Shown here: positions 1 through 64,000 of the stretch, piece by piece
How the letters are laid out: every line of letters begins with the position of its first letter
How positions within the stretch are numbered: the first letter of the stretch is position 1
Source of the DNA: Bradyrhizobiaceae bacterium
Lineage (GTDB): Bacteria > Pseudomonadota > Alphaproteobacteria > Rhizobiales > Xanthobacteraceae
Assembly (NCBI GenBank): GCA_947481635.1
Contig: CANKHJ010000004.1
Location: 1 to 64,000, forward strand
Reading direction: 5' to 3'
Length of the DNA: 64,000 nucleotides
Position numbers and translations under genes: made by a program
Notes under the pieces: generated by a model
What the model was told of the DNA's origin: nothing
Seen by the model: the letters and a program-made list of their open reading frames with translations, nothing else
Database searches by the model: none

Positions 1-123
1 GATCAAGCATTTTCGAGCAATCGCAACGCGCTACGAGAAGACTGCGCGGAATTTTCTAGCAGGCCTTCATCTGGTTTGCGCGCTCGCCTGGCTCAAATGA
101 CGACAGGCCCTAGCTTTTTGTTG

Positions 124-174
124 GAGCATGGTCTTTTTCGGAAAACCGGTCTCCCACTTTTCCGGATCATGCTC
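124..174. repeat. Dispersed palindromic intergenic repeat
   Basis: The segment begins GAGCATGGTC and ends GGATCATGCTC, with internal CGGAAAACCGG and CCACTTTTCCGG blocks, so it folds into a long imperfect hairpin. This resembles a short repeat common between genes in Bradyrhizobium-like genomes (recalled from general knowledge, not searched). It overlaps the stop codon of the leftward dnaQ gene, so it may also shape the 3' end of that transcript. The rest of bases 1-123 holds nothing I can interpret. Confidence 0.55.
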
Positions 175-865
175 AGGCCGCGTAATCCCGCCAGATCGCG
201 TTGTCGCCGAGCGTCGCGACGAAGGCGGCATGTGCGGCGATTTCGTCCGCCGTGATGCGCGGCAGCAGCGGGGTCAGACGAATTCGCGGACCGGCCGCAA
301 GGCGCTGTTCCTCTGTCCCGCCGCCATTCGTCTCGACCAGGACCAGCGTCGCCTGACGCGCGCCGGTCAGCTCGACATAGACCTCGGCCAGGATTTCCGC
401 ATCGAGCAGCGCGCCATGCTTGGTCCGGCGCGAAATATCGATGCCATAGCGGATGCAGAGCTGATCGAGGCTGTTCGGCCCGGCGGGATGTCGGCGGCGC
501 GCCAGCATCAGCGTGTCGACCACGCGCTCGCGGCCGATCTGGGCCTTGCCGACCCGCTCGAGCTCGGCATTGAGGAAATTGGCGTCGAACATCGCGTTGT
601 GGGCGACCAGTGGGGAATCGCCGACGAAGGTCAGGAACGCGTCCGCGATCTCGTCGAAACGCGGTTTGTCGCTGAGGAACTCGATCGACAGCCCGTGAAC
701 GTTGAAAGCCTCACGCGGCATGTCGCGATCGGGATTCAAGTATTGGTGAAAGATCTGCCCGGTCGGAATACCGTTGAACAGCTCGACACAGCCGATCTCG
801 ACCAGCCGATGCCCCGAGTAGGGATCGAGGCCGGTGGTTTCGGTATCGAGCACGATCTCGCGCAT
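173..865 (-). CDS. dnaQ: DNA polymerase III epsilon subunit (proofreading exonuclease)
   Basis: This 230-residue protein is the 3'-5' proofreading exonuclease of the replicative polymerase. The N-terminal DTETTG motif (Exo I, D7 and E9) supplies metal ligands, HNAMFDANFL is the Exo II region, and HGALLDAEIL near residue 155 is Exo III with its conserved His and Asp. The start at 865 was chosen because the protein then begins MREIVLDTETTG, as usual for the family, and leaves a 22-base gap to coaE. The longer in-frame reading would overlap coaE. It is the last gene of a leftward maf-coaE-dnaQ cluster. Confidence 0.95.
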   Translation of the reverse strand: MREIVLDTETTGLDPYSGHRLVEIGCVELFNGIPTGQIFHQYLNPDRDMPREAFNVHGLSIEFLSDKPRFDEIADAFLTFVGDSPLVAHNAMFDANFLNAELERVGKAQIGRERVVDTLMLARRRHPAGPNSLDQLCIRYGIDISRRTKHGALLDAEILAEVYVELTGARQATLVLVETNGGGTEEQRLAAGPRIRLTPLLPRITADEIAAHAAFVATLGDNAIWRDYAA

Positions 866-887
866 CAGGGGTCCGGTTCGAAAAGAA

Positions 888-1493
888 TCACTTTCGCCGC
901 TGCGGCATTGTAGCAACCGCGCGCAGAATCTCACCCACCTGATTGCGCGCGTGGTCGAGCCCTTGCGACGTATCCACGACGAAATCCGCCCGACGACGTT
1001 TCTCGTTGTCGGGCATCTGTTTGGCGAGAATCGCCTCGAATTTTTCCGCGGTCATCCCGGGCCGCTGCATCACCCGCGAGCGCTGCGCCTCGGCCGGAGC
1101 CGACACGACCACCACTGCGTCTACCCGGTTTTCGCCGCCGGTCTCGAATAGCAGCGGAATATCGAGCACCACGACCGCAGTTTTCTCGGCGTCCGCCTTG
1201 GCAAGAAAGTGGGCCTCCTCCTCCCGCACCCGCGGATGAACGATGGCCTCAAGCCGCTTCAGCGCGGCTGCATCGCCGAGGACCCTCGCACCAAGCTTGG
1301 CGCGGTCGACCTTGCCGGCCGCGGTCGTTCCTGGAAACGCCGCCTCGATCTCCGGCACCAGCTTGCCGTCATAGAGGAGATGCACCACCGCATCGGAATC
1401 ATTCACCGGCACGCCGTGTTGCGCGAACATCTGCGCGGTCGTGGACTTGCCCATGCCGACGGAGCCGGTGAGTCCGATCACGAACATCGTCAC
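888..1493 (-). CDS. coaE: Dephospho-CoA kinase
   Basis: The enzyme phosphorylates the 3' hydroxyl of dephospho-CoA, the last step of coenzyme A synthesis. At 201 residues it has the normal length, with a P-loop GSVGMGKS around residues 10-17 and the DSDAVVH segment that follows the P-loop strand in the family. It starts with MTMF; a start two codons later is also possible. Its first four bases overlap the end of maf (ATGA-type coupling), so the two are probably co-translated. In many related genomes aroE sits between maf and coaE; here it does not. Confidence 0.95.
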
Positions 1494-2098
1494 CTCGCGA
1501 CCAGGCCGGCGTCACGCAGCGCGTCGAGCAGCGGCAGCAGCGGCAGGCCAAGGATCGTGAAATGGTCGCCTTCGATTTTCTCGAACAGATGCACGCCATA
1601 GTTTTCAAGCTGATAGCCACCGACGCTCTTCATCACCGAAGCACCGGCGGTATCGAGATAGGCGTCGAGGAACGCATCGGAGAAATCGCGCATGGTCAGG
1701 CGCGCCACGGCCACATGTTCGAACAACGTCTGTCCGTCGCGTAGCAGCGCGATGCCGGAATACAATTCGTGCGTCCTGCCGCGTAGCGCACCGACCTGCG
1801 CAAATGCGGTGGCGCGATCGACCGGCTTGGTAAAGCGCTTGTCGCCGAGGGCAAGCACCTGATCGGCCCCCAACACAACACGGCCATTCATCTTTTCAGA
1901 TACCGCACCGGCTTTCGCCTGAGACAAGAGCTGCGCCGCGGCCCGCGGGCCGGCCGGCCGCAACCTGGCCTCGACCGCGCGTTCGTCGATATCAGCAGGC
2001 GCGACCTCGACAATAAGGCCGGCATTGACGAGGACCGAACGCCTGATCTCGCTCTTGGATGCGAGCACGAGTGGGTGCGGATCGAGCCAGAGCGCCAC
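1490..2098 (-). CDS. maf: Maf family nucleoside triphosphate pyrophosphatase
   Basis: Maf proteins hydrolyse non-canonical or surplus nucleoside triphosphates to monophosphates (house-cleaning activity). The 202-residue sequence shows the N-terminal [11 protein letters not shown] signature, the GADQVL motif near residue 95 with the catalytic Asp, and the late [11 protein letters not shown] segment typical of the family. It lies one base downstream of ppsR and overlaps coaE by four bases, forming a compact leftward operon. Substrate preference cannot be read from the sequence. Confidence 0.93.
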
Positions 2099-2099
2099 G

Positions 2100-2933
2100 C
2101 TATCCTCCGGGCGCGCGGCGGCGCTCGGACAGCAATTGCAGCACCGCCGCGGCGGTTTCCTCGATCGAGCGACGCGTCACGTCGATGCTCGGCCAGTCAT
2201 GCTTGGCGCAGAGCTTGCGTGAATAAGTGATCTCGTCCGCCACCGCCTGGCGATCGATATATTGATCGTCGTCACGATGCGCATTCAGGCCCAGTAATCT
2301 GTTCTGGCGAATCTGCACGATACGTTCGGGGCTGGCGAACAGACCGACCACCAGCGGCCGCGTCAATGCTTCGACCGCGGTTGCTACAGGCACGCCGGGC
2401 ACCAGCGGGACATTGCCGGTCTTCACCCCGCGATTGGCGAGGTAGATCGAGGTCGGCGTCTTCGACGTCCGGGACACGCCGATCAGGACGACATCCGCTT
2501 CCTCGAGGCCGTCGACGTGCTGCCCGTCATCATGCAGCATGGTGAAATTGAGGGCATCGATGCGCTTGAAATATTCGGCATTGAGGGTGTGCTGGGCGCC
2601 GACGCGGTGCGCGGTCTCGGCGCCTAGATACGATCGCAACAATTGCAGCACCGGTCCGAGAATCGAGAGGCAAGGCAGGCTCAGCGCGCGGCAACGGTCC
2701 TCCAGACTTTGGCTGAGATTTTCCGTCAGCAGCGTGTAGAGCACGATCCCCGGCGTCTCCTCGATCTCGGCCAGCACGCGATCGAGCTGCTTCTGGGTCC
2801 GGACCAACGGATAGACATGCTCGACCGGAGACACCTTGGTGTATTGCGCGGTCGCGGCGCGCGCGACCGTGGTCAGCGTCTCACCGGTCGAGTCCGAGAC
2901 GAGATGCAGGTGGAAGTAGGTGCCCTGGGGCAA
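2100..2933 (-). CDS. ppsR: Pyruvate,phosphate dikinase / PEP synthase regulatory protein (kinase-pyrophosphorylase, DUF299)
   Basis: The 277-residue protein matches the bifunctional ADP-dependent kinase and Pi-dependent pyrophosphorylase that switches PEP synthase or pyruvate,phosphate dikinase off and on. The diagnostic N-terminal [11 protein letters not shown] and the P-loop-like [11 protein letters not shown] near residue 150 are both present. The only in-frame start upstream of the conserved region is TTG at 2933, because a stop lies three codons further upstream. It heads the leftward cluster and diverges from hemE across the putative origin region. Confidence 0.93.
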
Positions 2934-3324
2934 GTCGCATCACCGGGAGAAGCTGTGGAAAGCTGTCGGCCTTCCGGGGAGAAGGCCATGGCTTTGAGCG
3001 CTGCGCAAGCTGGGCCGGTCTGAGCTCGCGCAGACTGTCCACATGGCGAGGTGTTGGCTGCTAATAGGACAGGCAGCGAACGAAGAGTGGTGAATTGTGA
3101 ATCGTCTGGGACAAGTGGAACGGCTAGGATGTCTGAGCGCTGCTACCATTGGCTCGGAACCTGTATGGATGCTGGGTCGAATAACGCGGAAAGCTGCGAC
3201 CCTATGTGCGTAACCTGGGGACAGGCTGTGAATGCTCAATTATGAGTCAAATCAACCGTCAAACAGACTCAACAGCCTTTTAAGTACTTAAGGTTTGGGA
3301 AGACATGCTCCGGGCACCGACCCA
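2934..3324. other. Putative chromosomal replication origin region (oriC) between ppsR and hemE
   Basis: This roughly 390-base gap has no convincing gene. In Caulobacter and several Rhizobiales the chromosomal origin lies next to hemE, and the parAB/parS segregation genes lie within about 10 kb, as here. Genes on the left read leftward and most genes on the right read rightward, as expected for leading-strand transcription away from an origin. Weak DnaA-box-like sequences, each 7 of 9 to TTATCCACA, are at 2954-2962 (minus) and 3035-3043 (plus). The right end is AT-richer and contains the palindrome TTAAGTACTTAA. Two such boxes are expected by chance, so the call rests on position. Confidence 0.55.
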
Positions 3325-4359
3325 GTGAATAAGTCCATTCTCGACGCGCTTTCGGGCAAGCGGCAAGCTGTTCCTCCGATCTGGATGATGCGGCAGGCGG
3401 GCCGCTATCTTCCCGAGTATCGTGAACTCCGGAAGCAGGCGGGAAGTTTCCTCGACCTGTGCTACACGCCCGAATTGGCGGCCGAAGTGACGATGCAGCC
3501 CGTGCGGCGTTTCGGCTTCGATGCCGCGATCCTGTTTTCCGACATCCTTGTGATTCCCCATGCGCTGGGACAGAACCTGCGCTTCGTCGAGGGCGAAGGT
3601 CCGCGGCTTGATCCGTTGGCCGACCGGCAGGCCGTTGATCGATTGGCGCGCGAGGTTCGGCATGAGACGCTCGCGCCGATCTACGAGACCATCAGGCTGG
3701 TCAAAGCGCAGCTCGATGACAAAACCACATTTCTCGGATTTTGCGGCGCGCCCTGGACGGTAGCGACCTACATGATCGCCGGCCGTGGAACGCCCGACCA
3801 GGCTCCAGCGCGGATTTTCGCCTATCGCGAGCCGGATACTTTCGCTGCGGTGATGGACGTCCTGGTCGAGGCCTCTGCGGCGTATCTGATTCGCCAGTTA
3901 CAGGCCGGCGTCGATGCGGTGCAGATCTTCGATACCTGGGCGGGCGTGCTTCCGCCCGAGGAATTCCGCCGCTGGTCGATCGAACCGACGCGACGGATCA
4001 TCGCAAAAATCCGGCGCCAGATTCCAGGCGCCAAGGTGATTGGATTCCCGCGCGGTGTCGGGGCCAATCTCAAACGCTATGTCGAAGAAGTGCCGATCGA
4101 CGCGGTCGGTCTCGACTGGATGACCGATCGGGATTTTGCGCGGCGTGAAATCCAAGTCCGCATGCCGGTGCAGGGTAATCTTGATCCGCTCGCCTTGCTG
4201 GCCGGCGGTGCCGCGCTCGATCGCTCGGTGGACGCTGTGTTGAAGGCCTTCGATGCCGGGCCGTTCATTTTCAATCTCGGCCACGGCATTCTGCCTGAAA
4301 CGCCGATCGCCCATGTTGAACAGATGATCGCACGTGTCCGCGGCGGGAGCGGCCGTTGA
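3325..4359 (+). CDS. hemE: Uroporphyrinogen decarboxylase
   Basis: The enzyme removes four acetate carboxyls from uroporphyrinogen III to give coproporphyrinogen III in haem synthesis. The 344-residue product carries the signature [18 protein letters not shown] near the N-terminus, [14 protein letters not shown] with the catalytic Asp, and the late GHGILPETP segment. The GTG at 3325 is preferred because the protein then begins [11 protein letters not shown], as in related HemE proteins; an in-frame TTG at 3295 would add ten residues. The stop overlaps the hemJ start, so the two haem genes are translationally coupled. Confidence 0.95.
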
Positions 4360-4787
4360 GCGCGCTGTATCCCTGGCTGAAGGCGGTCCATGTGATCGCA
4401 GTGATGTCCTGGATGGCCGGGATGCTCTATCTGCCGCGGCTATTCGTCTACCATTGCAGCGCGCCGGCGGGATCGCAGCAGTCCGAAACCTTCAAGGTAA
4501 TGGAACGCCGGCTGCTCAAGGCGATCATCAATCCGGCGATGATCCTGACCTGGGTGTTTGGGCTGTGGCTCGCCTGGACCAGCGGCTTCTACGCCTCGGC
4601 CTGGCTGCAAGCGAAGGTCGTGCTGGTGCTGATCCTCTCCGGCGTTCACGGGATGCTAGCCCGCTATGTGCGCGATTTCGGCGCTGACCAGAATCGTCAT
4701 TCAGAAAAATTCTACCGTATTATCAATGAGATACCGACGTTATTGATGATCGGAATCGTGATTCTGGCGGTGGTCAAGCCGTTCTGA
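4356..4787 (+). CDS. hemJ: Protoporphyrinogen oxidase HemJ (UPF0093 membrane protein)
   Basis: HemJ is the membrane-bound protoporphyrinogen IX oxidase used by many alphaproteobacteria in place of HemG or HemY. The 143-residue protein has the family start [20 protein letters not shown], with the conserved His of the first membrane segment, followed by LPRLFVYH and three more hydrophobic segments. Translation begins with TTG at 4356, sharing bases with the hemE stop. The hemE-hemJ pairing supports a haem role. Confidence 0.92.
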
Positions 4788-5073
4788 ACACGCGACTGTC
4801 ATCCACACGATTTACCGTTCGCAGTGCGGAACCCTTGCGCTGCAGTGGTGTTTTTCCTATGTTCGCGTTATCCCACCAAACGTAGGCGGATGCTTCGAGT
4901 ACCGGTCGCCCTGATCGCGGTCCGGGAAAAGCATCGGGACCAAAGCCTCATCGGCCTCCACCGCCCTAGAGCTTTCGGCCCGATTCTCGATCTAAGACCT
5001 GCGGCTCTCCTGCCTCCTTTCGCGCGCGTCCCGCTTCTCCCGACGCCGCTCTCCCTTTCTAGGAATACTCCCC
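4788..5073 (+). promoter_or_regulatory. rho mRNA leader with pyrimidine-rich, rut-like stretch
   Basis: These 286 bases separate hemJ from rho. From about 5003 to 5062 the top strand is dominated by C and T with little G (runs such as CTCTCCTGCCTCC and CTCTCCCTTTCT). C-rich, G-poor RNA is the known loading signal (rut) for Rho, and rho genes are autoregulated by Rho-dependent attenuation in their leaders in E. coli. I infer a similar arrangement here. An 8-of-9 DnaA-box match at 4799-4807 is probably chance. Confidence 0.4.
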
Positions 5074-6339
5074 ATGCGGGAAATGAAACTCCAAGACCTC
5101 AAGTCGAAGTCGGCAGCTGAGCTGGTCGCCTTCGCCGAGGAGCATGAAGTCGAGAACGCCTCGACGCTGCGCAAGCAGGAATTGCTTTTCGCTATTCTCA
5201 AACAACTCGCGGCCAAAGAGGTCGATATCATTGGCGAAGGCGTCGTCGAGGTGCTCTCCGACGGCTTCGGCTTCCTGCGGTCGCCGGAAGCGAATTATCT
5301 CCCGGGCCCCGACGACATTTACGTCTCACCATCCCAGATTCGGCGCTTTGCGCTGCGCACCGGCGACACGATCGACGGCCAGATCCGCAGCCCGAAAGAC
5401 GGCGAGCGTTACTTCGCGCTGCTCAAGGTCAACACGATCAATTTCGAAGACCCCGACAAGCAGCGCCACAAGGTCAACTTCGACAATCTCACGCCACTCT
5501 ATCCCGATGAGCGGCTGAAGATGGAGCACGAGGATCCAACCAAGAAGGATCTCTCGCCGCGCGTCATCGATATCGTCGCGCCGATCGGCAAGGGCCAGCG
5601 CGCGTTGATCGTGTCGCCGCCCCGGACTGGTAAGACCGTGCTGCTGCAGAATATCGCGCATGCGATCGCCGCCAACCATCCCGAATGCTTCCTGATCGTG
5701 CTGCTGATCGACGAGCGGCCTGAGGAAGTCACCGACATGCAGCGTTCGGTGAAGGGTGAGGTGATTTCCTCGACCTTCGATGAGCCCGCCTCGCGTCACG
5801 TTGCGGTCGCGGAAATGGTGATCGAAAAGGCCAAGCGCCTGGTCGAGCATGGACGCGACGTCGTGATCCTGCTGGATTCGATCACGCGCCTCGGCCGCGC
5901 CTACAACACCGTGGTGCCGTCATCCGGCAAGGTGCTGACCGGCGGTGTCGACGCCAATGCATTGCAGCGCCCGAAGCGCTTCTTCGGCGCCGCGCGTAAC
6001 ATCGAGGAAGGTGGCTCGCTGACCATCATCGCAACCGCGCTGATCGATACCGGCTCACGCATGGACGAAGTGATCTTCGAAGAGTTCAAGGGCACGGGCA
6101 ATTCCGAGCTCATCCTCGACCGTAAGGTGGCCGACAAGCGCACCTTCCCGGCCATCGACATCACGCGCTCCGGCACGCGTAAGGAAGAACTGCTCACCGA
6201 TCCGCAGCAGCTCAAGAAGATGTATGTCCTGCGCCGCATCCTCAATCCGATGGGAACGATGGACGCGATCGACTTCCTGCTCGACAAGCTGCGCAACACC
6301 AAGACCAATGGCGAGTTCTTCGAGTCGATGAATACCTAA
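5074..6339 (+). CDS. rho: Transcription termination factor Rho
   Basis: Rho is a hexameric RNA-dependent ATPase and helicase that ends transcription at C-rich unstructured sites. The 421-residue sequence contains the N-terminal helical domain, the cold-shock-like RNA-binding domain (GFGFLRS, then [13 protein letters not shown]), the Walker A segment [10 protein letters not shown] near residue 185, Walker [11 protein letters not shown], and the Q/R-loop region. The start [13 protein letters not shown] is standard and is preceded by AGGA about ten bases upstream. Position next to hemJ and mnmE is the usual alphaproteobacterial order. Confidence 0.97.
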
Positions 6340-6340
6340 T

Positions 6341-6359
6341 CCTCCCCGTTCAGGGGAGG
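6341..6359. terminator. Hairpin between convergent rho and YyaL-type gene
   Basis: CCTCCCC (6341-6347) and GGGGAGG (6353-6359) form a perfect 7-base stem with a 5-base loop just after the rho stop codon; the opposing gene's stop codon lies in the loop. There is no clear T-run on either side, so it may protect 3' ends or pause polymerase rather than act as a full intrinsic terminator. Confidence 0.4.
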
Positions 6360-8392
6360 GGCGACACGCGCATCGCTGCCGCGGCCTCGCCGATCTGTTC
6401 GGCCTGCCGGACCGGCAGCGAGCATCGTTCTCCGACACAGACAAAGGCTGCGCCTTGCGGCGCAGCCGCAAACTTCTCGCGGGCAGGATGCGATGGCGCG
6501 AGGCCATCCACGGTGGGTGCCCGCAGCACCGCGCGATCGAGAAACGGCTCGCGAAGTGCCGCGGTCACGAGCCCGCCGGTGTCCTCCCCCGTCACGACGA
6601 TTTCAGCGATACGCAGCCGCAGGTCGATGGCATTGAGCAGGGCCACGTGGCCGAACAGGTTCTCGGCCGCGACGCCGAGCACACCCTCAATCAGTTGATC
6701 GGCGCGTTCGCGCCATTGATCGTCGCCCGCCAGCACGGCGAGTCGAACCAGGTTAGGCGCTGCGATGGAATTCGGATTCGGCGTCGCGTCGTCGGTGGTT
6801 GCGTTTGGCCGTACCACCAGGCCTTCGGCGTCGTCGGCCGTGAGGTAATAGCCGTTGGTCTCGGCATTCAGGTAGTGACGTTCAAGCGCACGCTGCCAGG
6901 TCAGCGCCTGATTGAGATAGGCTCCCTCCCCGGTGGTTTCGTAGAGTGCGAGCGCAGCCTTGATCATGGCGGTGAAGTCCGACGCGAGGCCGGGATAGAC
7001 GAGCTTGCCGGCGCGCCAGGAGTGACCGAGCCGGTCGCCGCGGCTCATACCTGTCACGATGAAGGCGAAGGCGCGCTGCGCCATCGCGGTCCAGGACGGT
7101 TCGCCGAACACGACCGCCGCATTGCTGAGCGCTGCGATCATCAAGCCATTCCAGTCGGCGAGGATCTTGTCGTCGAGGCCAGGGCGGATGCGTTTCGCCC
7201 GCACTGCCAGCAATGTGTCGCGCATCGCGGCGAGGCGGGTTTCGTCCCCCTCGCTCGCCGGCATGCGCGAGAGACGATTGAGGATATTGTGGCCCTCGAA
7301 GTTGCCGTCGGGGCTCACGTCATAATGGCGCGCGAAAAACGCGCCGTCGGCCGCGCCTAGTGCGTCCAGAATTTCAGTCTGCGACCAGACGTAAAATTTG
7401 CCTTCCTCGCCTTCGGAATCGGCGTCGAGGGAGGCCGAGAACGCGCCCTCCCCCGTGGTCATCTCGCGCGCGAGCCAGGCCACCGTTTCCCGCGCCCGTG
7501 CCCGAAAGAGCGGATTATGTTGGCGCAGATAAGCGGTCGCGAGCAGCTCCAGCAATTGCGCATTGTCGTAGAGCATCTTCTCGAAATGCGGCACCAGCCA
7601 ACGCTCATCGACCGAATAGCGCGAGAAGCCGCCGCCGAGGTGATCGTAGATGCCGCCCTGGCAGATGCGCTCGAGCGTGAGATCGAAGGCTTCGTAGAAG
7701 CGCTCCTCACCGGTGCGTCGTCCGGCGCGCCACAGCAGCTCGAACAGCGCGCATTGTGGAAACTTGGGCTGTCCTCGCATGCCGCCATGAGTCTGGTCGA
7801 TCAGGCCGCCGACGGATACCGCCGCGCGATCAAGGTCCTTCACGCCGATGACGATGCCGCCTTTTGAGCGCGTCTGTTCGGCGAGCCGGGTCATCAGCGA
7901 GCGCCGGTTCTGCTCGACGCTCTCCGGCTCCTCGCGAAACACGCGCACGACTTCGCGCATCACATCGGTGAAGGCGGGCCGGCCGTAGCGAGTCGTGTTC
8001 GGAAAATAAGTGCCACCCCAGAATGGCTCGCCTGTCGGGGTGAGAAACATCGTCAGCGGCCAGCCGCCCTGCTCGCCGAGCAGATGCAGTGCCGACATGT
8101 AGATCTGATCGATGTCCGGACGTTCTTCGCGGTCGACTTTGATGTTGACGAACAGCTCGTTCATCACGCCGGCGGTCGCGGGATCCTCGAAACTTTCGTG
8201 CGCCATGACATGGCACCAATGGCAGGCGGCATAGCCGACCGAGAGCAGGATCGGCTTGTCGGTGCGCTTGGCTTCGGCCAGCGCCTCCGGCCCCCATGGC
8301 CACCAATCCACCGGGTTGTGCTTGTGCTGCAAAAGGTAGGGGGAGGTCTCGCGCGCGAGCCGGTTTTCGTGGGTCGAAGCTGCGGTTGTCAT
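6350..8392 (-). CDS. Thioredoxin-fold protein, YyaL/SSP411 (DUF255) family
   Basis: The 680-residue protein has an N-terminal thioredoxin-like domain with NPVDWWPWG and the redox-type motif C57-H-W-C60, followed by a long alpha/alpha-toroid region resembling N-acylglucosamine 2-epimerase or six-hairpin glycosidase folds. Its biochemical role is not settled in the literature I know. It converges with rho and diverges from mnmE, so it is transcribed alone, and it is the only leftward gene within the otherwise rightward hemE-parB block. Length and domain order are complete. Confidence 0.88.
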
Positions 8393-8538
8393 AAATCTCT
8401 GGTCCGGGCGAGAAGGCTGCGCAAGATAAGGCGCGACAGTCCGATCGAGAAATCATATCCGCGATGACCGAACGTGCTGCTGCGGCATTCGATCCGAGAC
8501 GGCTGCGGCGTGTATGGGTTATGCGCTAAAGCTGAACC

Positions 8539-9864
8539 ATGGCGCGCGATCAAGACACCATCTTCGCCTTGTCGTCCGGCCGTCCGCCGGCGGCGATTGC
8601 CGTGGTGCGGCTGTCGGGTCCGCATGCCGGCACGGCACTAACCGGGTTGATCGGGCGGTTGCCTCAGGCGCGACAGGCGGCGTTGGCGCGGGTGCGCGAT
8701 CCGCGCAGCGGCGAACTGATTGACGAAGCGCTGGCGCTTTGGTTTCCCGGGCCGAAAAGTGAGACCGGCGAGGACGTCGCGGAGCTGCAACTGCATGGCG
8801 GTCATGCGGTGATCGCGGCGACGCTCGCGGCGCTCGGCAGCATCGAGGGGCTACGGCTCGCCGAGCCCGGTGAATTTACCCGGCGCGCTTTCGGCAATGG
8901 GCAGCTTGATCTCACGGCGGTCGAAGGGCTGGCCGATCTCATTGCGGCGGAAACCGAGGCGCAGCGGCGCCAGGCCTTTCAGCATCTGAAGGGGCTGCTC
9001 GGCGGCAAGGCCGAGGAGTGGCGCCGTCGTTTGATCGAGGTACTGGCATTGGTCGAAGCACAGATCGATTTTTCCGACGAGGGTGATGTGCCGGACGATC
9101 TGGTGACGCCGGCGCTGACCAAAGTGAGAGCGCTGGCGGCGGAGATCGATGCGGCGCTGGCCCAGGGAACCCGTGGCGAACGCATCCGCGAGGGCTTTAC
9201 GGTTGCGATCGCGGGGCCGCCGAATGCGGGCAAATCCACCTTGCTGAACCGGATTGCCAGGCGAGAGGCGGCAATCGTATCGCCTCACGCCGGGACCACG
9301 CGCGATGTGATCGAACTGCATCTCGATCTCGACGGCTATCCGGTGACGCTGCTCGATACCGCGGGCATTCGCGAGACTGATGATCCCGTGGAGCAGGAAG
9401 GGGTGCGCCGGGCGCGCGACCGCGCCGCCGGTGCCGATCTCGTGCTGTGGGTGACGGATGTGGCCGCGCCGGTTTTGCCGCCGGATGCGCTCGGCGACTC
9501 GGTCTGGGTTCTGCAGAACAAGGCCGATTTGGTCGGACGCAACGTCGACATTAAAGGCAGCGGGCCACAATCCTTCGCGATATCCGCGCGAGATGGTCTG
9601 GGCATGGACACGTTTCTGGTGGCGCTCGGCGGTGAGGCGGCCGGAGCTTTGGGCGGAGAAAGCGCGCTGATCACACGGGCGCGCCACCGGCAGGCGCTGG
9701 CGGAGACCTCGATCGCGCTGGCTCGTGCGGCCAGCGAAACGCGCGAAGATATTCTGGCCGAAGAACTGCGTCTGGCGACCCGGTCTCTGGGACGTTTGAC
9801 CGGTCGAGTCGACGTGGAAGACATCCTGGACGTCATTTTCCGGGATTTTTGTATCGGGAAGTAA
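8539..9864 (+). CDS. mnmE: tRNA modification GTPase MnmE (TrmE)
   Basis: MnmE works with MnmG to add the carboxymethylaminomethyl group to wobble uridine 34 of certain tRNAs. The 441-residue protein has the N-terminal formyl-THF-binding domain ([19 protein letters not shown]), a G1 motif GPPNAGKST at 226-234, DTAGIRE as G3, NKAD as G4, and the C-terminal CIGK, whose Cys is required for the modification. The mnmE-mnmG-rsmG-parA-parB order is classic. No strong ribosome binding site is visible, but the start fits the family. Confidence 0.97.
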
Positions 9865-9912
9865 CAGCGTACCAGTCGGCCTCTGGCCTATTAGAGATAC
9901 CCAGCAGTCATA

Positions 9913-9939
9913 AAATGAATATGAAATGCATATTCATTT
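9913..9939. repeat. AT-rich inverted repeat between mnmE and mnmG
   Basis: AAATGAATATG (9913-9923) and CATATTCATTT (9929-9939) are perfect complements with a 5-base loop. An alternative, mutually exclusive pairing joins ATGAAATG (9921-9928) to CATTTCAT (9935-9942). It ends three bases before a parS-like site. It could act as a transcript hairpin after mnmE or be part of the centromere-like region. Confidence 0.6.
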
Positions 9940-9941
9940 CA

Positions 9942-9957
9942 TGTTTCACGTGAAATG
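9942..9957. promoter_or_regulatory. parS: parS-like site (14 of 16 match) upstream of mnmG
   Basis: TGTTTCACGTGAAATG differs from the ParB-binding consensus TGTTTCACGTGAAACA only in the last two bases and retains the 12-base palindrome TTTCACGTGAAA. ParB nucleates on such sites to drive origin segregation. Its position 2 kb from a perfect site and 3.5 kb from parAB fits a chromosomal centromere cluster. Confidence 0.8.
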
Positions 9958-9999
9958 CACCCTTTTGACCGGGCCCGGCGACTGGATTAGAACCTTGCC

Positions 10000-11874
10000 A
10001 TGACCGAATTCGACGTCATCGTTGTGGGAGGCGGGCACGCCGGGTGCGAGGCGGCCAGCGCTGCTGCGCGCATGGGTGCCCGTACCGCGCTGGTGACGCA
10101 TCAGTTCGCCACCGTCGGTGCGATGTCGTGCAATCCGGCGATTGGTGGCCTCGGCAAGGGGCATCTGGTCCGTGAAGTGGATGCGCTCGATGGTTTGATG
10201 GGGCGAGTCGCCGATAAGGGCGGAATCCAGTTCCGATTGCTCAATCGCCGCAAGGGTCCGGCGGTCCGTGGTCCGCGCGCCCAGGCCGATCGGAAACTCT
10301 ACGCGGCGGCGATGCAGGCCGCGATTCGGGAAACAGCCAATCTGACCGTGGTTGAAGGCGAGGCCGACGACCTGATCCTCGAAACTGGTCGCGTTGGCGG
10401 CCTTCGGCTGTCGGATGGTCGTGAATTCCGTGCCGGGGCCGTGGTTCTGACGACCGGCACCTTCCTGCGAGGCCTGATTCATATCGGCGAGCGCCAGATT
10501 CCCGCAGGCCGGGTTGGGGAGGCGCCGGCGCTTGGCCTTTCGGCGACGCTCGAGCGGTTCGGGTTCGCCCTCGGTCGCCTGAAGACCGGAACGCCGCCGC
10601 GACTCGATGGCCGGACCATCGACTGGGCGGGGCTTGAGATGCAGCCAGGGGATGAGCCGCCCGAACCCTTTTCGGTGATGACCGACCGCATCGAGAACCG
10701 GCAGATCGAATGCGGGATCACCCGGACCAACCAGCGCACCCACGCGATCATTCGCCAGAATGTTCATCGCTCGCCGATGTATTCCGGCCAAATCGCCAGC
10801 CGCGGGCCGCGCTATTGCCCCTCGATCGAGGACAAGATCGTCCGGTTCGGCGAGCGCGACGGCCACCAGATCTTCCTGGAGCCGGAAGGCCTGGATGATT
10901 TCACGGTCTACCCAAACGGAATCTCGACTTCGCTACCGGAAGATGTTCAGCACGCCATCGTCACGAGCATAGCCGGCCTGGAGAAGGCGACGATCCTCCG
11001 CCCCGGATATGCGATCGAATACGACCATGTCGATCCTCGGGAATTGAAGCCGACGCTGGAAACCCGCCGGATGCGCGGGCTTTTCCTGGCCGGCCAGATC
11101 AACGGCACCACCGGGTATGAAGAGGCCGCCGCCCAGGGCCTGGTCGCCGGGCTCAACGCTGCGAGTCTCGCAGGGCAGGGCCCCGAGATCGTGTTCGATC
11201 GCGCGGAAGGCTATCTCGGCGTGATGATCGACGATCTGGTCACCCGTGGAGTGACCGAGCCCTATCGGATGTTCACCTCGCGCGCGGAATACCGGCTGAC
11301 ATTGCGCGCCGACAATGCCGACCAGCGGCTGACCGACCGTGGAATCACGCTCGGATGCGTCGGGGGTCATCGCGCCGACCGACATCGGTCGAAGATGACC
11401 GCTCTGAACGACGTGCGTGAATACGCACGCTCCGTCTCCTTGACGCCGACCGCCGCGGCCAAGGCCGGGTTAGCGCTGAACCAGGATGGACAGCGTCGGA
11501 CAGCTTATGAATTGCTCTCCTATCCCTCGATCGAACTCGCGGAGCTGGCGCGAATCTGGCCACAGCTTGGCGGCCTCGCGCCGAACATTGCCGAGCAGCT
11601 CGAAATCGACGCTAAATACGAGGTCTACCTGAAGCGTCAGGCGGCCGACGTGGCGTCGTTCCGGCGCGACGAGGCCATCAGCCTCCCGGACGACCTCGAT
11701 TACGAGATGTTGCAAGGGCTTTCCAACGAAGCGAAGCAGAATCTGACTAAAACGCGGCCGCGGACGATCGGGCAGGCGGCACGGCTCCAAGGTATTACGC
11801 CCGCGGCCGTTGGGATTATCCTGGCCAATCTCCGCCGCAAGCCGTCGCGCAAGTCCGCCGACACGGCGCAATAG
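10000..11874 (+). CDS. mnmG: tRNA uridine-5-carboxymethylaminomethyl modification enzyme MnmG (GidA)
   Basis: MnmG is the FAD-binding partner of MnmE in wobble-uridine modification. The 624-residue sequence opens with the dinucleotide-binding motif [12 protein letters not shown] (residues 8-19), then carries the diagnostic [22 protein letters not shown] region, RGPRAQADR, and the late [10 protein letters not shown] motif that completes the FAD site. Length is normal. It sits 135 bases after mnmE, with a hairpin and parS between them, and 26 bases before rsmG. Confidence 0.97.
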
Positions 11875-11900
11875 CGCTGCGATCTCGGGCGCTGCACCGG

Positions 11901-12575
11901 ATGGCCCACAAAGACACCCCCGACCTGAAGGCCGACAAGGCGAAGGCGTTGTCGCTCCATCCTGTTTCACGTGAAACAGAAGTCAGGCTCGATCGTTTTG
12001 TCGACCTCCTGTTAACCTGGCAGGCCAAGACCAATCTGATCGCACCGTCGACCATCGGTCAGATCTGGACCCGGCACGTCGCGGACTCGCTTCAGCTCCT
12101 CTCTTTGGCTCCCGACGCGCGACGTTGGATCGATCTTGGGAGCGGGGGCGGATTTCCAGGCCTGGTGATCGCCTGCGCCCTGGCGAAAGCCCCGGCGCGA
12201 ATCCACCTCGTGGAGAGCAGCACCAAGAAGGCGGCCTTCCTGCGCGAGGCCACACGGGTTGCCGACGCTCCGGCCATTGTGCACGCGATGCGAATCGAGG
12301 ATTTCGTGGATAGCTTCACTGAAAGCGTCGATGTGGTCACCGCCCGGGCGCTGGCGCCGCTACAAGAACTGCTTGGCTTCGCGAGTCCGCTGCTTCAGCG
12401 CGGCGGTCAGGCTCTCTTCCTCAAGGGCCAAGATGTAGATTCTGAATTGACCGAAGCTACTAAATATTGGACACTGTCGAACGTCCGGCTTGAGTCCAGC
12501 CGGACCGACCCGCATGGCCGGATTGTCGTGCTGGACGGCATCACCCCTCGATCCACCAGAGAACTGGCCCAATGA
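11901..12575 (+). CDS. rsmG: 16S rRNA (guanine-527-N7)-methyltransferase RsmG (GidB)
   Basis: RsmG methylates N7 of G527 in 16S rRNA using S-adenosylmethionine. The 224-residue protein shows the SAM-binding motif DLGSGGGFPGL near residue 79 and the family stretch LLLTWQAKTNLIA. A perfect parS site lies inside the coding sequence and is translated as PVSRET, so these residues are constrained by DNA function as well as protein function. The same VSRET segment occurs in RsmG of other alphaproteobacteria. The stop overlaps parA by four bases. Confidence 0.96.
   Translation: MAHKDTPDLKADKAKALSLHPVSRETEVRLDRFVDLLLTWQAKTNLIAPSTIGQIWTRHVADSLQLLSLAPDARRWIDLGSGGGFPGLVIACALAKAPARIHLVESSTKKAAFLREATRVADAPAIVHAMRIEDFVDSFTESVDVVTARALAPLQELLGFASPLLQRGGQALFLKGQDVDSELTEATKYWTLSNVRLESSRTDPHGRIVVLDGITPRSTRELAQ
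11963..11978. promoter_or_regulatory. parS: Perfect parS site inside rsmG
   Basis: TGTTTCACGTGAAACA is an exact 16-base palindrome identical to the bacterial parS consensus. It is 594 bases before the parA start. ParB (13477-14361) is the expected ligand. Location within rsmG is known from other alphaproteobacteria. Confidence 0.95.
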
Positions 12576-13438
12576 CCGACCTGCCCCCGTTCATTGCCGA
12601 GCCGGCGGATGGTCTGTCGCTCGCTCCGAAACCGGTGGTGAAGCCGCGGGTTCTGGCGATCGCCAACCAGAAGGGCGGCGTCGGCAAGACCACGACGGCG
12701 ATCAACCTCGGGACCGCCCTCGCCGCCATCGGTGAGAATGTGCTGATCGTCGATCTCGATCCGCAGGGCAATGCTTCGACCGGCCTCGGTATCGACCGGC
12801 GCAGCCGCCGCTGCTCGACCTATGACGTGCTGATCGGCGAAGCCAATCTGCGTGACGCGGTATTGCCGACGGCGGTGCCGCAACTCTTCATCGCGTCCTC
12901 GACGATGGACCTGTCCGGCCTCGAGCTTGAAATCGGCAGCGCGCGCGACCGCGCGTTCCGCCTGCGCAGCGCGCTGACCCAGCTCAACACCAGCCGCGGC
13001 GATGGGCCTGAGTTCACCTACGTGCTGGTCGACTGTCCGCCGTCGCTGAATCTCCTGACCGTCAACGCGATGGCGGCGGCGAATGCGATCCTGGTGCCGT
13101 TGCAATGCGAGTTCTTCGCGCTCGAAGGTCTGTCGCAGCTGCTGAAGACCGTCGACCAGGTCAAGACCACATTGAATCCCGAGCTCACCATCCACGGCAT
13201 CGTGCTGACCATGTTCGACTCGCGCAACAACCTGTCAAACCAGGTGGTCGCCGACGTGCGTCAATTCATGGGGCCGAAGGTCTATGACACCATGATCCCG
13301 CGCAATGTGCGTGTCTCGGAGGCGCCGTCTTACGGCAAGCCGGTCCTAGTCTATGATCTCAAGTGTGCCGGCAGTGAAGCCTATCTGCGCCTCGCGACTG
13401 AGGTCATCCAGCGCGAGAAGGAGCTTCGCGCCGTATGA
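12572..13438 (+). CDS. parA: Chromosome partitioning ATPase ParA
   Basis: ParA binds DNA non-specifically when ATP-bound and moves ParB-parS complexes, and so the origins, toward the cell poles. The 288-residue protein has the deviant Walker A box KGGVGKTTT (near residues 35-43) with its signature lysine, DLDPQGNAS as the A' motif, and VDCPPSLNLLT as Walker B. ATG at 12572 overlaps the rsmG stop. The N-terminal 25 residues before the Walker box are longer than in minimal ParA proteins but normal for chromosomal ParA of this group. Confidence 0.96.
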   Translation: MTDLPPFIAEPADGLSLAPKPVVKPRVLAIANQKGGVGKTTTAINLGTALAAIGENVLIVDLDPQGNASTGLGIDRRSRRCSTYDVLIGEANLRDAVLPTAVPQLFIASSTMDLSGLELEIGSARDRAFRLRSALTQLNTSRGDGPEFTYVLVDCPPSLNLLTVNAMAAANAILVPLQCEFFALEGLSQLLKTVDQVKTTLNPELTIHGIVLTMFDSRNNLSNQVVADVRQFMGPKVYDTMIPRNVRVSEAPSYGKPVLVYDLKCAGSEAYLRLATEVIQREKELRAV

Positions 13439-13476
13439 CGTTGCGTCCGCGTAAGAGTGTGTTCGAGGAGCACGAC

Positions 13477-14361
13477 ATGGCCGACGACGCCGGCAAATCG
13501 CGACTGGGGCGCGGCCTTGCTGCGCTGATCGGCGACGTCGGCGATGAGACGCCGACCATCGATCGCGAGCGCGCGCGTGCCGGCCAGAAGCGCGTGCCGG
13601 TCGAATTCATCAAACCCAATCCGCGCAATCCGCGAAGGACCTTCACCGAAACCGAACTGGAAGAGCTGGCGTCGTCGATCCGCGAGCACGGCATCATTCA
13701 GCCGGTGCTGGTGCGTGCCGAGCGCAATCGCAGCGACAGCTACGAAATCATCGCGGGCGAACGACGCTGGCGCGCGGCGCAGCGTGCCAACCTTCACGAC
13801 GTGCCGGTGATTGTCGTCGAAGCCAACGATCATGAGGCGCTGCAGCTTGCGATCATCGAGAATGTGCAGCGTGCCGATCTCAACGCCATCGAAGAAGCCA
13901 GCGGCTATGCCGCGCTCGCCGAAGAATTCCACTACAGCCACGACGACATCGCCAAGACCGTCGGCAAGAGTCGCAGCCATATTGCAAACACGCTTCGGCT
14001 GATGAAGCTGCCCGAGCCGGTCCAGGCGATGGTGCGCGGCGGCCAATTATCCGCCGGCCATGCGCGGCAGTTGATCGGGCAGCCGGACGCCGAGGCGCTG
14101 GCGAAGGACATCGTCGCGCGTGGTCTCAATGTGCGGCAGGCCGAAGAGATGCGGCAGACCGCGGCTCACCCGGACCGCAAACCGCGCGCAGCAACCACGC
14201 CGCGCGATCCCAACACTGTCGCGCTCGAGCGACGGATGACCGACGCGCTTGGTCTGACGGTGAACGTTAAACATCGCGCCGGCGGCAGCGGCGTATTGCA
14301 GGTGCGCTACAAGGACCTCGACCAGCTCGAAGACGTGATCCGCCGGCTGGAGCGGGACTAG
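13477..14361 (+). CDS. parB: Chromosome partitioning protein ParB (CTPase and parS binder)
   Basis: ParB binds parS, spreads as a CTP-dependent clamp and recruits SMC. The 294-residue sequence begins SRLGRGLAALIG (the ParA-stimulating N-terminus), followed by NPRNPRRTF, the CTP-binding GERRWRAA and ENVQRADLN motifs, the helix-turn-helix KTVGKSRSHIANTLRL, and a C-terminal dimerisation domain. The start at 13477 follows GAGGAG seven bases upstream; an alternative ATG at 13435 overlaps parA but would add 14 atypical residues. Confidence 0.95.
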   Translation: MADDAGKSRLGRGLAALIGDVGDETPTIDRERARAGQKRVPVEFIKPNPRNPRRTFTETELEELASSIREHGIIQPVLVRAERNRSDSYEIIAGERRWRAAQRANLHDVPVIVVEANDHEALQLAIIENVQRADLNAIEEASGYAALAEEFHYSHDDIAKTVGKSRSHIANTLRLMKLPEPVQAMVRGGQLSAGHARQLIGQPDAEALAKDIVARGLNVRQAEEMRQTAAHPDRKPRAATTPRDPNTVALERRMTDALGLTVNVKHRAGGSGVLQVRYKDLDQLEDVIRRLERD

Positions 14362-14371
14362 TTCTTCGTCC

Positions 14372-14403
14372 TTCCGGGGCGCCGCGCAGCGGCGGGCCCG
14401 GAA
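14372..14403. repeat. G+C-rich hairpin repeat after parB
   Basis: TTCCGGG (14372-14378) pairs with CCCGGAA (14397-14403), enclosing GCCGC-GCA-GCGGC. It resembles the short dispersed palindromes frequent between genes in Bradyrhizobium-type genomes. It may end the parAB transcript, although no T-run follows. Confidence 0.5.
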
Positions 14404-14419
14404 TGACAGGGATCATATC

Positions 14420-15574
14420 ATGAAGCTCAGCACCGACCGTATCCTCACCACCCATGTCGGCAGCCTGCCGCGTCCGAAGCCGCTGATCGTTCTCCTGCTT
14501 GCGAAAGAGAAGGGCCAGGACATCGACGCTGCGCTATTCGAGGCGCAGACCGCCAAGGCGGTTGAGGATGTCGTTGCGCAGCAGATCGCGTGTGGCATCG
14601 ATGTCGTCAGCGATGGCGAGATGAGCAAGCCGTCCTACACGATGTATGTGCGCCATCGCGTCCACGGCATCGGCATGCATCCCGACGCCGCAGCGAAGGG
14701 GCGCGACATCATGATCAATCTGGATTCGGTGGCGCATCCGGATTTCGCCGCCGGCCTCCGGAAATTCGGAGATATTCCATTTCCCGGGTGTGTCGGTCCG
14801 ATCAGCTACGCCGACCGCGCACCGCTCGAGCGCGACCTCGCACACCTGACCGCGGCAACGCGCAAGGCGAACCCGGTCGAAACCTTTATGACCGCCCCAT
14901 CGCCGGGCATCCTTACGCGCTTCATCATCGACCTGCACTACAACGACGAAGACGCTTACGTCGATGCGCTCGCCGCGGTGATGCGCACGGAGTACCAGGC
15001 GATCGTCGATGCAGGCTTCATCCTGCAGATCGATGCGCCGGATCTCGGCTCGGCCCGCGCCAATCAATATCGCCACCTCACCGACGATCAGTTTCTCAAG
15101 ATCGCGGCGCGCAACATCGCGGCGCTGAACGCGGCGACGGCCGACATTCCGCCGGATCGGATGCGGCTTCACATCTGCTGGGGCAATTATGCCGGCCCGC
15201 ATACCCACGATATTCCGCTCGCGAAAATCCTCGACATCGTGCTGAAGGCGCGGCCCCAGGCGCTCAGCTTCGAAGGCGCCAACCCGCGGCATGAGCATGA
15301 ATGGGAAGATCTCGCGGCAGCGAAAATTCCGGACGACAAAGTGCTGATCCCCGGCGTGATCGACTCGACCAGTCCATTCGTGGAGCATCCGCGGCTGATC
15401 GCGCAGCGGATTGGCCGCTACACCGACATCGTCGGCCGTGAGCGCGTGATTGCCGGCGCCGATTGCGGCTTTGGCACCTTCGTCAGCGCCGGTCCACCGC
15501 TCATCGCCGACAGCATCGTCTGGGCGAAATTCAAAGCGCTGGCTGACGGCGCGGAGATCGCGTCGCGGAAATAA
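14420..15574 (+). CDS. Cobalamin-independent methionine synthase (MetE C-terminal-like) family protein
   Basis: The 384-residue protein corresponds to the catalytic half of MetE alone. It begins with LTTHVGSLPRP and contains the residues that hold the catalytic zinc in MetE: His and Cys in LHICWGN, Glu in SFEGANPRHEHE, and Cys in AGADCGFGTF. Stand-alone proteins of this type are annotated as epoxyalkane-coenzyme-M-transferase-like or methionine synthase II, and their methyl donor and acceptor are often unknown. It is probably a zinc-dependent thiol methyl- or alkyltransferase rather than a full MetE, since the N-terminal folate-binding half is absent. It is isolated between parB and the convergent holA. 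Confidence 0.85.
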   Translation: MKLSTDRILTTHVGSLPRPKPLIVLLLAKEKGQDIDAALFEAQTAKAVEDVVAQQIACGIDVVSDGEMSKPSYTMYVRHRVHGIGMHPDAAAKGRDIMINLDSVAHPDFAAGLRKFGDIPFPGCVGPISYADRAPLERDLAHLTAATRKANPVETFMTAPSPGILTRFIIDLHYNDEDAYVDALAAVMRTEYQAIVDAGFILQIDAPDLGSARANQYRHLTDDQFLKIAARNIAALNAATADIPPDRMRLHICWGNYAGPHTHDIPLAKILDIVLKARPQALSFEGANPRHEHEWEDLAAAKIPDDKVLIPGVIDSTSPFVEHPRLIAQRIGRYTDIVGRERVIAGADCGFGTFVSAGPPLIADSIVWAKFKALADGAEIASRK

Positions 15575-15606
15575 TAAGGCCGGTGAAGATACACTCCGAG
15601 GCTAGT

Positions 15607-16614
15607 CTAGTCGCGACGCCGTGCATTCACCGCCAGCGACAGCAGCGCCCGCTGCGCGATCGGTTCAGCCAGCATCGCATTGCGGCGCACGTCGAACGCG
15701 GCGTCGGCGAGTTGCGCCATGGCGCGTTCCAGCCGCGGCGCGGTCCAGGTCTTCAACGCGGCTTCGACCGCGGCTCTGCGGCTGAAATGGATCGGCGGCA
15801 TGATGCGATCGACGCTGGTGTCGGTCAGACGCGCCTTGTGCAGCGTGGCGACATGGCGCTGTACCGCGAACATGATACTGCCGGGCGTGGTGCCGGCATT
15901 GCGCGCCTTGGTGAATTGGGCCTCGGCCTCGCCGGGACGGCCGGCGAAGACCGCATCGACCAGCTCGTCGAGCGCGAGCGCTGAGGCGTCGCTGACCACC
16001 GCGATCACGTCGGCGAGTTCGACTTTGTCGTTGCCGCGCGCATAGAGCGCGAGCTTGCGGACCTCGCTGCGGGTCGCGGCGCGATCGCCGCCGAGGAGCG
16101 GTAATAGCGCGGCCTTGGCGTCGGCCGCGATGGTCAACCCGGCCTCGCGCATCTCATCGTCGATCAGCCGCGCGAGATCGCGCTCGTTGTCTTCGTAGCA
16201 GGGCAGGGTGATGGCATTCGGCGCCTTCTCGCAGACCACGCGCAGCGGCGCGGTCTTGCGCAGTTCTCCGGCCTCGATCACCACGCGGCAATCCGGCGCC
16301 GCGGCCTTGAGCAGGGCCTCGACTGCGGGGACCAGGTTACGCGCACCGGCGCGCACCCACACCGCACGCCGTCCGCCGAAGAGCGGAATGGTGTTGACCT
16401 CTTCGACCAGCCGCGTCGGCTCGCCGGCGACGTCATCGCCGTCCAGCCGCACCAGCGCAAAGGGGTCGGCCATGTCGTCGACCGAAACGCGGATCAAGGC
16501 CTCGGCGCGCTCGCGCACCAGCCCGGCATCGGGACCATAGACCAGGACAACCGGATGCGCGGAATCCGGCCGCGCGACGAAGCGGTCGATGTCGGACGAT
16601 TTGAGCGCGGTCAT
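15607..16614 (-). CDS. holA: DNA polymerase III delta subunit
   Basis: HolA opens the beta sliding clamp as part of the clamp loader. The 335-residue protein starts MTALKSSDIDRFVARP, continues with VVLVYGPDAGLVRERAEAL and the LVEEVNTIPLFGGRRAVWV segment typical of delta, and ends with the LARAMAQL-like helical collar. The start at 16614 was chosen because upstream in-frame sequence overlaps lptE in another frame and is not delta-like. It is the last gene of leuS-lptE-holA, the usual order in proteobacteria. A terminator-like hairpin separates it from lptE. Confidence 0.93.
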   Translation of the reverse strand: MTALKSSDIDRFVARPDSAHPVVLVYGPDAGLVRERAEALIRVSVDDMADPFALVRLDGDDVAGEPTRLVEEVNTIPLFGGRRAVWVRAGARNLVPAVEALLKAAAPDCRVVIEAGELRKTAPLRVVCEKAPNAITLPCYEDNERDLARLIDDEMREAGLTIAADAKAALLPLLGGDRAATRSEVRKLALYARGNDKVELADVIAVVSDASALALDELVDAVFAGRPGEAEAQFTKARNAGTTPGSIMFAVQRHVATLHKARLTDTSVDRIMPPIHFSRRAAVEAALKTWTAPRLERAMAQLADAAFDVRRNAMLAEPIAQRALLSLAVNARRRD

Positions 16615-16618
16615 TGGG

Positions 16619-16644
16619 AAAAAGGATCGGCGCTCGCGCCGATC
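16619..16644 (-). terminator. Terminator-like hairpin between lptE and holA
   Basis: Reading leftward, GATCGGCG and CGCCGATC form a perfect 8-base stem with a 4-base loop, directly followed by CTTTTTCCC and then the holA ATG. It overlaps the lptE stop codon and covers the place where the holA ribosome binding site should be. It fits an intrinsic terminator or attenuator that would lower holA expression relative to leuS. Confidence 0.6.
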
Positions 16645-17189
16645 ATGTGCCCTGGACGAAATAGGACGCGAGCCGCGCCTTGATGTCGTCGGCGATCGAT
16701 TGGGCGGCGCGGGTCTCCGCGTCGCGCTGGCCGCGGGCCCGCGCGAAACGCTGCTGCTGGCCCGGCACATCGAAGGAAACACGCGCGGCCACCGTGCCGG
16801 TGATCTCTTGCTTACCGCTGCGATTGTCCAGAAGCTCATACGTCGCCGTGAGCCGGTAGCTGCCGACATCGGTCCGTCCGGTGGCCGAATCGACCAGCGC
16901 CGAGGCATTGTTGGACGAGAGCCGGATGCGCAGCCGATACTTCGCTGCCGTTTCTTGGCCGGAGCCGCCCTGCAGCCCGAATAGGAGCTGGTCGCGGACC
17001 TCGACGGCCAGGCGCGATTCGGGCGTACCGTTGGCGGCGACGATCTGCTGCACCTCGACCGACCGCATCGCCTGGACGATGCCAGGCCCGCCAGAGGCGG
17101 TCCGCTCGGCATAGAGCGGCTGGAAACAGCCGGCCGTGAGCCCCGCCAGGGTGAAAACTGCGGCGAGGCGGATCAGGCGGTTCTGCATG

Positions 17190-17203
<14 letters not shown>
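16643..17203 (-). CDS. lptE: LPS-assembly lipoprotein LptE
   Basis: LptE plugs the LptD outer-membrane barrel and helps insert lipopolysaccharide. The 186-residue protein has a hydrophobic signal peptide ending in the lipobox LTAGC (Cys near residue 26), followed by FQPLYAER, a segment conserved in alphaproteobacterial LptE. The start at 17203 is supported by GAGG seven bases upstream and overlaps the end of leuS by 14 bases; a second Met five codons later is possible. The leuS-lptE-holA order supports the call. Confidence 0.9.
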
Positions 17204-19820
<2,617 letters not shown>

Positions 19821-20012
19821 AACGGTCTCAGTTCGTGCGAATCGGGCGTTTTATCAAGGGTTTTCAGTGCGCCGGACTAGGACATGAAACCCCGGGAGGG
19901 GTCAACGGGAGACGAGCGGGCCGATCTTTGGCTGACCCCTTTCAGAAACGGCGGCGCTAGGGCATTTAGACGAGCCGCCGGAACCCGGTTTCGTGACCGC
20001 ATGGAGCTTCAA

Positions 20013-20720
20013 ATGTCCGACCTCTCGTCCTTCCCAATCACCAAGAAGTGGCCGGCGCAGCATCCGGACCGGCTGCAGCTGTATTCCGTGCCGACCCCGA
20101 ACGGGGTCAAGGTCTCGATCATGCTGGAAGAGATCGGGCTGCCCTACGAGGTGCACGCCATCAATTTCGGTCAGAACGAGACCCAGTCGCCGGAATTCCT
20201 GTCCCTGAACCCGAACGGCAAGATCCCGGCGATCATCGATCCGGATGGTCCGGGCGGAAAGCCACTCGGATTGTTCGAGTCCGGCGCGATCCTGCATTAC
20301 CTCGCCGACAAGACCAAGAAGCTGCTGCCAGCTGACCCGGCGCGGCAATGGGAGACATTGTGCTGGCTGCATTTCCAGATGGCCGGCATCGGACCGATGT
20401 TCGGCCAGGTTGGCTTCTTCCATAAGTTCGCCGGCAAGGACTACGAGGACAAGCGGCCGCGCGACCGCTACGCCAACGAGGCCAAGCGGCTGCTCGGCGT
20501 GCTCGACAAGCGGCTCGAAGGCCGCGAATGGATCATGGGCGAATACACCATCGCCGACGTCGCTACGCTTGGCTGGGTGCGCAACATGCCCGGGATGTAC
20601 GAAGCGCGCGAACTGGTCGGGTTCGATACCTTCAAGAATGTCGGGGCGTGGCTGGAGCGCGGTCTCGCGCGTCCGGCGGTACAGCGCGGCCTCAACATTC
20701 CGAAGCGTCCGGGGACCTAG
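20013..20720 (+). CDS. Glutathione S-transferase family protein (YfcG/YghU-like)
   Basis: The 235-residue protein has an N-terminal thioredoxin-fold GST domain with LYSVPTPNGVKVSIMLEE, the cis-proline segment GKIPAI, and LFESGAILHYLA, which binds the gamma-glutamyl part of glutathione. A C-terminal helical domain follows. The TPNG motif is typical of the Nu-class (YfcG) disulfide-bond reductases. ATG at 20013 has GGAG six bases upstream; longer in-frame starts exist. It is the last conserved gene before the low-G+C TIR-NACHT gene. Confidence 0.88.
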   Translation: MSDLSSFPITKKWPAQHPDRLQLYSVPTPNGVKVSIMLEEIGLPYEVHAINFGQNETQSPEFLSLNPNGKIPAIIDPDGPGGKPLGLFESGAILHYLADKTKKLLPADPARQWETLCWLHFQMAGIGPMFGQVGFFHKFAGKDYEDKRPRDRYANEAKRLLGVLDKRLEGREWIMGEYTIADVATLGWVRNMPGMYEARELVGFDTFKNVGAWLERGLARPAVQRGLNIPKRPGT

Positions 20721-20796
20721 CCGCCGCGCGTCTTGGCCTTAACACCGATGTACTCATTTGACGCTCCGGCGCACTAGGTGGGACACGAAGCCATGC

Positions 20797-20823
20797 GTCA
20801 CAGAATGTGACATTTGTGACATT
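20797..20823. promoter_or_regulatory. GTCACA/TGTGAC repeat array upstream of the TIR-NACHT gene
   Basis: GTCACA (20797-20802), GAA, TGTGAC (20806-20811), ATT, TGTGAC (20815-20820) gives an inverted repeat with a 3-base spacer. It is followed by a second copy in direct orientation, and TGTGACATT is repeated twice in tandem (20806-20823). The array ends 63 bases before the ATG, just upstream of a weak promoter candidate (TTGACG at 20831, TATCCA at 20854, spacing 17). It is a candidate operator for an unidentified regulator. Confidence 0.45.
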
Positions 20824-20886
20824 AACTCTGTTGACGGACGATAAAAGACGGCATATCCAGAGGAATGCCCATCTGGAGTACGTTCC

Positions 20887-23800
20887 ATGCCCCCCCAATC
20901 AGTGGACGAGGTCGAGCGTTTTCTAAAGGCCAATAAGACAGGCGTTCCAAAAGGCGCCCGTGTCCTTCTGGAAAGTTTTATTCACCTAGCTCGGGGGGCC
21001 GGGACAGCTCGCTTAAAAGCTATAGATCTTCGTCGCGATCTTCAGTTGCGCGAGGGGCGGGTCGTGTATGCAGCTGGACTCCGTCAGCGACTCAAGCGGG
21101 CGAACAATCTCCTCAGCAGGAGGCACGCCACTTTTGAACTTAAGAGCAGCGCCGGTGATGTGGTCGCACAACCGAACGGCGTGCTGGACGCGCGCCGGGA
21201 CGAAGAGGAGCTGCAAGATAAACTCACCGGGATGTCAAACGAACTCGCCCGCGTTGATGCTGATGGAATAGTCGAGCCCTTCGCCAGTCGCGAACGAGAT
21301 ATCCTTTGGGTCTTTTTCTCATACGCTTGGCTCAACGAAGAAGAACATAAGATTCAGGATGAGTTTTTTCATCGTCTGGAAGAGAAATTGGCCTATCCGC
21401 CGGCCCAATTCGCGCATCTGCCGCGGATAGTTTTGTGGCGCGACACCCGAAATCTCGCCAAATCCACTACCGGAGACCAACAGTTGGATGACGCATGCGA
21501 TCGTGCGTTCCTCGGCGTGCTGTTGGTATCGAATAAGTATCCGCATAGTCAGGCGTGCGTGCGCGAGGCAGATTTCTTTGTCACCGCCAACGGCGACAAC
21601 TGCCCTGGAAAGTCGTGCATCGTTGTCGGAGTAAATATTCTTCCTAGCCAGATGCCCGCCCGGTTCACAGCAAAAACTAGGATCGCGCAACTCGGCCCAA
21701 AAGGTGAGCATCTCATTTCATTATGGGCATCAGGCAATACTGCTGACAGAACGCAGTTTGTAGATCAGCTCGCAAATCAGGTTTTCATCGCAGCGAATGA
21801 TTTCATAAGAATCCCTCCCCTCCAAAAAAAAAAGGACGCGGAGCGGTTTTTTGCGGCGTTCAGACCTACCGCCAATTCGCGCGAGGTGATCGAATCTTTT
21901 GCAAGACCCGGCAACGTCTCACCAAAAATCGTTTCAACTGGTGCTCTTGACGACGTCAAGGAAGGCGTCCCTATCGTAAAACATCTGATAGACTGGGCCT
22001 CTGCCACGACTGGTGATGCTCCTCGCCTCATAGCAATTCTGGGGGAGTTCGGCATGGGAAAGACAGTTACGTGTCAGCTTTTCACGCAGAAGCTCTTGGA
22101 GCTAAGACTGGATAATCCCGACCTGCCTCTTCCTGTTTATTTTGACTTGCGTGAAGTGGATCGGGTCGGGGAGGACGGCTCAGCCGATTTAGAGACGCTG
22201 ATCGGTCAGATGCTACGCAAAGCGGGAGAGGAGGCGCCTAGCGCAAGGGAGGTAATTAAGTTCATTCGTGAGCGCGGTGCGATTGTCGTGTTCGATGGAC
22301 TCGATGAGATTACCAACAAACTCTCGTACGATGCAGCCATCAAGCTTTATCGTGAATTGCTAGGTATTGTGCCTAGCGAACTCTGGGTGCGAGACACCGC
22401 CCAGCGCCGAATGTCGCGCCATACCAGAAGGTCAAAGCGTGATTTTGACGGTCCGCGAATAGTTGTCTCTTGCCGAACCCACTATTTCCGAGATGTGGCG
22501 GCTCAACGTGGCTTTCTTACGGGCACAGAGCGATCCAAACTTGAGGCTGACGCGGACATTGCTGCGTACTTCATGCTTCCATTCAACGATCAGCAAATAG
22601 AAAAGTACCTCGAGCTCCAATTAGGCAGAGAACAGGCGAACCGAGTAATTTCGCTAATCAAGGACACGTACAATCTCCGTGAACTCGCGGAGCGACCAAT
22701 TCTACTCCGGTTCATCCGCGAGACGTTTGAGCAGATCGAGCGCGAAAAGTTAGCTGGTCGGACCATCAATTTGACCCGCCTCTACGACATTTTTGTCGAT
22801 CGGATATTCGAACGTGACAACCCTAAGCACTTTATTCCAACACACGAAAAGCAACGGATTCTGCAGGCGTTGGCGCTCCATCTTCATCGCCGAAATCAAA
22901 CAGAGATTGGGAACGATAAACTAGAAGAGTGGTTTCAAGATTTCATTACGACTTCGCCGCGGCTCGCCGCGGCTCTGCAAGGCGCGGATGGCTTGAAGCT
23001 TTCCGAAATCTTCGCGCAAGATCTGCGCAATGCAAGTTTCCTTGTGCGGCCGGGGGAGAAGGCCTTCCGTTTTGCTCACACCTCGATTCGCGAACATTTC
23101 CTAGCAACCGGTCTGTACTCCGCGGTGTGCAGCGGAGAGGGTGAACGCATTTGGAATGTGCCACCACCTTCGGCCGAAACCATCGATTTTCTCCTTCAAC
23201 GGCATGCTATCGAGGAATCTCCGGAAAGGAGAGACTTCGAAAAGGGTTTCGTGACCCTTTTAGAACCCGAGCGCAGTGTTGCTGTGCGTCGGCTTGCCTT
23301 TGAAGTCTGGCTTGCTGCGCACAAGAGGGGGGCGCCCCTGGCGCGCCCAACTGTTCTTGGTCTAAGCAATCTTGATCTTCGTCTTCACGTGTTCGCGGGT
23401 GTCCCTGGGCAGTTACTCCCGCTTCAGCACAGCGTGTGGAAAGAGACGCAGCTTCATCAAACAGAGTTTAGGCATGCCGACTTAACAGGGGCAGACTTTT
23501 CTGATTCGGAGGCACCTATGACCCGTTGGATCAACTGTCAGTTAAGGTCTGCAGTCTTCGGCCATGCAAATCTAATCGGAGCACAGTGGCGAAAGTGTAA
23601 TATTCCGAGGGCCGCGCTGAACGAAGCGAAATTGCATGCGGCTCGTGCAACTAGTTGCCGACAAGGCGATACGACTTGGCGACCTCAACCTAAAATACCT
23701 GTCGATGCGACCAATTGGCGAGCTCGATCCCGATCATTTGCGACCCACTATTCGCTTGCGGTGGGTAAAGCCGATGGTAAGAACGTTATAGTGTCGGGCG

Positions 23801-25746
23801 GCTATGACAAGGCGATACGCGTATTTGACCTTGCCAGCGGGTCGCAAGTTGCTCTCCTCGAAGGACATCAGAATATCGTCCGCAACGTCGTTGTCGCGCC
23901 GCTTGACGGCCAAAATGTTGTTGTTTCGGGCGGATACGACGAGACGATCAGGGTGTTTGATCTTGCCTCGGGTACGCAGCTTGCTGTGTTGGAAGGACAA
24001 CCTGTCAACTCCATTGCAGTCGCGTCGCTCGGGGAGAAAAGCGTTATCGTAACAGGCGGCGACGACGGAGTGATCCGCGTACTCGATCCGTCCAGCGGTG
24101 CTCAGCTTGCCTTGCTTAAAGGGCATCAAGACGGTGTCAGCTGTGTTGCTGTTGCATCGCTCGGCGAACTAGATGTTGTCGTATCTGGCGGCTTGGACAA
24201 GATGATCCGCGTATTCAACCCGTCTACTGGCGAACAACTTGCTGTGCTGGAGGGGCATCAAGACAGTGTCAGCTGCATTGCCGTGGCATCGCTCGACGAA
24301 AGGAAAGTCGTCGTATCTGGCGGCCTGGACAAGATGATCCGCGTATTCGACCTTGCTACCGGCGAACAACTTGCCGTGCTGGAGGGGCATCAAGGCGCAG
24401 TCACGAGCCTCGCTGTGGCCTCGCTCGAGGGGGCGACTGTCGTCGTGTCAGGCGCGGTGGACAGAACGATTCGAGTTTTCGATCTCGTCAATGGCGCGCA
24501 GCTGTCTACGCTGGAAGGCCATCAGGGCTCTATCCACACGGTTTTGGTAACGCAGCTGGATGGGAGGAATGTGGTCGTGTCGGGCGATGATAAGAACACG
24601 ATCCGGCTATTCGATCTCTTAGGAAGAACACAGCTTGCGGTGCTGGGAGGATACAACGACGTCGTTAGCTGCGTTGCTGTGGCGTCCCTTGACGGTCGGG
24701 ATGTGGTCGCGGTCGGTAGCTTTGATCATAACATTAGGGTGGTTGATCTCACCACCGGAACACCGCTGACCTTATTGAAAGGACATCAGGGCGCTCTCAC
24801 TAGCCTCGCAGTGACCTCGTTGGGGGCGAAGACTGTGGTCGTGTCGGGCTCGACGGACAAGACGATTCGAGTTTTCGATCTCGCTAGCGGCGCCCAGATG
24901 ACCACGTTGGAAGGGCACCAAGATGCAGTCCGAAGCATCGCGATATCACTCCTTGACGAAAAAAAAGTAATCGTGTCAGGCGGCGACGACAAGATAATCC
25001 GAGTTTTCGATCTTGTTAGTGGGGCGCAGCTTGCGACGCTCGGAGGATGTTCGGCTTCGATCCTCGCGGTAGCGACGGCGTCACTCAATGGTCGGGAAGT
25101 AGTCGCGACGGGCTGTGATGACGGGACAGTCCGAGTCTTCGATCTTAGTAGTGGCGCGCAACTTTCTGCGCTCGAAGGGCATGAGGCTGCTGTTCGCAGT
25201 GTCGCGCTGACATCGCTTGACGGAAAGATGGTGGTGGTGTCGGTGAGTACCGACAAGACAATTCGAATCTTCGATATTGCGAGCGGTAAAGAACTCGCCG
25301 TCCTAAAGGGACATCAAAAAACTATAGATGTAGTCTCAGTGGCATTAGTGGGCGGCAGAAGTGTGATCGTTTCCGGTGGAAGAGACGATACGATTCAGAT
25401 GTTCGATTTGGCGAGCGGCGCACAACTCTCCAAGTTAGACGATCATCAGGATTGGGTTACGAGCGTTGCCGTGGCATCGTTACACGGGCAAGGAGTTATC
25501 GTGTCGGGCGGATATGATGGGACAATGCGTATATGCATTTTCAACCCGCAAACATTCGATTTTGTTAGCAAACTCTATGTTGTTCCGACAACGGGGTCGA
25601 CGCTCAGACTTGTGCCCGATGGAGATAGAGGCGATCTCGTGTCCTTTGCGTCGCCTGACGCGTGGCGAGACTGGGCCGCGAGCTACGACGCTGGTGGAGT
25701 TGGATACATGACTGACATCGACGATATGCCGGTTAGCGCCAACTAA
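20887..25746 (+). CDS. TIR-NACHT-pentapeptide-WD40 protein (NLR-like STAND immune receptor candidate)
   Basis: This 1619-residue protein is the only clearly accessory gene here. Residues 1-137 are unassigned. A TIR domain spans about 138-305 (FFSYAW at 143-148, IVLWRDTRNL, LLVSNKYPHSQACVRE); E227 is in the position of the catalytic Glu of NAD-cleaving TIR domains. A NACHT NTPase follows: Walker A GEFGMGKT at 386-393, Walker B FDGLDE at 469-474, SCRTHYF at 528-534. FAHTSIREHFLA closes the helical region. Pentapeptide-like repeats cover about 854-925 and fourteen WD40-like repeats about 956-1561, enough for two seven-bladed propellers. GGAG lies eight bases before the ATG. Two sampled lines inside are 53% and 47% G+C, against 75% at 26341-26400. 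By analogy with bacterial NLR-like proteins I infer that ligand sensing by the propellers triggers NTP-driven assembly and TIR NADase activity, perhaps against phage. No partner gene is adjacent. Confidence 0.85.
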   Translation: MPPQSVDEVERFLKANKTGVPKGARVLLESFIHLARGAGTARLKAIDLRRDLQLREGRVVYAAGLRQRLKRANNLLSRRHATFELKSSAGDVVAQPNGVLDARRDEEELQDKLTGMSNELARVDADGIVEPFASRERDILWVFFSYAWLNEEEHKIQDEFFHRLEEKLAYPPAQFAHLPRIVLWRDTRNLAKSTTGDQQLDDACDRAFLGVLLVSNKYPHSQACVREADFFVTANGDNCPGKSCIVVGVNILPSQMPARFTAKTRIAQLGPKGEHLISLWASGNTADRTQFVDQLANQVFIAANDFIRIPPLQKKKDAERFFAAFRPTANSREVIESFARPGNVSPKIVSTGALDDVKEGVPIVKHLIDWASATTGDAPRLIAILGEFGMGKTVTCQLFTQKLLELRLDNPDLPLPVYFDLREVDRVGEDGSADLETLIGQMLRKAGEEAPSAREVIKFIRERGAIVVFDGLDEITNKLSYDAAIKLYRELLGIVPSELWVRDTAQRRMSRHTRRSKRDFDGPRIVVSCRTHYFRDVAAQRGFLTGTERSKLEADADIAAYFMLPFNDQQIEKYLELQLGREQANRVISLIKDTYNLRELAERPILLRFIRETFEQIEREKLAGRTINLTRLYDIFVDRIFERDNPKHFIPTHEKQRILQALALHLHRRNQTEIGNDKLEEWFQDFITTSPRLAAALQGADGLKLSEIFAQDLRNASFLVRPGEKAFRFAHTSIREHFLATGLYSAVCSGEGERIWNVPPPSAETIDFLLQRHAIEESPERRDFEKGFVTLLEPERSVAVRRLAFEVWLAAHKRGAPLARPTVLGLSNLDLRLHVFAGVPGQLLPLQHSVWKETQLHQTEFRHADLTGADFSDSEAPMTRWINCQLRSAVFGHANLIGAQWRKCNIPRAALNEAKLHAARATSCRQGDTTWRPQPKIPVDATNWRARSRSFATHYSLAVGKADGKNVIVSGGYDKAIRVFDLASGSQVALLEGHQNIVRNVVVAPLDGQNVVVSGGYDETIRVFDLASGTQLAVLEGQPVNSIAVASLGEKSVIVTGGDDGVIRVLDPSSGAQLALLKGHQDGVSCVAVASLGELDVVVSGGLDKMIRVFNPSTGEQLAVLEGHQDSVSCIAVASLDERKVVVSGGLDKMIRVFDLATGEQLAVLEGHQGAVTSLAVASLEGATVVVSGAVDRTIRVFDLVNGAQLSTLEGHQGSIHTVLVTQLDGRNVVVSGDDKNTIRLFDLLGRTQLAVLGGYNDVVSCVAVASLDGRDVVAVGSFDHNIRVVDLTTGTPLTLLKGHQGALTSLAVTSLGAKTVVVSGSTDKTIRVFDLASGAQMTTLEGHQDAVRSIAISLLDEKKVIVSGGDDKIIRVFDLVSGAQLATLGGCSASILAVATASLNGREVVATGCDDGTVRVFDLSSGAQLSALEGHEAAVRSVALTSLDGKMVVVSVSTDKTIRIFDIASGKELAVLKGHQKTIDVVSVALVGGRSVIVSGGRDDTIQMFDLASGAQLSKLDDHQDWVTSVAVASLHGQGVIVSGGYDGTMRICIFNPQTFDFVSKLYVVPTTGSTLRLVPDGDRGDLVSFASPDAWRDWAASYDAGGVGYMTDIDDMPVSAN
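21824..21833 (+). other. Ten-A homopolymer at the TIR-NACHT junction
   Basis: Ten consecutive A residues encode part of Q313-K316 in the linker between TIR and NACHT. Loss of one A leads to a TGA at 21887-21889, and gain of one A leads to a TGA at 21948-21950. Either slip would therefore produce a TIR-containing protein of roughly 335-355 residues without the NTPase and sensor. Confidence 0.9.
23752..25570 (+). repeat. Fourteen tandem WD40-encoding repeats
   Basis: About 130 bases recur fourteen times in the 3' part of the TIR-NACHT gene. Each encodes a variant of VVSGG-D-TIRVFDL-SGAQLA-LEGHQ-V-SVAVASL. Copies at 24178-24262 and 24310-24394 differ at about 7 of 85 positions, so some units duplicated recently. 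A second homopolymer of eight A residues is at 24959-24966. Confidence 0.9.
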
Positions 25747-25940
25747 AGCCGTCGACGGCGGTCACCGCATCCGAACTGGCCGGACCCGCGCCCGGCAGGG
25801 AGCAGGCCCTAAGACAATGCGCAGTGTAAGTCACCTGTCCGACAAAAGAGTTCCAAATTGGGAGATCGTTAATCACACCCCAGTAGCGTGGAAGGGGTCG
25901 AATCGAGCCGACCCGCCCTTCGAGTGCTCAAGGCAGTTCC

Positions 25941-26252
25941 ATGCAACAAGACCGACGCAAAAGCCCGCGCCGCAAGCTCCGCTATCCCGCCCGAATCGAT
26001 CTCGGGGGTGACAATCCGAGGTGGGATTGCACTTTGCAGGACATTTCCGAAGGCGGCGCGAAGCTGCAACTGATCGGTCCGGACGTGCTCCCGCAGGAAT
26101 TCAACCTGCTGCTTGCGATGGGCCCGAAGACCAGCCGCCGCTGCAAGCTGGTGTGGCGGAGTGAAGATTATATCGGCGTTCAGTTCCTCGGCGCGGCGAT
26201 CTTTGACGGAAGCGTCCACCGCAGCGGCGCATCGGTGAGCCTCGACTGCTAA
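25941..26252 (+). CDS. PilZ domain protein (putative cyclic-di-GMP binder)
   Basis: The 103-residue protein is essentially a single PilZ domain. It has the N-terminal RRKSPRRKLRYPAR segment containing the RxxxR-type nucleotide-binding motif and LQDISEGGAKL, matching the D/NxSxxG motif. Both are needed for cyclic-di-GMP binding in characterised members. It has no output domain, so it probably acts as an adaptor. It stands immediately downstream of the TIR-NACHT insertion; 194 bases between them contain no feature I recognise. Its G+C matches the core genome, so it is unlikely to have come in with that gene. Confidence 0.85.
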   Translation: MQQDRRKSPRRKLRYPARIDLGGDNPRWDCTLQDISEGGAKLQLIGPDVLPQEFNLLLAMGPKTSRRCKLVWRSEDYIGVQFLGAAIFDGSVHRSGASVSLDC

Positions 26253-26295
26253 CCGCCTTCGCGCTGTGCTATCAGCGGCCGAAAGGCCGTTCCCC

Positions 26296-26988
26296 ATGAC
26301 TGACCCATCGAATCCTTCAACCGATGCCGCCGCGCGTTTGCGCGCGGTCCAGGCCGATGTTGCGGATGCCTGCCGTGCGGCCGGGCGCGATCCGGCATCA
26401 GTCACGCTGATCGCGGTCTCGAAAACATTCCCGGTCGACAGCATCACTCCGGTGATCGCGGCGGGCCAACAAGTGTTCGGCGAAAATCGCGTCCAGGAAG
26501 CCAAGACCAAATGGCCGGATCTGCTTGCGCAGCATCGAGGCGTCGCGCTGCACCTGATCGGGCCGCTGCAATCCAACAAGGCGAAGGAAGCAGTGGCGCT
26601 GTTCGACGCGATCCATGCGGTGGACCGGCCGAGCCTCTGTGCGGCGCTGGCAAAGGAAATCACCGCGCAACAGCGCCAGCCGTTGTTATTCGTCGAAGTG
26701 AATACCGGCGCCGAAGCGCAAAAGGCGGGCGTACTGCCGGAGGATGCGGATGTCTTCATCCGCGCCTGCCGCGAAACCTATGGCCTCGCCGTTGCGGGGC
26801 TGATGTGCATTCCGCCGCATGATGAAGCGCCGGCGCCGCACTTCGCGCTCACCGCCAAGATTGCGGCGCGCAACGGCCTGTCGTTGTTGTCGATGGGAAT
26901 GAGCGCCGACTTCAAGACCGCGATCGCGTTCGGGGCGACGCATGTCCGCGTTGGCACCGCGATCTTCGGTGTGCGCGACGGGCATTGA
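26296..26988 (+). CDS. YggS/PROSC family pyridoxal-phosphate homeostasis protein
   Basis: The 230-residue protein belongs to the PLP-binding YggS family (PLPBP), which buffers pyridoxal phosphate and influences amino-acid metabolism without a clear catalytic activity. Family marks are LIAVSKTFP with the PLP-binding Lys, FGENRVQEAKTKW, HLIGPLQSNKAKEA, and the late LSMGMSADFKTAIAFGATHVRVGTAIFG. The ATG at 26296 is preferred over an upstream in-frame GTG at 26266. It ends three bases before the stop of a convergent DUF4345 gene. Confidence 0.93.
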   Translation: MTDPSNPSTDAAARLRAVQADVADACRAAGRDPASVTLIAVSKTFPVDSITPVIAAGQQVFGENRVQEAKTKWPDLLAQHRGVALHLIGPLQSNKAKEAVALFDAIHAVDRPSLCAALAKEITAQQRQPLLFVEVNTGAEAQKAGVLPEDADVFIRACRETYGLAVAGLMCIPPHDEAPAPHFALTAKIAARNGLSLLSMGMSADFKTAIAFGATHVRVGTAIFGVRDGH

Positions 26989-26991
26989 CGC

Positions 26992-27384
26992 TCACTGGAT
27001 ATCGATTCGCGTCCGCGATTGCCACCACCACAGCATTGGCGTGACGCCGAGCTCCATCGTCAGCGCGAACAGCACGGGAAGTGGTGCGGTTTCGGACAGC
27101 ACCGCGTCAGCCAGGCGGGCGAGACCGCCGCAGACGACGATCAGCGTGAGAAGCCGAAAGCCCCGCGAGGCGGTCTCGATCCGCGGGATCATGCTCACGA
27201 AACCCAAGCCTGCTCCGAGCAACAATCCGGAGAGATAGCGGACGTGACTGTCGGCAGCCGCATCCAACAACCCTGAGCCGAACGGGCGAATGCCGCCGAG
27301 AATTCCCGCAATGCCGGCGAGGATCGGCACCAGCGAAGCGATGCCGATCGCCGCCTGCAAGCAGCGTCGCTCGCGGGGGCTCAC
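26992..27384 (-). CDS. DUF4345 family small membrane protein
   Basis: The 130-residue protein has four hydrophobic segments (about 11-30, 48-66, 77-97, 101-118) and matches the DUF4345 pattern, including RYLSGLLLGAGLGF in the second segment. No function is established for the family. It overlaps the upstream L,D-transpeptidase gene by four bases and is probably co-translated with it. Confidence 0.75.
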   Translation of the reverse strand: MSPRERRCLQAAIGIASLVPILAGIAGILGGIRPFGSGLLDAAADSHVRYLSGLLLGAGLGFVSMIPRIETASRGFRLLTLIVVCGGLARLADAVLSETAPLPVLFALTMELGVTPMLWWWQSRTRIDIQ

Positions 27385-27911
27385 CAGATTTTGATCCTGG
27401 TTCGTGGTCCGAGCATTCCGAGCAGTCGGCGAAGCGCCGGTGCGGTCAGCGCCACGCAGCCGGCGGTGGGCGCGAAGCCCGGTCGCGCGATGTGGATGAA
27501 CACCGCACTGCCCCGGCCGGCGATTCGCGGGCGGGCGTTGTGGTCGAGCTCAATGATCAGGTCGTAGAGCTGGTCGTCGCGCCACAGCCGGTCGCCGGCT
27601 TCACCCGCCGCCCGCCGGAACGGCCGGTTGTAGCGGCGGCTGGCCGGATCCTCGTCCCAAGCGACGTCGGGCGTGATTCGGCGCAGCGGGAGCCCGGTCC
27701 GGGGCGCAGGCGTGCGATCCGGCCGATACCAGAGCCGAACCAGCCTGAACACGCCTCTTGGGGTGGCGCCATCCCCCTCGCGTTTGTTCGCCCGGATACC
27801 CGACCGGCCCAGCGCAGCCGGGATCGCCAGTCCCCCGGCGACCAGCACCCCGCGCGCAGGATTGCTAGGCCGGGCCCGCACCGTGATCGTTGCGATCGTC
27901 TCGGACGGCAT
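27381..27911 (-). CDS. L,D-transpeptidase family protein (YkuD domain)
   Basis: The 176-residue protein carries the YkuD catalytic motif HIARPGFAPTAGCVAL near residues 141-156, with the nucleophilic Cys and the conserved His. Family members cross-link peptidoglycan or attach lipoproteins to it. No obvious signal peptide is present, which is common for this short subfamily (YkuD with KREGDGATPRG near residue 45). The following DUF4345 gene overlaps it. It diverges from the response-regulator gene across about 110 bases. Confidence 0.87.
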   Translation of the reverse strand: MPSETIATITVRARPSNPARGVLVAGGLAIPAALGRSGIRANKREGDGATPRGVFRLVRLWYRPDRTPAPRTGLPLRRITPDVAWDEDPASRRYNRPFRRAAGEAGDRLWRDDQLYDLIIELDHNARPRIAGRGSAVFIHIARPGFAPTAGCVALTAPALRRLLGMLGPRTRIKIW

Positions 27912-28023
27912 GATTTGCCAGCATTTACCGGGTGTTATGGGGGGCTAGTCACAAGTCACGCTTGCTCTTTTGGTGCGCAATGGTCTACTGCCCCGGACGC
28001 CGCAAGGCGAGGGGTTCGAACCG

Positions 28024-28710
28024 ATGACCAACGCCCGCAAGATTCTCATTGTCGACGACGATACCGAACTGCGCGAAGCGCTGGTCGAGCAGATCGCGTT
28101 GCATGAGGAGTTCGAGGCCATCGCGGTGGAGAGCGGCACCAAAGGCGTGCAGGAAGCCAAGGCCGGGCAGATCGACCTGGTGATCATGGATGTCGGGCTG
28201 CCGGATGTGGATGGCCGCGAAGCGGTGCGCATCCTGCGCAAGAACGGCTTCAAGGCGCCGATCATCATGCTGACCGGGCACGATACCGACTCGGATACGA
28301 TCCTCGGCCTCGAGTCCGGCGCCAATGACTACGTCACCAAGCCATTCCGCTTCGCGGTGCTGCTCGCGCGCATCCGTGCGCAATTGCGCCAGCACGAAGC
28401 GAGCGAAGATGCGGTCTTCACCATCGGGCCTTATTCGTTCCGGCCGAGCTCGAAGCTCTTGCTCAACCAGAAGGGCACAAAAGTCCGGTTGACCGAGAAG
28501 GAGACCGCGATCCTGCGGTATCTCTATCGCGCCGGACAGAAGCCGGTGTCGCGCGAGACCTTGTTGCAGGAAGTCTGGGGCTATAATTCCGGCGTGACCA
28601 CTCACACACTTGAGACGCATATCTATCGGCTGCGCCAGAAGGTCGAGGCGGACGCGGCCAGTCCCGCAATTCTGGTGACAGAGGCCGGCGGCTATAAGCT
28701 GGTGCCGTGA
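28024..28710 (+). CDS. OmpR/PhoB-type response regulator
   Basis: The 228-residue protein has a receiver domain with the acidic cluster VDDD at 10-13, phospho-acceptor D56 in LVIMDVGLPD, Thr in IMLTGHD and Lys in YVTKPF. A C-terminal winged helix (RLTEKETAILRYLY, TLETHIYRLRQKVE) binds DNA. It resembles the CenR-like regulators of alphaproteobacteria, but no kinase gene is adjacent, so no symbol is given. The start at 28024 has GAGGGG about ten bases upstream; the longer reading adds an unrelated leader. Confidence 0.9.
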   Translation: MTNARKILIVDDDTELREALVEQIALHEEFEAIAVESGTKGVQEAKAGQIDLVIMDVGLPDVDGREAVRILRKNGFKAPIIMLTGHDTDSDTILGLESGANDYVTKPFRFAVLLARIRAQLRQHEASEDAVFTIGPYSFRPSSKLLLNQKGTKVRLTEKETAILRYLYRAGQKPVSRETLLQEVWGYNSGVTTHTLETHIYRLRQKVEADAASPAILVTEAGGYKLVP

Positions 28711-28773
28711 CGATCACGCCACAACGCACATCGTATTCGCTCCCTCCCCGGCGCGGGTGAGGGCAGAGTAACC

Positions 28774-29241
28774 ATGAGCATCGAAGACGACATCGCTTTT
28801 CTCAGCCAGGTGCCGACGCTGAACCTGCTCGGCCGCGACGCCTTGCGGATTCTCGCAATCGGTGCCGAGAGCCGCTATCTGCGCGCGGGCGAGCTGTTAT
28901 TCGGTCTTGGCGACTTGAGCGATGCTGGTTTCGTGGTGCAGGAAGGTCAGATCAAGCTGGTGCTGGGCCGCGATTCAGGCGGCCATGAATTACACGCCGG
29001 ACCGGGTACGCTGCTCGGTGAAACCGCGCTCCTGGTCGAGACGCGCCGTCCGGGGACGGCGATGGCGGTGGAAGAGACCACCGTGCTGCGCATCTCGCGC
29101 AGCCTGTTCCTGAAGACGATGGAAGGCTTTCCCGATGCCGCCGCCCGGTTGCGCGACATGATCGCGGCGCGCACCGCGAATGCCGCGCGCGATATCGGCG
29201 ACGTCGCCGGATTGCTCGGCAAATTCGACGAGATCGATTGA
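28774..29241 (+). CDS. Cyclic nucleotide-binding domain protein without DNA-binding domain
   Basis: The 155-residue protein is a single cNMP-binding beta-barrel of the Crp type, with LRAGELLFGLGDLSDAGFVVQEG and PGTLLGETALLVETRRPGTAMAVEETTVLRI, the position of the phosphate-binding cassette. There is no helix-turn-helix after it, so it is not a Crp-type transcription factor. The gene follows the response regulator by 63 bases and may share its transcript, suggesting a joint signalling role. The ligand is unknown. Confidence 0.85.
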   Translation: MSIEDDIAFLSQVPTLNLLGRDALRILAIGAESRYLRAGELLFGLGDLSDAGFVVQEGQIKLVLGRDSGGHELHAGPGTLLGETALLVETRRPGTAMAVEETTVLRISRSLFLKTMEGFPDAAARLRDMIAARTANAARDIGDVAGLLGKFDEID

Positions 29242-29252
29242 AGCTGGCGCTG

Positions 29253-30068
29253 CTATCCCTCGACCACTGCCATCACCGGCACATGATCCGACGGCGACGC
29301 CCAGCCGCGCGGGGCCTTGACCACGTCCATCGATGCGATGCGGTCGGCCAGCGCCGGTGACGACCAGACGTGGTCGAGGCGGCGGCCCTTGTTCGCGGCC
29401 TTCCAGTCCGGCGCGCGATAACTCCACCACGTGTAGAGCTTCTCCGGTTCCGGCACGAAGGCGCGCATGGTATCGACCCACGTGCCCGCCTTCTGGATCT
29501 CAGTGAGCTTTTCGCATTCGATCGGGGTGTGTGACACCACGTCGAGCAATTGCTTGTGGCTCCACACGTCATGCTCCAGTGGCGCGACGTTGAGATCGCC
29601 GACCAGGATCGCGCGTTCGTCGGCTTTCGGCCGCAGCGCGATTGAGTCGCGCATCTCGTCGAGGAAGGAGAGCTTGTGCGCGAATTTGTCGTTGACCGCC
29701 GGGTCGGCGATATCGCCGCCGGCGGGAACGTAGAAATTATGGATGGTGATCGGGTCGCGCAGACCGGCGCGTTCGCCGAGGACCACCGAGACGTGGCGGC
29801 AATCTTTCTTGCCGCAGAAATTCTGCAGGTTGAACGACTCGAAGGGCAGGCGCGAGAGCACCGCGACGCCGTGATAACCCTTCTGGCCATGCAGCGCGAC
29901 GTGTTCATACCCTAGCCGCTTGAGCCGCTTGAGCGGAAACGCGTCGTCCGGGCATTTGGTCTCTTGCAGGCACAACACGTCGGGACGTGCCTGCTTGATG
30001 AATTTCGCCACGGTGTCGATGCGGAACCGCACCGAGTTGATGTTCCAGGTCGCAATGGTCAGGCGCAT
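29253..30068 (-). CDS. xth: Exodeoxyribonuclease III
   Basis: The enzyme is an AP endonuclease and 3' exonuclease for base-excision repair. The 271-residue protein starts MRLTIATWNINSVR, has catalytic Glu36 in LCLQETK, GDLNVAP with the metal-site Asp and Asn, RRLDHVW, and the terminal SDHVPV catalytic Asp-His. ATG at 30068 starts the family alignment. The longer reading runs through a dispersed repeat and is rejected. It converges with the cNMP-domain gene. Confidence 0.94.
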   Translation of the reverse strand: MRLTIATWNINSVRFRIDTVAKFIKQARPDVLCLQETKCPDDAFPLKRLKRLGYEHVALHGQKGYHGVAVLSRLPFESFNLQNFCGKKDCRHVSVVLGERAGLRDPITIHNFYVPAGGDIADPAVNDKFAHKLSFLDEMRDSIALRPKADERAILVGDLNVAPLEHDVWSHKQLLDVVSHTPIECEKLTEIQKAGTWVDTMRAFVPEPEKLYTWWSYRAPDWKAANKGRRLDHVWSSPALADRIASMDVVKAPRGWASPSDHVPVMAVVEG

Positions 30069-30103
30069 GGCCGAAATATAGGGACGGACCCAAAGCACCG
30101 CAT

Positions 30104-30136
30104 CCGTCATGCCCGGCCTTGAGCCGGGCATCCACG
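30104..30136. repeat. Dispersed palindromic repeat (GCCCGGC type)
   Basis: GTCATGCCCGGCC..GCCGGGCATCCACG forms a hairpin with arms GCCCGGC (30111-30117) and GCCGGGC (30123-30129). A near copy is at 37776-37806 and a rearranged relative at 59711-59781. The spread and hairpin form suit a REP-like intergenic element. Confidence 0.7.
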
Positions 30137-30167
30137 TGTTTCTTTCACCCCGCTGTCGCGGCGGCCG

Positions 30168-30980
30168 TTAGGCCACTTCGAGCAGGATCTCGACCAGCCG
30201 CTCCGGCATCTCGATCATCACGTCGTGGCCGGACTGGAGCTCGTAGGTCTTCCAGGTCTTGTCGGCCTTGGTCTTTTCCAGCGCGGCGTTGAAGGCCGGG
30301 TTCGGATAGCCGTGGGCGCGGATATAGGTCTTCTTGGCGATCTTCTCGCGCCCGTCGACGGCGGTGCATTTATCGGTGAGCGTGAGCAGCGGATGCATGG
30401 TCGACAACTCGTCGATCCAGGCCCAGTTCTTTTCGCTGTCGCCGAACAGCTTGGCCGGCAGCGGCTTGGTGCCGAGCTCGCCACGCTCGATCGCGGCCGC
30501 GATCGCGTCGCGCGAGACCTGTGATGCGGTGCTCAATGCGGCATCGCCGACGGCGGGCAGAAACGCATCGAGATAGACGATCGATGAGATTTTCGAGCCG
30601 ACCTCCTGCGCCACCGGCGTGATGATCATGCCGCCGAGCGAATGCCCCACCAGCACGATGTTTTCCAGCCGCTCCCACTTGATCAGGTTGACCACGTCGG
30701 CTGTGTGGATCGCGTTGCCGATGCCCTTCGCCAGCAGATGCGACTTGTCGGCAAGGCCGGTCAGCGTCGGCGTGTAGACCTTGTGGCCGAGCTTCTCCAG
30801 CCGGTCGGCTACCGGGCGCCAGCACCAGCCGCCGCGCCAGCCGCCATGGACCATCACGAAGGTCTTCGGCGCGGCCTGTGCTTGCGCGGTGCTTGTTGGA
30901 TTTACGATCGCTGCGGCGCCGGCCGCCGCCATTGCGCCGACGATGCCGCGGCGAGTCAGAGTCATCTCGTTGTCAGTCAT
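30168..30980 (-). CDS. Exported alpha/beta hydrolase
   Basis: The 270-residue protein begins with a twin-arginine-type signal, TLTRRGIVGAMAAAGAAA, then an alpha/beta hydrolase domain with VMVHGGWRGGWCW (oxyanion region) and nucleophile elbow GHSLGG near residues 117-122. The likely catalytic His is in SGHDVM near the end. It resembles esterases and methylesterase-like proteins, but the substrate cannot be assigned. GGAGG seven bases upstream supports the start. A perfect 12-base-arm inverted repeat lies 54 bases upstream. Confidence 0.82.
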   Translation of the reverse strand: MTDNEMTLTRRGIVGAMAAAGAAAIVNPTSTAQAQAAPKTFVMVHGGWRGGWCWRPVADRLEKLGHKVYTPTLTGLADKSHLLAKGIGNAIHTADVVNLIKWERLENIVLVGHSLGGMIITPVAQEVGSKISSIVYLDAFLPAVGDAALSTASQVSRDAIAAAIERGELGTKPLPAKLFGDSEKNWAWIDELSTMHPLLTLTDKCTAVDGREKIAKKTYIRAHGYPNPAFNAALEKTKADKTWKTYELQSGHDVMIEMPERLVEILLEVA

Positions 30981-31033
30981 GGCTTTCCTCCCTGCATGGT
31001 CCGATGAGCGGCAACCGATGTTGCTCTGACCTC

Positions 31034-31062
31034 AAAATGTTTCCGTTATGCGGAAACATTTT
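31034..31062. promoter_or_regulatory. Inverted repeat, candidate operator for the exported hydrolase gene
   Basis: AAAATGTTTCCG (31034-31045) and CGGAAACATTTT (31051-31062) are perfect complements with a 5-base centre TTATG. The core TTTCCG-N5-CGGAAA resembles operators bound by some IclR-type repressors. It lies in the promoter region of the leftward hydrolase gene. Nothing else is evident in the remaining 150 bases to lolA. Confidence 0.5.
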
Positions 31063-31211
31063 CGAACTCCGGAGAAAGTCTAGAGATGCGGCCTTTCGAG
31101 TCAACGCGACCGCGGATCAGTGACGGAAATGTGTGGGTGCCCGCGTGACGCGGAAACGAAAATGGCCAAACGAACCCGGGTATCCCGCGCCCAAAGCCAC
31201 AAGCGCGAGGG

Positions 31212-31955
31212 TTACTTCACCATGCTCTCGTAGGTGATCCGGAACATGCTCGGATCGGGCCGCCTTGTGGCGTCGAGGTTATAGACCGCGACCGTCGTGT
31301 CGTAGCCTTGCGCGTCGGTGATGGTCCACTGCTTGAGCTGGAGGTCCTTGGCGCCGAACATCAGCATCAGCCGGCTGGTGCCGATCAGGGCCTGGCGCTC
31401 CTCGATCACCACGGTCGAGAACACGTCGTCGGAATAGACCCCGACCACGGTGGTGTCGCGCATCAGGTCGATACGATCCGACAGCAGGAAGCGGAGCGGC
31501 GTCTGCGACAACGGGAAGACATCCTGCGTCGCGAGCTTTCGATCGCGCACCACGACCGACGATCCGTCGGCGATGATGTCGATCACGCTCGGAGCATCAT
31601 ATTCGAACCGCACCTTGCCGGGCTTCTGCATGTAAAAGTCGCCCTGGGTGCGCGAGCCATCGGGGCCGACCTGCACGAATTTGCCGCTCAGCACATTCAT
31701 GCTGGAGAGATACATGCTGACCCGATCGACCAGGCTGCGCTGGTTGGCATCGAAGCCGCCCGCGCCAGGGCGAGACGGCACACTGGGGGGCCGGATCGTC
31801 GGCGCCTGCGACTGGGCTTGCGCGGGTGCGGATGGGATCGTCCCACTCGATTTCTGCCCCGGCGCGCTGCGCGGCAACGGCACCTGAGCGGTGGCGAAGG
31901 AGCCTCCTACCGTCAATCCGACCAGTATGGCCGCAAGCAAAGCGCCGTGACGCAT
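31212..31955 (-). CDS. lolA: Outer-membrane lipoprotein carrier protein LolA
   Basis: LolA carries lipoproteins across the periplasm from LolCDE to the outer membrane. The 247-residue protein has a signal peptide (MRHGALLAAILVGLTVGGSFATA), a Pro/Ala/Gln-rich linker to about residue 65, then the LolA fold: LSGKFVQVGPDG, GDFYMQKPGKVRFEYD, DRKLATQDVFPLSQTPLRFLL. The low-complexity linker is common in Rhizobiales LolA. It lies downstream of ftsK in the same direction, an arrangement common in the order. Confidence 0.9.
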   Translation of the reverse strand: MRHGALLAAILVGLTVGGSFATAQVPLPRSAPGQKSSGTIPSAPAQAQSQAPTIRPPSVPSRPGAGGFDANQRSLVDRVSMYLSSMNVLSGKFVQVGPDGSRTQGDFYMQKPGKVRFEYDAPSVIDIIADGSSVVVRDRKLATQDVFPLSQTPLRFLLSDRIDLMRDTTVVGVYSDDVFSTVVIEERQALIGTSRLMLMFGAKDLQLKQWTITDAQGYDTTVAVYNLDATRRPDPSMFRITYESMVK

Positions 31956-32120
31956 GTTCGTCTCCGCTGCAGTCTCCCTGCAGGTTCCGCTAATCGTCCG
32001 ATATGGCGATTTCGCGGCCCTGATGGGAGTTAATCGCGATGCGCGTGATTCTCAAAGGGGCAATCGCGCGCAGCCGGCAAGAAGACTGTTTGACCGATGC
32101 CGGCTTTATCGCTGCTGCGC

Positions 32121-34553
32121 TCACCGCTCGTCGACCCCACCCTCGATCAGGATTTCGCGTTTCCCGGCGTGGTTGGGCTGGCCAACAACACCCTCGTGTT
32201 CCATGCGTTCCATCAGTGAGGCTGCACGGTTATAGCCGATCGACAGCCGCCGTTGGATGTAACTCGTCGATGCCTTGCGGTCGCGCAACACGACCTGCAC
32301 GGCCTGCTGGTAGAGATCGGTGGCGTCGCCCGACTGTCCCATGCCGGTGGCGTCGAACACCGATCCGTCCTCGCCTTCCTCCAGCTCGTCGCTGGCGGTG
32401 ACGGCGTCGAGATATTGCGGCGCGCCCTGGGACTTCAGATGGCGCACCACTTTTTCGACCTCCTCGTCCGAGACGAAGGGACCGTGTACCCGGCTGATGC
32501 GGCCGCCGCCGGCCATATAGAGCATGTCGCCCTGGCCGAGCAGCTGCTCCGCGCCTTGCTCGCCGAGAATGGTGCGGCTGTCGATCTTCGACGTGACCTG
32601 GAACGAGATGCGGGTCGGGAAATTCGCCTTGATGGTGCCGGTGATGACGTCGACCGACGGACGCTGCGTCGCCAGGATGACGTGAATGCCGGCAGCGCGC
32701 GCCATCTGCGCGAGGCGCTGGATCGCGCCTTCGATGTCCTTGCCGGCGACCATCATCAGGTCGGCCATCTCGTCGACGATCACGACAATGAATGGCAGCT
32801 TCTCGAGGTCGAGCTGTTCGTCCTCGTAGATCGCTTCGCCGGATTCCTTGTCGTAGCCGGTATGGACGGTGCGGGTGAGCTGTTCGCCCTTGCCGGCTGC
32901 TTCGGCGACGCGCGCATTATAGCCATCGATGTTGCGCACGCCGAGCTTCGACATCTTCTTGTAGCGGCCCTCCATCTCGCGCACCGCCCATTTCAGCGCG
33001 ACCACCGCCTTCTTGGGGTCGGTGACGACCGGCGTGAGCAGATGCGGGATGCCGTCATAGACCGACAATTCGAGCATTTTCGGATCGACCATGATCAGCC
33101 GGCATTGCTCGGGCTTGAGCCGGTAGACCAGGCTCAGGATCATGGTGTTGATCGCGACCGACTTGCCGGAGCCGGTGGTGCCGGCGATCAAGAGATGCGG
33201 CATACGCGCGAGATCGACCACCACCGGTTCGCCGCCGATGGTCTTACCGAGGCAGAGCGGCAGCTTCGCGCCGGTGTCGTCGTAATCCTTGGTCGCGAGC
33301 AACTCGCGGAAATAAACCTTCTCACGCACCGGATTCGGCAGCTCGATGCCGATGGCGTTGCGGCCGGACACCACCGCGACACGCGCGGAGAGCGCGCTCA
33401 TCGAGCGCGCGATGTCGTCGGACAGGCCGATCACGCGCGACGACTTGATGCCGGGTGCAGGCTCGAGCTCGTAGAGCGTCACCACCGGGCCGGGACGCGC
33501 GTTGATGATCTCGCCGCGCACGCCGAAATCGCCAAGCACGCCTTCGAGCGCCTTGGCGTTGGCGTCGATCGTCTCTGGAGATTGAACGCTACGCGCGCTC
33601 GCTTTCGGCGTTGCCGCGAGCAGATCGAGCGGCGGCAGCACGAAGCCACCGCGGCGGTTTGGTGTCGGCGCCTTGCGCGCCGGCTTCGGCCGCTTCATCG
33701 GCTCGATTGAAACGCTGGGCTCGTCCTCGTCTTCCTCTGCGACCTCGTCCGGGGCTTCCTCGGTATCGAGCGCGGGCCGCAAGGGCGCGCGCTCGAAGCG
33801 CGGCTCCATCTGCGGTCGTGCCTGGCGCCGTGGTGCGGGTTGCCGCCCCTCGATCGCGCGGCGCAGCAAGCGCATCGCGCGCGCCTTGAGCGACAGGAAG
33901 CTGTGCCAGAGAAAGCCGAGCGAGATCGACGGGCGTGCCTCGTCGAGCGGCTCGACATAATCGTCAACCACTGAGCGCGGGCGCCACCCCATGCCGGTGG
34001 CAATGGCGAAGGCCATCACCGCGCAGACGCCGCTCGCCAAGGCCACGATGAGATGCGTCAGGACAGAACCACCGCCGAGCAGCAGCGCCGGAACGCGCAG
34101 CATCGCATCGCCGATCACGCCGCCGAGTCCATTCGGGAGCGGCCAGGTCGAGAGCTTGGGCATGGAGGACGCGAACAGCGCGGCGGCCAGCACGCAGCCG
34201 AGCCAGATTAGGATGCGCAACTTCTCGCGATGCATCGGCTTGTGCATGATCAGCCGCCAGCCCCACACCGCTATCGGCAGCACCAGCGCCAGCGCGGCAA
34301 GGCCGAAGAGCTGCATCAGCAAATCTGAGACGGTGGCGCCGGTGCGGCCGAGCAGGTTGCGCACCGGTGCGGTGGTGGCGTGACTCAGGCTCGGATCCTG
34401 CACCGACCAGGTGGCCAACGCGATGGTGAGCATGATTGCGACGACCAGCAATGCGAGGCCGCCGAGTTCGGCGAGCCGGCGGCGTAGCGCGTCGCGCATG
34501 TCGTCGTTGAGGTAATTGTCGAGACCGCGGTCCAAGGCCGTCATCGCGCGCAT
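32121..34553 (-). CDS. ftsK: DNA translocase FtsK
   Basis: FtsK pumps DNA at the septum and activates XerCD recombination at dif. The 810-residue protein has an N-terminal membrane region (four or more segments within about 30-190), a Pro/Arg/Glu-rich linker, the motor domain with Walker A GTTGSGKSVAIN near residue 456 and Walker B IVDEMADLM, and a C-terminal gamma winged helix (STSYIQRRLSIGYNRAA) that reads KOPS sequences. The linker is short compared with E. coli FtsK. The first in-frame ATG is used; Met4 is also possible. It is five bases downstream of the aminotransferase gene. Confidence 0.95.
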   Translation of the reverse strand: MRAMTALDRGLDNYLNDDMRDALRRRLAELGGLALLVVAIMLTIALATWSVQDPSLSHATTAPVRNLLGRTGATVSDLLMQLFGLAALALVLPIAVWGWRLIMHKPMHREKLRILIWLGCVLAAALFASSMPKLSTWPLPNGLGGVIGDAMLRVPALLLGGGSVLTHLIVALASGVCAVMAFAIATGMGWRPRSVVDDYVEPLDEARPSISLGFLWHSFLSLKARAMRLLRRAIEGRQPAPRRQARPQMEPRFERAPLRPALDTEEAPDEVAEEDEDEPSVSIEPMKRPKPARKAPTPNRRGGFVLPPLDLLAATPKASARSVQSPETIDANAKALEGVLGDFGVRGEIINARPGPVVTLYELEPAPGIKSSRVIGLSDDIARSMSALSARVAVVSGRNAIGIELPNPVREKVYFRELLATKDYDDTGAKLPLCLGKTIGGEPVVVDLARMPHLLIAGTTGSGKSVAINTMILSLVYRLKPEQCRLIMVDPKMLELSVYDGIPHLLTPVVTDPKKAVVALKWAVREMEGRYKKMSKLGVRNIDGYNARVAEAAGKGEQLTRTVHTGYDKESGEAIYEDEQLDLEKLPFIVVIVDEMADLMMVAGKDIEGAIQRLAQMARAAGIHVILATQRPSVDVITGTIKANFPTRISFQVTSKIDSRTILGEQGAEQLLGQGDMLYMAGGGRISRVHGPFVSDEEVEKVVRHLKSQGAPQYLDAVTASDELEEGEDGSVFDATGMGQSGDATDLYQQAVQVVLRDRKASTSYIQRRLSIGYNRAASLMERMEHEGVVGQPNHAGKREILIEGGVDER

Positions 34554-34558
34554 CTCCG

Positions 34559-35785
34559 TCAGCCCAGCACCGCGACGAGGCGATGCAGCGCCTCCGCCGT
34601 GGTCTCGGGGTCTTGCACAATCGCGACGCGCAGATAGCCAGCGCCGGGATTGCTGCCGTCGGCCTGCTCGCGCGCGAGATAGCTGCCCGGAATGACCCGC
34701 ACGCCGGCGTCGCGCCAGAGTTTCAGCGCCACCTCATAGTCCTTGCCGATCGCCGACACGTCGAGCCAAAGGAAGAAGCCGCCGGCCGGACGCTTGTAGC
34801 CATAGCGATCGCCGATGATCTGATCCGCGAGATCGAACTTGGCGCGATAGAGGCGGCGGTTCTCTTCGACATGCGCTTCATCGCCATAGGCGGCGACCGC
34901 GACATGTTGCAGCGGCACCGGCACTTGTGGTGCGGCGACGTTGCGCAGATCGAGAAATTTGCTGAGGAAGGCCTTGTCGCCGGCCGCGAAGCCGACCCGC
35001 AAGCCGGGCAGGTTCGAGCGTTTCGACAATGATTGGAACACGACGATCTTGTCGTAATCCGGCCCGGCGGCCTCGAGCATTCCGCGCGGCGCGTGATCCG
35101 GATAAATCTCAGAATAGCATTCGTCGCTGAACACCATGAAGCCGAAGCGCCGCGCCAGTGCAACGATGCGCGCGAGATAGGCGAGGTCGGCGACCGCGCC
35201 CTGCGGATTGGCCGGCGAGGCGATATAGAACGCCACCGTGCGCGCGAGCAGCGCGTCGTCGAGCGCATCGAGGTCCGGAAGGAATCCGGTGCGGCGTGTG
35301 GTCGGCAGATAGACCGGCTCGCAATTCGCGGTCAGAGCGCCGGCCGCGTAGGCCGCATAAAAAGGATTGGGTAGCAGCACCGCGGGGTTGGCCGCGCGCT
35401 TGCCCGAGATCTGTTCGGCGGTGAGCGCACCCAGGAACAGGCCTTCGCGCGAGCCGTTGAGGATCAGCATCTCGGTTTCGGGATCGACCGGCCGTGGCAG
35501 CGTGAAGCGCCGGCCGAGCCAGTCCGCGGCGGCGCGGCGCAGCGGTTCAATGCCTTTATTGACCGGATAGAGGCCGAAATCGGCGATCGATTTGGCGAGC
35601 ACCGGCCCGACGAAGGATGGCACCCCATGCCGCGGCTCGCCCACCGCGAGGCTGATCGGCGGCATGCCCGGGTTCACATCGGCCAACAGCTCGTTGGTGC
35701 GCGCGAACGGCGAACGCCTATCGGGCGCCTGGCTGGTGGCGATGGGGGACGACGCGCGTTCAGCTTGGACCATGGATTTCGACAC
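34559..35785 (-). CDS. Class I/II PLP-dependent aminotransferase (DapC-like)
   Basis: The 408-residue protein has an aminotransferase fold I with LGRRFTLP, the PLP-pocket DECYSEIY, and the internal aldimine Lys in VFQSLSKRSNLPGLRVGF. The C-terminal Arg for substrate carboxylate is in LRVAIVQD. Similar genes next to ftsK are often named succinyldiaminopimelate aminotransferase, which would place it in lysine and peptidoglycan synthesis; substrate identity is inference. It is immediately upstream of ftsK with a 5-base gap, so the two likely share a transcript. Confidence 0.85.
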   Translation of the reverse strand: MSKSMVQAERASSPIATSQAPDRRSPFARTNELLADVNPGMPPISLAVGEPRHGVPSFVGPVLAKSIADFGLYPVNKGIEPLRRAAADWLGRRFTLPRPVDPETEMLILNGSREGLFLGALTAEQISGKRAANPAVLLPNPFYAAYAAGALTANCEPVYLPTTRRTGFLPDLDALDDALLARTVAFYIASPANPQGAVADLAYLARIVALARRFGFMVFSDECYSEIYPDHAPRGMLEAAGPDYDKIVVFQSLSKRSNLPGLRVGFAAGDKAFLSKFLDLRNVAAPQVPVPLQHVAVAAYGDEAHVEENRRLYRAKFDLADQIIGDRYGYKRPAGGFFLWLDVSAIGKDYEVALKLWRDAGVRVIPGSYLAREQADGSNPGAGYLRVAIVQDPETTAEALHRLVAVLG

Positions 35786-35905
35786 AAGAGCGCCGCCGGA
35801 AACCCGCTTTCCCGTCGGTCGTCCACCTTAGGATTGGCCGGGTTAAGGCCCGATTAACCATCGGGACGAAGCTGGGGCAATCCGCCTCATCACGCCGGGG
35901 CAGGG

Positions 35906-35948
35906 AGAAAAGAGTTCGGGGGAGATCGGCCATTGGCCGACCTCCCCC
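35906..35948 (-). terminator. Rho-independent terminator after the amidohydrolase gene
   Basis: On the minus strand a near-perfect 15-base inverted repeat (GGGGGAG...CGGCCA against TGGCCG...CTCCCCC, at 35918-35948, one G-U pair) is followed by CTCTTTTCTC. It starts 19 bases after the amidohydrolase stop and ends before the aminotransferase start region. Confidence 0.75.
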
Positions 35949-35966
35949 TCGAACGAGGCGGAGGAA

Positions 35967-37043
35967 TCAGGCTGCCAGTCGCGGCACCAGCCGAATCGCA
36001 TTTCCGCTCTCGATAGCCGCGAGTTCGGCCTCGCTGAGACCAAGCTTGCGCAGTTCGGCCGCCTGGCCCAGGCCGAAATAGGGATAATCGGTCCCGTAAG
36101 TGATTTGCGACGCCGGTACCAGCGCGCGTAACGCCGCCATGGCCGGCCCGGATGTCGCATTCGCCGTGTCGTAATAAAGCCGGCGCAGTTCGCCGATAAT
36201 GCCCTCCGGTGCGAACTCCTTCGCAGCCGGCATGCGCGAGTGGAACGCTTCAATCCGGCCAGCCATCATCGGGATGGTGCCCCCGCCGTGAGAGAACAGC
36301 CATTTAATGTCGCGCCAGCGGGCGAGCCCACCTGACAGCAGCAGGTTGGTCACAGCGCGTGTGGTGTCGTGCGGCACCTCGAGTACCGCGCCGATGGTGC
36401 CGGTTTGGAGCGTGCCGCAGCATGAAGCGACTAGCGGATGCACATAGACCACCGCCTTGCGGCGGTTGAGCTCATCGAAGATCGGCCGGTAGCTCGCATG
36501 GCCCAACCACTTGTCGCCGTAATTCGACTGGATGCCGACACCGTCCGCCTTGAGCGTATCGAACGCGTATTCGATTTCCTTCAGGGACGTGTCCGTGTCG
36601 ATCATCGACAACGTGGCGAAGAGTCCGAAGCGCCCGGGATAGTCGCGGATCATCGTCGCGCCATACTCATTGGTGTCGCGCACGATGCGCGCCACCACGT
36701 CCGGAGCGGCGTCGAACCACACACCGGGAGTCGAGGCGAGCGAGAGCATCGCGGTGCGGACGCCGCCCTTGTCGAGCACCTCGATGGTGTTGGCCGGCGA
36801 AAATGCAGCCTGCGCCGGGTTATGCGGAACCTTGCGTGCATCATCGGAGGCGAACCAAGCCTTCTGATATTCGGGCGGAAAGAAATGATAATGCGTGTCG
36901 ATTACCTTCGACGCGCTCTGGGCGCGCGCGAGGTGGGGCAAAACGCCGCCGAATGCAAGCGCGCCGGCGCCAGCTAACAGGTGACGGCGCGTTAGGCTGT
37001 TCGGAATGCCGATGGCGGCGATGTCGGGATTGGCGTGCTGCAT
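35967..37043 (-). CDS. Tat-exported amidohydrolase family protein (ACMSD-like, Amidohydro_2)
   Basis: The 358-residue protein has a twin-arginine signal (LTRRHLLAGAGALAFGG) and then a TIM-barrel metal-dependent hydrolase of the aminocarboxymuconate-semialdehyde decarboxylase type. DTHYHFFP supplies the HxH metal ligands, VYVHPL the next His, LFSHGGGTIP another, and YGTDYPYFG the catalytic Asp. It could be a decarboxylase or hydrolase of aromatic acids; the export signal is unusual for cytosolic ACMSD. GGAGG five bases before ATG at 37043 fixes the start. It lies 127 bases after pyrE, in the same direction. Confidence 0.83.
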   Translation of the reverse strand: MQHANPDIAAIGIPNSLTRRHLLAGAGALAFGGVLPHLARAQSASKVIDTHYHFFPPEYQKAWFASDDARKVPHNPAQAAFSPANTIEVLDKGGVRTAMLSLASTPGVWFDAAPDVVARIVRDTNEYGATMIRDYPGRFGLFATLSMIDTDTSLKEIEYAFDTLKADGVGIQSNYGDKWLGHASYRPIFDELNRRKAVVYVHPLVASCCGTLQTGTIGAVLEVPHDTTRAVTNLLLSGGLARWRDIKWLFSHGGGTIPMMAGRIEAFHSRMPAAKEFAPEGIIGELRRLYYDTANATSGPAMAALRALVPASQITYGTDYPYFGLGQAAELRKLGLSEAELAAIESGNAIRLVPRLAA

Positions 37044-37170
37044 CTCTTCCTCCGCGGCGGATCTCGGCGTCCGCTCATGCGTCAGGATGCGCAAGTGGCG
37101 CGCGCGGCGCAAGAGCGCGCGTCTATTTGATCGGAGATGAATGATTCCAGGATCTGACCGCGCGCCGAGG

Positions 37171-37737
37171 TCAGGTCGCCCGCAGGAACTCGCCGGCTTT
37201 GAAGATCGAATCGAACGGCACGCCAGCAGCCTTGTAAGTGTCCACCGCGCCCTCTTCGCGATCCACGATCGAGAGCACCAAAGCCACCTTGCCGCCGGAT
37301 TTCCGCACCGCGTCGACCGCGATCATCGACGAGCCGCCGGTGGTTGTGACGTCCTCCAGGATGGCGACGTTCTGGCCGTCGAGGCTGTCGACGCCATCGA
37401 CCAGCTTGCGGGTGCCGTGGTCCTTGACCTCCTTGCGGACGAAAAACCCCGGCAGCGGCCAATTCGCGGTGTGGCTGAGCACCGTCACCGCGGACACCAG
37501 CGGCACGGCGCCGACCGCGACGCCACCGACATAGTCGATATTCATGCCCTGGAGCCGTTCGAGCACGAGTTGCGCGCAGGACCAGGCGCCTTCGGGGTGC
37601 ATCAGCGTCGGCTTCATGTCGAAGTAGAAGTCGCTCTCGCGGCCTGAGGCGAGGATGATCTTCTTGCGTCCGAAGGATCGGATGCGGATCAGGTCGAAGG
37701 CGCGCGCGCGGATGTCGGCGGGGGTCATCTGAGCCAT
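37171..37737 (-). CDS. pyrE: Orotate phosphoribosyltransferase
   Basis: PyrE makes orotidine 5'-phosphate from orotate and PRPP in pyrimidine synthesis. The 188-residue protein has FGRKKIILASGRESDFYFDMK at its orotate/PRPP site and the PRPP-binding motif VAILEDVTTTGGSS near residues 124-137. Length is that of the shorter PyrE class. The start MAQMTPADIRARA is plausible. It is followed by the amidohydrolase gene but is not obviously related in function. Confidence 0.94.
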   Translation of the reverse strand: MAQMTPADIRARAFDLIRIRSFGRKKIILASGRESDFYFDMKPTLMHPEGAWSCAQLVLERLQGMNIDYVGGVAVGAVPLVSAVTVLSHTANWPLPGFFVRKEVKDHGTRKLVDGVDSLDGQNVAILEDVTTTGGSSMIAVDAVRKSGGKVALVLSIVDREEGAVDTYKAAGVPFDSIFKAGEFLRAT

Positions 37738-37775
37738 GGGAGGATTCTATACGTGCGATCCGACACTCACCACCG

Positions 37776-37806
37776 TCATGCCTGGCCTTGGGCCGGGCAT
37801 CCACGA
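37776..37806. repeat. Dispersed palindromic repeat (second GCCCGGC-type copy)
   Basis: This segment nearly duplicates 30104-30136, again with the GTCATGCC..GGCC..GCCGGGCATCCACG layout. It lies between pyrE and the terminator of the first amtB unit. The rest of 37807-37884 shows nothing else I can assign. Confidence 0.7.
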
Positions 37807-37884
37807 CTTACTTTGTCGCCGAGAGGACCGACGTGGATGGCTGCCAGAGGCGAACGAAGCGACGCCGTCCTTTGGAACTTGGCT

Positions 37885-37922
37885 CAAAAAGTGAGAGGCC
37901 CCGGATTGCTCCGAGGCCTCTC
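37885..37922 (-). terminator. Rho-independent terminator of the first glnK-amtB unit
   Basis: On the minus strand GAGAGGCC and GGCCTCTC (37893-37900 and 37915-37922) pair, extended by an inner CCGG stem after one mismatch, and the hairpin is followed by AC then TTTTT. It lies about 75 bases after the amtB stop. Confidence 0.85.
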
Positions 37923-37997
37923 GACGGATAGGGCGGTGCCGGGTCTCCACCCCAACCGTGTCGTTGGCGCCGCGGGCCGAAGCCCGCGGCGGATGGA

Positions 37998-39470
37998 TCA
38001 CATGGTGTAGGCGCGCTCGCCGTGATCGTTGATGTCGAGGCCTTCGCGCTCCTTTTCGACGGACGGGCGCAGCCCGACCAGGATATCGACCACCTTGTAG
38101 AGGATCAGCGAGCCGACGCCGGACCAGACCAGGGTGAGCAGCACGGCCTTGATCTGTGCGATCACCTGGGTCGAGAACGCGTAGTCCGCTACTGCTCCGA
38201 CTTGGTAGTCGAAGATGCCGGTGCCGCCGAGCGCGGGATTGACCAGGATGCCGGTGCCGATCGCGCCGACGATGCCGCCGACGCAGTGGACGCCGAACAC
38301 ATCGAAGGCGTCGTCATAACCAAGCGCGTTCTTCACCGTGGTGCAGAAGAACAGGCAGACAACGCCGACGATCAGGCCGAGTACGATCGCGCCCATTGGT
38401 CCGGCAAAGCCGGACGCCGGCGTCACCGCGACAAGACCCGCCACCGCGCCGGACAAGGCGCCGAGCAGCGAGGGCTTGCCCTTGGTGATCCACTCCGCGA
38501 ACATCCATGAGATCGCGGCGCCCGCCGTTGCGACGAACGTGTTCATCATCGCGAGGCCGGCGACACCGCTCGCTTCAAGGTTCGATCCGGCGTTGAAGCC
38601 GAACCAGCCGACCCACAGCAGAGCGGCGCCGATCATGGTCATGGTCAGCGAGTGAGGAGGCATCAACTCCTTGCCGTAGCCGGTGCGCTTGCCGACCAGG
38701 ATCGCGCCGACAAGACCGGCAATGCCCGCGTTGATGTGCACCACGGTGCCGCCGGCGAAGTCGATCGCGCCCCAGGAGTAGATCAGACCCGCATCGGCCA
38801 TCACGACATCCAGCGCTTCCTGCGCGGTCTTCTTCGCCGCATCGTCGGTCGCTGCATTGAGGGCAGCTTGCGCCGTCACGATCGCGTCTGGGCCGGCCCA
38901 ATACCAGACCATATGCGCGATCGGGAAGTAGACGAAGGTGACCCAGAGCGGAATGAACAACGCCAGCGCCGAGAACTTGAAGCGTTCGGCGAAGGCGCCG
39001 ACGATCAGCGCGCAGGTGATGGCCGCGAAGGTCATCTGGAAGGCGACGTAGATGATTTCCGAAATCGACGCGCCCGCGGTGAAGGTCACTGCCATCGTTT
39101 CTGGCGTCACGCCGGCGAGGAATGCCTTCGAGAAGCCGCCGATGAACGACGATCCACCGGTGAAGGTGAGGCTGTAGCCGTAGAACACCCAGATCAGGGT
39201 GACGATACAGACGCAGTAGAACACGTGCGCCAGCACCGAGAGCATGTTCTTCGAGCGGGCGAGGCCGCCGTAAAACAGCGCGAGGCCGGGGATGGTCATC
39301 AGCAGGACGAGCACGGTGGATGTCAGCATCCATGCGTTGTCGCCTTTGTTGACCGTCGGAGCGGGTGGTGGTGCTGTCACCGCCGCCAATGCGCCGTCCG
39401 CGAGCAGAGCGGCGCCGGCGAGGACGGCGAGTGCCGCCAAGGCCGAGCGTGAAGGAAACTTGAACGTCAT
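37998..39470 (-). CDS. amtB: Ammonium transporter AmtB (first copy)
   Basis: AmtB is a trimeric inner-membrane channel that imports ammonium. The 490-residue protein has a cleavable signal peptide (to about residue 29), eleven membrane segments, the twin-His pore motif (His in GGTVVHINAG and in VFGVHCVGGIVG), and the tail DINDHGERAYTM that binds GlnK. An insert of about 30 residues rich in Ala and Lys (AALNAATDDAAKKTAQEAL) lies in a loop before the first pore His and is absent from the second copy. AGGAG eight bases upstream supports ATG at 39470. It is transcribed with the upstream glnK. Confidence 0.95.
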   Translation of the reverse strand: MTFKFPSRSALAALAVLAGAALLADGALAAVTAPPPAPTVNKGDNAWMLTSTVLVLLMTIPGLALFYGGLARSKNMLSVLAHVFYCVCIVTLIWVFYGYSLTFTGGSSFIGGFSKAFLAGVTPETMAVTFTAGASISEIIYVAFQMTFAAITCALIVGAFAERFKFSALALFIPLWVTFVYFPIAHMVWYWAGPDAIVTAQAALNAATDDAAKKTAQEALDVVMADAGLIYSWGAIDFAGGTVVHINAGIAGLVGAILVGKRTGYGKELMPPHSLTMTMIGAALLWVGWFGFNAGSNLEASGVAGLAMMNTFVATAGAAISWMFAEWITKGKPSLLGALSGAVAGLVAVTPASGFAGPMGAIVLGLIVGVVCLFFCTTVKNALGYDDAFDVFGVHCVGGIVGAIGTGILVNPALGGTGIFDYQVGAVADYAFSTQVIAQIKAVLLTLVWSGVGSLILYKVVDILVGLRPSVEKEREGLDINDHGERAYTM

Positions 39471-39506
39471 AGGTTGAACTCCTGGTCCGGAAGAATGGCG
39501 CAAGGG

Positions 39507-40205
<699 letters not shown>

Positions 40206-41528
40206 TTACTGCAGCGCCTCGCCGTGCTGGGTGATGTCGAGACCTTCGATCTCGCTCTGCCGGCTGACGCGCAAAGGCGTAACCAGATTGATCAACTGGA
40301 GCAGCACGAAGGTCATGACCCCACACCAGACCAGCGTCACGCCGACGCCGTACAGCTGCAGCAGCACCTGGTTGCCGTTGCCCTCAAGCAGCCCGGAAAT
40401 CCCGCCGGTGCCGTCCGCCGCCGCCGAGATCGATGCCGTCGCGAATACGCCGGCGAGGATCGTGCCGATCACGCCGCCGACGCCGTGCACGCCGAACACG
40501 TCGAGCGAATCGTCGTAGCCCATCATGGTCTTGAGTTTGGTGCAGGCCCAGAAGCAGCCCGCGCCCGCCGCAAGGCCGATGACCAGGCCGTGCCAAGGCA
40601 GCACGAATCCCGACGCCGGCGTGATGGTGCCGAGCCCGGCGACTGCGCCTGAGATCATGCCGAGCACCGAAGGCTTGCCGCGCGTGAACCATTCCAGGAA
40701 CATCCATGTCGCCGCCCCCATGCACGCCGCGAGATGGGTCGATGTGATTGCAAACACGGCGCGCGAATTGGCGCCGAGTGCGGAGCCGCCGTTGAAGCCG
40801 AACCAACCGACCCAGAGCAGGCCGGTGCCGATGACCGCGAGTGAGAGGTCAAACGGCGCGAAGTTGTCGGTGCCGTAGCCGGTCCGCTTGCCGACGACGT
40901 AAGCCGCGACCAGACCCGCGACCCCGGCATTGAGATGCACCACCAGGCCGCCGGCGAAATCGAGCACGCCCGCCGCGCCGAGGAAGCCGCCACCCCACAC
41001 CCAATGGGCGATCGGCACATAGACCAGGAACAGCCAGCCGACGCAGAAGCATACGAAGGCGGAGAAGCGCATCCGGTCGGCGACCGAGCCCGCGACCAGC
41101 GCAACGGTGATGACTGCGAAGGTCATCTGATAGAGCATGAATAGCAGTTCGGGGATCGTCTTCGCCAGGGGATGCGTCGTCTCCATGCCGACGCCGCGCA
41201 TGAAGACGCGGTCGAACGTGCCGATGAGCGCGCCGTCGCCCGCAAAGGTCAGGCTGTAACCGAATGCGAACCACAGGATCGAGCAGATCATCGTTGCCGT
41301 GAGGCACTGCGCCATGGTCGCCAGCACATGCTTCTTGCGCACCATGCCGCAATAGAACAGGGCGAGGCCCGGCAGGGTCATCATCAGCACCAGGCCGGTT
41401 GCCGAGATCATCCACGCGGTGTCGGCCGCGTCGATCTTCACATCTTGTGCGGAAGCGGGAGACGTCAAAAGAATGGCTGCAATTGCAGCCAGGAATCGCG
41501 GCATCAATTCGCCGACACGCTTGATCAT
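40206..41528 (-). CDS. amtB: Ammonium transporter AmtB (second copy)
   Basis: The 440-residue paralogue has a signal peptide (MPRFLAAIAAILLTSPASA), the pore His residues in GGLVVHLNAG and VFGVHGVGGVIG, and a GlnK-contact tail ending DITQHGEALQ. It lacks the roughly 30-residue loop insert of the first copy and differs strongly in several membrane segments, so the duplication is old. GGGAGGGGG before ATG at 41528 is a strong ribosome binding site. It forms a unit with the glnK 73 bases upstream. Confidence 0.95.
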   Translation of the reverse strand: MIKRVGELMPRFLAAIAAILLTSPASAQDVKIDAADTAWMISATGLVLMMTLPGLALFYCGMVRKKHVLATMAQCLTATMICSILWFAFGYSLTFAGDGALIGTFDRVFMRGVGMETTHPLAKTIPELLFMLYQMTFAVITVALVAGSVADRMRFSAFVCFCVGWLFLVYVPIAHWVWGGGFLGAAGVLDFAGGLVVHLNAGVAGLVAAYVVGKRTGYGTDNFAPFDLSLAVIGTGLLWVGWFGFNGGSALGANSRAVFAITSTHLAACMGAATWMFLEWFTRGKPSVLGMISGAVAGLGTITPASGFVLPWHGLVIGLAAGAGCFWACTKLKTMMGYDDSLDVFGVHGVGGVIGTILAGVFATASISAAADGTGGISGLLEGNGNQVLLQLYGVGVTLVWCGVMTFVLLQLINLVTPLRVSRQSEIEGLDITQHGEALQ

Positions 41529-41601
41529 AGAAGCCCCCTCCCCGGAAAAGTCATGGTCTCGTTCGCCGGCACACCGACGTCGTAGACTCTTGGCGCCGTC
41601 A

Positions 41602-41976
<375 letters not shown>

Positions 41977-42097
41977 CTAATCGCGTGGCATTGCGCGCAC
42001 GTTATCGGCAACCCGATCAGAAATTAAGCGATTTGTCGCCGCGCAAATAGGCTGTCCGCTTGGCCTGTGGGCAGTTCAGGTCAACAATGCTGACTGA

Positions 42098-42982
42098 TCA
42101 GGCTGGCGGGCTTTCCGCGCCGCGGCGCTTCCGCAACATCCCCTCCTGGGCGACAGACGCCACGAGGGTGCCATCGCGGGCGAAGATCAGCCCGCGCGAG
42201 AAGCCGCGCGATCCGTTGAGGTTCGGGCTGTCCTGGGCGTAGAGCAGCCATTCGTCAGTGCGGAACGGCCGGTGAATCCACAACGCATGGTCGAGGCTCG
42301 CCGCCATGATCTCCTTCATGAACACGGTCTTGCCGTGCGGGATCAGAGCCGAATCCAGCAGCGTCATGTCGGACGCATAGGCCAGCACCGCCTGGTGAAT
42401 CGCCGCGTCGTCGGGCAGGCGGGCGGTCACTTTCATCCAGACATGGAAAGTGTTGCCGGGGATTTTCTGTCCGAGGTAGCGGCCGAATTCCACCGGACGA
42501 AGCTCAATCGGCCGCTCGCGCTCATAATAGCGCCGCACCGGATCGGGCATCGACGGCAGCACCCGCTCCTTCATGTCGGCCTCGGACGGCAATTCCTCCG
42601 GAGCCGGGACCACCGGCATGGTGGCCTGATGATCGAATCCCCCTTCCTCCGCGGCATGGAACGATGCCGACATCGAGAAGATCGCATGACCGTGCTGGAT
42701 CGCGATCACCCGCCGGGTGGTGAAACTCCTGCCGTCGCGGATGCGGTCCACTTCGTAGATGATCGGCACTTTCGGGTCGCCGCCGAGCAGGAAATAGGCA
42801 TGCAGCGAGTGCGGCGGCCGGCCAGGATCGACCGTGCGCAACGCTGCGACCAGGGCCTGCCCAACCACTTGTCCGCCGAACACGCGTTGCCAGCCCACCT
42901 GGGGGGAACGGCCACGGAACAGGTTCATCTCAAGCTGTTCGAGATCGAGGATCGAGAGCAGGTCGTCGACGGCACCGGGCAT
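42098..42982 (-). CDS. tesB: Acyl-CoA thioesterase II
   Basis: TesB hydrolyses acyl-CoA to free fatty acid and CoA. The 294-residue protein is a double hot-dog enzyme with FGGQVVGQALVAA, HSLHAYFLLGGD, and the catalytic set Asp in YASDMTLLDSAL, Ser/Thr in MAASLDHALWIH and Gln in SVAQEGMLR. Length is normal for the family. It diverges from the monooxygenase gene across 95 bases. Confidence 0.94.
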   Translation of the reverse strand: MPGAVDDLLSILDLEQLEMNLFRGRSPQVGWQRVFGGQVVGQALVAALRTVDPGRPPHSLHAYFLLGGDPKVPIIYEVDRIRDGRSFTTRRVIAIQHGHAIFSMSASFHAAEEGGFDHQATMPVVPAPEELPSEADMKERVLPSMPDPVRRYYERERPIELRPVEFGRYLGQKIPGNTFHVWMKVTARLPDDAAIHQAVLAYASDMTLLDSALIPHGKTVFMKEIMAASLDHALWIHRPFRTDEWLLYAQDSPNLNGSRGFSRGLIFARDGTLVASVAQEGMLRKRRGAESPPA

Positions 42983-43077
42983 ACGCGAACTCGGGTGGTG
43001 GGCCGGCCAGTGACACGCGGCTGGAGAGTGAAGTCAAGGCGATGAAGTTGACGCGGCTTGGGGTGTATAGTCGGGGG

Positions 43078-44307
43078 ATGACCGATCCCTCGAAACCCGG
43101 CCCATTCGACGTCCTGATTGCGGGTGCCGGCCTCGTCGGCCTGACGCTCGCGATCGCGCTGCGCCAGTCGCTCGGGGCAAGTTTCCGTGTCGCAGTCGCG
43201 GACCCGGCGCTGGACCGCGTTGCCGATCCGCGCACCTCGGCGATCATCGCAGCCGGACGCCACCTGCTCGAGGCGCTCGGCGTGTGGGCCAGGGTCGCGC
43301 GCGACGCCCAGCCGATTGCCGACACCATCATCACCGACAGCCGGTTGGATGACGCGATGCGGCCGGTGTTTCTCAACTTCGACGGCGAGGTCGAACCGGG
43401 CGAGCCGCTCGCGCATATGATCGAGAATGCGCCGCTGCTGGCGGCGTTGCTGGAGCAGGCGCGCGCGGATGGCGTCGTGTTGCTTGCGACCGGTGTCGCA
43501 TCATTCGACGCGCAGCCGGAAGCAGTAGATGCCCGCCTGTCCGATGGCACGGGTATCACCACCCGCCTGCTGGTCGCGGCCGACGGCGCGCGCTCGCCTT
43601 TGCGCGAACGCGCCGGCATCGCGACCCATGGCTGGTCCTATCTGCAATCCGCCATCGTCACCAATGTCGCGCATGAGCGCGATCATCACGGCCGCGCCGA
43701 AGAGCATTTCCTCCCGGCCGGTCCGTTTGCGATCCTGCCGCTGACCGGCAAGCGCTCATCGATCGTGTGGACTGAAAACACCGATGAGGCGACACGCATC
43801 GTCGCGCTGCCGGACGATGAATTCCACGACGAGCTCGAACGCCGCTTCGGCCTGCATCTCGGCGAAATCGAAACCATCGGTCCGCGCCGTGCCTATCCGC
43901 TGGAATATTTCATGGCGCGTAGCTTCGTCGCGCAACGCATCGCGTTGGCCGGCGATTCCGCGCATGTGATTCATCCGATCGCGGGGCAGGGCCTCAACAT
44001 GGGACTGAAGGATGTTGCCGCGCTCGCTGAGTCGATCGTCGATGCGGTACGGCTCGGGCTCGATCCTGGCGGGCCGGTGGTGCTCGACCGGTATCAGCGC
44101 TGGCGCCGGTTCGACGCGCTTGCGATGGGCGTCGCGACCGACGGGCTGAACCGGCTGTTTTCCAACCGCTCCGATGTGCTGCGCGTGGTGCGCGACGTCG
44201 GCCTCGGCGTGGTCGAGCGGCTGCCCACGCTCAAGCGCGTGTTTGCGCGCGAGGCCGCCGGATTGTCCGGCGACGTCCCGAAGCTGCTGCGCGGCGAGGG
44301 ACTCTAG
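43078..44307 (+). CDS. UbiH/UbiF/VisC/COQ6-type FAD-dependent monooxygenase
   Basis: The 409-residue protein is a ubiquinone-biosynthesis hydroxylase-type flavoprotein with the GxGxxG FAD motif in VLIAGAGLVGLTLA, a mid-protein DGARSPLRE motif that joins FAD and NADPH binding, and the diagnostic GDSAHVIHPIAGQGLNMGLKDV. Which ring position it hydroxylates cannot be told from sequence. The start at 43078 follows a GGGGG stretch; the earlier ATG would add 12 unlikely residues. It ends six bases before the convergent GST gene. Confidence 0.9.
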   Translation: MTDPSKPGPFDVLIAGAGLVGLTLAIALRQSLGASFRVAVADPALDRVADPRTSAIIAAGRHLLEALGVWARVARDAQPIADTIITDSRLDDAMRPVFLNFDGEVEPGEPLAHMIENAPLLAALLEQARADGVVLLATGVASFDAQPEAVDARLSDGTGITTRLLVAADGARSPLRERAGIATHGWSYLQSAIVTNVAHERDHHGRAEEHFLPAGPFAILPLTGKRSSIVWTENTDEATRIVALPDDEFHDELERRFGLHLGEIETIGPRRAYPLEYFMARSFVAQRIALAGDSAHVIHPIAGQGLNMGLKDVAALAESIVDAVRLGLDPGGPVVLDRYQRWRRFDALAMGVATDGLNRLFSNRSDVLRVVRDVGLGVVERLPTLKRVFAREAAGLSGDVPKLLRGEGL

Positions 44308-44313
44308 GGTTTC

Positions 44314-44937
44314 CTAAACGAACGGAATCGCCGCCACGTGTTCCTGAAACGCCGGGCGCTTCTCGATCGCGCGATACCAGCGTTCGAGGTTGTCCATTTG
44401 CGGACGATTTTCGACCAGCCGGTAATAGCGATACGTGATGATCGCCACCGGGATGTCGCCCATCGAAAAATCATCGCCGGCCAGGAACGCCGTGTCGGCG
44501 AGATAGGAATCGAGAATCGTCATGCAGGCGATGGTCTGCGCGCGCGATTTGTCGATCGCGGCCTGGTCGCGCTTCTCCGGTGGCGTGCGGATCAAGCCCC
44601 AGAACATCCCGAAGATCGCCGGCCCGGCGGTGGTGAGTTGCCAGTCCATCCAGCGATGCGCGCTGGCGCGGTCGCGCAGGTCGGACGGCTCCAGCCGGCC
44701 CGGTCCGAATTTGCTGGCGACATAACGCAGGCAGGAATTCGACTCCCACAGAATGAAGCCGTCTTCCTCCAGCGTCGGGACTACGCCATTGGGGTTCAGT
44801 CCGAGATACGGCATCTCGTTGTTCTTGCCGAACGGACCGCCGACATCGATGCGCTCATAGGGGAGCCCGAGCTCGCCGATCCCCCACATCACCTTCTGCA
44901 CGTTGGCCGACGTGGCCCGCCCCCAGATCTTGAGCAT
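44314..44937 (-). CDS. Glutathione S-transferase family protein
   Basis: The 207-residue protein has the N-terminal motif WGRATSANVQKVMWGIGELGLPYE with the likely catalytic Ser, the GVVPTLEEDG cis-proline segment, WESNSCLRYVA, and a helical C-terminal domain (DFSMGDIPVAIITYRYYRL). The GGAGG six bases before ATG at 44937 is strong. The start lies within the 3' end of the upstream DUF4031 gene in another frame (83-base overlap). Substrate unknown. Confidence 0.88.
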   Translation of the reverse strand: MLKIWGRATSANVQKVMWGIGELGLPYERIDVGGPFGKNNEMPYLGLNPNGVVPTLEEDGFILWESNSCLRYVASKFGPGRLEPSDLRDRASAHRWMDWQLTTAGPAIFGMFWGLIRTPPEKRDQAAIDKSRAQTIACMTILDSYLADTAFLAGDDFSMGDIPVAIITYRYYRLVENRPQMDNLERWYRAIEKRPAFQEHVAAIPFV

Positions 44938-45262
44938 GGTGTTCCTCCAGTTTTGTTTTCGCGGTCCGATTCGATTCGGGCCGGTCTTGTTTGCGGTCCT
45001 GCTTTATCGGGCGTATCCGGCGCGAGACCGCGACGATCTCCTGGCGGCTGCAGGCCACCGCGCCGCGCGCGATCGCATGGCGCCGTTCGAAGGCGGTCAG
45101 GTCGTAATGCGGCACCGAGGTCTTCGGCGGCCCCTGATAGGAGATGCGCTGGATGCCGAGCTCGGCCGCGAACCGATGCAACTCGTCGAGTCCGTCGGCG
45201 AGCAGATGGCACCAGCGCAGGCCATGCCACGCCCAGATCGCGTCATCCACGTAGATTGCCAT
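44855..45262 (-). CDS. DUF4031 family protein with out-of-frame 3' overlap into GST
   Basis: The first roughly 85 residues match the DUF4031 pattern (MAIYVDDAIWAWHGLRWCHLLA, YQGPPKTSVPHYDLT, RRHAIARGAVACSRQEIV). This family has no known activity. The last 50 residues are Arg/Gln/Asp-rich and overlap the GST gene by 83 bases in a different frame, which suggests either loss of an earlier stop or a frameshift. The conserved part is complete. No strong ribosome binding site is visible. Confidence 0.75.
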   Translation of the reverse strand: MAIYVDDAIWAWHGLRWCHLLADGLDELHRFAAELGIQRISYQGPPKTSVPHYDLTAFERRHAIARGAVACSRQEIVAVSRRIRPIKQDRKQDRPESNRTAKTKLEEHHAQDLGAGHVGQRAEGDVGDRRARAPL

Positions 45263-45271
45263 GCCGCGCGA

Positions 45272-45454
45272 TCAATCCAGCCGTCGGGCTTCCTCGGGCA
45301 GCATGATCGGGATGCCGTCGCGGATCGGATAGGCGAGCTTGGCCGCGCGCGAGATCAATTCCTGACGCCCGGCATCATACTCGAGCGGACCCTTGGTCAT
45401 CGGGCAGACCAGGATTTCCAGCAGTTTCGGATCGACATTTCCGGACGAGGTCAT
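45272..45454 (-). CDS. Trm112 family protein
   Basis: The 60-residue protein matches the Trm112/YcaR family: [38 protein letters not shown]. Trm112 proteins in eukaryotes activate methyltransferases; in bacteria the role is unclear. The ATG at 45454 gives the family start; the longer reading is rejected. It lies nine bases from the DUF4031 gene and downstream of the LON-domain gene, a common neighbourhood. Confidence 0.88.
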
Positions 45455-45500
45455 GAATGCTCCAGCAAGCGGTGGACATCGTATAGCACGCGAAGCGCGC

Positions 45501-46169
45501 TCATTGCAGCGGCGGCTCGCCCTCGACATTGCGTCGCGCCAGATCGATCTCGGTGAGCGCGATCAGAATCTCGGCACGCTCCTTGAGCGTCGGCGCTTCC
45601 AGCAGCGCCTGCTTCTCAGCCGAATCATAAGGCGACATCATCGAGAGTGCATTGACCAGCGCCTCGTTGGGGGCGCTTTCGATACCGTCCCAGTCGGCCT
45701 TGAGATCGTTGACGCGTAGGAAGTCGGCCAGCGCCTTGAGCAACGCTTGGCGATCAACGTCGGCCTCGCCTTTGCGCGCCGTGAAATCGTCCGGGAACGG
45801 GTAGCTGACGCGGCATTGGCGGAACGGCGTGTCGACCGTCAGCTCCTCCTCGACGCGGAAGCGCACCACGCCGGTGAGCTGCATCAGATAGCGGCCGTCA
45901 CCGCTCTCGGCGAATTGCGTCAAGCGACCGACGCAGCCCAACCGATAGAGGCTGGGCTTTGCTTCATCGCCGGAATGCCCGGTGTCCGGCTGGATCATGC
46001 CGATCAACCGGGTGGTGGCCAGCGCATGGTCGGTCATCGCGAGATAGCGCGGCTCGAAGATGTTCAGCGGCATCTGGCCGCGCGGCAGCAGCAGCGCACC
46101 CGCTAGCGGAAACACCGGAATGATGTCCGGCAGATCACTCGCGTCGCGATAGACCGCATTCATCGGCAT
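45501..46169 (-). CDS. LON peptidase substrate-binding domain protein
   Basis: The 222-residue protein contains only the N-terminal LON domain ([47 protein letters not shown]) with no ATPase or protease part. Its function is unknown; it may bind unfolded segments. The cluster with a YbbN-type thioredoxin upstream and Trm112 downstream is common in this order and suggests a protein-quality role. Confidence 0.9.
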
Positions 46170-46230
46170 CGGTCACACCACTCAGTGAACAAATCGAAAC
46201 GCATAACAAAGCGATAGAGCTTGCCGCGTC

Positions 46231-47142
46231 TTACGCAAACAGGATCGACGACAATTTCTTGCGGCCCTCGAGCGTGGCCTCGTCGGTCGGGCCCCAGGCC
46301 TCGAAGAATTGCACCAGCTGTTTGCGGGCGCCATCCTCGTTCCATTTGCGATCCTTGCGCACGATCGACAGCAGATGGTCGGCGGCGGCCTGGCGATCGC
46401 CTTTGGCATTCAACGCAACGGCGAGATCGAAACGCGACTGATGGTCGAGCGGATTCGCAGCGACCTTCTGTTCGAGTTCGTCGGCCGGTCCGATCGACTG
46501 CGCCTGCTCGGCCAATTCGAGCGCGGCGCGCGCCGCTGCGACCGCCGCGTCATTGACCTTGGCGGCCGGCACCAGTGCCAGCGTCTCTTTGGCCTGATCG
46601 AGCGCGCCGGTCTCGACATGAATGCGCGCGAGGCCCGCGAGCGCGCCGACATTCGCGCCGTCTTCCGCGATCAGATGGGTGTAGATCTCCGCAGCGCCGG
46701 CCACGTCGCCTTCGGCGAGCGCGGCATCGGCCGCCGCGAGCAGATCTTTCTCCTCGCCGCCGATCGCGCCCTTGGTGATGCGTTCTAGGAACGCGACCAC
46801 CTGGCTTTCGGGCAGCGCGCCGAGGAAACCATCGGCCGGCTGGCCGTTGACGAAGGCGATCACCGCGGGGATCGACTGGATACCCATCTGGCCGGGAATC
46901 TGCGGATGGTCGTCGATATTCATCTTGGTCAACTTGACCTTGCCCTTGGCGGCCTTGACGACCTTCTCAAGGACCGGCGTGAGCTGCTTGCACGGGCCGC
47001 ACCACGGCGCCCAGAAGTCCACCAGCACCGGCTGATGCTTGGACTCCTCGATCACGTCCTTCATGAACGCCTGCGTGGTGGTATCTTTTATCAGGCCGTC
47101 GCCCGCTGCCACCGTCGCCGCGCCGCTATTCTCCAAGATCAT
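46231..47142 (-). CDS. YbbN/CnoX-type thioredoxin with TPR-like tail
   Basis: The 303-residue protein has a thioredoxin domain with redox pair Cys48-Gly-Pro-Cys51 in WAPWCGPCK, the cis-Pro loop SIPAVIAF, and a C-terminal roughly 180-residue helical region of TPR-like repeats (ALAEGDVAGAAEIYTHLI, LARIHVETGALDQA, FDLAVALNAKGDRQAAADHLL). CnoX in E. coli protects chaperonin clients from oxidation; unlike E. coli YbbN, an intact CxxC is present here. It is followed by the LON-domain gene 61 bases later. Confidence 0.9.
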   Translation of the reverse strand: MILENSGAATVAAGDGLIKDTTTQAFMKDVIEESKHQPVLVDFWAPWCGPCKQLTPVLEKVVKAAKGKVKLTKMNIDDHPQIPGQMGIQSIPAVIAFVNGQPADGFLGALPESQVVAFLERITKGAIGGEEKDLLAAADAALAEGDVAGAAEIYTHLIAEDGANVGALAGLARIHVETGALDQAKETLALVPAAKVNDAAVAAARAALELAEQAQSIGPADELEQKVAANPLDHQSRFDLAVALNAKGDRQAAADHLLSIVRKDRKWNEDGARKQLVQFFEAWGPTDEATLEGRKKLSSILFA

Positions 47143-47216
47143 GCCGCCCTCAAACGCTTTCCCAGCTCATCCGCAAGCCAATTAGATGGTAACAGCCGGG
47201 GTGAATGCAATCCGGC

Positions 47217-47723
47217 TCAGCCGCCCGCCTGGGCCACCGGCATGATTTCCGGAGGATGCCCCGTCGCCGCCAGAAATGCGACCAGGTCGTCCCGCGCGAT
47301 CGACGTCGTCATGGTGTTGACCAGCGGGTGATAATTCAGCGTCTCGTGATGCATCATGGCCTCGTCGAGCACCACGCTCACCCGGCCTTCGGTGTCGTTG
47401 ATGGCCCCGAATGGTGTGACCGAGCCGGGTTCGACGCCGAGCAGCGCCAGCATCAGCTCGGCCGACCCGAATGAGAAGCGGCCGGAACCGCCGATGCGGC
47501 GATGCAGCGATTTCAGGTCGATCACGGCGTCCTCCGACGCGACCACCAGGAAAAAAGCGTCCTTCTTGTCTTTCAGGAACAGATTCTTAGTGTGCCCGCC
47601 CGGGATCGTGCCGCGCAGCGCCTGCGACTGCTCCACCGTGAAAAGCGGCGGGTGGGCGACGGTCCGGTGCGGGATCCCGAGCCGGTCGAGAAACGCGAAA
47701 AGCTCATCTGGCGTGGCGGGCAT
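47217..47723 (-). CDS. Prolyl-tRNA deacylase ProX-like (YbaK/EbsC domain)
   Basis: The 168-residue protein is a free-standing INS/YbaK-type editing domain that hydrolyses mischarged tRNA such as Ala-tRNA-Pro. Conserved marks are PPLFTVEQSQALRG, TKNLFLKDKKDAFFLVV with the key Lys, and GVEPGSVTPFGAINDTEGRV. Precise tRNA specificity is inferred from the family. It stands alone; the 200 bases to tRNA-Gly include a possible degenerate repeat copy near 47740-47780. Confidence 0.88.
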   Translation of the reverse strand: MPATPDELFAFLDRLGIPHRTVAHPPLFTVEQSQALRGTIPGGHTKNLFLKDKKDAFFLVVASEDAVIDLKSLHRRIGGSGRFSFGSAELMLALLGVEPGSVTPFGAINDTEGRVSVVLDEAMMHHETLNYHPLVNTMTTSIARDDLVAFLAATGHPPEIMPVAQAGG

Positions 47724-47924
47724 CCGTCTGTCCTGGTCCGGAATCCGGAAAATGGAGCTGAAAGATCATGCGCAAACAAAAGGCTAGCGATCCAAACCCG
47801 CGTTCACAATGATCGGTCATGGGTTTCTGGCCCGGTCACCTGCGCGGTTGCAATGCCGTCCGGCATTTGGCATAGGAACGCCAGCGGCCTCGACACCCAT
47901 CCTGGCCGCTTACCCTCTCGGAAT

Positions 47925-47999
<75 letters not shown>

Positions 48000-48039
48000 G
48001 AGGTTTTTCGGCCGATCCCCTGTCTCAGGAGTCGCGTTG

Positions 48040-48237
48040 ATGCGCCGCGAGCCTTTGTTTCCTTACGAGGCCCGCGTCGAGCGGCGGCTCGAGATCGACG
48101 GCGCAACGGCCGTGGCCGACATGTTCCTGCCGGCTATGGGTGGGACCGCGATCATGATGCCGGGCAGCCGGAGCCGCGCCGCGCCACGCTCTCCCATGCG
48201 AATCGTGCGCAACCTGCGGCGCGTCCGGCCGTACTGA
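48040..48237 (+). CDS. Small hypothetical protein
   Basis: This 65-residue frame starts at ATG 48040 with AGGAG eight bases upstream and lies 40 bases after tRNA-Gly. The product is Arg- and Pro-rich (MRREPLFPYEARVERRLEIDG ... SRSRAAPRSPMRIVR) with no domain I recognise. The good ribosome binding site and lack of an overlapping gene argue that it may be real. The 150 bases after it contain nothing identifiable. Confidence 0.4.
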   Translation: MRREPLFPYEARVERRLEIDGATAVADMFLPAMGGTAIMMPGSRSRAAPRSPMRIVRNLRRVRPY

Positions 48238-48389
48238 GTCGCCTCGGCCACCCGCGCAGCCTCGTGCACCCGGCGAAGGACAGCATTGCCGCCGCGCGCA
48301 TTCCGGCCACGCGGTAGATCGCCTAGAGCATGACGCAGCCGGACTGGATTTAGGGCCCGGGCAATAATAACGCGAAGGCGGGGAACGCG

Positions 48390-49370
48390 GTGCTGGGGGC
48401 TTTTTTCGCGTTACTGGCGGGCGCGGTTTTCGCTTGGACCAATGCCGCGGTGCGGCGCGGCGTCCTGACCGGCTCCGCCGCGGTCGCGACCACGCTCTCC
48501 GTCTCGGTCGGATTGCCGATTTTTTTGGTGGCGCTGATGGCTACGGGCAATCCAGGCCGCCTGTTCCAGCTCTCCGGCCAATCCGTCGCGGTGTTCGCTG
48601 CCGTCGGCGTCAGCCACTTCATCATCGGACGCGGCAGCAACTACCGCGCGCTACGGGCGATCGGGGCGACACTCGCCGGGTCGGTGATGCAGTTCAGCGG
48701 GCTGGTCTCGCTCGGGCTCGCGGTCTTCTTCCTTGGGGAGACTCTGACGCCACTGCGCATCCTCGGGATCGTGATGGTTCTCGCCGGACCACTATTTGTG
48801 CCGCGGGGCCAGGGCGCTGCCATGCCGAACCAAGCCACGTTCACGCCGCGTTATGTGGAAGGCTATGCCTTCGCATTGCTCGCCGCGCTCTGCTACGGCG
48901 TCAGCCCCGCGCTGGTGCGCTATTCCGTCGGGGGTCAGGGTCTTGCGGCGAGTCTGTCCGGGGGCATCATCGCCGCCGGTTCCGCCACGATCGTCGTTCT
49001 GGTGTTGTTGCTGCTGTCGCCGCGCCGGCGCCACGAGGTACGTCACGTCGATCCGGTTGCGGCCAAGCTGTTCCTGAGCTCCGGCATCATGGTCTACATC
49101 TCGCAGGTCTTCGCTTACATGGCATTGGCGCTTGCGCCGGTGACGATCATTGCGCCGATCCTCGGCCTTGCGAGCGTGTGGCGTCTCTATTTCGCGCAGC
49201 GCATGAATCCTGATCATGAGGTGTTTGGTACCGAGATCATTCTCGGCACGGTGATCTCGTTTCTCGGGGTAATCGTGCTGGCGTTGAGCGGCGACGCGCA
49301 GCCTTATGTCGAATCCTGGCTGCCGGCGAGCTGGTCGCCATTCCTGCAATGGCACTGGCCGCATGCGTGA
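48390..49370 (+). CDS. DMT family transporter (EamA domains), first of a tandem pair
   Basis: The 326-residue protein has ten hydrophobic segments in two EamA-type halves (WTNAAVRRGVLTGSAA..., then YVEGYAFALLAALCYGVSPALVRY...), as in drug/metabolite transporters that export or import small metabolites. The start codon is GTG with a G-rich ribosome binding site. It is clearly paralogous to the next gene (shared RRGVLTGSA, ETLTPLRILGI, HEVFGTEII pattern, terminal W-HWP). Substrate unknown. Confidence 0.85.
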   Translation: MLGAFFALLAGAVFAWTNAAVRRGVLTGSAAVATTLSVSVGLPIFLVALMATGNPGRLFQLSGQSVAVFAAVGVSHFIIGRGSNYRALRAIGATLAGSVMQFSGLVSLGLAVFFLGETLTPLRILGIVMVLAGPLFVPRGQGAAMPNQATFTPRYVEGYAFALLAALCYGVSPALVRYSVGGQGLAASLSGGIIAAGSATIVVLVLLLLSPRRRHEVRHVDPVAAKLFLSSGIMVYISQVFAYMALALAPVTIIAPILGLASVWRLYFAQRMNPDHEVFGTEIILGTVISFLGVIVLALSGDAQPYVESWLPASWSPFLQWHWPHA

Positions 49371-49399
49371 TCCGAAATCGATTCAAGTGCACCGGAAGC

Positions 49400-49414
49400 G
49401 ATCATGCGTAAACA
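49400..49414. repeat. Short motif shared by two intergenic regions
   Basis: GATCATGCGTAAACA between the two EamA genes matches GATCATGCGCAAACA at 47767-47781 at 14 of 15 bases. Each is preceded by CCGGAA-rich sequence, suggesting eroded copies of one dispersed repeat, perhaps related to the element at 124-174. Confidence 0.35.
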
Positions 49415-49434
49415 TCTGACGCAGGAATAGCGCC

Positions 49435-50442
49435 GTGCTCGGGGGCTTTCTTGCACTGATCGCGGCGGCGACTTTCGCGTTCAACAATGCCAGCGCGCGC
49501 CGCGGTGTGCTCACCGGCTCGGCGCTGCAAGCGCTCGCGGTCACGGTCCCGCTCGGGGTGCCTATCTTTGCGCTCGCGGCGCTTGCCGTTGGCAGCCTCG
49601 GCGCGATCGCGCAATTTTCCAACGCAACGCTGCTCGCGCTGTGCGGCGCGGGCGTCGTACATTTTATTTGGGGGCGCTACTGCAACTACCATGCGACCAA
49701 GGCGATCGGCGCAAATCTGGTCGCTCCAGTGCAGCAATTCAGCCTGATCGTATCGCTGGTGATGGCGATCGTGGTGCTGGGCGAAGTCCTCACGCCACTG
49801 CGCATTCTCGGCATTGCGATGATTCTTGTCGGGCCGATCTTCACCTTTAAACAGGCTCGCAGCGAGCAGCCGAAGATCGCCGTTATCGCGGAAGCCGTTG
49901 ACGTTGCGCCCGCGATACCGGCGTTCAAGCCGCGCTATCTCGAGGGCTATCTGTTCACCCTGCTGTCGGCGATCGGTTACGGATCGAGCCCGGTGATGGT
50001 GCGCTTCGCGCTCGAGGATAAAGGCGTGACCGGCGCGCTCGCGGCGGGCGTGGTGTCTTATTCCGCGGCGACGCTGGTCGTGCTCCTGATCCTGATTTTG
50101 CCTGGGCAGCTCAGCCATTTCCGCGGGATGCATCGCGAGTCACTGAAGTGGTTCACGATCTCGGGCGTGCTGGTCTGTATCTCGCAAATGTTCATCTATT
50201 GCGCGATGGCGATTGCGCCGGTGACGGTGGTGGTCCCAATCCAGCGGCTTTCGATCGTGTTCCGGATCCATGCCGCAAGACTGCTCACGCGCGAGCATGA
50301 GGTGTTCGGCCCTGGCATCATCGCCGGCACGGTGGTCTCGCTGATCGGCGCGGTGGCGCTTTCGATCTCGACCGAGTTTGTGCTGTCGACATTGCCGCTG
50401 CCGGACTGGATCGTCACGGTTGCGCGCTGGCACTGGCCTTAG
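49435..50442 (+). CDS. DMT family transporter (EamA domains), second of a tandem pair
   Basis: The 335-residue paralogue has the same ten-segment EamA architecture: FNNASARRGVLTGSALQALA, FIWGRYCNYHATKAIGANL, VLGEVLTPLRILGIAM, PRYLEGYLFTLLSAIGYGSSPVMVRF. It also starts with GTG and has AGGA upstream. A 65-base gap separates it from the first copy, so the two may be co-transcribed and could work as a heteromer or have different substrates. It converges with the TetR gene. Confidence 0.85.
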   Translation: MLGGFLALIAAATFAFNNASARRGVLTGSALQALAVTVPLGVPIFALAALAVGSLGAIAQFSNATLLALCGAGVVHFIWGRYCNYHATKAIGANLVAPVQQFSLIVSLVMAIVVLGEVLTPLRILGIAMILVGPIFTFKQARSEQPKIAVIAEAVDVAPAIPAFKPRYLEGYLFTLLSAIGYGSSPVMVRFALEDKGVTGALAAGVVSYSAATLVVLLILILPGQLSHFRGMHRESLKWFTISGVLVCISQMFIYCAMAIAPVTVVVPIQRLSIVFRIHAARLLTREHEVFGPGIIAGTVVSLIGAVALSISTEFVLSTLPLPDWIVTVARWHWP

Positions 50443-50451
50443 CTTATCAGG

Positions 50452-51045
50452 CTACTTCGCGCGCAGACCTTTGCCGTAAATTTCCGTCACGGTGCTGATC
50501 AGCCGGTCGCGGGCCTCGCCTTCCATCAGGTCGGGCGAGAGCTGTTCGTCGACCAGCAGATGCGCGAGGCCATGCACCAGCGCCCAGGCGCCGACCGACG
50601 CTTCGCGCGTGTGCAGCGTTCCGGTCGAACGCATCGCCGCCTGCAGCGATTGGATCGAACGTTGCGCTGCGTCCATCAGTTCGGGATGGTCCTGCTTGCG
50701 CAATTCGCCGCTGAACATCAGCCGGAACAGGTTGCGGTTCGCGAGCGCGAAATCGAGATAGACGTGTCCCAGCCGATTGAGCGGTGAGCCCGGGTGCTCC
50801 TGCTTTACCGTCTCGGACGCCGCGGTGAGCGTCTCGAAGCCACGCGCCGCGATCGCCGCCAGCAACGCCTCGCGGCTGGCAAAATGCCGGTAAGGCGCGC
50901 CCGGCGAGACCTTCGCGGCGCGCGCCGCTTCGCGCAGGCCGATCTTTGAAAACTCATTCTTTTCAATCAGTTGGAGGCCGGCTTCGATCAGCGCATTACG
51001 CAGGTCGCCATGGTGATAGCCGGCCTTGCGATTTGATGTTGACAT
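50452..51045 (-). CDS. TetR/AcrR family transcriptional regulator
   Basis: The 197-residue protein has an N-terminal helix-turn-helix (IGLREAARAAKVSPGAPYRHFASREALL) of TetR type and a helical ligand-binding domain with the WALVHGLAHLLVD motif of the WHG-type C-terminal family. It diverges from a DUF2214 gene, and a long palindrome fills the space between them, so it very likely represses both genes until its ligand binds. Confidence 0.92.
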   Translation of the reverse strand: MSTSNRKAGYHHGDLRNALIEAGLQLIEKNEFSKIGLREAARAAKVSPGAPYRHFASREALLAAIAARGFETLTAASETVKQEHPGSPLNRLGHVYLDFALANRNLFRLMFSGELRKQDHPELMDAAQRSIQSLQAAMRSTGTLHTREASVGAWALVHGLAHLLVDEQLSPDLMEGEARDRLISTVTEIYGKGLRAK

Positions 51046-51051
51046 CGTTTA

Positions 51052-51090
51052 CTTCCTGTATATGTAAACAATGATTACATATACAGGAAG
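51052..51090. promoter_or_regulatory. Perfect 16-base-arm operator between tetR-type gene and DUF2214 gene
   Basis: CTTCCTGTATATGTAA (51052-51067) and TTACATATACAGGAAG (51075-51090) are exact complements around a 7-base centre. A promoter for the rightward gene, TTGACA (51039-51044) with TATGTA (51061-51066) at 16-base spacing, overlaps the left arm. The right arm also contains the AGGAAG ribosome binding site of the DUF2214 gene. This is the expected operator of the divergent TetR regulator. Confidence 0.88.
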
Positions 51091-51097
51091 CGTTGTC

Positions 51098-51547
51098 ATG
51101 ACTGACCTTTGGCTCTCCATCGCTCATCATGTTCTGGTCTTCGCGATCGCCGGCGTGATCGCCGCCGAGGCCGCGATGCTGCGTCTCGGAATGACGCTCG
51201 GTGAGCTGCGAATCATCGGCGCGCTCGACGCCATCTACGGCATCTCGGCCGTATTGATTCTCGTGGTTGGCTTCGGCCGCGTCTATTACGGGCTGCGCGG
51301 GCCTGAATTCTTTATGAGCAATCCGTGGTTCTGGGCCAAGCTCTGGGCCTTCGCCGTCGTCGGCGTGCTCTCGGCGCCGCCGACGATCAAGTTCCTGGCA
51401 TGGCGTCGCCGCGCTAACCGGGAGCCGGGTTTTGCGCCGGGTGCGAGTGACATCGCGTGGGTGCGCAAGCTGTTGCTCACGGAAGCTGCGGTGTTTCTGC
51501 TGATCCCGATCCTGGCGGCGGCGATGGTGCGCGTGCCGATGATGTGA
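51098..51547 (+). CDS. DUF2214 family membrane protein
   Basis: The 149-residue protein has four hydrophobic segments (about 7-27, 42-62, 80-98, 125-145) and matches DUF2214 (GALDAIYGISAVLILVVGFGRVYYGLRG). No function is established. ATG at 51098 with AGGAAG seven bases upstream is preferred over an ATG inside the operator. Its control by the divergent TetR regulator suggests induction by a small molecule. Confidence 0.85.
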   Translation: MTDLWLSIAHHVLVFAIAGVIAAEAAMLRLGMTLGELRIIGALDAIYGISAVLILVVGFGRVYYGLRGPEFFMSNPWFWAKLWAFAVVGVLSAPPTIKFLAWRRRANREPGFAPGASDIAWVRKLLLTEAAVFLLIPILAAAMVRVPMM

Positions 51548-53209
51548 TTATTCACCGGCCGCGAGCGCGCCGCGGGTCCGCATATCCGCGGCGCCGACGA
51601 TTGCGCCGTCCTGCGCGACCGCGATCGAGTTTGCCGAGGTCGCGGGCCGGATCGTCATCACGCGATGGCCGCGCGCAATCAACCCATCGACGACATCGCG
51701 CGGCATCGCTGTTTCGGCCTGCACTTCTTCTGGAATCCATTGCTGATGTAGCCGCGGCGCGGCGACCGCGTCGCCGATCGGCATCTTCAGATCGAGCGTG
51801 TTGACGATCACCTGCAGCACGGCATTGATGATCCGGCTGCCGCCGGGCGAGCCGGTCACGACGACGGCCTTGCCGTCCTTCAACACGATGGTCGGCGTCA
51901 TCGAGGACAGCGGCCGTTTGCCGGGCCCCGGCGCATTGGCCTCGCCGCCGGTCAGGCCGTACGCGTTGGGCGCGCCAGGCTTGGCTGCGAAGTCATCGAG
52001 CTCATTGTTGAGCAGCACGCCGGTGCCTTCGGCCACCATGCCGAGGCCATAGCTGAAGTTGAGCGTATAGGTGTTCGAGACCGCATTGCCGGCGGCATCC
52101 ATCACCGAAAAATGCGTCGTGTTGCTGCCCTCGCGACGCGGCGCAAGCACCGGACGGATGGCGTTGCCGGGTGTCGCACGCGCCGGATCGATCGTGGCGC
52201 GCAACGTCGCGGCGTAATCCTTCGAGGTCAGTTGTGCGAGCGGCGCATTCACCTGTTCGGGATCGCCGAGGAAGACGGCCCGATCGGCATAGGCGCGCTT
52301 CATCGCTTCAACCAAGAGATGCGCGCGCGCAGGCGCGTCGAGTGAACCAAGGTCGTAACCCTCCAGGATGTTGAGCATCTCGACCAGCACCACGCCGCCT
52401 GATGACGAGGGCGGCATCGAGAGAATGGTGTGGCCGCGATAGATCCCACGCATCGGCATGCGCTCGATGGCGCGATAATTCGCGAGATCGGCGGTGGTCA
52501 TGATGCCGCCGGCCTCACGGATCGCCGCGGCCAGTGTCTCGGCGACTCGGCCCTTGTAGAAACCATCCGGTCCGTCGCGCGCGATTGCAGCAAGCGTCGC
52601 GGCAAGATCGCGCTGCACCAGCCGGTCGGTGTTGAGGAAGATCTTCGCCGACGCCGGCCAGCGCCGCATGCGCTCGCTCCAGAACGGCAGGGAGTCGGCC
52701 ACGTCGGCCTCGATCGGGATGCCGTCGCGCGCCAGCACGATGGCCGGCGCGATCAGGTCCGCCAGCGAGAATTTGCCAGAACCATAACGATCGAGCGCCA
52801 TTGCCATGCCGGCAACGGTGCCGGGCACGCCGATCGACAGAGCCGAATCGCGCGACTTCTTCGGATCGGCCTCGCCGTTGGCGTCGAGGAACATGTCGCG
52901 CGTCGCCGCCGCCGGCGCGGTCTCGCGATAGTCGATCGCGGAGGTCAGCCCGCTGGCCGCCAGATGGATCAGCATGAAGCCGCCGCCGCCGATATTGCCC
53001 GCCCGCGGATAGGTCACCGCCATCGCGAAACCCACCGCGACCGCGGCGTCGACCGCGTTGCCGCCGCGCGCCAGCACGTCCGCCCCGATGCGCGCCGCGC
53101 GCGCCTCCTGCGCCACGACCACGCCGCGCGGCGCGGTCTGGGCCGCGAGGGGCGAGACAAGCCCGATTGAGACCAAGGAAACGAGAAGCAGGCGAACCAT
53201 CATCGTCAT
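51548..53209 (-). CDS. ggt: Gamma-glutamyltransferase
   Basis: The enzyme cleaves glutathione and other gamma-glutamyl compounds in the periplasm. The 553-residue precursor has a signal peptide (MTMMVRLLLVSLVSIGLVSPLAAQ) and self-cleaves before the nucleophile T364 in SNTTHFSVMD. SSGGVVLVEMLN, KRPLSSMTPTIV and TGSPGGSRI are family motifs around the active site. It diverges from a hydrolase gene with only 39 bases between start codons. Confidence 0.95.
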   Translation of the reverse strand: MTMMVRLLLVSLVSIGLVSPLAAQTAPRGVVVAQEARAARIGADVLARGGNAVDAAVAVGFAMAVTYPRAGNIGGGGFMLIHLAASGLTSAIDYRETAPAAATRDMFLDANGEADPKKSRDSALSIGVPGTVAGMAMALDRYGSGKFSLADLIAPAIVLARDGIPIEADVADSLPFWSERMRRWPASAKIFLNTDRLVQRDLAATLAAIARDGPDGFYKGRVAETLAAAIREAGGIMTTADLANYRAIERMPMRGIYRGHTILSMPPSSSGGVVLVEMLNILEGYDLGSLDAPARAHLLVEAMKRAYADRAVFLGDPEQVNAPLAQLTSKDYAATLRATIDPARATPGNAIRPVLAPRREGSNTTHFSVMDAAGNAVSNTYTLNFSYGLGMVAEGTGVLLNNELDDFAAKPGAPNAYGLTGGEANAPGPGKRPLSSMTPTIVLKDGKAVVVTGSPGGSRIINAVLQVIVNTLDLKMPIGDAVAAPRLHQQWIPEEVQAETAMPRDVVDGLIARGHRVMTIRPATSANSIAVAQDGAIVGAADMRTRGALAAGE

Positions 53210-53248
53210 GGCGCTATAATGCGATCAAACGCGCGCGGAGGCGAGAGC

Positions 53249-54067
53249 ATGAAGCCGATCAATGTGACATCGCCGGACGGCGTGACAATCGCGGCCTATG
53301 AGGCCGGAAATCCCAATGGGCCGGAGATCCTGCTGCTGCACGGGGTGTTCCAGTGCCACCTCGCGTGGCGCGCGCAGCTGGAAGACCCGGCACTGGCTTC
53401 CGCATTCCGGATGATCGCGATCGACCTGCGCGGCCACGGGCGTTCCGGAAAGCCGCTCGACAAGGCAAGCTACACCGACGACGCCCGCTGGGCCGGCGAT
53501 ATCGCAGCCGTAATGGCGGCGACCGGGCTCCGGAAACCGGTGCTGGTCGGCTGGTCCTATGCCGGGCGCGTGATCCAGGATTACCTCCGCGCGCATGGGG
53601 CCGAGAAGGTCGCGGGGATCAATTTCGTCGGCGCGGTGGGCCGCACCGATGCGGCCGCGTCGGGGCCGTCGCGCGTGCATCTTGTCAAAATGCCCGAGGA
53701 CAACCTGCCGACCATGATCGCAGCGACACGCGGCTTCGTGCGCGGCTGTTTCGCGCTCCAGCCCTCGCAAGACGATTATGAGGAGATTCTCGCCTACAAC
53801 ATGCTGGTGCCCACGCCGGTGCGCCAGGCGCTGATGCAACGCACCGAGAATCCGGGGGACCTGCTGCCGAAGCTGAAGCTCCCGGTGCTGGTCACCCATG
53901 GCGAGAAGGATGCGATCGTCCTGCCGATCATGGGCCGCTGGACCGCGTCCGCCATACCGGGCGCCAGACTCTCGCTCTATCCGGACGCGGGCCATTGCCC
54001 GTTCGCAGAGGATGCGCCGCGTTTCAACCGCGAAATGACGGAATTTGTCCGTGGCGCCCAAGGCTAG
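53249..54067 (+). CDS. Alpha/beta hydrolase
   Basis: The 272-residue protein has ILLLHGVFQCHLAW, IDLRGHGRSGKP, a nucleophile elbow GWSYAGR near residue 107 and a catalytic His in DAGHCPFAEDAP. This is the pattern of haloperoxidase- or esterase-like hydrolases; substrate unknown. GGAGG before ATG at 53249 sets the start. It is followed by the glutamate dehydrogenase gene after 117 bases. Confidence 0.88.
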   Translation: MKPINVTSPDGVTIAAYEAGNPNGPEILLLHGVFQCHLAWRAQLEDPALASAFRMIAIDLRGHGRSGKPLDKASYTDDARWAGDIAAVMAATGLRKPVLVGWSYAGRVIQDYLRAHGAEKVAGINFVGAVGRTDAAASGPSRVHLVKMPEDNLPTMIAATRGFVRGCFALQPSQDDYEEILAYNMLVPTPVRQALMQRTENPGDLLPKLKLPVLVTHGEKDAIVLPIMGRWTASAIPGARLSLYPDAGHCPFAEDAPRFNREMTEFVRGAQG

Positions 54068-54184
54068 CGCGGACTTTGTTTGGAAGACTTGGCCGCAAGA
54101 ATCAGAGCATGTTCGCCACGCCGCTGCCTTGGATGATTGTCACACGTCTGTTCTACCGTGCGTTCCCTGCCGGAGGGAATTCCT

Positions 54185-57100
54185 ATGGACGAGACGCCCC
54201 ATTTGCCGATTCCTGCTACCTTTGTGGACGCGCTGTTCGGGCGCGCCAGCCCTGAAGATCTCGCGGCCTATGAACGCGACAGTCTGATCGGGTTTGCGCG
54301 CGACGCCTGGGCGGCGCTCGCGATCCGCCGGCCCGACGCTCCGAAGATCCGTTACGACTCGCCGGCCGGCCAGCGGGTCTCAGTGCTGGAGATCGTCAAC
54401 GACGACATGCCGTTCCTGCTCGATTCGGTGCTCGGCGAACTGGTCGAGCGCGGCATCGAGTTGAAGCTGGTCGCGCATCCGATCTTCACGGTTGAGCGTG
54501 ATGGCAGCGGCCGGCTCACCGGCTTCAACAACGGCCCAAAGGCCGGTGCCCAGGCGTTGCGCGAGAGCGTCATCCATATTCACACCGACCGGATGGACGA
54601 CGCGGGACGCCGCGACGAGGTGGTGCAGGGTCTCGAACAGGTGCTCGCCGAGGTGCGCCTCGCGGTACAGGACTGGCGCGACATCCTGGCGCGCGTCGGC
54701 GCGTTGATTGCGGACCTGAAGACCAACCCTCCGCCGCTGCCGGTGGAAGAGATCGGTGAAGCGATCCAGTTCCTTGAATGGCTGGGCGCCAACAACTTCA
54801 CCTTCCTCGGCGTGCGCGAATACACCCTCTCGAAGGACGGCAACACGCTCGAGCCGGACCACGAAACCGCGTTGGGCGTGATGCGCTCGCCCGACCTGCA
54901 CGTGCTGCGCCGCGGGTACCAATTGGTGACCATTACACCGGAGATCCGTGTCTTTCTCAACGAACCGCAGCTCCTGATCGTCACCAAGGCTGCGGTGCGT
55001 TCGAAGGTCCATCGCCGCATCTACATGGATTATGTCGGCGTGAAGCGCTTCGATGCCGAGGGCAATCTGGTCGGCGAATTCCGAATCGTCGGGCTGTTCA
55101 CGTCGACGGCCTATACCCGCTCGACACATTCGATTCCCTACCTGCGCCGCAAGGTCGACGCGGTCATCGGCGCGGCCGGCTTCGATCCGAATACCCATTC
55201 CGGCAAGGCGCTGGCCAACGTGCTGGACACCTATCCGCGCGACGAGTTGTTCCAGATCGACGAGAACACGCTGTTCCGCTTCGCCAATGCGATCCTGCAA
55301 CTCGAGGAACGCCCCCGCGTGCGGGTGCTGGCGCGCCGCGATCGTTTCGACCGCTTCGTGTCGGTGCTCGTGTATGTACCGCGCGACCGTTACAGCAGCG
55401 ATACCCGCGTCGCGATCGGCCAGTATCTCGCGACGACCTACAAGGGCCACGTCAGCGCCTATTACCCGTTCTTCCCGGACGGTCCGCTGGTGCGGGTTCA
55501 TTTCATCATCGGCCGCCGCGAGGGCGCGACGCCCGATCCCGACCGCGAGACTCTGGAACGCAACGTCGAAGCCTTGGTGCGTAGCTGGACCGATGGCTTC
55601 GCGCATGAGCTCGAAACCATCTACGAACCGGCGCGGGCCCGCGGCTTGTTGGCGCACTATCGCGACGCCTTCTCCGATGGCTTTCAGGACAGATACACGC
55701 CGGCCAACGCAGCGGCCGACCTCCGCGTCATGGAAACCCTGTCGGCCGCGAAGCCGCTGGGCGTGGATTTCCATCCGCTTGTGGAAGAAGGCCACGGCAC
55801 GCTCGGTCTCAAGGTGTGGAGCTACAACCGCCCGATCGCGCTCTCGGAGCGCGTGCCGGTGCTGGAGAATATGGGCTTCCGTGTCGTCGATGAGCGGACC
55901 CACAGCATTGAACCGCATTATGAGGGGGCGCCGGTCGTCTGGTTCCACGACATGACGCTGGAGACCGAAGGCGGCGCAATCGATCTCGATGCCGCCAAGC
56001 TTCGGCTTGAGGCGGCATTCCTGGTCGTGATGAGCGGCGCCGCCGAAAATGACGGTTTCAATGCATTGGTGCTCGGGGCCGGGTTGATGTGGCGTGACGT
56101 GGCGCTGATCCGCGCCATCGCGCGGTATCTGCGCCAGATCCGCATCCCGTATTCGCAGGATTATCTCTGGACCACGCTGCAACGCCATCCCGGCACGGCG
56201 GAAAAGATCGTCGCGCTGTTTCACGCACGCTTCGATCCGCACCCGAAAGCCGGTGGCGCCGACCGCGCGACGCGCGAAGCCGAGATCGTCGCTGCGATCG
56301 AGCGGGCGCTGGAAGCCGTGGACAGCCTCGATGAGGATCGCATCCTGCGCCGCTTCGTCAACGCGGTTCAGTCGGCGATCCGCACCAACCTGTTCCAGCT
56401 CGATACCGATGGGCAGCCGAAGCCGCTGATCTCGATCAAATATTCCAGCCGCAAGATCGACGACCTGCCGCTGCCGCGCCCGCTCTACGAAATCTTCGTC
56501 TACTCGCCGCGTGTCGAAGGCGTGCATCTGCGTTTCGCCAAAGTGGCGCGCGGCGGCATCCGCTGGTCCGACCGGCCACAGGATTTCCGCACCGAAGTGC
56601 TCGGCCTGGTGAAGGCGCAGCAGGTGAAGAACGCGGTCATCGTGCCGGTCGGTGCCAAGGGCGGCTTCGTACCGAAATTCCTGCCGCAAATCCTGGCCAG
56701 GAAACCTGTGCAACGCGAGGCGGTCCAGGCCGAGGGCGTCGCGGCCTACACACTGTTCATCGATGCGCTGCTCGACATCACCGACAATATCGGAGCGGAC
56801 GGAAAACTGATTCCGCCGGACGATGTGGTGCGCCACGATGACGACGATCCGTATCTGGTGGTTGCTGCCGACAAGGGCACGGCGACCTTTTCCGACATTG
56901 CCAACGATATCGCGATCGAGCACGGCTTCTGGCTTGGCGACGCTTTCGCGTCAGGTGGCTCAGTCGGTTATGACCACAAGAAGATGGGTATCACCGCGCG
57001 GGGGGCGTGGGAATCGGTGAAGCGGCATTTCCGCGAGATGGATATCGACATCTCGAAAACGCCATTCACTGTCACCGGCGTCGGTGACATGTCGGGCGAT

Positions 57101-58954
57101 GTGTTCGGCAACGGCCTGCTGCGCGAGAAGACCACCAAGCTGGTCGCGGCGTTCGATCATCGCGATATCTTCATCGATCCAAATCCAAATCCGGAAAAGA
57201 GTTTCACCGAGCGTCAGCGGCTGTTCGATCTGCCGCGTTCAAGCTGGCAGGATTACGACAAGGCGCTGATCTCGCAGGGCGGCGGCGTATTTCCGCGCTC
57301 GGCAAAGGAAATCAAGCTTTCGCCCGAGGCGAAGGCGCTGCTCGGCCTTGAGAACGACACCGCAACGCCGCAGCAGGTGATGCGCGCGATCCTCATGGTG
57401 CCGTCCGATCTGCTGTTCTTTGGCGGCATCGGCACCTATGTCCGGGCCGCGGTCGAAAGCGATGAGGCGGTGGGTGATCGCGCCAATGATCCGATCCGCA
57501 TCACCGGCGCGGAGCTGGCCTGCAAGGTGATCGGCGAGGGCGCCAATCTCGGCATGACCCAGCGTGGGCGTATTGAGGCAGCCTTCAAGGGCGTGCGCCT
57601 GAATACCGACGCGATCGACAATTCCGCCGGCGTCAACACGTCGGACGTCGAGGTGAATCTCAAGATCGCCTTCTCAAAGCCGGTGGCCGATGGCCGCCTC
57701 GCGTTGGAGCAGCGCAACGCGATGCTCGCCGAGATGACCGAGGATGTCGGCCGGCTGGTGCTGCGCAATAATTATCAACAGACGCTGTCGATCTCGCTCG
57801 CCGAGCGGCGCGGGACGGAAGATTTCGGTTTCCAGCAGCGGCTGATCCCGACGCTGGAAGGCCGCAGCCTGCTCGACCGCGCAGTGGAATATCTGCCCGA
57901 CGACAAGGAGATCGCCGAGCGGGTGCGCCGCGGCCAGTCCTTCACGCGACCCGAAATCGCGGTGCTGCTGGCCTATGCTAAGCTCTCGCTCAATGACGAC
58001 TTGGTCCATTCGTCCGTGCCAGACGATCCATATCTCGCGCGCGAGCTCGGTCGCTATTTCCCGTCCGCGATCAGCAAAGCCTTCCCCGACGCGATCGAGC
58101 AGCATCGGCTGCGCCGCGAGATCATTGTCACCCAGCTCGCCAATTCGATGATCAATCGCGGCGGGCCGTCGCTGGTGGTGCGCATCTCGGATCAGACCGG
58201 CGCATCGGAGCCGGAGATCGCCGCGGCCTTCGCGGCGGCGCGTGACAGCTACGGCATGACCGCGCTCAACACCGCGATCGAGGAGCTCGACAACGAGATC
58301 GCGAGCGATGTGCAGCTCGGCATGTTCCGTTCGGTGCAGAACCTGCTGCTCGACCGGCTGGTCTGGTTCCTGCGCAACGTCGATCTGAAGCAAGGACTCG
58401 CCTCGATCGTCGATCACTATCGCGACGGCATCGCCGAGGTGGAGGCCGCGCTTGATGGTGGCGCCTTGTCGCCCGAGGCCGCGGCCGGGCGCGAGGCGCG
58501 CGCCAACGATCTGGTCAAAGCCGGCGTGCCGGAGGCGCTGGCGCGGCGGCTGGCAAACCTGCCGGGCCTCACGGCCGCGCCGGATATCGTGCTGGTGGCG
58601 GACCGGACCAAGCGCAAGATCGCCGATGTCGCGACGACTTATTTCGCGGCGGAATCCTATTTTCAACTCGACCAGATTGCGCGCGCCGCCGATGCGATCA
58701 AGGTTTCGGATTATTTCGACCGGCTCGCGCTCGACCGCGCGCTCGACACCATCGGCGAGGCCGAACGGCGCATCGGCGCGGCGATGCTGGCGCAGGGCGA
58801 AAGCGGCCAGAAGGCAGTGGATTCCTGGATTGCCGCGAACAAGGAGGGCGTGGAACGGGTGCGCCACTCGGTCCACAACATCGCAGCGTCTGGCCTGACG
58901 CTCTCCAAGCTCTCGGTCGCGGCGAGTCTGCTGACCGATCTGGTCAGGGACTGA
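54185..58954 (+). CDS. NAD-specific glutamate dehydrogenase (GDH180 class)
   Basis: This 1589-residue enzyme converts glutamate and NAD to 2-oxoglutarate and ammonia, feeding amino acids into the TCA cycle. It belongs to the large class with ACT-like N-terminal regulatory domains ([39 protein letters not shown]), the catalytic core ([42 protein letters not shown]), the NAD-binding segment ([15 protein letters not shown]), [14 protein letters not shown] and a long C-terminal helical domain. GGAGG before ATG at 54185 supports the start; a longer reading adds 16 residues. A 2.5 kb open frame on the opposite strand is a G+C artefact. Confidence 0.95.
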   Translation: [1589 protein letters not shown]

Positions 58955-58960
58955 GCCGCG

Positions 58961-59695
58961 TTACCGGCGCCGCGGCTCGAGCAACTCGGTGTGTCGTCCC
59001 GACAGCCGTTTATGCATGTGCACCATCAGCGCCATGCCGAAGAGCGGGGTGGCGAGGTTGACGATCGGGATCGAGACGAACAGCGCGATCAGCAGCCCGG
59101 CCGCGAATATTGTCCCGGCATGCTGTTTGCGCAGCCGCTTGGCTTCATCGGCCGGATGAAACCGCATCGCCGCCAGCTCGAAATATTCACGGCTGAGCAG
59201 GAAGGCCGTGACCAGAAAAAACATCACCAAGCCGAGCCCCGCAAACAGCAGGAACGGCAGGCAGCAGAGATAGAGCAGCACCGAGAGCGAAGCCGCCTTG
59301 AAACCTTCCCACACCGAGCGCGCCAGCGGCACCTCGCGGCCGGGCGCATCGGCCGGGTAATGCGTGCGCTCCACCTGGCCCGCGATGTCGTCGACGAAGA
59401 AGCTCGCGACGAACGAGGTCACCGCCGGCATCAGGAATACCGAGCCGAACAGGATGCCGAGGCCTACGGCAAACGAGATCACCCAAAGCAGGATGCTGAG
59501 CGGTGTGTTCCAGGCGGAGCCAAGCGCGTTTTCCGCCCAACCCTCGCCGGCGGTGGCGAGCCACAGCAACGCGCGGTGCAGCGCAATGCCAAGCAGCACG
59601 ATCAGGATCAGCGCCAAGCCGATCGATTTCCAGAGAATCGCACGCATCGGCGGCGAGAGAATCTGCGCCAACGCCTTCGCGGCCGCATCGAACAT
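58961..59695 (-). CDS. EI24/CysZ-like membrane protein
   Basis: The 244-residue protein has about five hydrophobic segments (21-45, 68-98, 132-168, 200-225) with the family pattern GSVFLMPAVTSFVASFFVDDIAGQVE and SREYFELAAMR. Relatives include CysZ sulfate transporters and the eukaryotic EI24; with no cysteine genes nearby a sulfate role is unproven. It converges with the glutamate dehydrogenase gene. Confidence 0.82.
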   Translation of the reverse strand: MFDAAAKALAQILSPPMRAILWKSIGLALILIVLLGIALHRALLWLATAGEGWAENALGSAWNTPLSILLWVISFAVGLGILFGSVFLMPAVTSFVASFFVDDIAGQVERTHYPADAPGREVPLARSVWEGFKAASLSVLLYLCCLPFLLFAGLGLVMFFLVTAFLLSREYFELAAMRFHPADEAKRLRKQHAGTIFAAGLLIALFVSIPIVNLATPLFGMALMVHMHKRLSGRHTELLEPRRR

Positions 59696-59710
59696 TGGAG
59701 CTCCTCAACA

Positions 59711-59781
59711 GGTGTCATTGCCCGGGATGACAGATGTGGGGATGCTTTCCTGTCGGCACAATCTCTCTCCGGGCATGACGG
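59711..59781. repeat. Split palindrome related to the GCCCGGC repeat
   Basis: GTCATTGCCCGGG (59714-59726) and CCGGGCATGAC (59769-59779) face each other across about 42 bases, like two halves of the repeat seen at 30104 and 37776. It occupies the gap between the EI24-like and YiiX-like genes. Confidence 0.5.
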
Positions 59782-59803
59782 CGCGGGTCGAGAGACCTAA
59801 AAC

Positions 59804-60619
59804 CTATCGCGCCGGCGCAAGCTGCTCGACGTCGGTCGGCACCAGTGGCAAGCCGTCGCAATCCGACGCTTCCGGCAGGTCGGCCCAGTGCATCGCTTTG
59901 TAGTCGAAATTGCCGCTGGTCAGCGTCGGCTTGACCACCTCGAAATACGGCGAGATGTCGAAGTCGCGCGGTGCGTAGAGCGACGAATGGCGGATTTCCA
60001 TGATCTCGCGGCGCGCGGCTTCGCTCGCGGCCTGCGTGACACGCGGCAGGATCGGATAGCGCACCGAATCGAAAGCCTGCGCGATCAGCGCCGAGCAGAT
60101 GATGCGTGTCGGGTGGCCAGAGCCGAGCGCCATCATGCGCCGGCGCCAGCGCTGCGGCACCGGCAGCGGAAACAGATAGCGCAGCAGGTCGAGAATGTTC
60201 TTCAAGTCATAGTCGAAGCCGATCCGCTCGGCGGCGAAGGCGCAGACCCGCGCGCGATCCTCCGGCGTCAGTCCGGTGGGGCGGCAGATGCGGGTGTGGT
60301 AGCGCAGATATTTCGACAGCGGCGCGGCCATGACGCCGACGCCGATATTGGCCTCGACCAGCACCAGCGGCTCACCGTCGGCGGTTTCACGGTCGCCGAT
60401 GCGCCCGACATAAAGCGCCGCGTGCGACCAGGTTGATTGAGTGAGGTATTTGATGACGCCGGAAATGTGGCTGTTGCCTTCGATCAGCAGCACGTCGCCG
60501 GGACGCAGGCTCGCCCGCAAGGCTTCGGGATCGCTCGGCGTGAAGGGTTCATAGCCCTGCGCCGGCTTTTCGAGGTAACGCGCGATGGCGCCACCGACGT
60601 CATCCAGCATCCAACCCAT
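59804..60619 (-). CDS. YiiX/YebB-like (permuted papain-fold) hydrolase
   Basis: The 271-residue protein has SLRPGDVLLIEGNSHISGVIKYLTQSTWSHAALYVG, the N-terminal His-containing half of a permuted NlpC/P60-type cysteine hydrolase, and IICSALIAQAFDS, where the Cys is the expected nucleophile. Members cleave amide or ester bonds in lipids or peptides; the substrate is unknown. ATG at 60619 is preferred; the longer reading adds 61 non-conserved residues across an AT-rich promoter-like region. Confidence 0.82.
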   Translation of the reverse strand: MGWMLDDVGGAIARYLEKPAQGYEPFTPSDPEALRASLRPGDVLLIEGNSHISGVIKYLTQSTWSHAALYVGRIGDRETADGEPLVLVEANIGVGVMAAPLSKYLRYHTRICRPTGLTPEDRARVCAFAAERIGFDYDLKNILDLLRYLFPLPVPQRWRRRMMALGSGHPTRIICSALIAQAFDSVRYPILPRVTQAASEAARREIMEIRHSSLYAPRDFDISPYFEVVKPTLTSGNFDYKAMHWADLPEASDCDGLPLVPTDVEQLAPAR

Positions 60620-60811
60620 GACACGCTTCCTGCGTATTCGGCGCGGGTATGCCGCGTCTCTTGTCTGGTATTCTCGTCTCGTATTTAAGTCGAAACTGTT
60701 TGCGATTTGGTTCACGCGCGAAGCTGTGACAACGAAGCATTCATCATACGATTGCCGGTAAGTGACTGATCGGGCATGGTGCGCTGCGTGAAACACAAGC
60801 ATTCGGAAACC

Positions 60812-62209
60812 ATGCGCGGCATCAGCCGCCGCTCGTTGCTGACCGGCGCGGCCTCACTGGTCGCGGCGCCGGCGCTTGGCGCCATTTCGCGGCCGACCGA
60901 CGTTGACGTGGCGATCATCGGTGCCGGCGCGGCCGGGATCGCGGCGGGCAGACGGCTGGCTGCGGCCGGGCAGCGTTATGTCCTGATCGAAGCGTCGCCG
61001 CGGGTCGGCGGGCGCTGCTACACCGACATGACGACATTCGGCGTGCCGTATGACCGCGCCGCCCGTGGGATTCGCGGACGTGAGACCAATCCAGTGGCGA
61101 AGCTCGCGGCGGAGGCGAAGCTCGACATCGACCCCGCGCCGCGTGGCCAGCGCGTCCGCATCGGTCGCCGCAACGCGCGCGAGGGCGAACTGGAGGATTT
61201 CCTCGCGGCGTCGGTGCGCGCCAACCGCGCCATCGGCGATGCGGCCCGCAGCGGACGTGACATCGCCGCGGCACAGCTGCTGCCGCGCGAGCTGGCGGAC
61301 TGGCGCACGTCGGTCGAGTTTCTGCTCGGACCTTACGCAACGTCGAAGGATCTCACCGAAGTCTCCGCGGTCGATCTCGCGCGCGCCGCCGACCGCGAGC
61401 CGAATGGCTTCTGCCGCCAGGGCTATGGCGCGTTGGTCGCGAAGCTCGGTTCGGGTTTGCGGACGCAACTCGACAATCCTGTGACGCGCGTCGAATGGGC
61501 AGGTCGTGACGGCGTTGCGCTGGATACCAGGCAGGGGCGGCTCGCTGCGCGCGCGGTGATTGTCACGGTCTCGACCGGCGTGCTGGCGAGCGATGCGATC
61601 CGCTTCACGCCCGAGTTGCCGAAGCGGCACAGCGACGCCATCGCGCGGCTCAAGCCCGGGACCTATGAGCGCATCGCGCTGGAACTCAACGGCAATCCGT
61701 TCGGATTGTCGCGCGACGATCTGGTGTTTGAGAAGTCGGATGGCCCGCGTACCGGCGCGCTGCTGGCGAATATCGGACGCACGCCGCTCTGCACCATCGA
61801 TGTCGGCGGCGCGTTCGGGCGCGATCTTGCAGCGCAGGGCGAGGCCGCGATGATTGCCTACGCCGCCGATTGGCTCGCCGGACTCTATGGCGGCGATATC
61901 CGCAAATCCGTCGGCCGCAGCCATGCGACACGCTGGAGTAGCGATCCGCTGATCCGCGGCGGCTGGTCGTCGGCTTCACCGGGTGGCGCGGGATCGCGCG
62001 CGGTGCTGCGTGAGGCGTTGAGCGCACGGCTGTGGTTCGCGGGTGAAGCCGCGCATGATACTGCCTGGGGCAGCGTCGAGGGCGCATGGGAAACCGGCGA
62101 GCGCGCGGCGAACGAGATCCTGCGCAGCTTCGGCGTGTTGCGCGACGAGCCGGCCGCGAAGGCGAAGGGCGCGGTGAAACGCAGCGCGCCGAAGCGGCAG
62201 GAATTCTAG
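60812..62209 (+). CDS. Tat-exported flavin amine oxidase family protein
   Basis: The 465-residue protein starts with a twin-arginine signal (ISRRSLLTGAASLVAAPALGA) followed by VDVAIIGAGAAGIAAGRRL, an FAD dinucleotide-binding motif, and RVGGRCYTD, the GG doublet of amine oxidases. The C-terminus has RLWFAGEAAHDTAWGSVEGAWETGERAA, the FAD-binding end of the family. It may oxidise a periplasmic amine or amino acid. The start could also be at 60776. The 190 bases upstream, shared with the YiiX-like gene, show nothing definite. Confidence 0.85.
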   Translation: MRGISRRSLLTGAASLVAAPALGAISRPTDVDVAIIGAGAAGIAAGRRLAAAGQRYVLIEASPRVGGRCYTDMTTFGVPYDRAARGIRGRETNPVAKLAAEAKLDIDPAPRGQRVRIGRRNAREGELEDFLAASVRANRAIGDAARSGRDIAAAQLLPRELADWRTSVEFLLGPYATSKDLTEVSAVDLARAADREPNGFCRQGYGALVAKLGSGLRTQLDNPVTRVEWAGRDGVALDTRQGRLAARAVIVTVSTGVLASDAIRFTPELPKRHSDAIARLKPGTYERIALELNGNPFGLSRDDLVFEKSDGPRTGALLANIGRTPLCTIDVGGAFGRDLAAQGEAAMIAYAADWLAGLYGGDIRKSVGRSHATRWSSDPLIRGGWSSASPGGAGSRAVLREALSARLWFAGEAAHDTAWGSVEGAWETGERAANEILRSFGVLRDEPAAKAKGAVKRSAPKRQEF

Positions 62210-62226
62210 AGCTTCAATAGAGAGCC

Positions 62227-64000
62227 TTAACCGCGCAGCGTGCCGCCGGTGCGCTTGGTGACTTCGGCGACGACCTTGCCGGCGACCGCGTCGATCTCCT
62301 GATCGGTCATGGTCTTCTCACGCGGTTGCAGCGTGACGGCGATCGCGATCGACTTCTTGCCGGGATCGATGCCTTTGCCTTCATAGATGTCGAATACGCC
62401 GACATCCGTGATCAGTTTCTTGTCGGCATTCTGCGCCGCGCGCGCGAGATCGCCGGCCTTTACCGCACGGTCGACGACGAAGGCGAAGTCGCGCACGATC
62501 GGCTGGAACGGCGAGAGATCGAGCACCGGCTTGGCGCGGGTCGGCTTGGCCTTCGGCTCGGGAATGCGATCGAGGATCACCTCGAAGGCAGCGAGCGGCC
62601 CTTCAGCGCCGAGCGCCTGCAGGCTTGCGGGATGCAGCTCGCCGAAATGGCCGAGCACGTTCTGCGGTCCGATCTGAATCGTGCCCGACCGGCCGGGATG
62701 AAACCAGGCGGGCCCGCCCGGCACGATCTGCAGCGCCAGGGGCGGAGCGCCTGCGGCGACCAACGCCGCGAGCGCGTCACCTTTCACGTCAAAGGCGTCG
62801 GCCGCCGCTCCACCATTCGACCAATGCCGGCCACGTCCGGTACTTTTTGCCAATCCGCGACGCACGCCGGTGGCTGCGATCAGTTGATCCTGCGGCTGTG
62901 TGCCGCGGAACACCTGGCCGACCTCGAACAGCGCGACATCGCCGAAGCCGCGGTCGGCATTCTTTTGCGCCGCCGCGACCAGGCCGGGGATCAGGCTCGG
63001 CCGCATGTCGGAGAGGTCGGCCGCGATCGGATTGGCGAGCGCCAGCGCGTCGCCGCCGCCGCCGAAATGCGTCGCTCGATCTTTCGAGATGAACGACCAG
63101 GTCACTGCTTCGACCATGCCGCGCGCCGCCAGCGCGCGTTTGCCTTTGCGGGTGCGCACCTGGATCGGCGTCAGCACCGGCTTACGCGCGGCGTCGCCAC
63201 GCGGGAACGGCGTTGCCTTCACGCGATCGAGCCCGATGATGCGGATGACCTCTTCGACGATGTCGGCTTTGCCTTCGATATCCGGCCGCCAGGTCGGCAC
63301 CGCGACCTTCATCGTGTCGTCGGGCCCTGCGACGAAGAAACCAAGACGCGTCAGGATACGCCGTGTTTCGGCCGGCGTCGCGTCGACGCCGGTAAGGCGC
63401 TTCACCTCGCTCAGCGGAAAATTGATGATCAGTTCTGGCGCCGGCACCTCGCCGGTCACCGTGATCTCCGATGGCGAACCGCCGCAGAGATCGAGCACCA
63501 ACTGGGTCGCCATTTCCAGTCCGGGAATCATAAACGCCGGATCGACGCCACGCTCGAAGCGGTAGCGCGCGTCGGAATTGATGCCAAGCTTGCGGCCGCT
63601 CGATGCGATGTTGTTCGGGACCCACAGCGCGGATTCGATGAGCACGTCGGTGGTGGTCTCGTCGCAACCCGAGGCTTCGCCGCCCATGATGCCGGCGATC
63701 GACTCGACGCCCTTGTCATCGGCGATCACGCAGACTGTCTCGTCGAGCGTGTAGATGCGGCCGTCGAGCGCCAGCACGCTCTCGCCCATTTTCGCGCGCC
63801 GGACCACAAGATTGCCGTGCACCTTCTTGGCGTCGAACACATGCAGCGGGCGGCCGCGGTCGTAGGTCATCAGGTTGGTGATGTCGACCAGCGCATTGAT
63901 CGGGCGCAGTCCGATCGCGGTGAGGCGGCGTTGCAGCCATTCCGGCGACGGGCCGTTCTTGACGCCGCGCACCAGGCGCAGCCCGAAGGCCGGGCAGAGC
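62227..64000 (-). CDS. pheT: Phenylalanyl-tRNA synthetase beta subunit (5' end beyond window)
   Basis: The visible 591 codons are the C-terminal three-quarters of PheT. From the right edge the frame reads [25 protein letters not shown], then the B3/B4 editing domain ([35 protein letters not shown]), the B5 domain ([15 protein letters not shown]), the catalytic-like core and the C-terminal anticodon-binding-like domain ([17 protein letters not shown]). The N-terminal tRNA-binding domain lies outside the window. The gene is intact as far as seen. Confidence 0.95.

What the first reader, a model, noticed from the sequence alone, without database searches (positions are those of the whole stretch)
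20887..25746. Lone TIR-NACHT-pentapeptide-WD40 gene: candidate bacterial NLR-type defence receptor
One gene combines an N-terminal TIR domain with a conserved Glu at the NADase position (E227), a complete NACHT NTPase (GEFGMGKT, FDGLDE), a pentapeptide-like patch and two potential seven-bladed WD40 propellers. Effector, NTPase switch and sensor in one chain is the plan of eukaryotic NLRs and of bacterial STAND immune proteins. The order TIR-NACHT-pentapeptide-WD40, with an extra unassigned 137-residue N-terminus, is not one I can match to a named system. Function in phage defence is inference.
Basis: partly seen in the sequence, partly recalled or inferred. Interest (0 to 1): 0.92.

Follow-up and report, generated by a model that had tools for sequence, protein, structure and literature searches.

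The report
Bacterial NLR-like TIR-NACHT-WD40 immune receptor
This single, recently acquired bacterial gene encodes a protein built like plant and animal intracellular immune receptors, with a probable NAD-destroying TIR domain, a NACHT switch and a two-propeller sensor, and it belongs to a widespread, apparently unnamed bacterial family in which the killing domain is swapped while the rest stays the same.

Summary
Window 20887-25746 (+) is one intact 1619-residue gene with TIR, NACHT, pentapeptide and 14 WD40 repeats in that order. TIR is sub-threshold in Pfam for this protein alone. It is clear with a family profile that excludes it (E 2.7e-20) and in a 40-sequence AlphaFold model (plant RPP1 TIR, Z 13.7; NLRC4 core, Z 19). 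E227 is Glu in 34 of 38 relatives. The "unassigned" N-terminus is a winged-helix-like domain; 31 of 40 family members match Pfam NNH6 there, although the window's copy does not.

The family (11 phyla) keeps an [N-domain]-[effector]-NACHT-pentapeptide-WD40 plan and exchanges the effector: TIR 42, phosphorylase 32, EAL-like 6, Mrr 2 of 88. Low GC (54% against 63%) and an empty site in a relative indicate acquisition as a lone gene.

Best reading: an NLR-like receptor whose WD40 face senses an invader, whose NACHT oligomerises and whose TIR consumes NAD+. Activity and trigger are inferred. PADLOC has no model for it, and a defence-island link is weak. The plan is known in kind (bacterial STAND proteins, cyanobacterial TIR-STAND, fungal NLRs): a new variant, not a new category.

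The parts
20887..25746 (+). Whole gene, 1619 aa: N-domain, TIR, NACHT, pentapeptide helix, 14 WD40 repeats
20887..21246 (+). N-terminal winged-helix-like domain (aa 1-120), at the position of Pfam NNH6 in relatives
   Evidence: model secondary structure a-a-b-a-a-b-b; NNH6 in 31 of 40 family members; near-ortholog L068 hits the family N-domain profile, E 8e-7, the window itself does not
21301..21804 (+). TIR domain (aa 139-306), probable NADase effector
21565..21567 (+). Codon of E227, predicted catalytic Glu
   Evidence: Glu in 34 of 38 relatives
21964..23346 (+). NACHT NTPase with helical and winged-helix parts (aa 360-820)
   Evidence: PF05729; NLRC4 6b5b Z 19
22042..22065 (+). Walker A GEFGMGKT (aa 386-393, K392)
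   Evidence: invariant G386, G389, G391, K392, T393
22291..22308 (+). Walker B FDGLDE (aa 469-474)
   Evidence: invariant D470, D473, E474
23353..23697 (+). Pentapeptide-repeat beta-helix (aa 823-937), probable spacer
   Evidence: PF13599/PF00805; Z about 15 to pentapeptide proteins
23716..25557 (+). 14 WD40 repeats of about 44 aa (aa 944-1557), probable double propeller sensor
   Evidence: PF00400 14 stretches; repeat list
19884..20720 (+). Upstream flank: glutathione S-transferase gene, left edge of the insertion site
25941..26252 (+). Downstream flank: small PilZ gene between the receptor gene and yggS

Best explanation
It is a single-chain bacterial NLR-like (STAND) immune receptor. At rest the NACHT domain holds ADP and keeps TIR domains apart. 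A ligand made by or exposed by an invader binds the WD40 propellers, the NACHT exchanges ADP for ATP and oligomerises as NLRC4 does, and the clustered TIR domains form an NAD+ site with E227. NAD+ is cleaved and the cell stops or dies before the invader (most likely a phage or other mobile element) spreads. The pentapeptide helix is a rigid spacer between switch and sensor; the N-terminal winged-helix-like domain is an accessory module kept in front of different effectors. Shown here: the gene, its domains and folds, conserved catalytic and switch residues, effector exchange in the family, foreign origin. Inferred: NADase activity, oligomerisation, ligand, phage as trigger, cell death.
For: Folds: TIR to plant NLR TIR domains, core to activated NLRC4, NLRP3 and NOD2, pentapeptide helix. 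Leave-out profiles: TIR E 2.7e-20, NACHT E 9e-52. Walker A/B, R530, P604 and H731 invariant and E227 in 34 of 38 argue for a live switch and enzyme. Effector exchange on one chassis: TIR 42, phosphorylase-type 32, EAL-like 6, Mrr 2 of 88; the NACHT tree needs 11 label changes, at least 6 forced for TIR. Lone foreign gene: GC3 0.56 against 0.75-0.84, no full-length relative in 60 family and order genomes, empty site in L046. Sensor: many relatives have near-identical WD40 repeats that differ at six positions.
Against: No activity, phage or toxicity data. No PADLOC model hits the window protein. Defence models among neighbours of relatives are few. The window's own WD40 repeats are old and diverged, about 50% identical with saturated synonymous sites. 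Phage and viral collections hold no close relative, so the gene is not known phage cargo.
Confidence: 0.7

Rival explanations
1. TIR makes a signal rather than starving the cell: the clustered TIR domains convert NAD+ into a cyclic ADP-ribose type messenger that switches on a separate effector elsewhere in the genome, as in Thoeris.
For: PADLOC's ThsB (Thoeris TIR) model matches 21 of 40 family members; bacterial and plant TIRs often make such products (PMC10022894).
Against: No effector gene lies next to it. A STALD (ThsA-type) search of the genome gave nothing, but its control did not ring, so it proves nothing. The same chassis carries phosphorylase and nuclease effectors that would act directly.
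Confidence: 0.15
2. A self/non-self or stress receptor rather than an antiphage one: the WD40 face senses a foreign or altered cell protein (kin discrimination, conjugation, gene transfer agent particles) and the TIR kills or arrests the cell, as in fungal incompatibility.
For: Fungal NACHT-WD40 receptors with highly identical repeats do this (PMC12222747, PMC4986451); many family members have such repeats; weak defence-island link.
Against: The window's own repeats are not highly identical. Six WD40 positions that vary in the family also vary in ordinary WD40 proteins, so the pattern is not specific. No evidence of a partner.
Confidence: 0.1
3. A regulatory or scaffold STAND protein of the host cell (like MalT-type regulators) in which the winged-helix domain binds DNA and TIR is a non-catalytic contact domain.
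For: N-terminal domain is winged-helix-like in the model.
Against: E227 is conserved; effectors are swapped for phosphorylases and nucleases, which does not fit a regulator; the gene is foreign and patchy.
Confidence: 0.05

Closest known systems
Bacterial STAND/NLR-related antiphage proteins (bNACHT, Avs)
   Same: Effector, STAND/NACHT NTPase and sensor in one chain (PMC10907252, PMC12169576); protection from phage shown there for other members.
   Different: TIR behind an N-domain, pentapeptide spacer and double WD40 sensor; no PADLOC model matches; this clade has no published test that I found.
Cyanobacterial TIR-STAND and WRAP-STAND proteins (Dunin-Horkawicz 2014, as summarised in PMC9218822)
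   Same: STAND ATPases with TIR and with 14-bladed, highly repetitive WD40, proposed for innate immunity.
   Different: In that summary TIR and WRAP are on two coupled genes; here TIR, NACHT and WD40 are one chain with a pentapeptide helix. None of the 80 loci kept by the scan comes from a cyanobacterium.
Fungal HNWD NLRs (HET-E, HET-D) and PNP-NACHT-repeat NLRs
   Same: NACHT with two WD40 propellers; effectors exchanged, including a phosphorylase and a HET domain proposed to be TIR-related (PMC4986451, PMC12222747).
   Different: No HET domain; the window's repeats are about 50% identical, against over 80% in HNWD.
Swarozyc and TEP1 (DUF4062 TIR-like NADases; PMC13174449)
   Same: TIR-like NADase as executioner; TEP1 also joins it to NACHT and WD40 (TEP1 plan from my own knowledge).
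   Different: No DUF4062 match in the window protein or its relatives; TIR_2 type instead.
Thoeris ThsB
   Same: TIR type; ThsB model hits 21 of 40 family members.
   Different: TIR fused to its own switch and sensor; no ThsA neighbour.

Membership tests
NACHT / STAND NTPases | NACHT profile with Walker A and Walker B | tested here: met
   PF05729 33.5 bits over cut-off 26.7; leave-out profile E 9e-52; invariant motif residues
NACHT / STAND NTPases | NLR-type NACHT plus winged-helix/helical fold | tested here: met
   Z 19.0, rmsd 4.3, 383 residues to NLRC4 6b5b
NACHT / STAND NTPases | Nucleotide-dependent oligomerisation | not testable with these tools
   needs protein
TIR domain superfamily | TIR fold and sequence | tested here: met
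   Z 13.7, rmsd 2.5, 135 residues to RPP1 TIR 7xoz; leave-out profile E 2.7e-20. Pfam TIR_2 alone is below cut-off
TIR domain superfamily | Catalytic Glu | tested here: met
   E227, Glu in 34 of 38 aligned relatives
TIR domain superfamily | NAD+ cleavage | not testable with these tools
   needs assay
Pfam NNH6 (NACHT N-terminal helical domain 6) | NNH6 profile match in the window protein | tested here: not met
   no Pfam hit for residues 1-137; 5.6 bits to the family N-domain profile, below shuffles. 31 of 40 members do match; homology rests on position and on near-ortholog L068
Avs and other PADLOC systems | Match to a PADLOC-DB model | tested here: not met
   no family at E<=1 for the whole protein; only marginal E 0.009-0.02 hits for parts
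Thoeris | ThsA partner gene alongside | tested here: not met
   neighbours are leuS, GST, PilZ, yggS
Swarozyc | DUF4062 domain | tested here: not met
   no DUF4062 in Pfam scans of the TIR region or among 40 members
bNACHT antiphage proteins | Protection against phage | not testable with these tools
   needs plating assay
bNACHT antiphage proteins | Placement in a validated bNACHT clade | not tested
   sequences of the validated proteins were not at hand
Fungal HNWD NLRs | WD40 repeats over 80% identical | tested here: not met
   window about 50%; near-ortholog L068 85% and several other family members over 80%

The most novel reading that the evidence does not exclude
The family is a bacterial counterpart of the fungal HET-E class: one NACHT-pentapeptide-WD40 chassis that trades NAD-, nucleotide- and DNA-directed effectors (TIR, phosphorylase, EAL-like, nuclease) and renews its sensor by amplifying and diversifying WD40 blades on one binding face, giving bacteria a heritable, fast-changing recognition repertoire.
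Probability: 0.25. Interest if true: 0.75.

Novelty: new variant of a known kind. Interest (0 to 1): 0.55.

Why it matters
If right, a large unnamed group of bacterial NLR-like receptors, present in 11 phyla and largely outside PADLOC models, can be tested directly: one chain contains sensor, switch and enzyme, with clear point mutants (E227, K392) and natural effector swaps. It would also give a bacterial system in which to study how WD40 sensors of NACHT receptors gain new specificities, a question so far pursued mainly in fungi.

Tried and rejected
Single-sequence AlphaFold failed (mean pLDDT 40) and was replaced by the 40-sequence model. A first genome-contig scan with the window protein alone found nothing; the alignment query found 155 loci, 80 kept. 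DUF4062/TEP1 kinship: considered and not supported. Thoeris-type operon: no neighbour; the STALD search was uninformative because no control rang, and the Pfam TIR_2 search of the genome misses even this gene, so it does not show that other TIRs are absent. Mobile-element signature: no repeats of 9 bases or more shared by the two intergenic edges, so no mechanism of insertion is claimed. Diversifying selection as proof of immunity: the six most variable WD40 repeat positions coincide, at an offset of two, with positions reported as diversifying in fungal HNWD (PMC12222747) and show pooled dN/dS 1.53 against 0.30. But ordinary WD40 proteins without NACHT vary most at the same places, so the pattern marks a generic binding face; what distinguishes the family is the high identity of the repeats. 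The offset was fitted, not read from a fungal sequence. Pairwise dN/dS between repeats is not made of independent comparisons, and repeats in short-read assemblies may be collapsed. Defence islands: only a weak excess, with controls from different genomes.

Full report
Check of the observation. The ORF at 20887-25746 on the + strand is intact, 1619 residues, ATG start. All quoted motifs are present at the quoted residues. Pfam finds NACHT over cut-off, pentapeptide repeats and 14 WD40 repeats. The TIR domain is the weak point: E 0.006 (TIR_2) and 0.01 (TIR), both below cut-off. This was resolved in two independent ways. A TIR profile built from 38 relatives, leaving out the window protein and its near-ortholog, hits residues 142-302 with E 2.7e-20 against a best score of 8.1 bits in 1000 shuffles; NACHT by the same test gives E 9e-52. 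An AlphaFold model from a 40-sequence alignment (mean pLDDT 84) has a TIR fold at 139-306 that matches the plant RPP1 TIR (Z 13.7, rmsd 2.5 over 135 residues) and the NAD-bound RUN1 TIR (Z 12.5), an NLR core that matches NLRC4 in the activated inflammasome (Z 19.0, 383 residues), and a pentapeptide helix. The two propellers themselves were not modelled.

The N-terminus. The 'unassigned' residues 1-120 are modelled as helix-helix-strand-helix-helix-strand-strand, a winged-helix-like order, at pLDDT 72-94 up to residue 120. In 31 of 40 family members this place matches Pfam NNH6, 'NACHT N-terminal helical domain 6', also in front of EAL-like effectors. The window's own copy does not match NNH6 or the family profile by itself (5.6 bits), but its near-ortholog L068 does (E 8e-7), and the two proteins are 64% identical over residues 4-835. 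So the assignment is by position and through L068, not by a direct hit. Its function is unknown; I read it as an accessory module because it is kept while effectors change.

Relatives and modularity. Searches of whole genomes and of named genome contigs gave more than 80 proteins with the same NACHT-pentapeptide-WD40 chassis from 11 phyla, mostly metagenome-assembled genomes. L010/L118 (Alphaproteobacteria) has the same order over its full length (1587 aa). Sorting the N-terminal regions with profiles gave 42 with TIR (window included), 32 with a nucleoside-phosphorylase-like domain, 6 EAL-like, 2 Mrr-type nuclease and 6 other among 88; the sample is biased towards TIR and phosphorylase because the query alignment held those. 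E227 is Glu in 34 of 38 aligned members; Walker A, Walker B, R530, P604 and H731 are invariant, as expected of a working NACHT switch (established knowledge of NLRs). On a tree of the NACHT region the effector label changes at least 11 times, and well-supported branches force at least 6 changes of the TIR label. The window pairs with L068 from a Xanthobacteraceae MAG (support 99); the deeper place of this pair is not starred.

Locus. The gene lies between a GST gene and PilZ/yggS, next to leuS and the holA-like gene. GC falls from 62-69% to 51-58% exactly over the gene; GC3 is 0.56 against 0.75-0.84 for neighbours. No full-length relative was found in 60 genomes of the same family and order. 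In one family relative (L046) yggS, GST and leuS follow each other without the gene. The near-ortholog L068 lies in a different context. All this fits horizontal acquisition as a single-gene unit. No repeats at the edges and no integrase were seen, so how it moved is open.

Sensor. The window has 14 repeats of about 44 residues, mean identity about 50%, with saturated synonymous sites: an old, settled array. Its near-ortholog L068 has about 6 repeats, 85% identical, that differ almost only at a few positions. Of 43 family members with five or more full repeats, 30 have a mean repeat identity of 65% or more. In these 30 the six most variable positions are 8, 9, 10, 12, 28 and 30 of 42, and pooled dN/dS is 1.53 there against 0.30 elsewhere. 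With an offset of two they coincide with positions reported under diversifying selection in fungal HET-E type receptors (PMC12222747; best of 42 offsets, 0 of 20000 permutations as good). A control tempers this: ordinary WD40 proteins without NACHT also vary most at these places. I therefore take it as marking the binding face, and treat the high repeat identity, as in fungal NLRs (PMC4986451) and in cyanobacterial WRAP-STAND (PMC9218822), as the more telling trait. It is not a feature of the window copy itself.

Mechanism. The most likely reading is an NLR-like receptor: ligand binding to the propellers, nucleotide exchange and oligomerisation of NACHT, and clustering of TIR domains that then cleave NAD+ and stop the cell. 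Shown: domains, folds, conserved catalytic and switch residues, modular effectors, foreign origin. Inferred: activity, oligomer, ligand, phage as trigger. TIR activation by clustering and NAD+ loss in abortive infection are established for other systems (reviewed in PMC13174449).

Defence context. PADLOC models do not hit the window protein; ThsB and other TIR models hit many relatives. Among 136 neighbours of 24 relatives a small number match defence models (PD-T4-6-type kinases, a type I specificity subunit, PDC-S02, PDC-S13, RtcR) against 3 of 132 control genes from other genomes. This is at best a weak excess and does not by itself show a defence role. Phage and viral collections hold no close relative.

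Novelty. STAND proteins with effectors including TIR and with repetitive WD40 sensors have been described as putative prokaryotic immunity since 2014 (cited in PMC9218822) and NACHT proteins protect against phage (PMC12169576 and references in it). I found no paper in the open library that uses 'TIR-NACHT' for a bacterial protein, and most subscription papers are not held. I file it as a new variant of a known kind.

Noticed in passing
L025, L026, L027, L028, L029, L031, L035: Relatives with an NNH6-type N-terminus, an EAL-like domain (c-di-GMP phosphodiesterase superfamily, Pfam E 0.02 in one), NACHT, pentapeptide and WD40. An EAL-like effector on an NLR-type chassis is unexpected; by eye several EAL motifs remain, but activity is unknown.
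   Followed up: partly
L032:5703-9038, L033:2059-7431, L036:5204-8812, L037:6084-8771: Relatives with an Mrr-type nuclease domain before NACHT, in L032 and L033 preceded by a ParA/MinD-like domain.
   Followed up: partly
L011, L072, L099 and 29 others: Nucleoside-phosphorylase-like domain in place of TIR on the same chassis, a parallel to fungal PNP-NACHT NLRs.
   Followed up: partly
window 25941-26252: Small PilZ gene between the receptor gene and yggS, not found at that place in the relatives' leuS loci; normal GC3 (0.75), so perhaps not part of the inserted segment.
   Followed up: no
L174: Protein with TIR, apparent transmembrane segment and 14 WD40 repeats without NACHT.
   Followed up: no
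L124, L145: Two chassis proteins whose effector region matched none of the local profiles and whose nature is unclear.
   Followed up: no
L009 (G095:C64 end) and L175 (G095:C1 start): The TIR-NACHT gene of this genome stops at a contig end, and another contig begins with matching pentapeptide and near-identical WD40 repeats: assembly breaks at such arrays, so WD40 lengths in metagenome genomes are unreliable.
   Followed up: no
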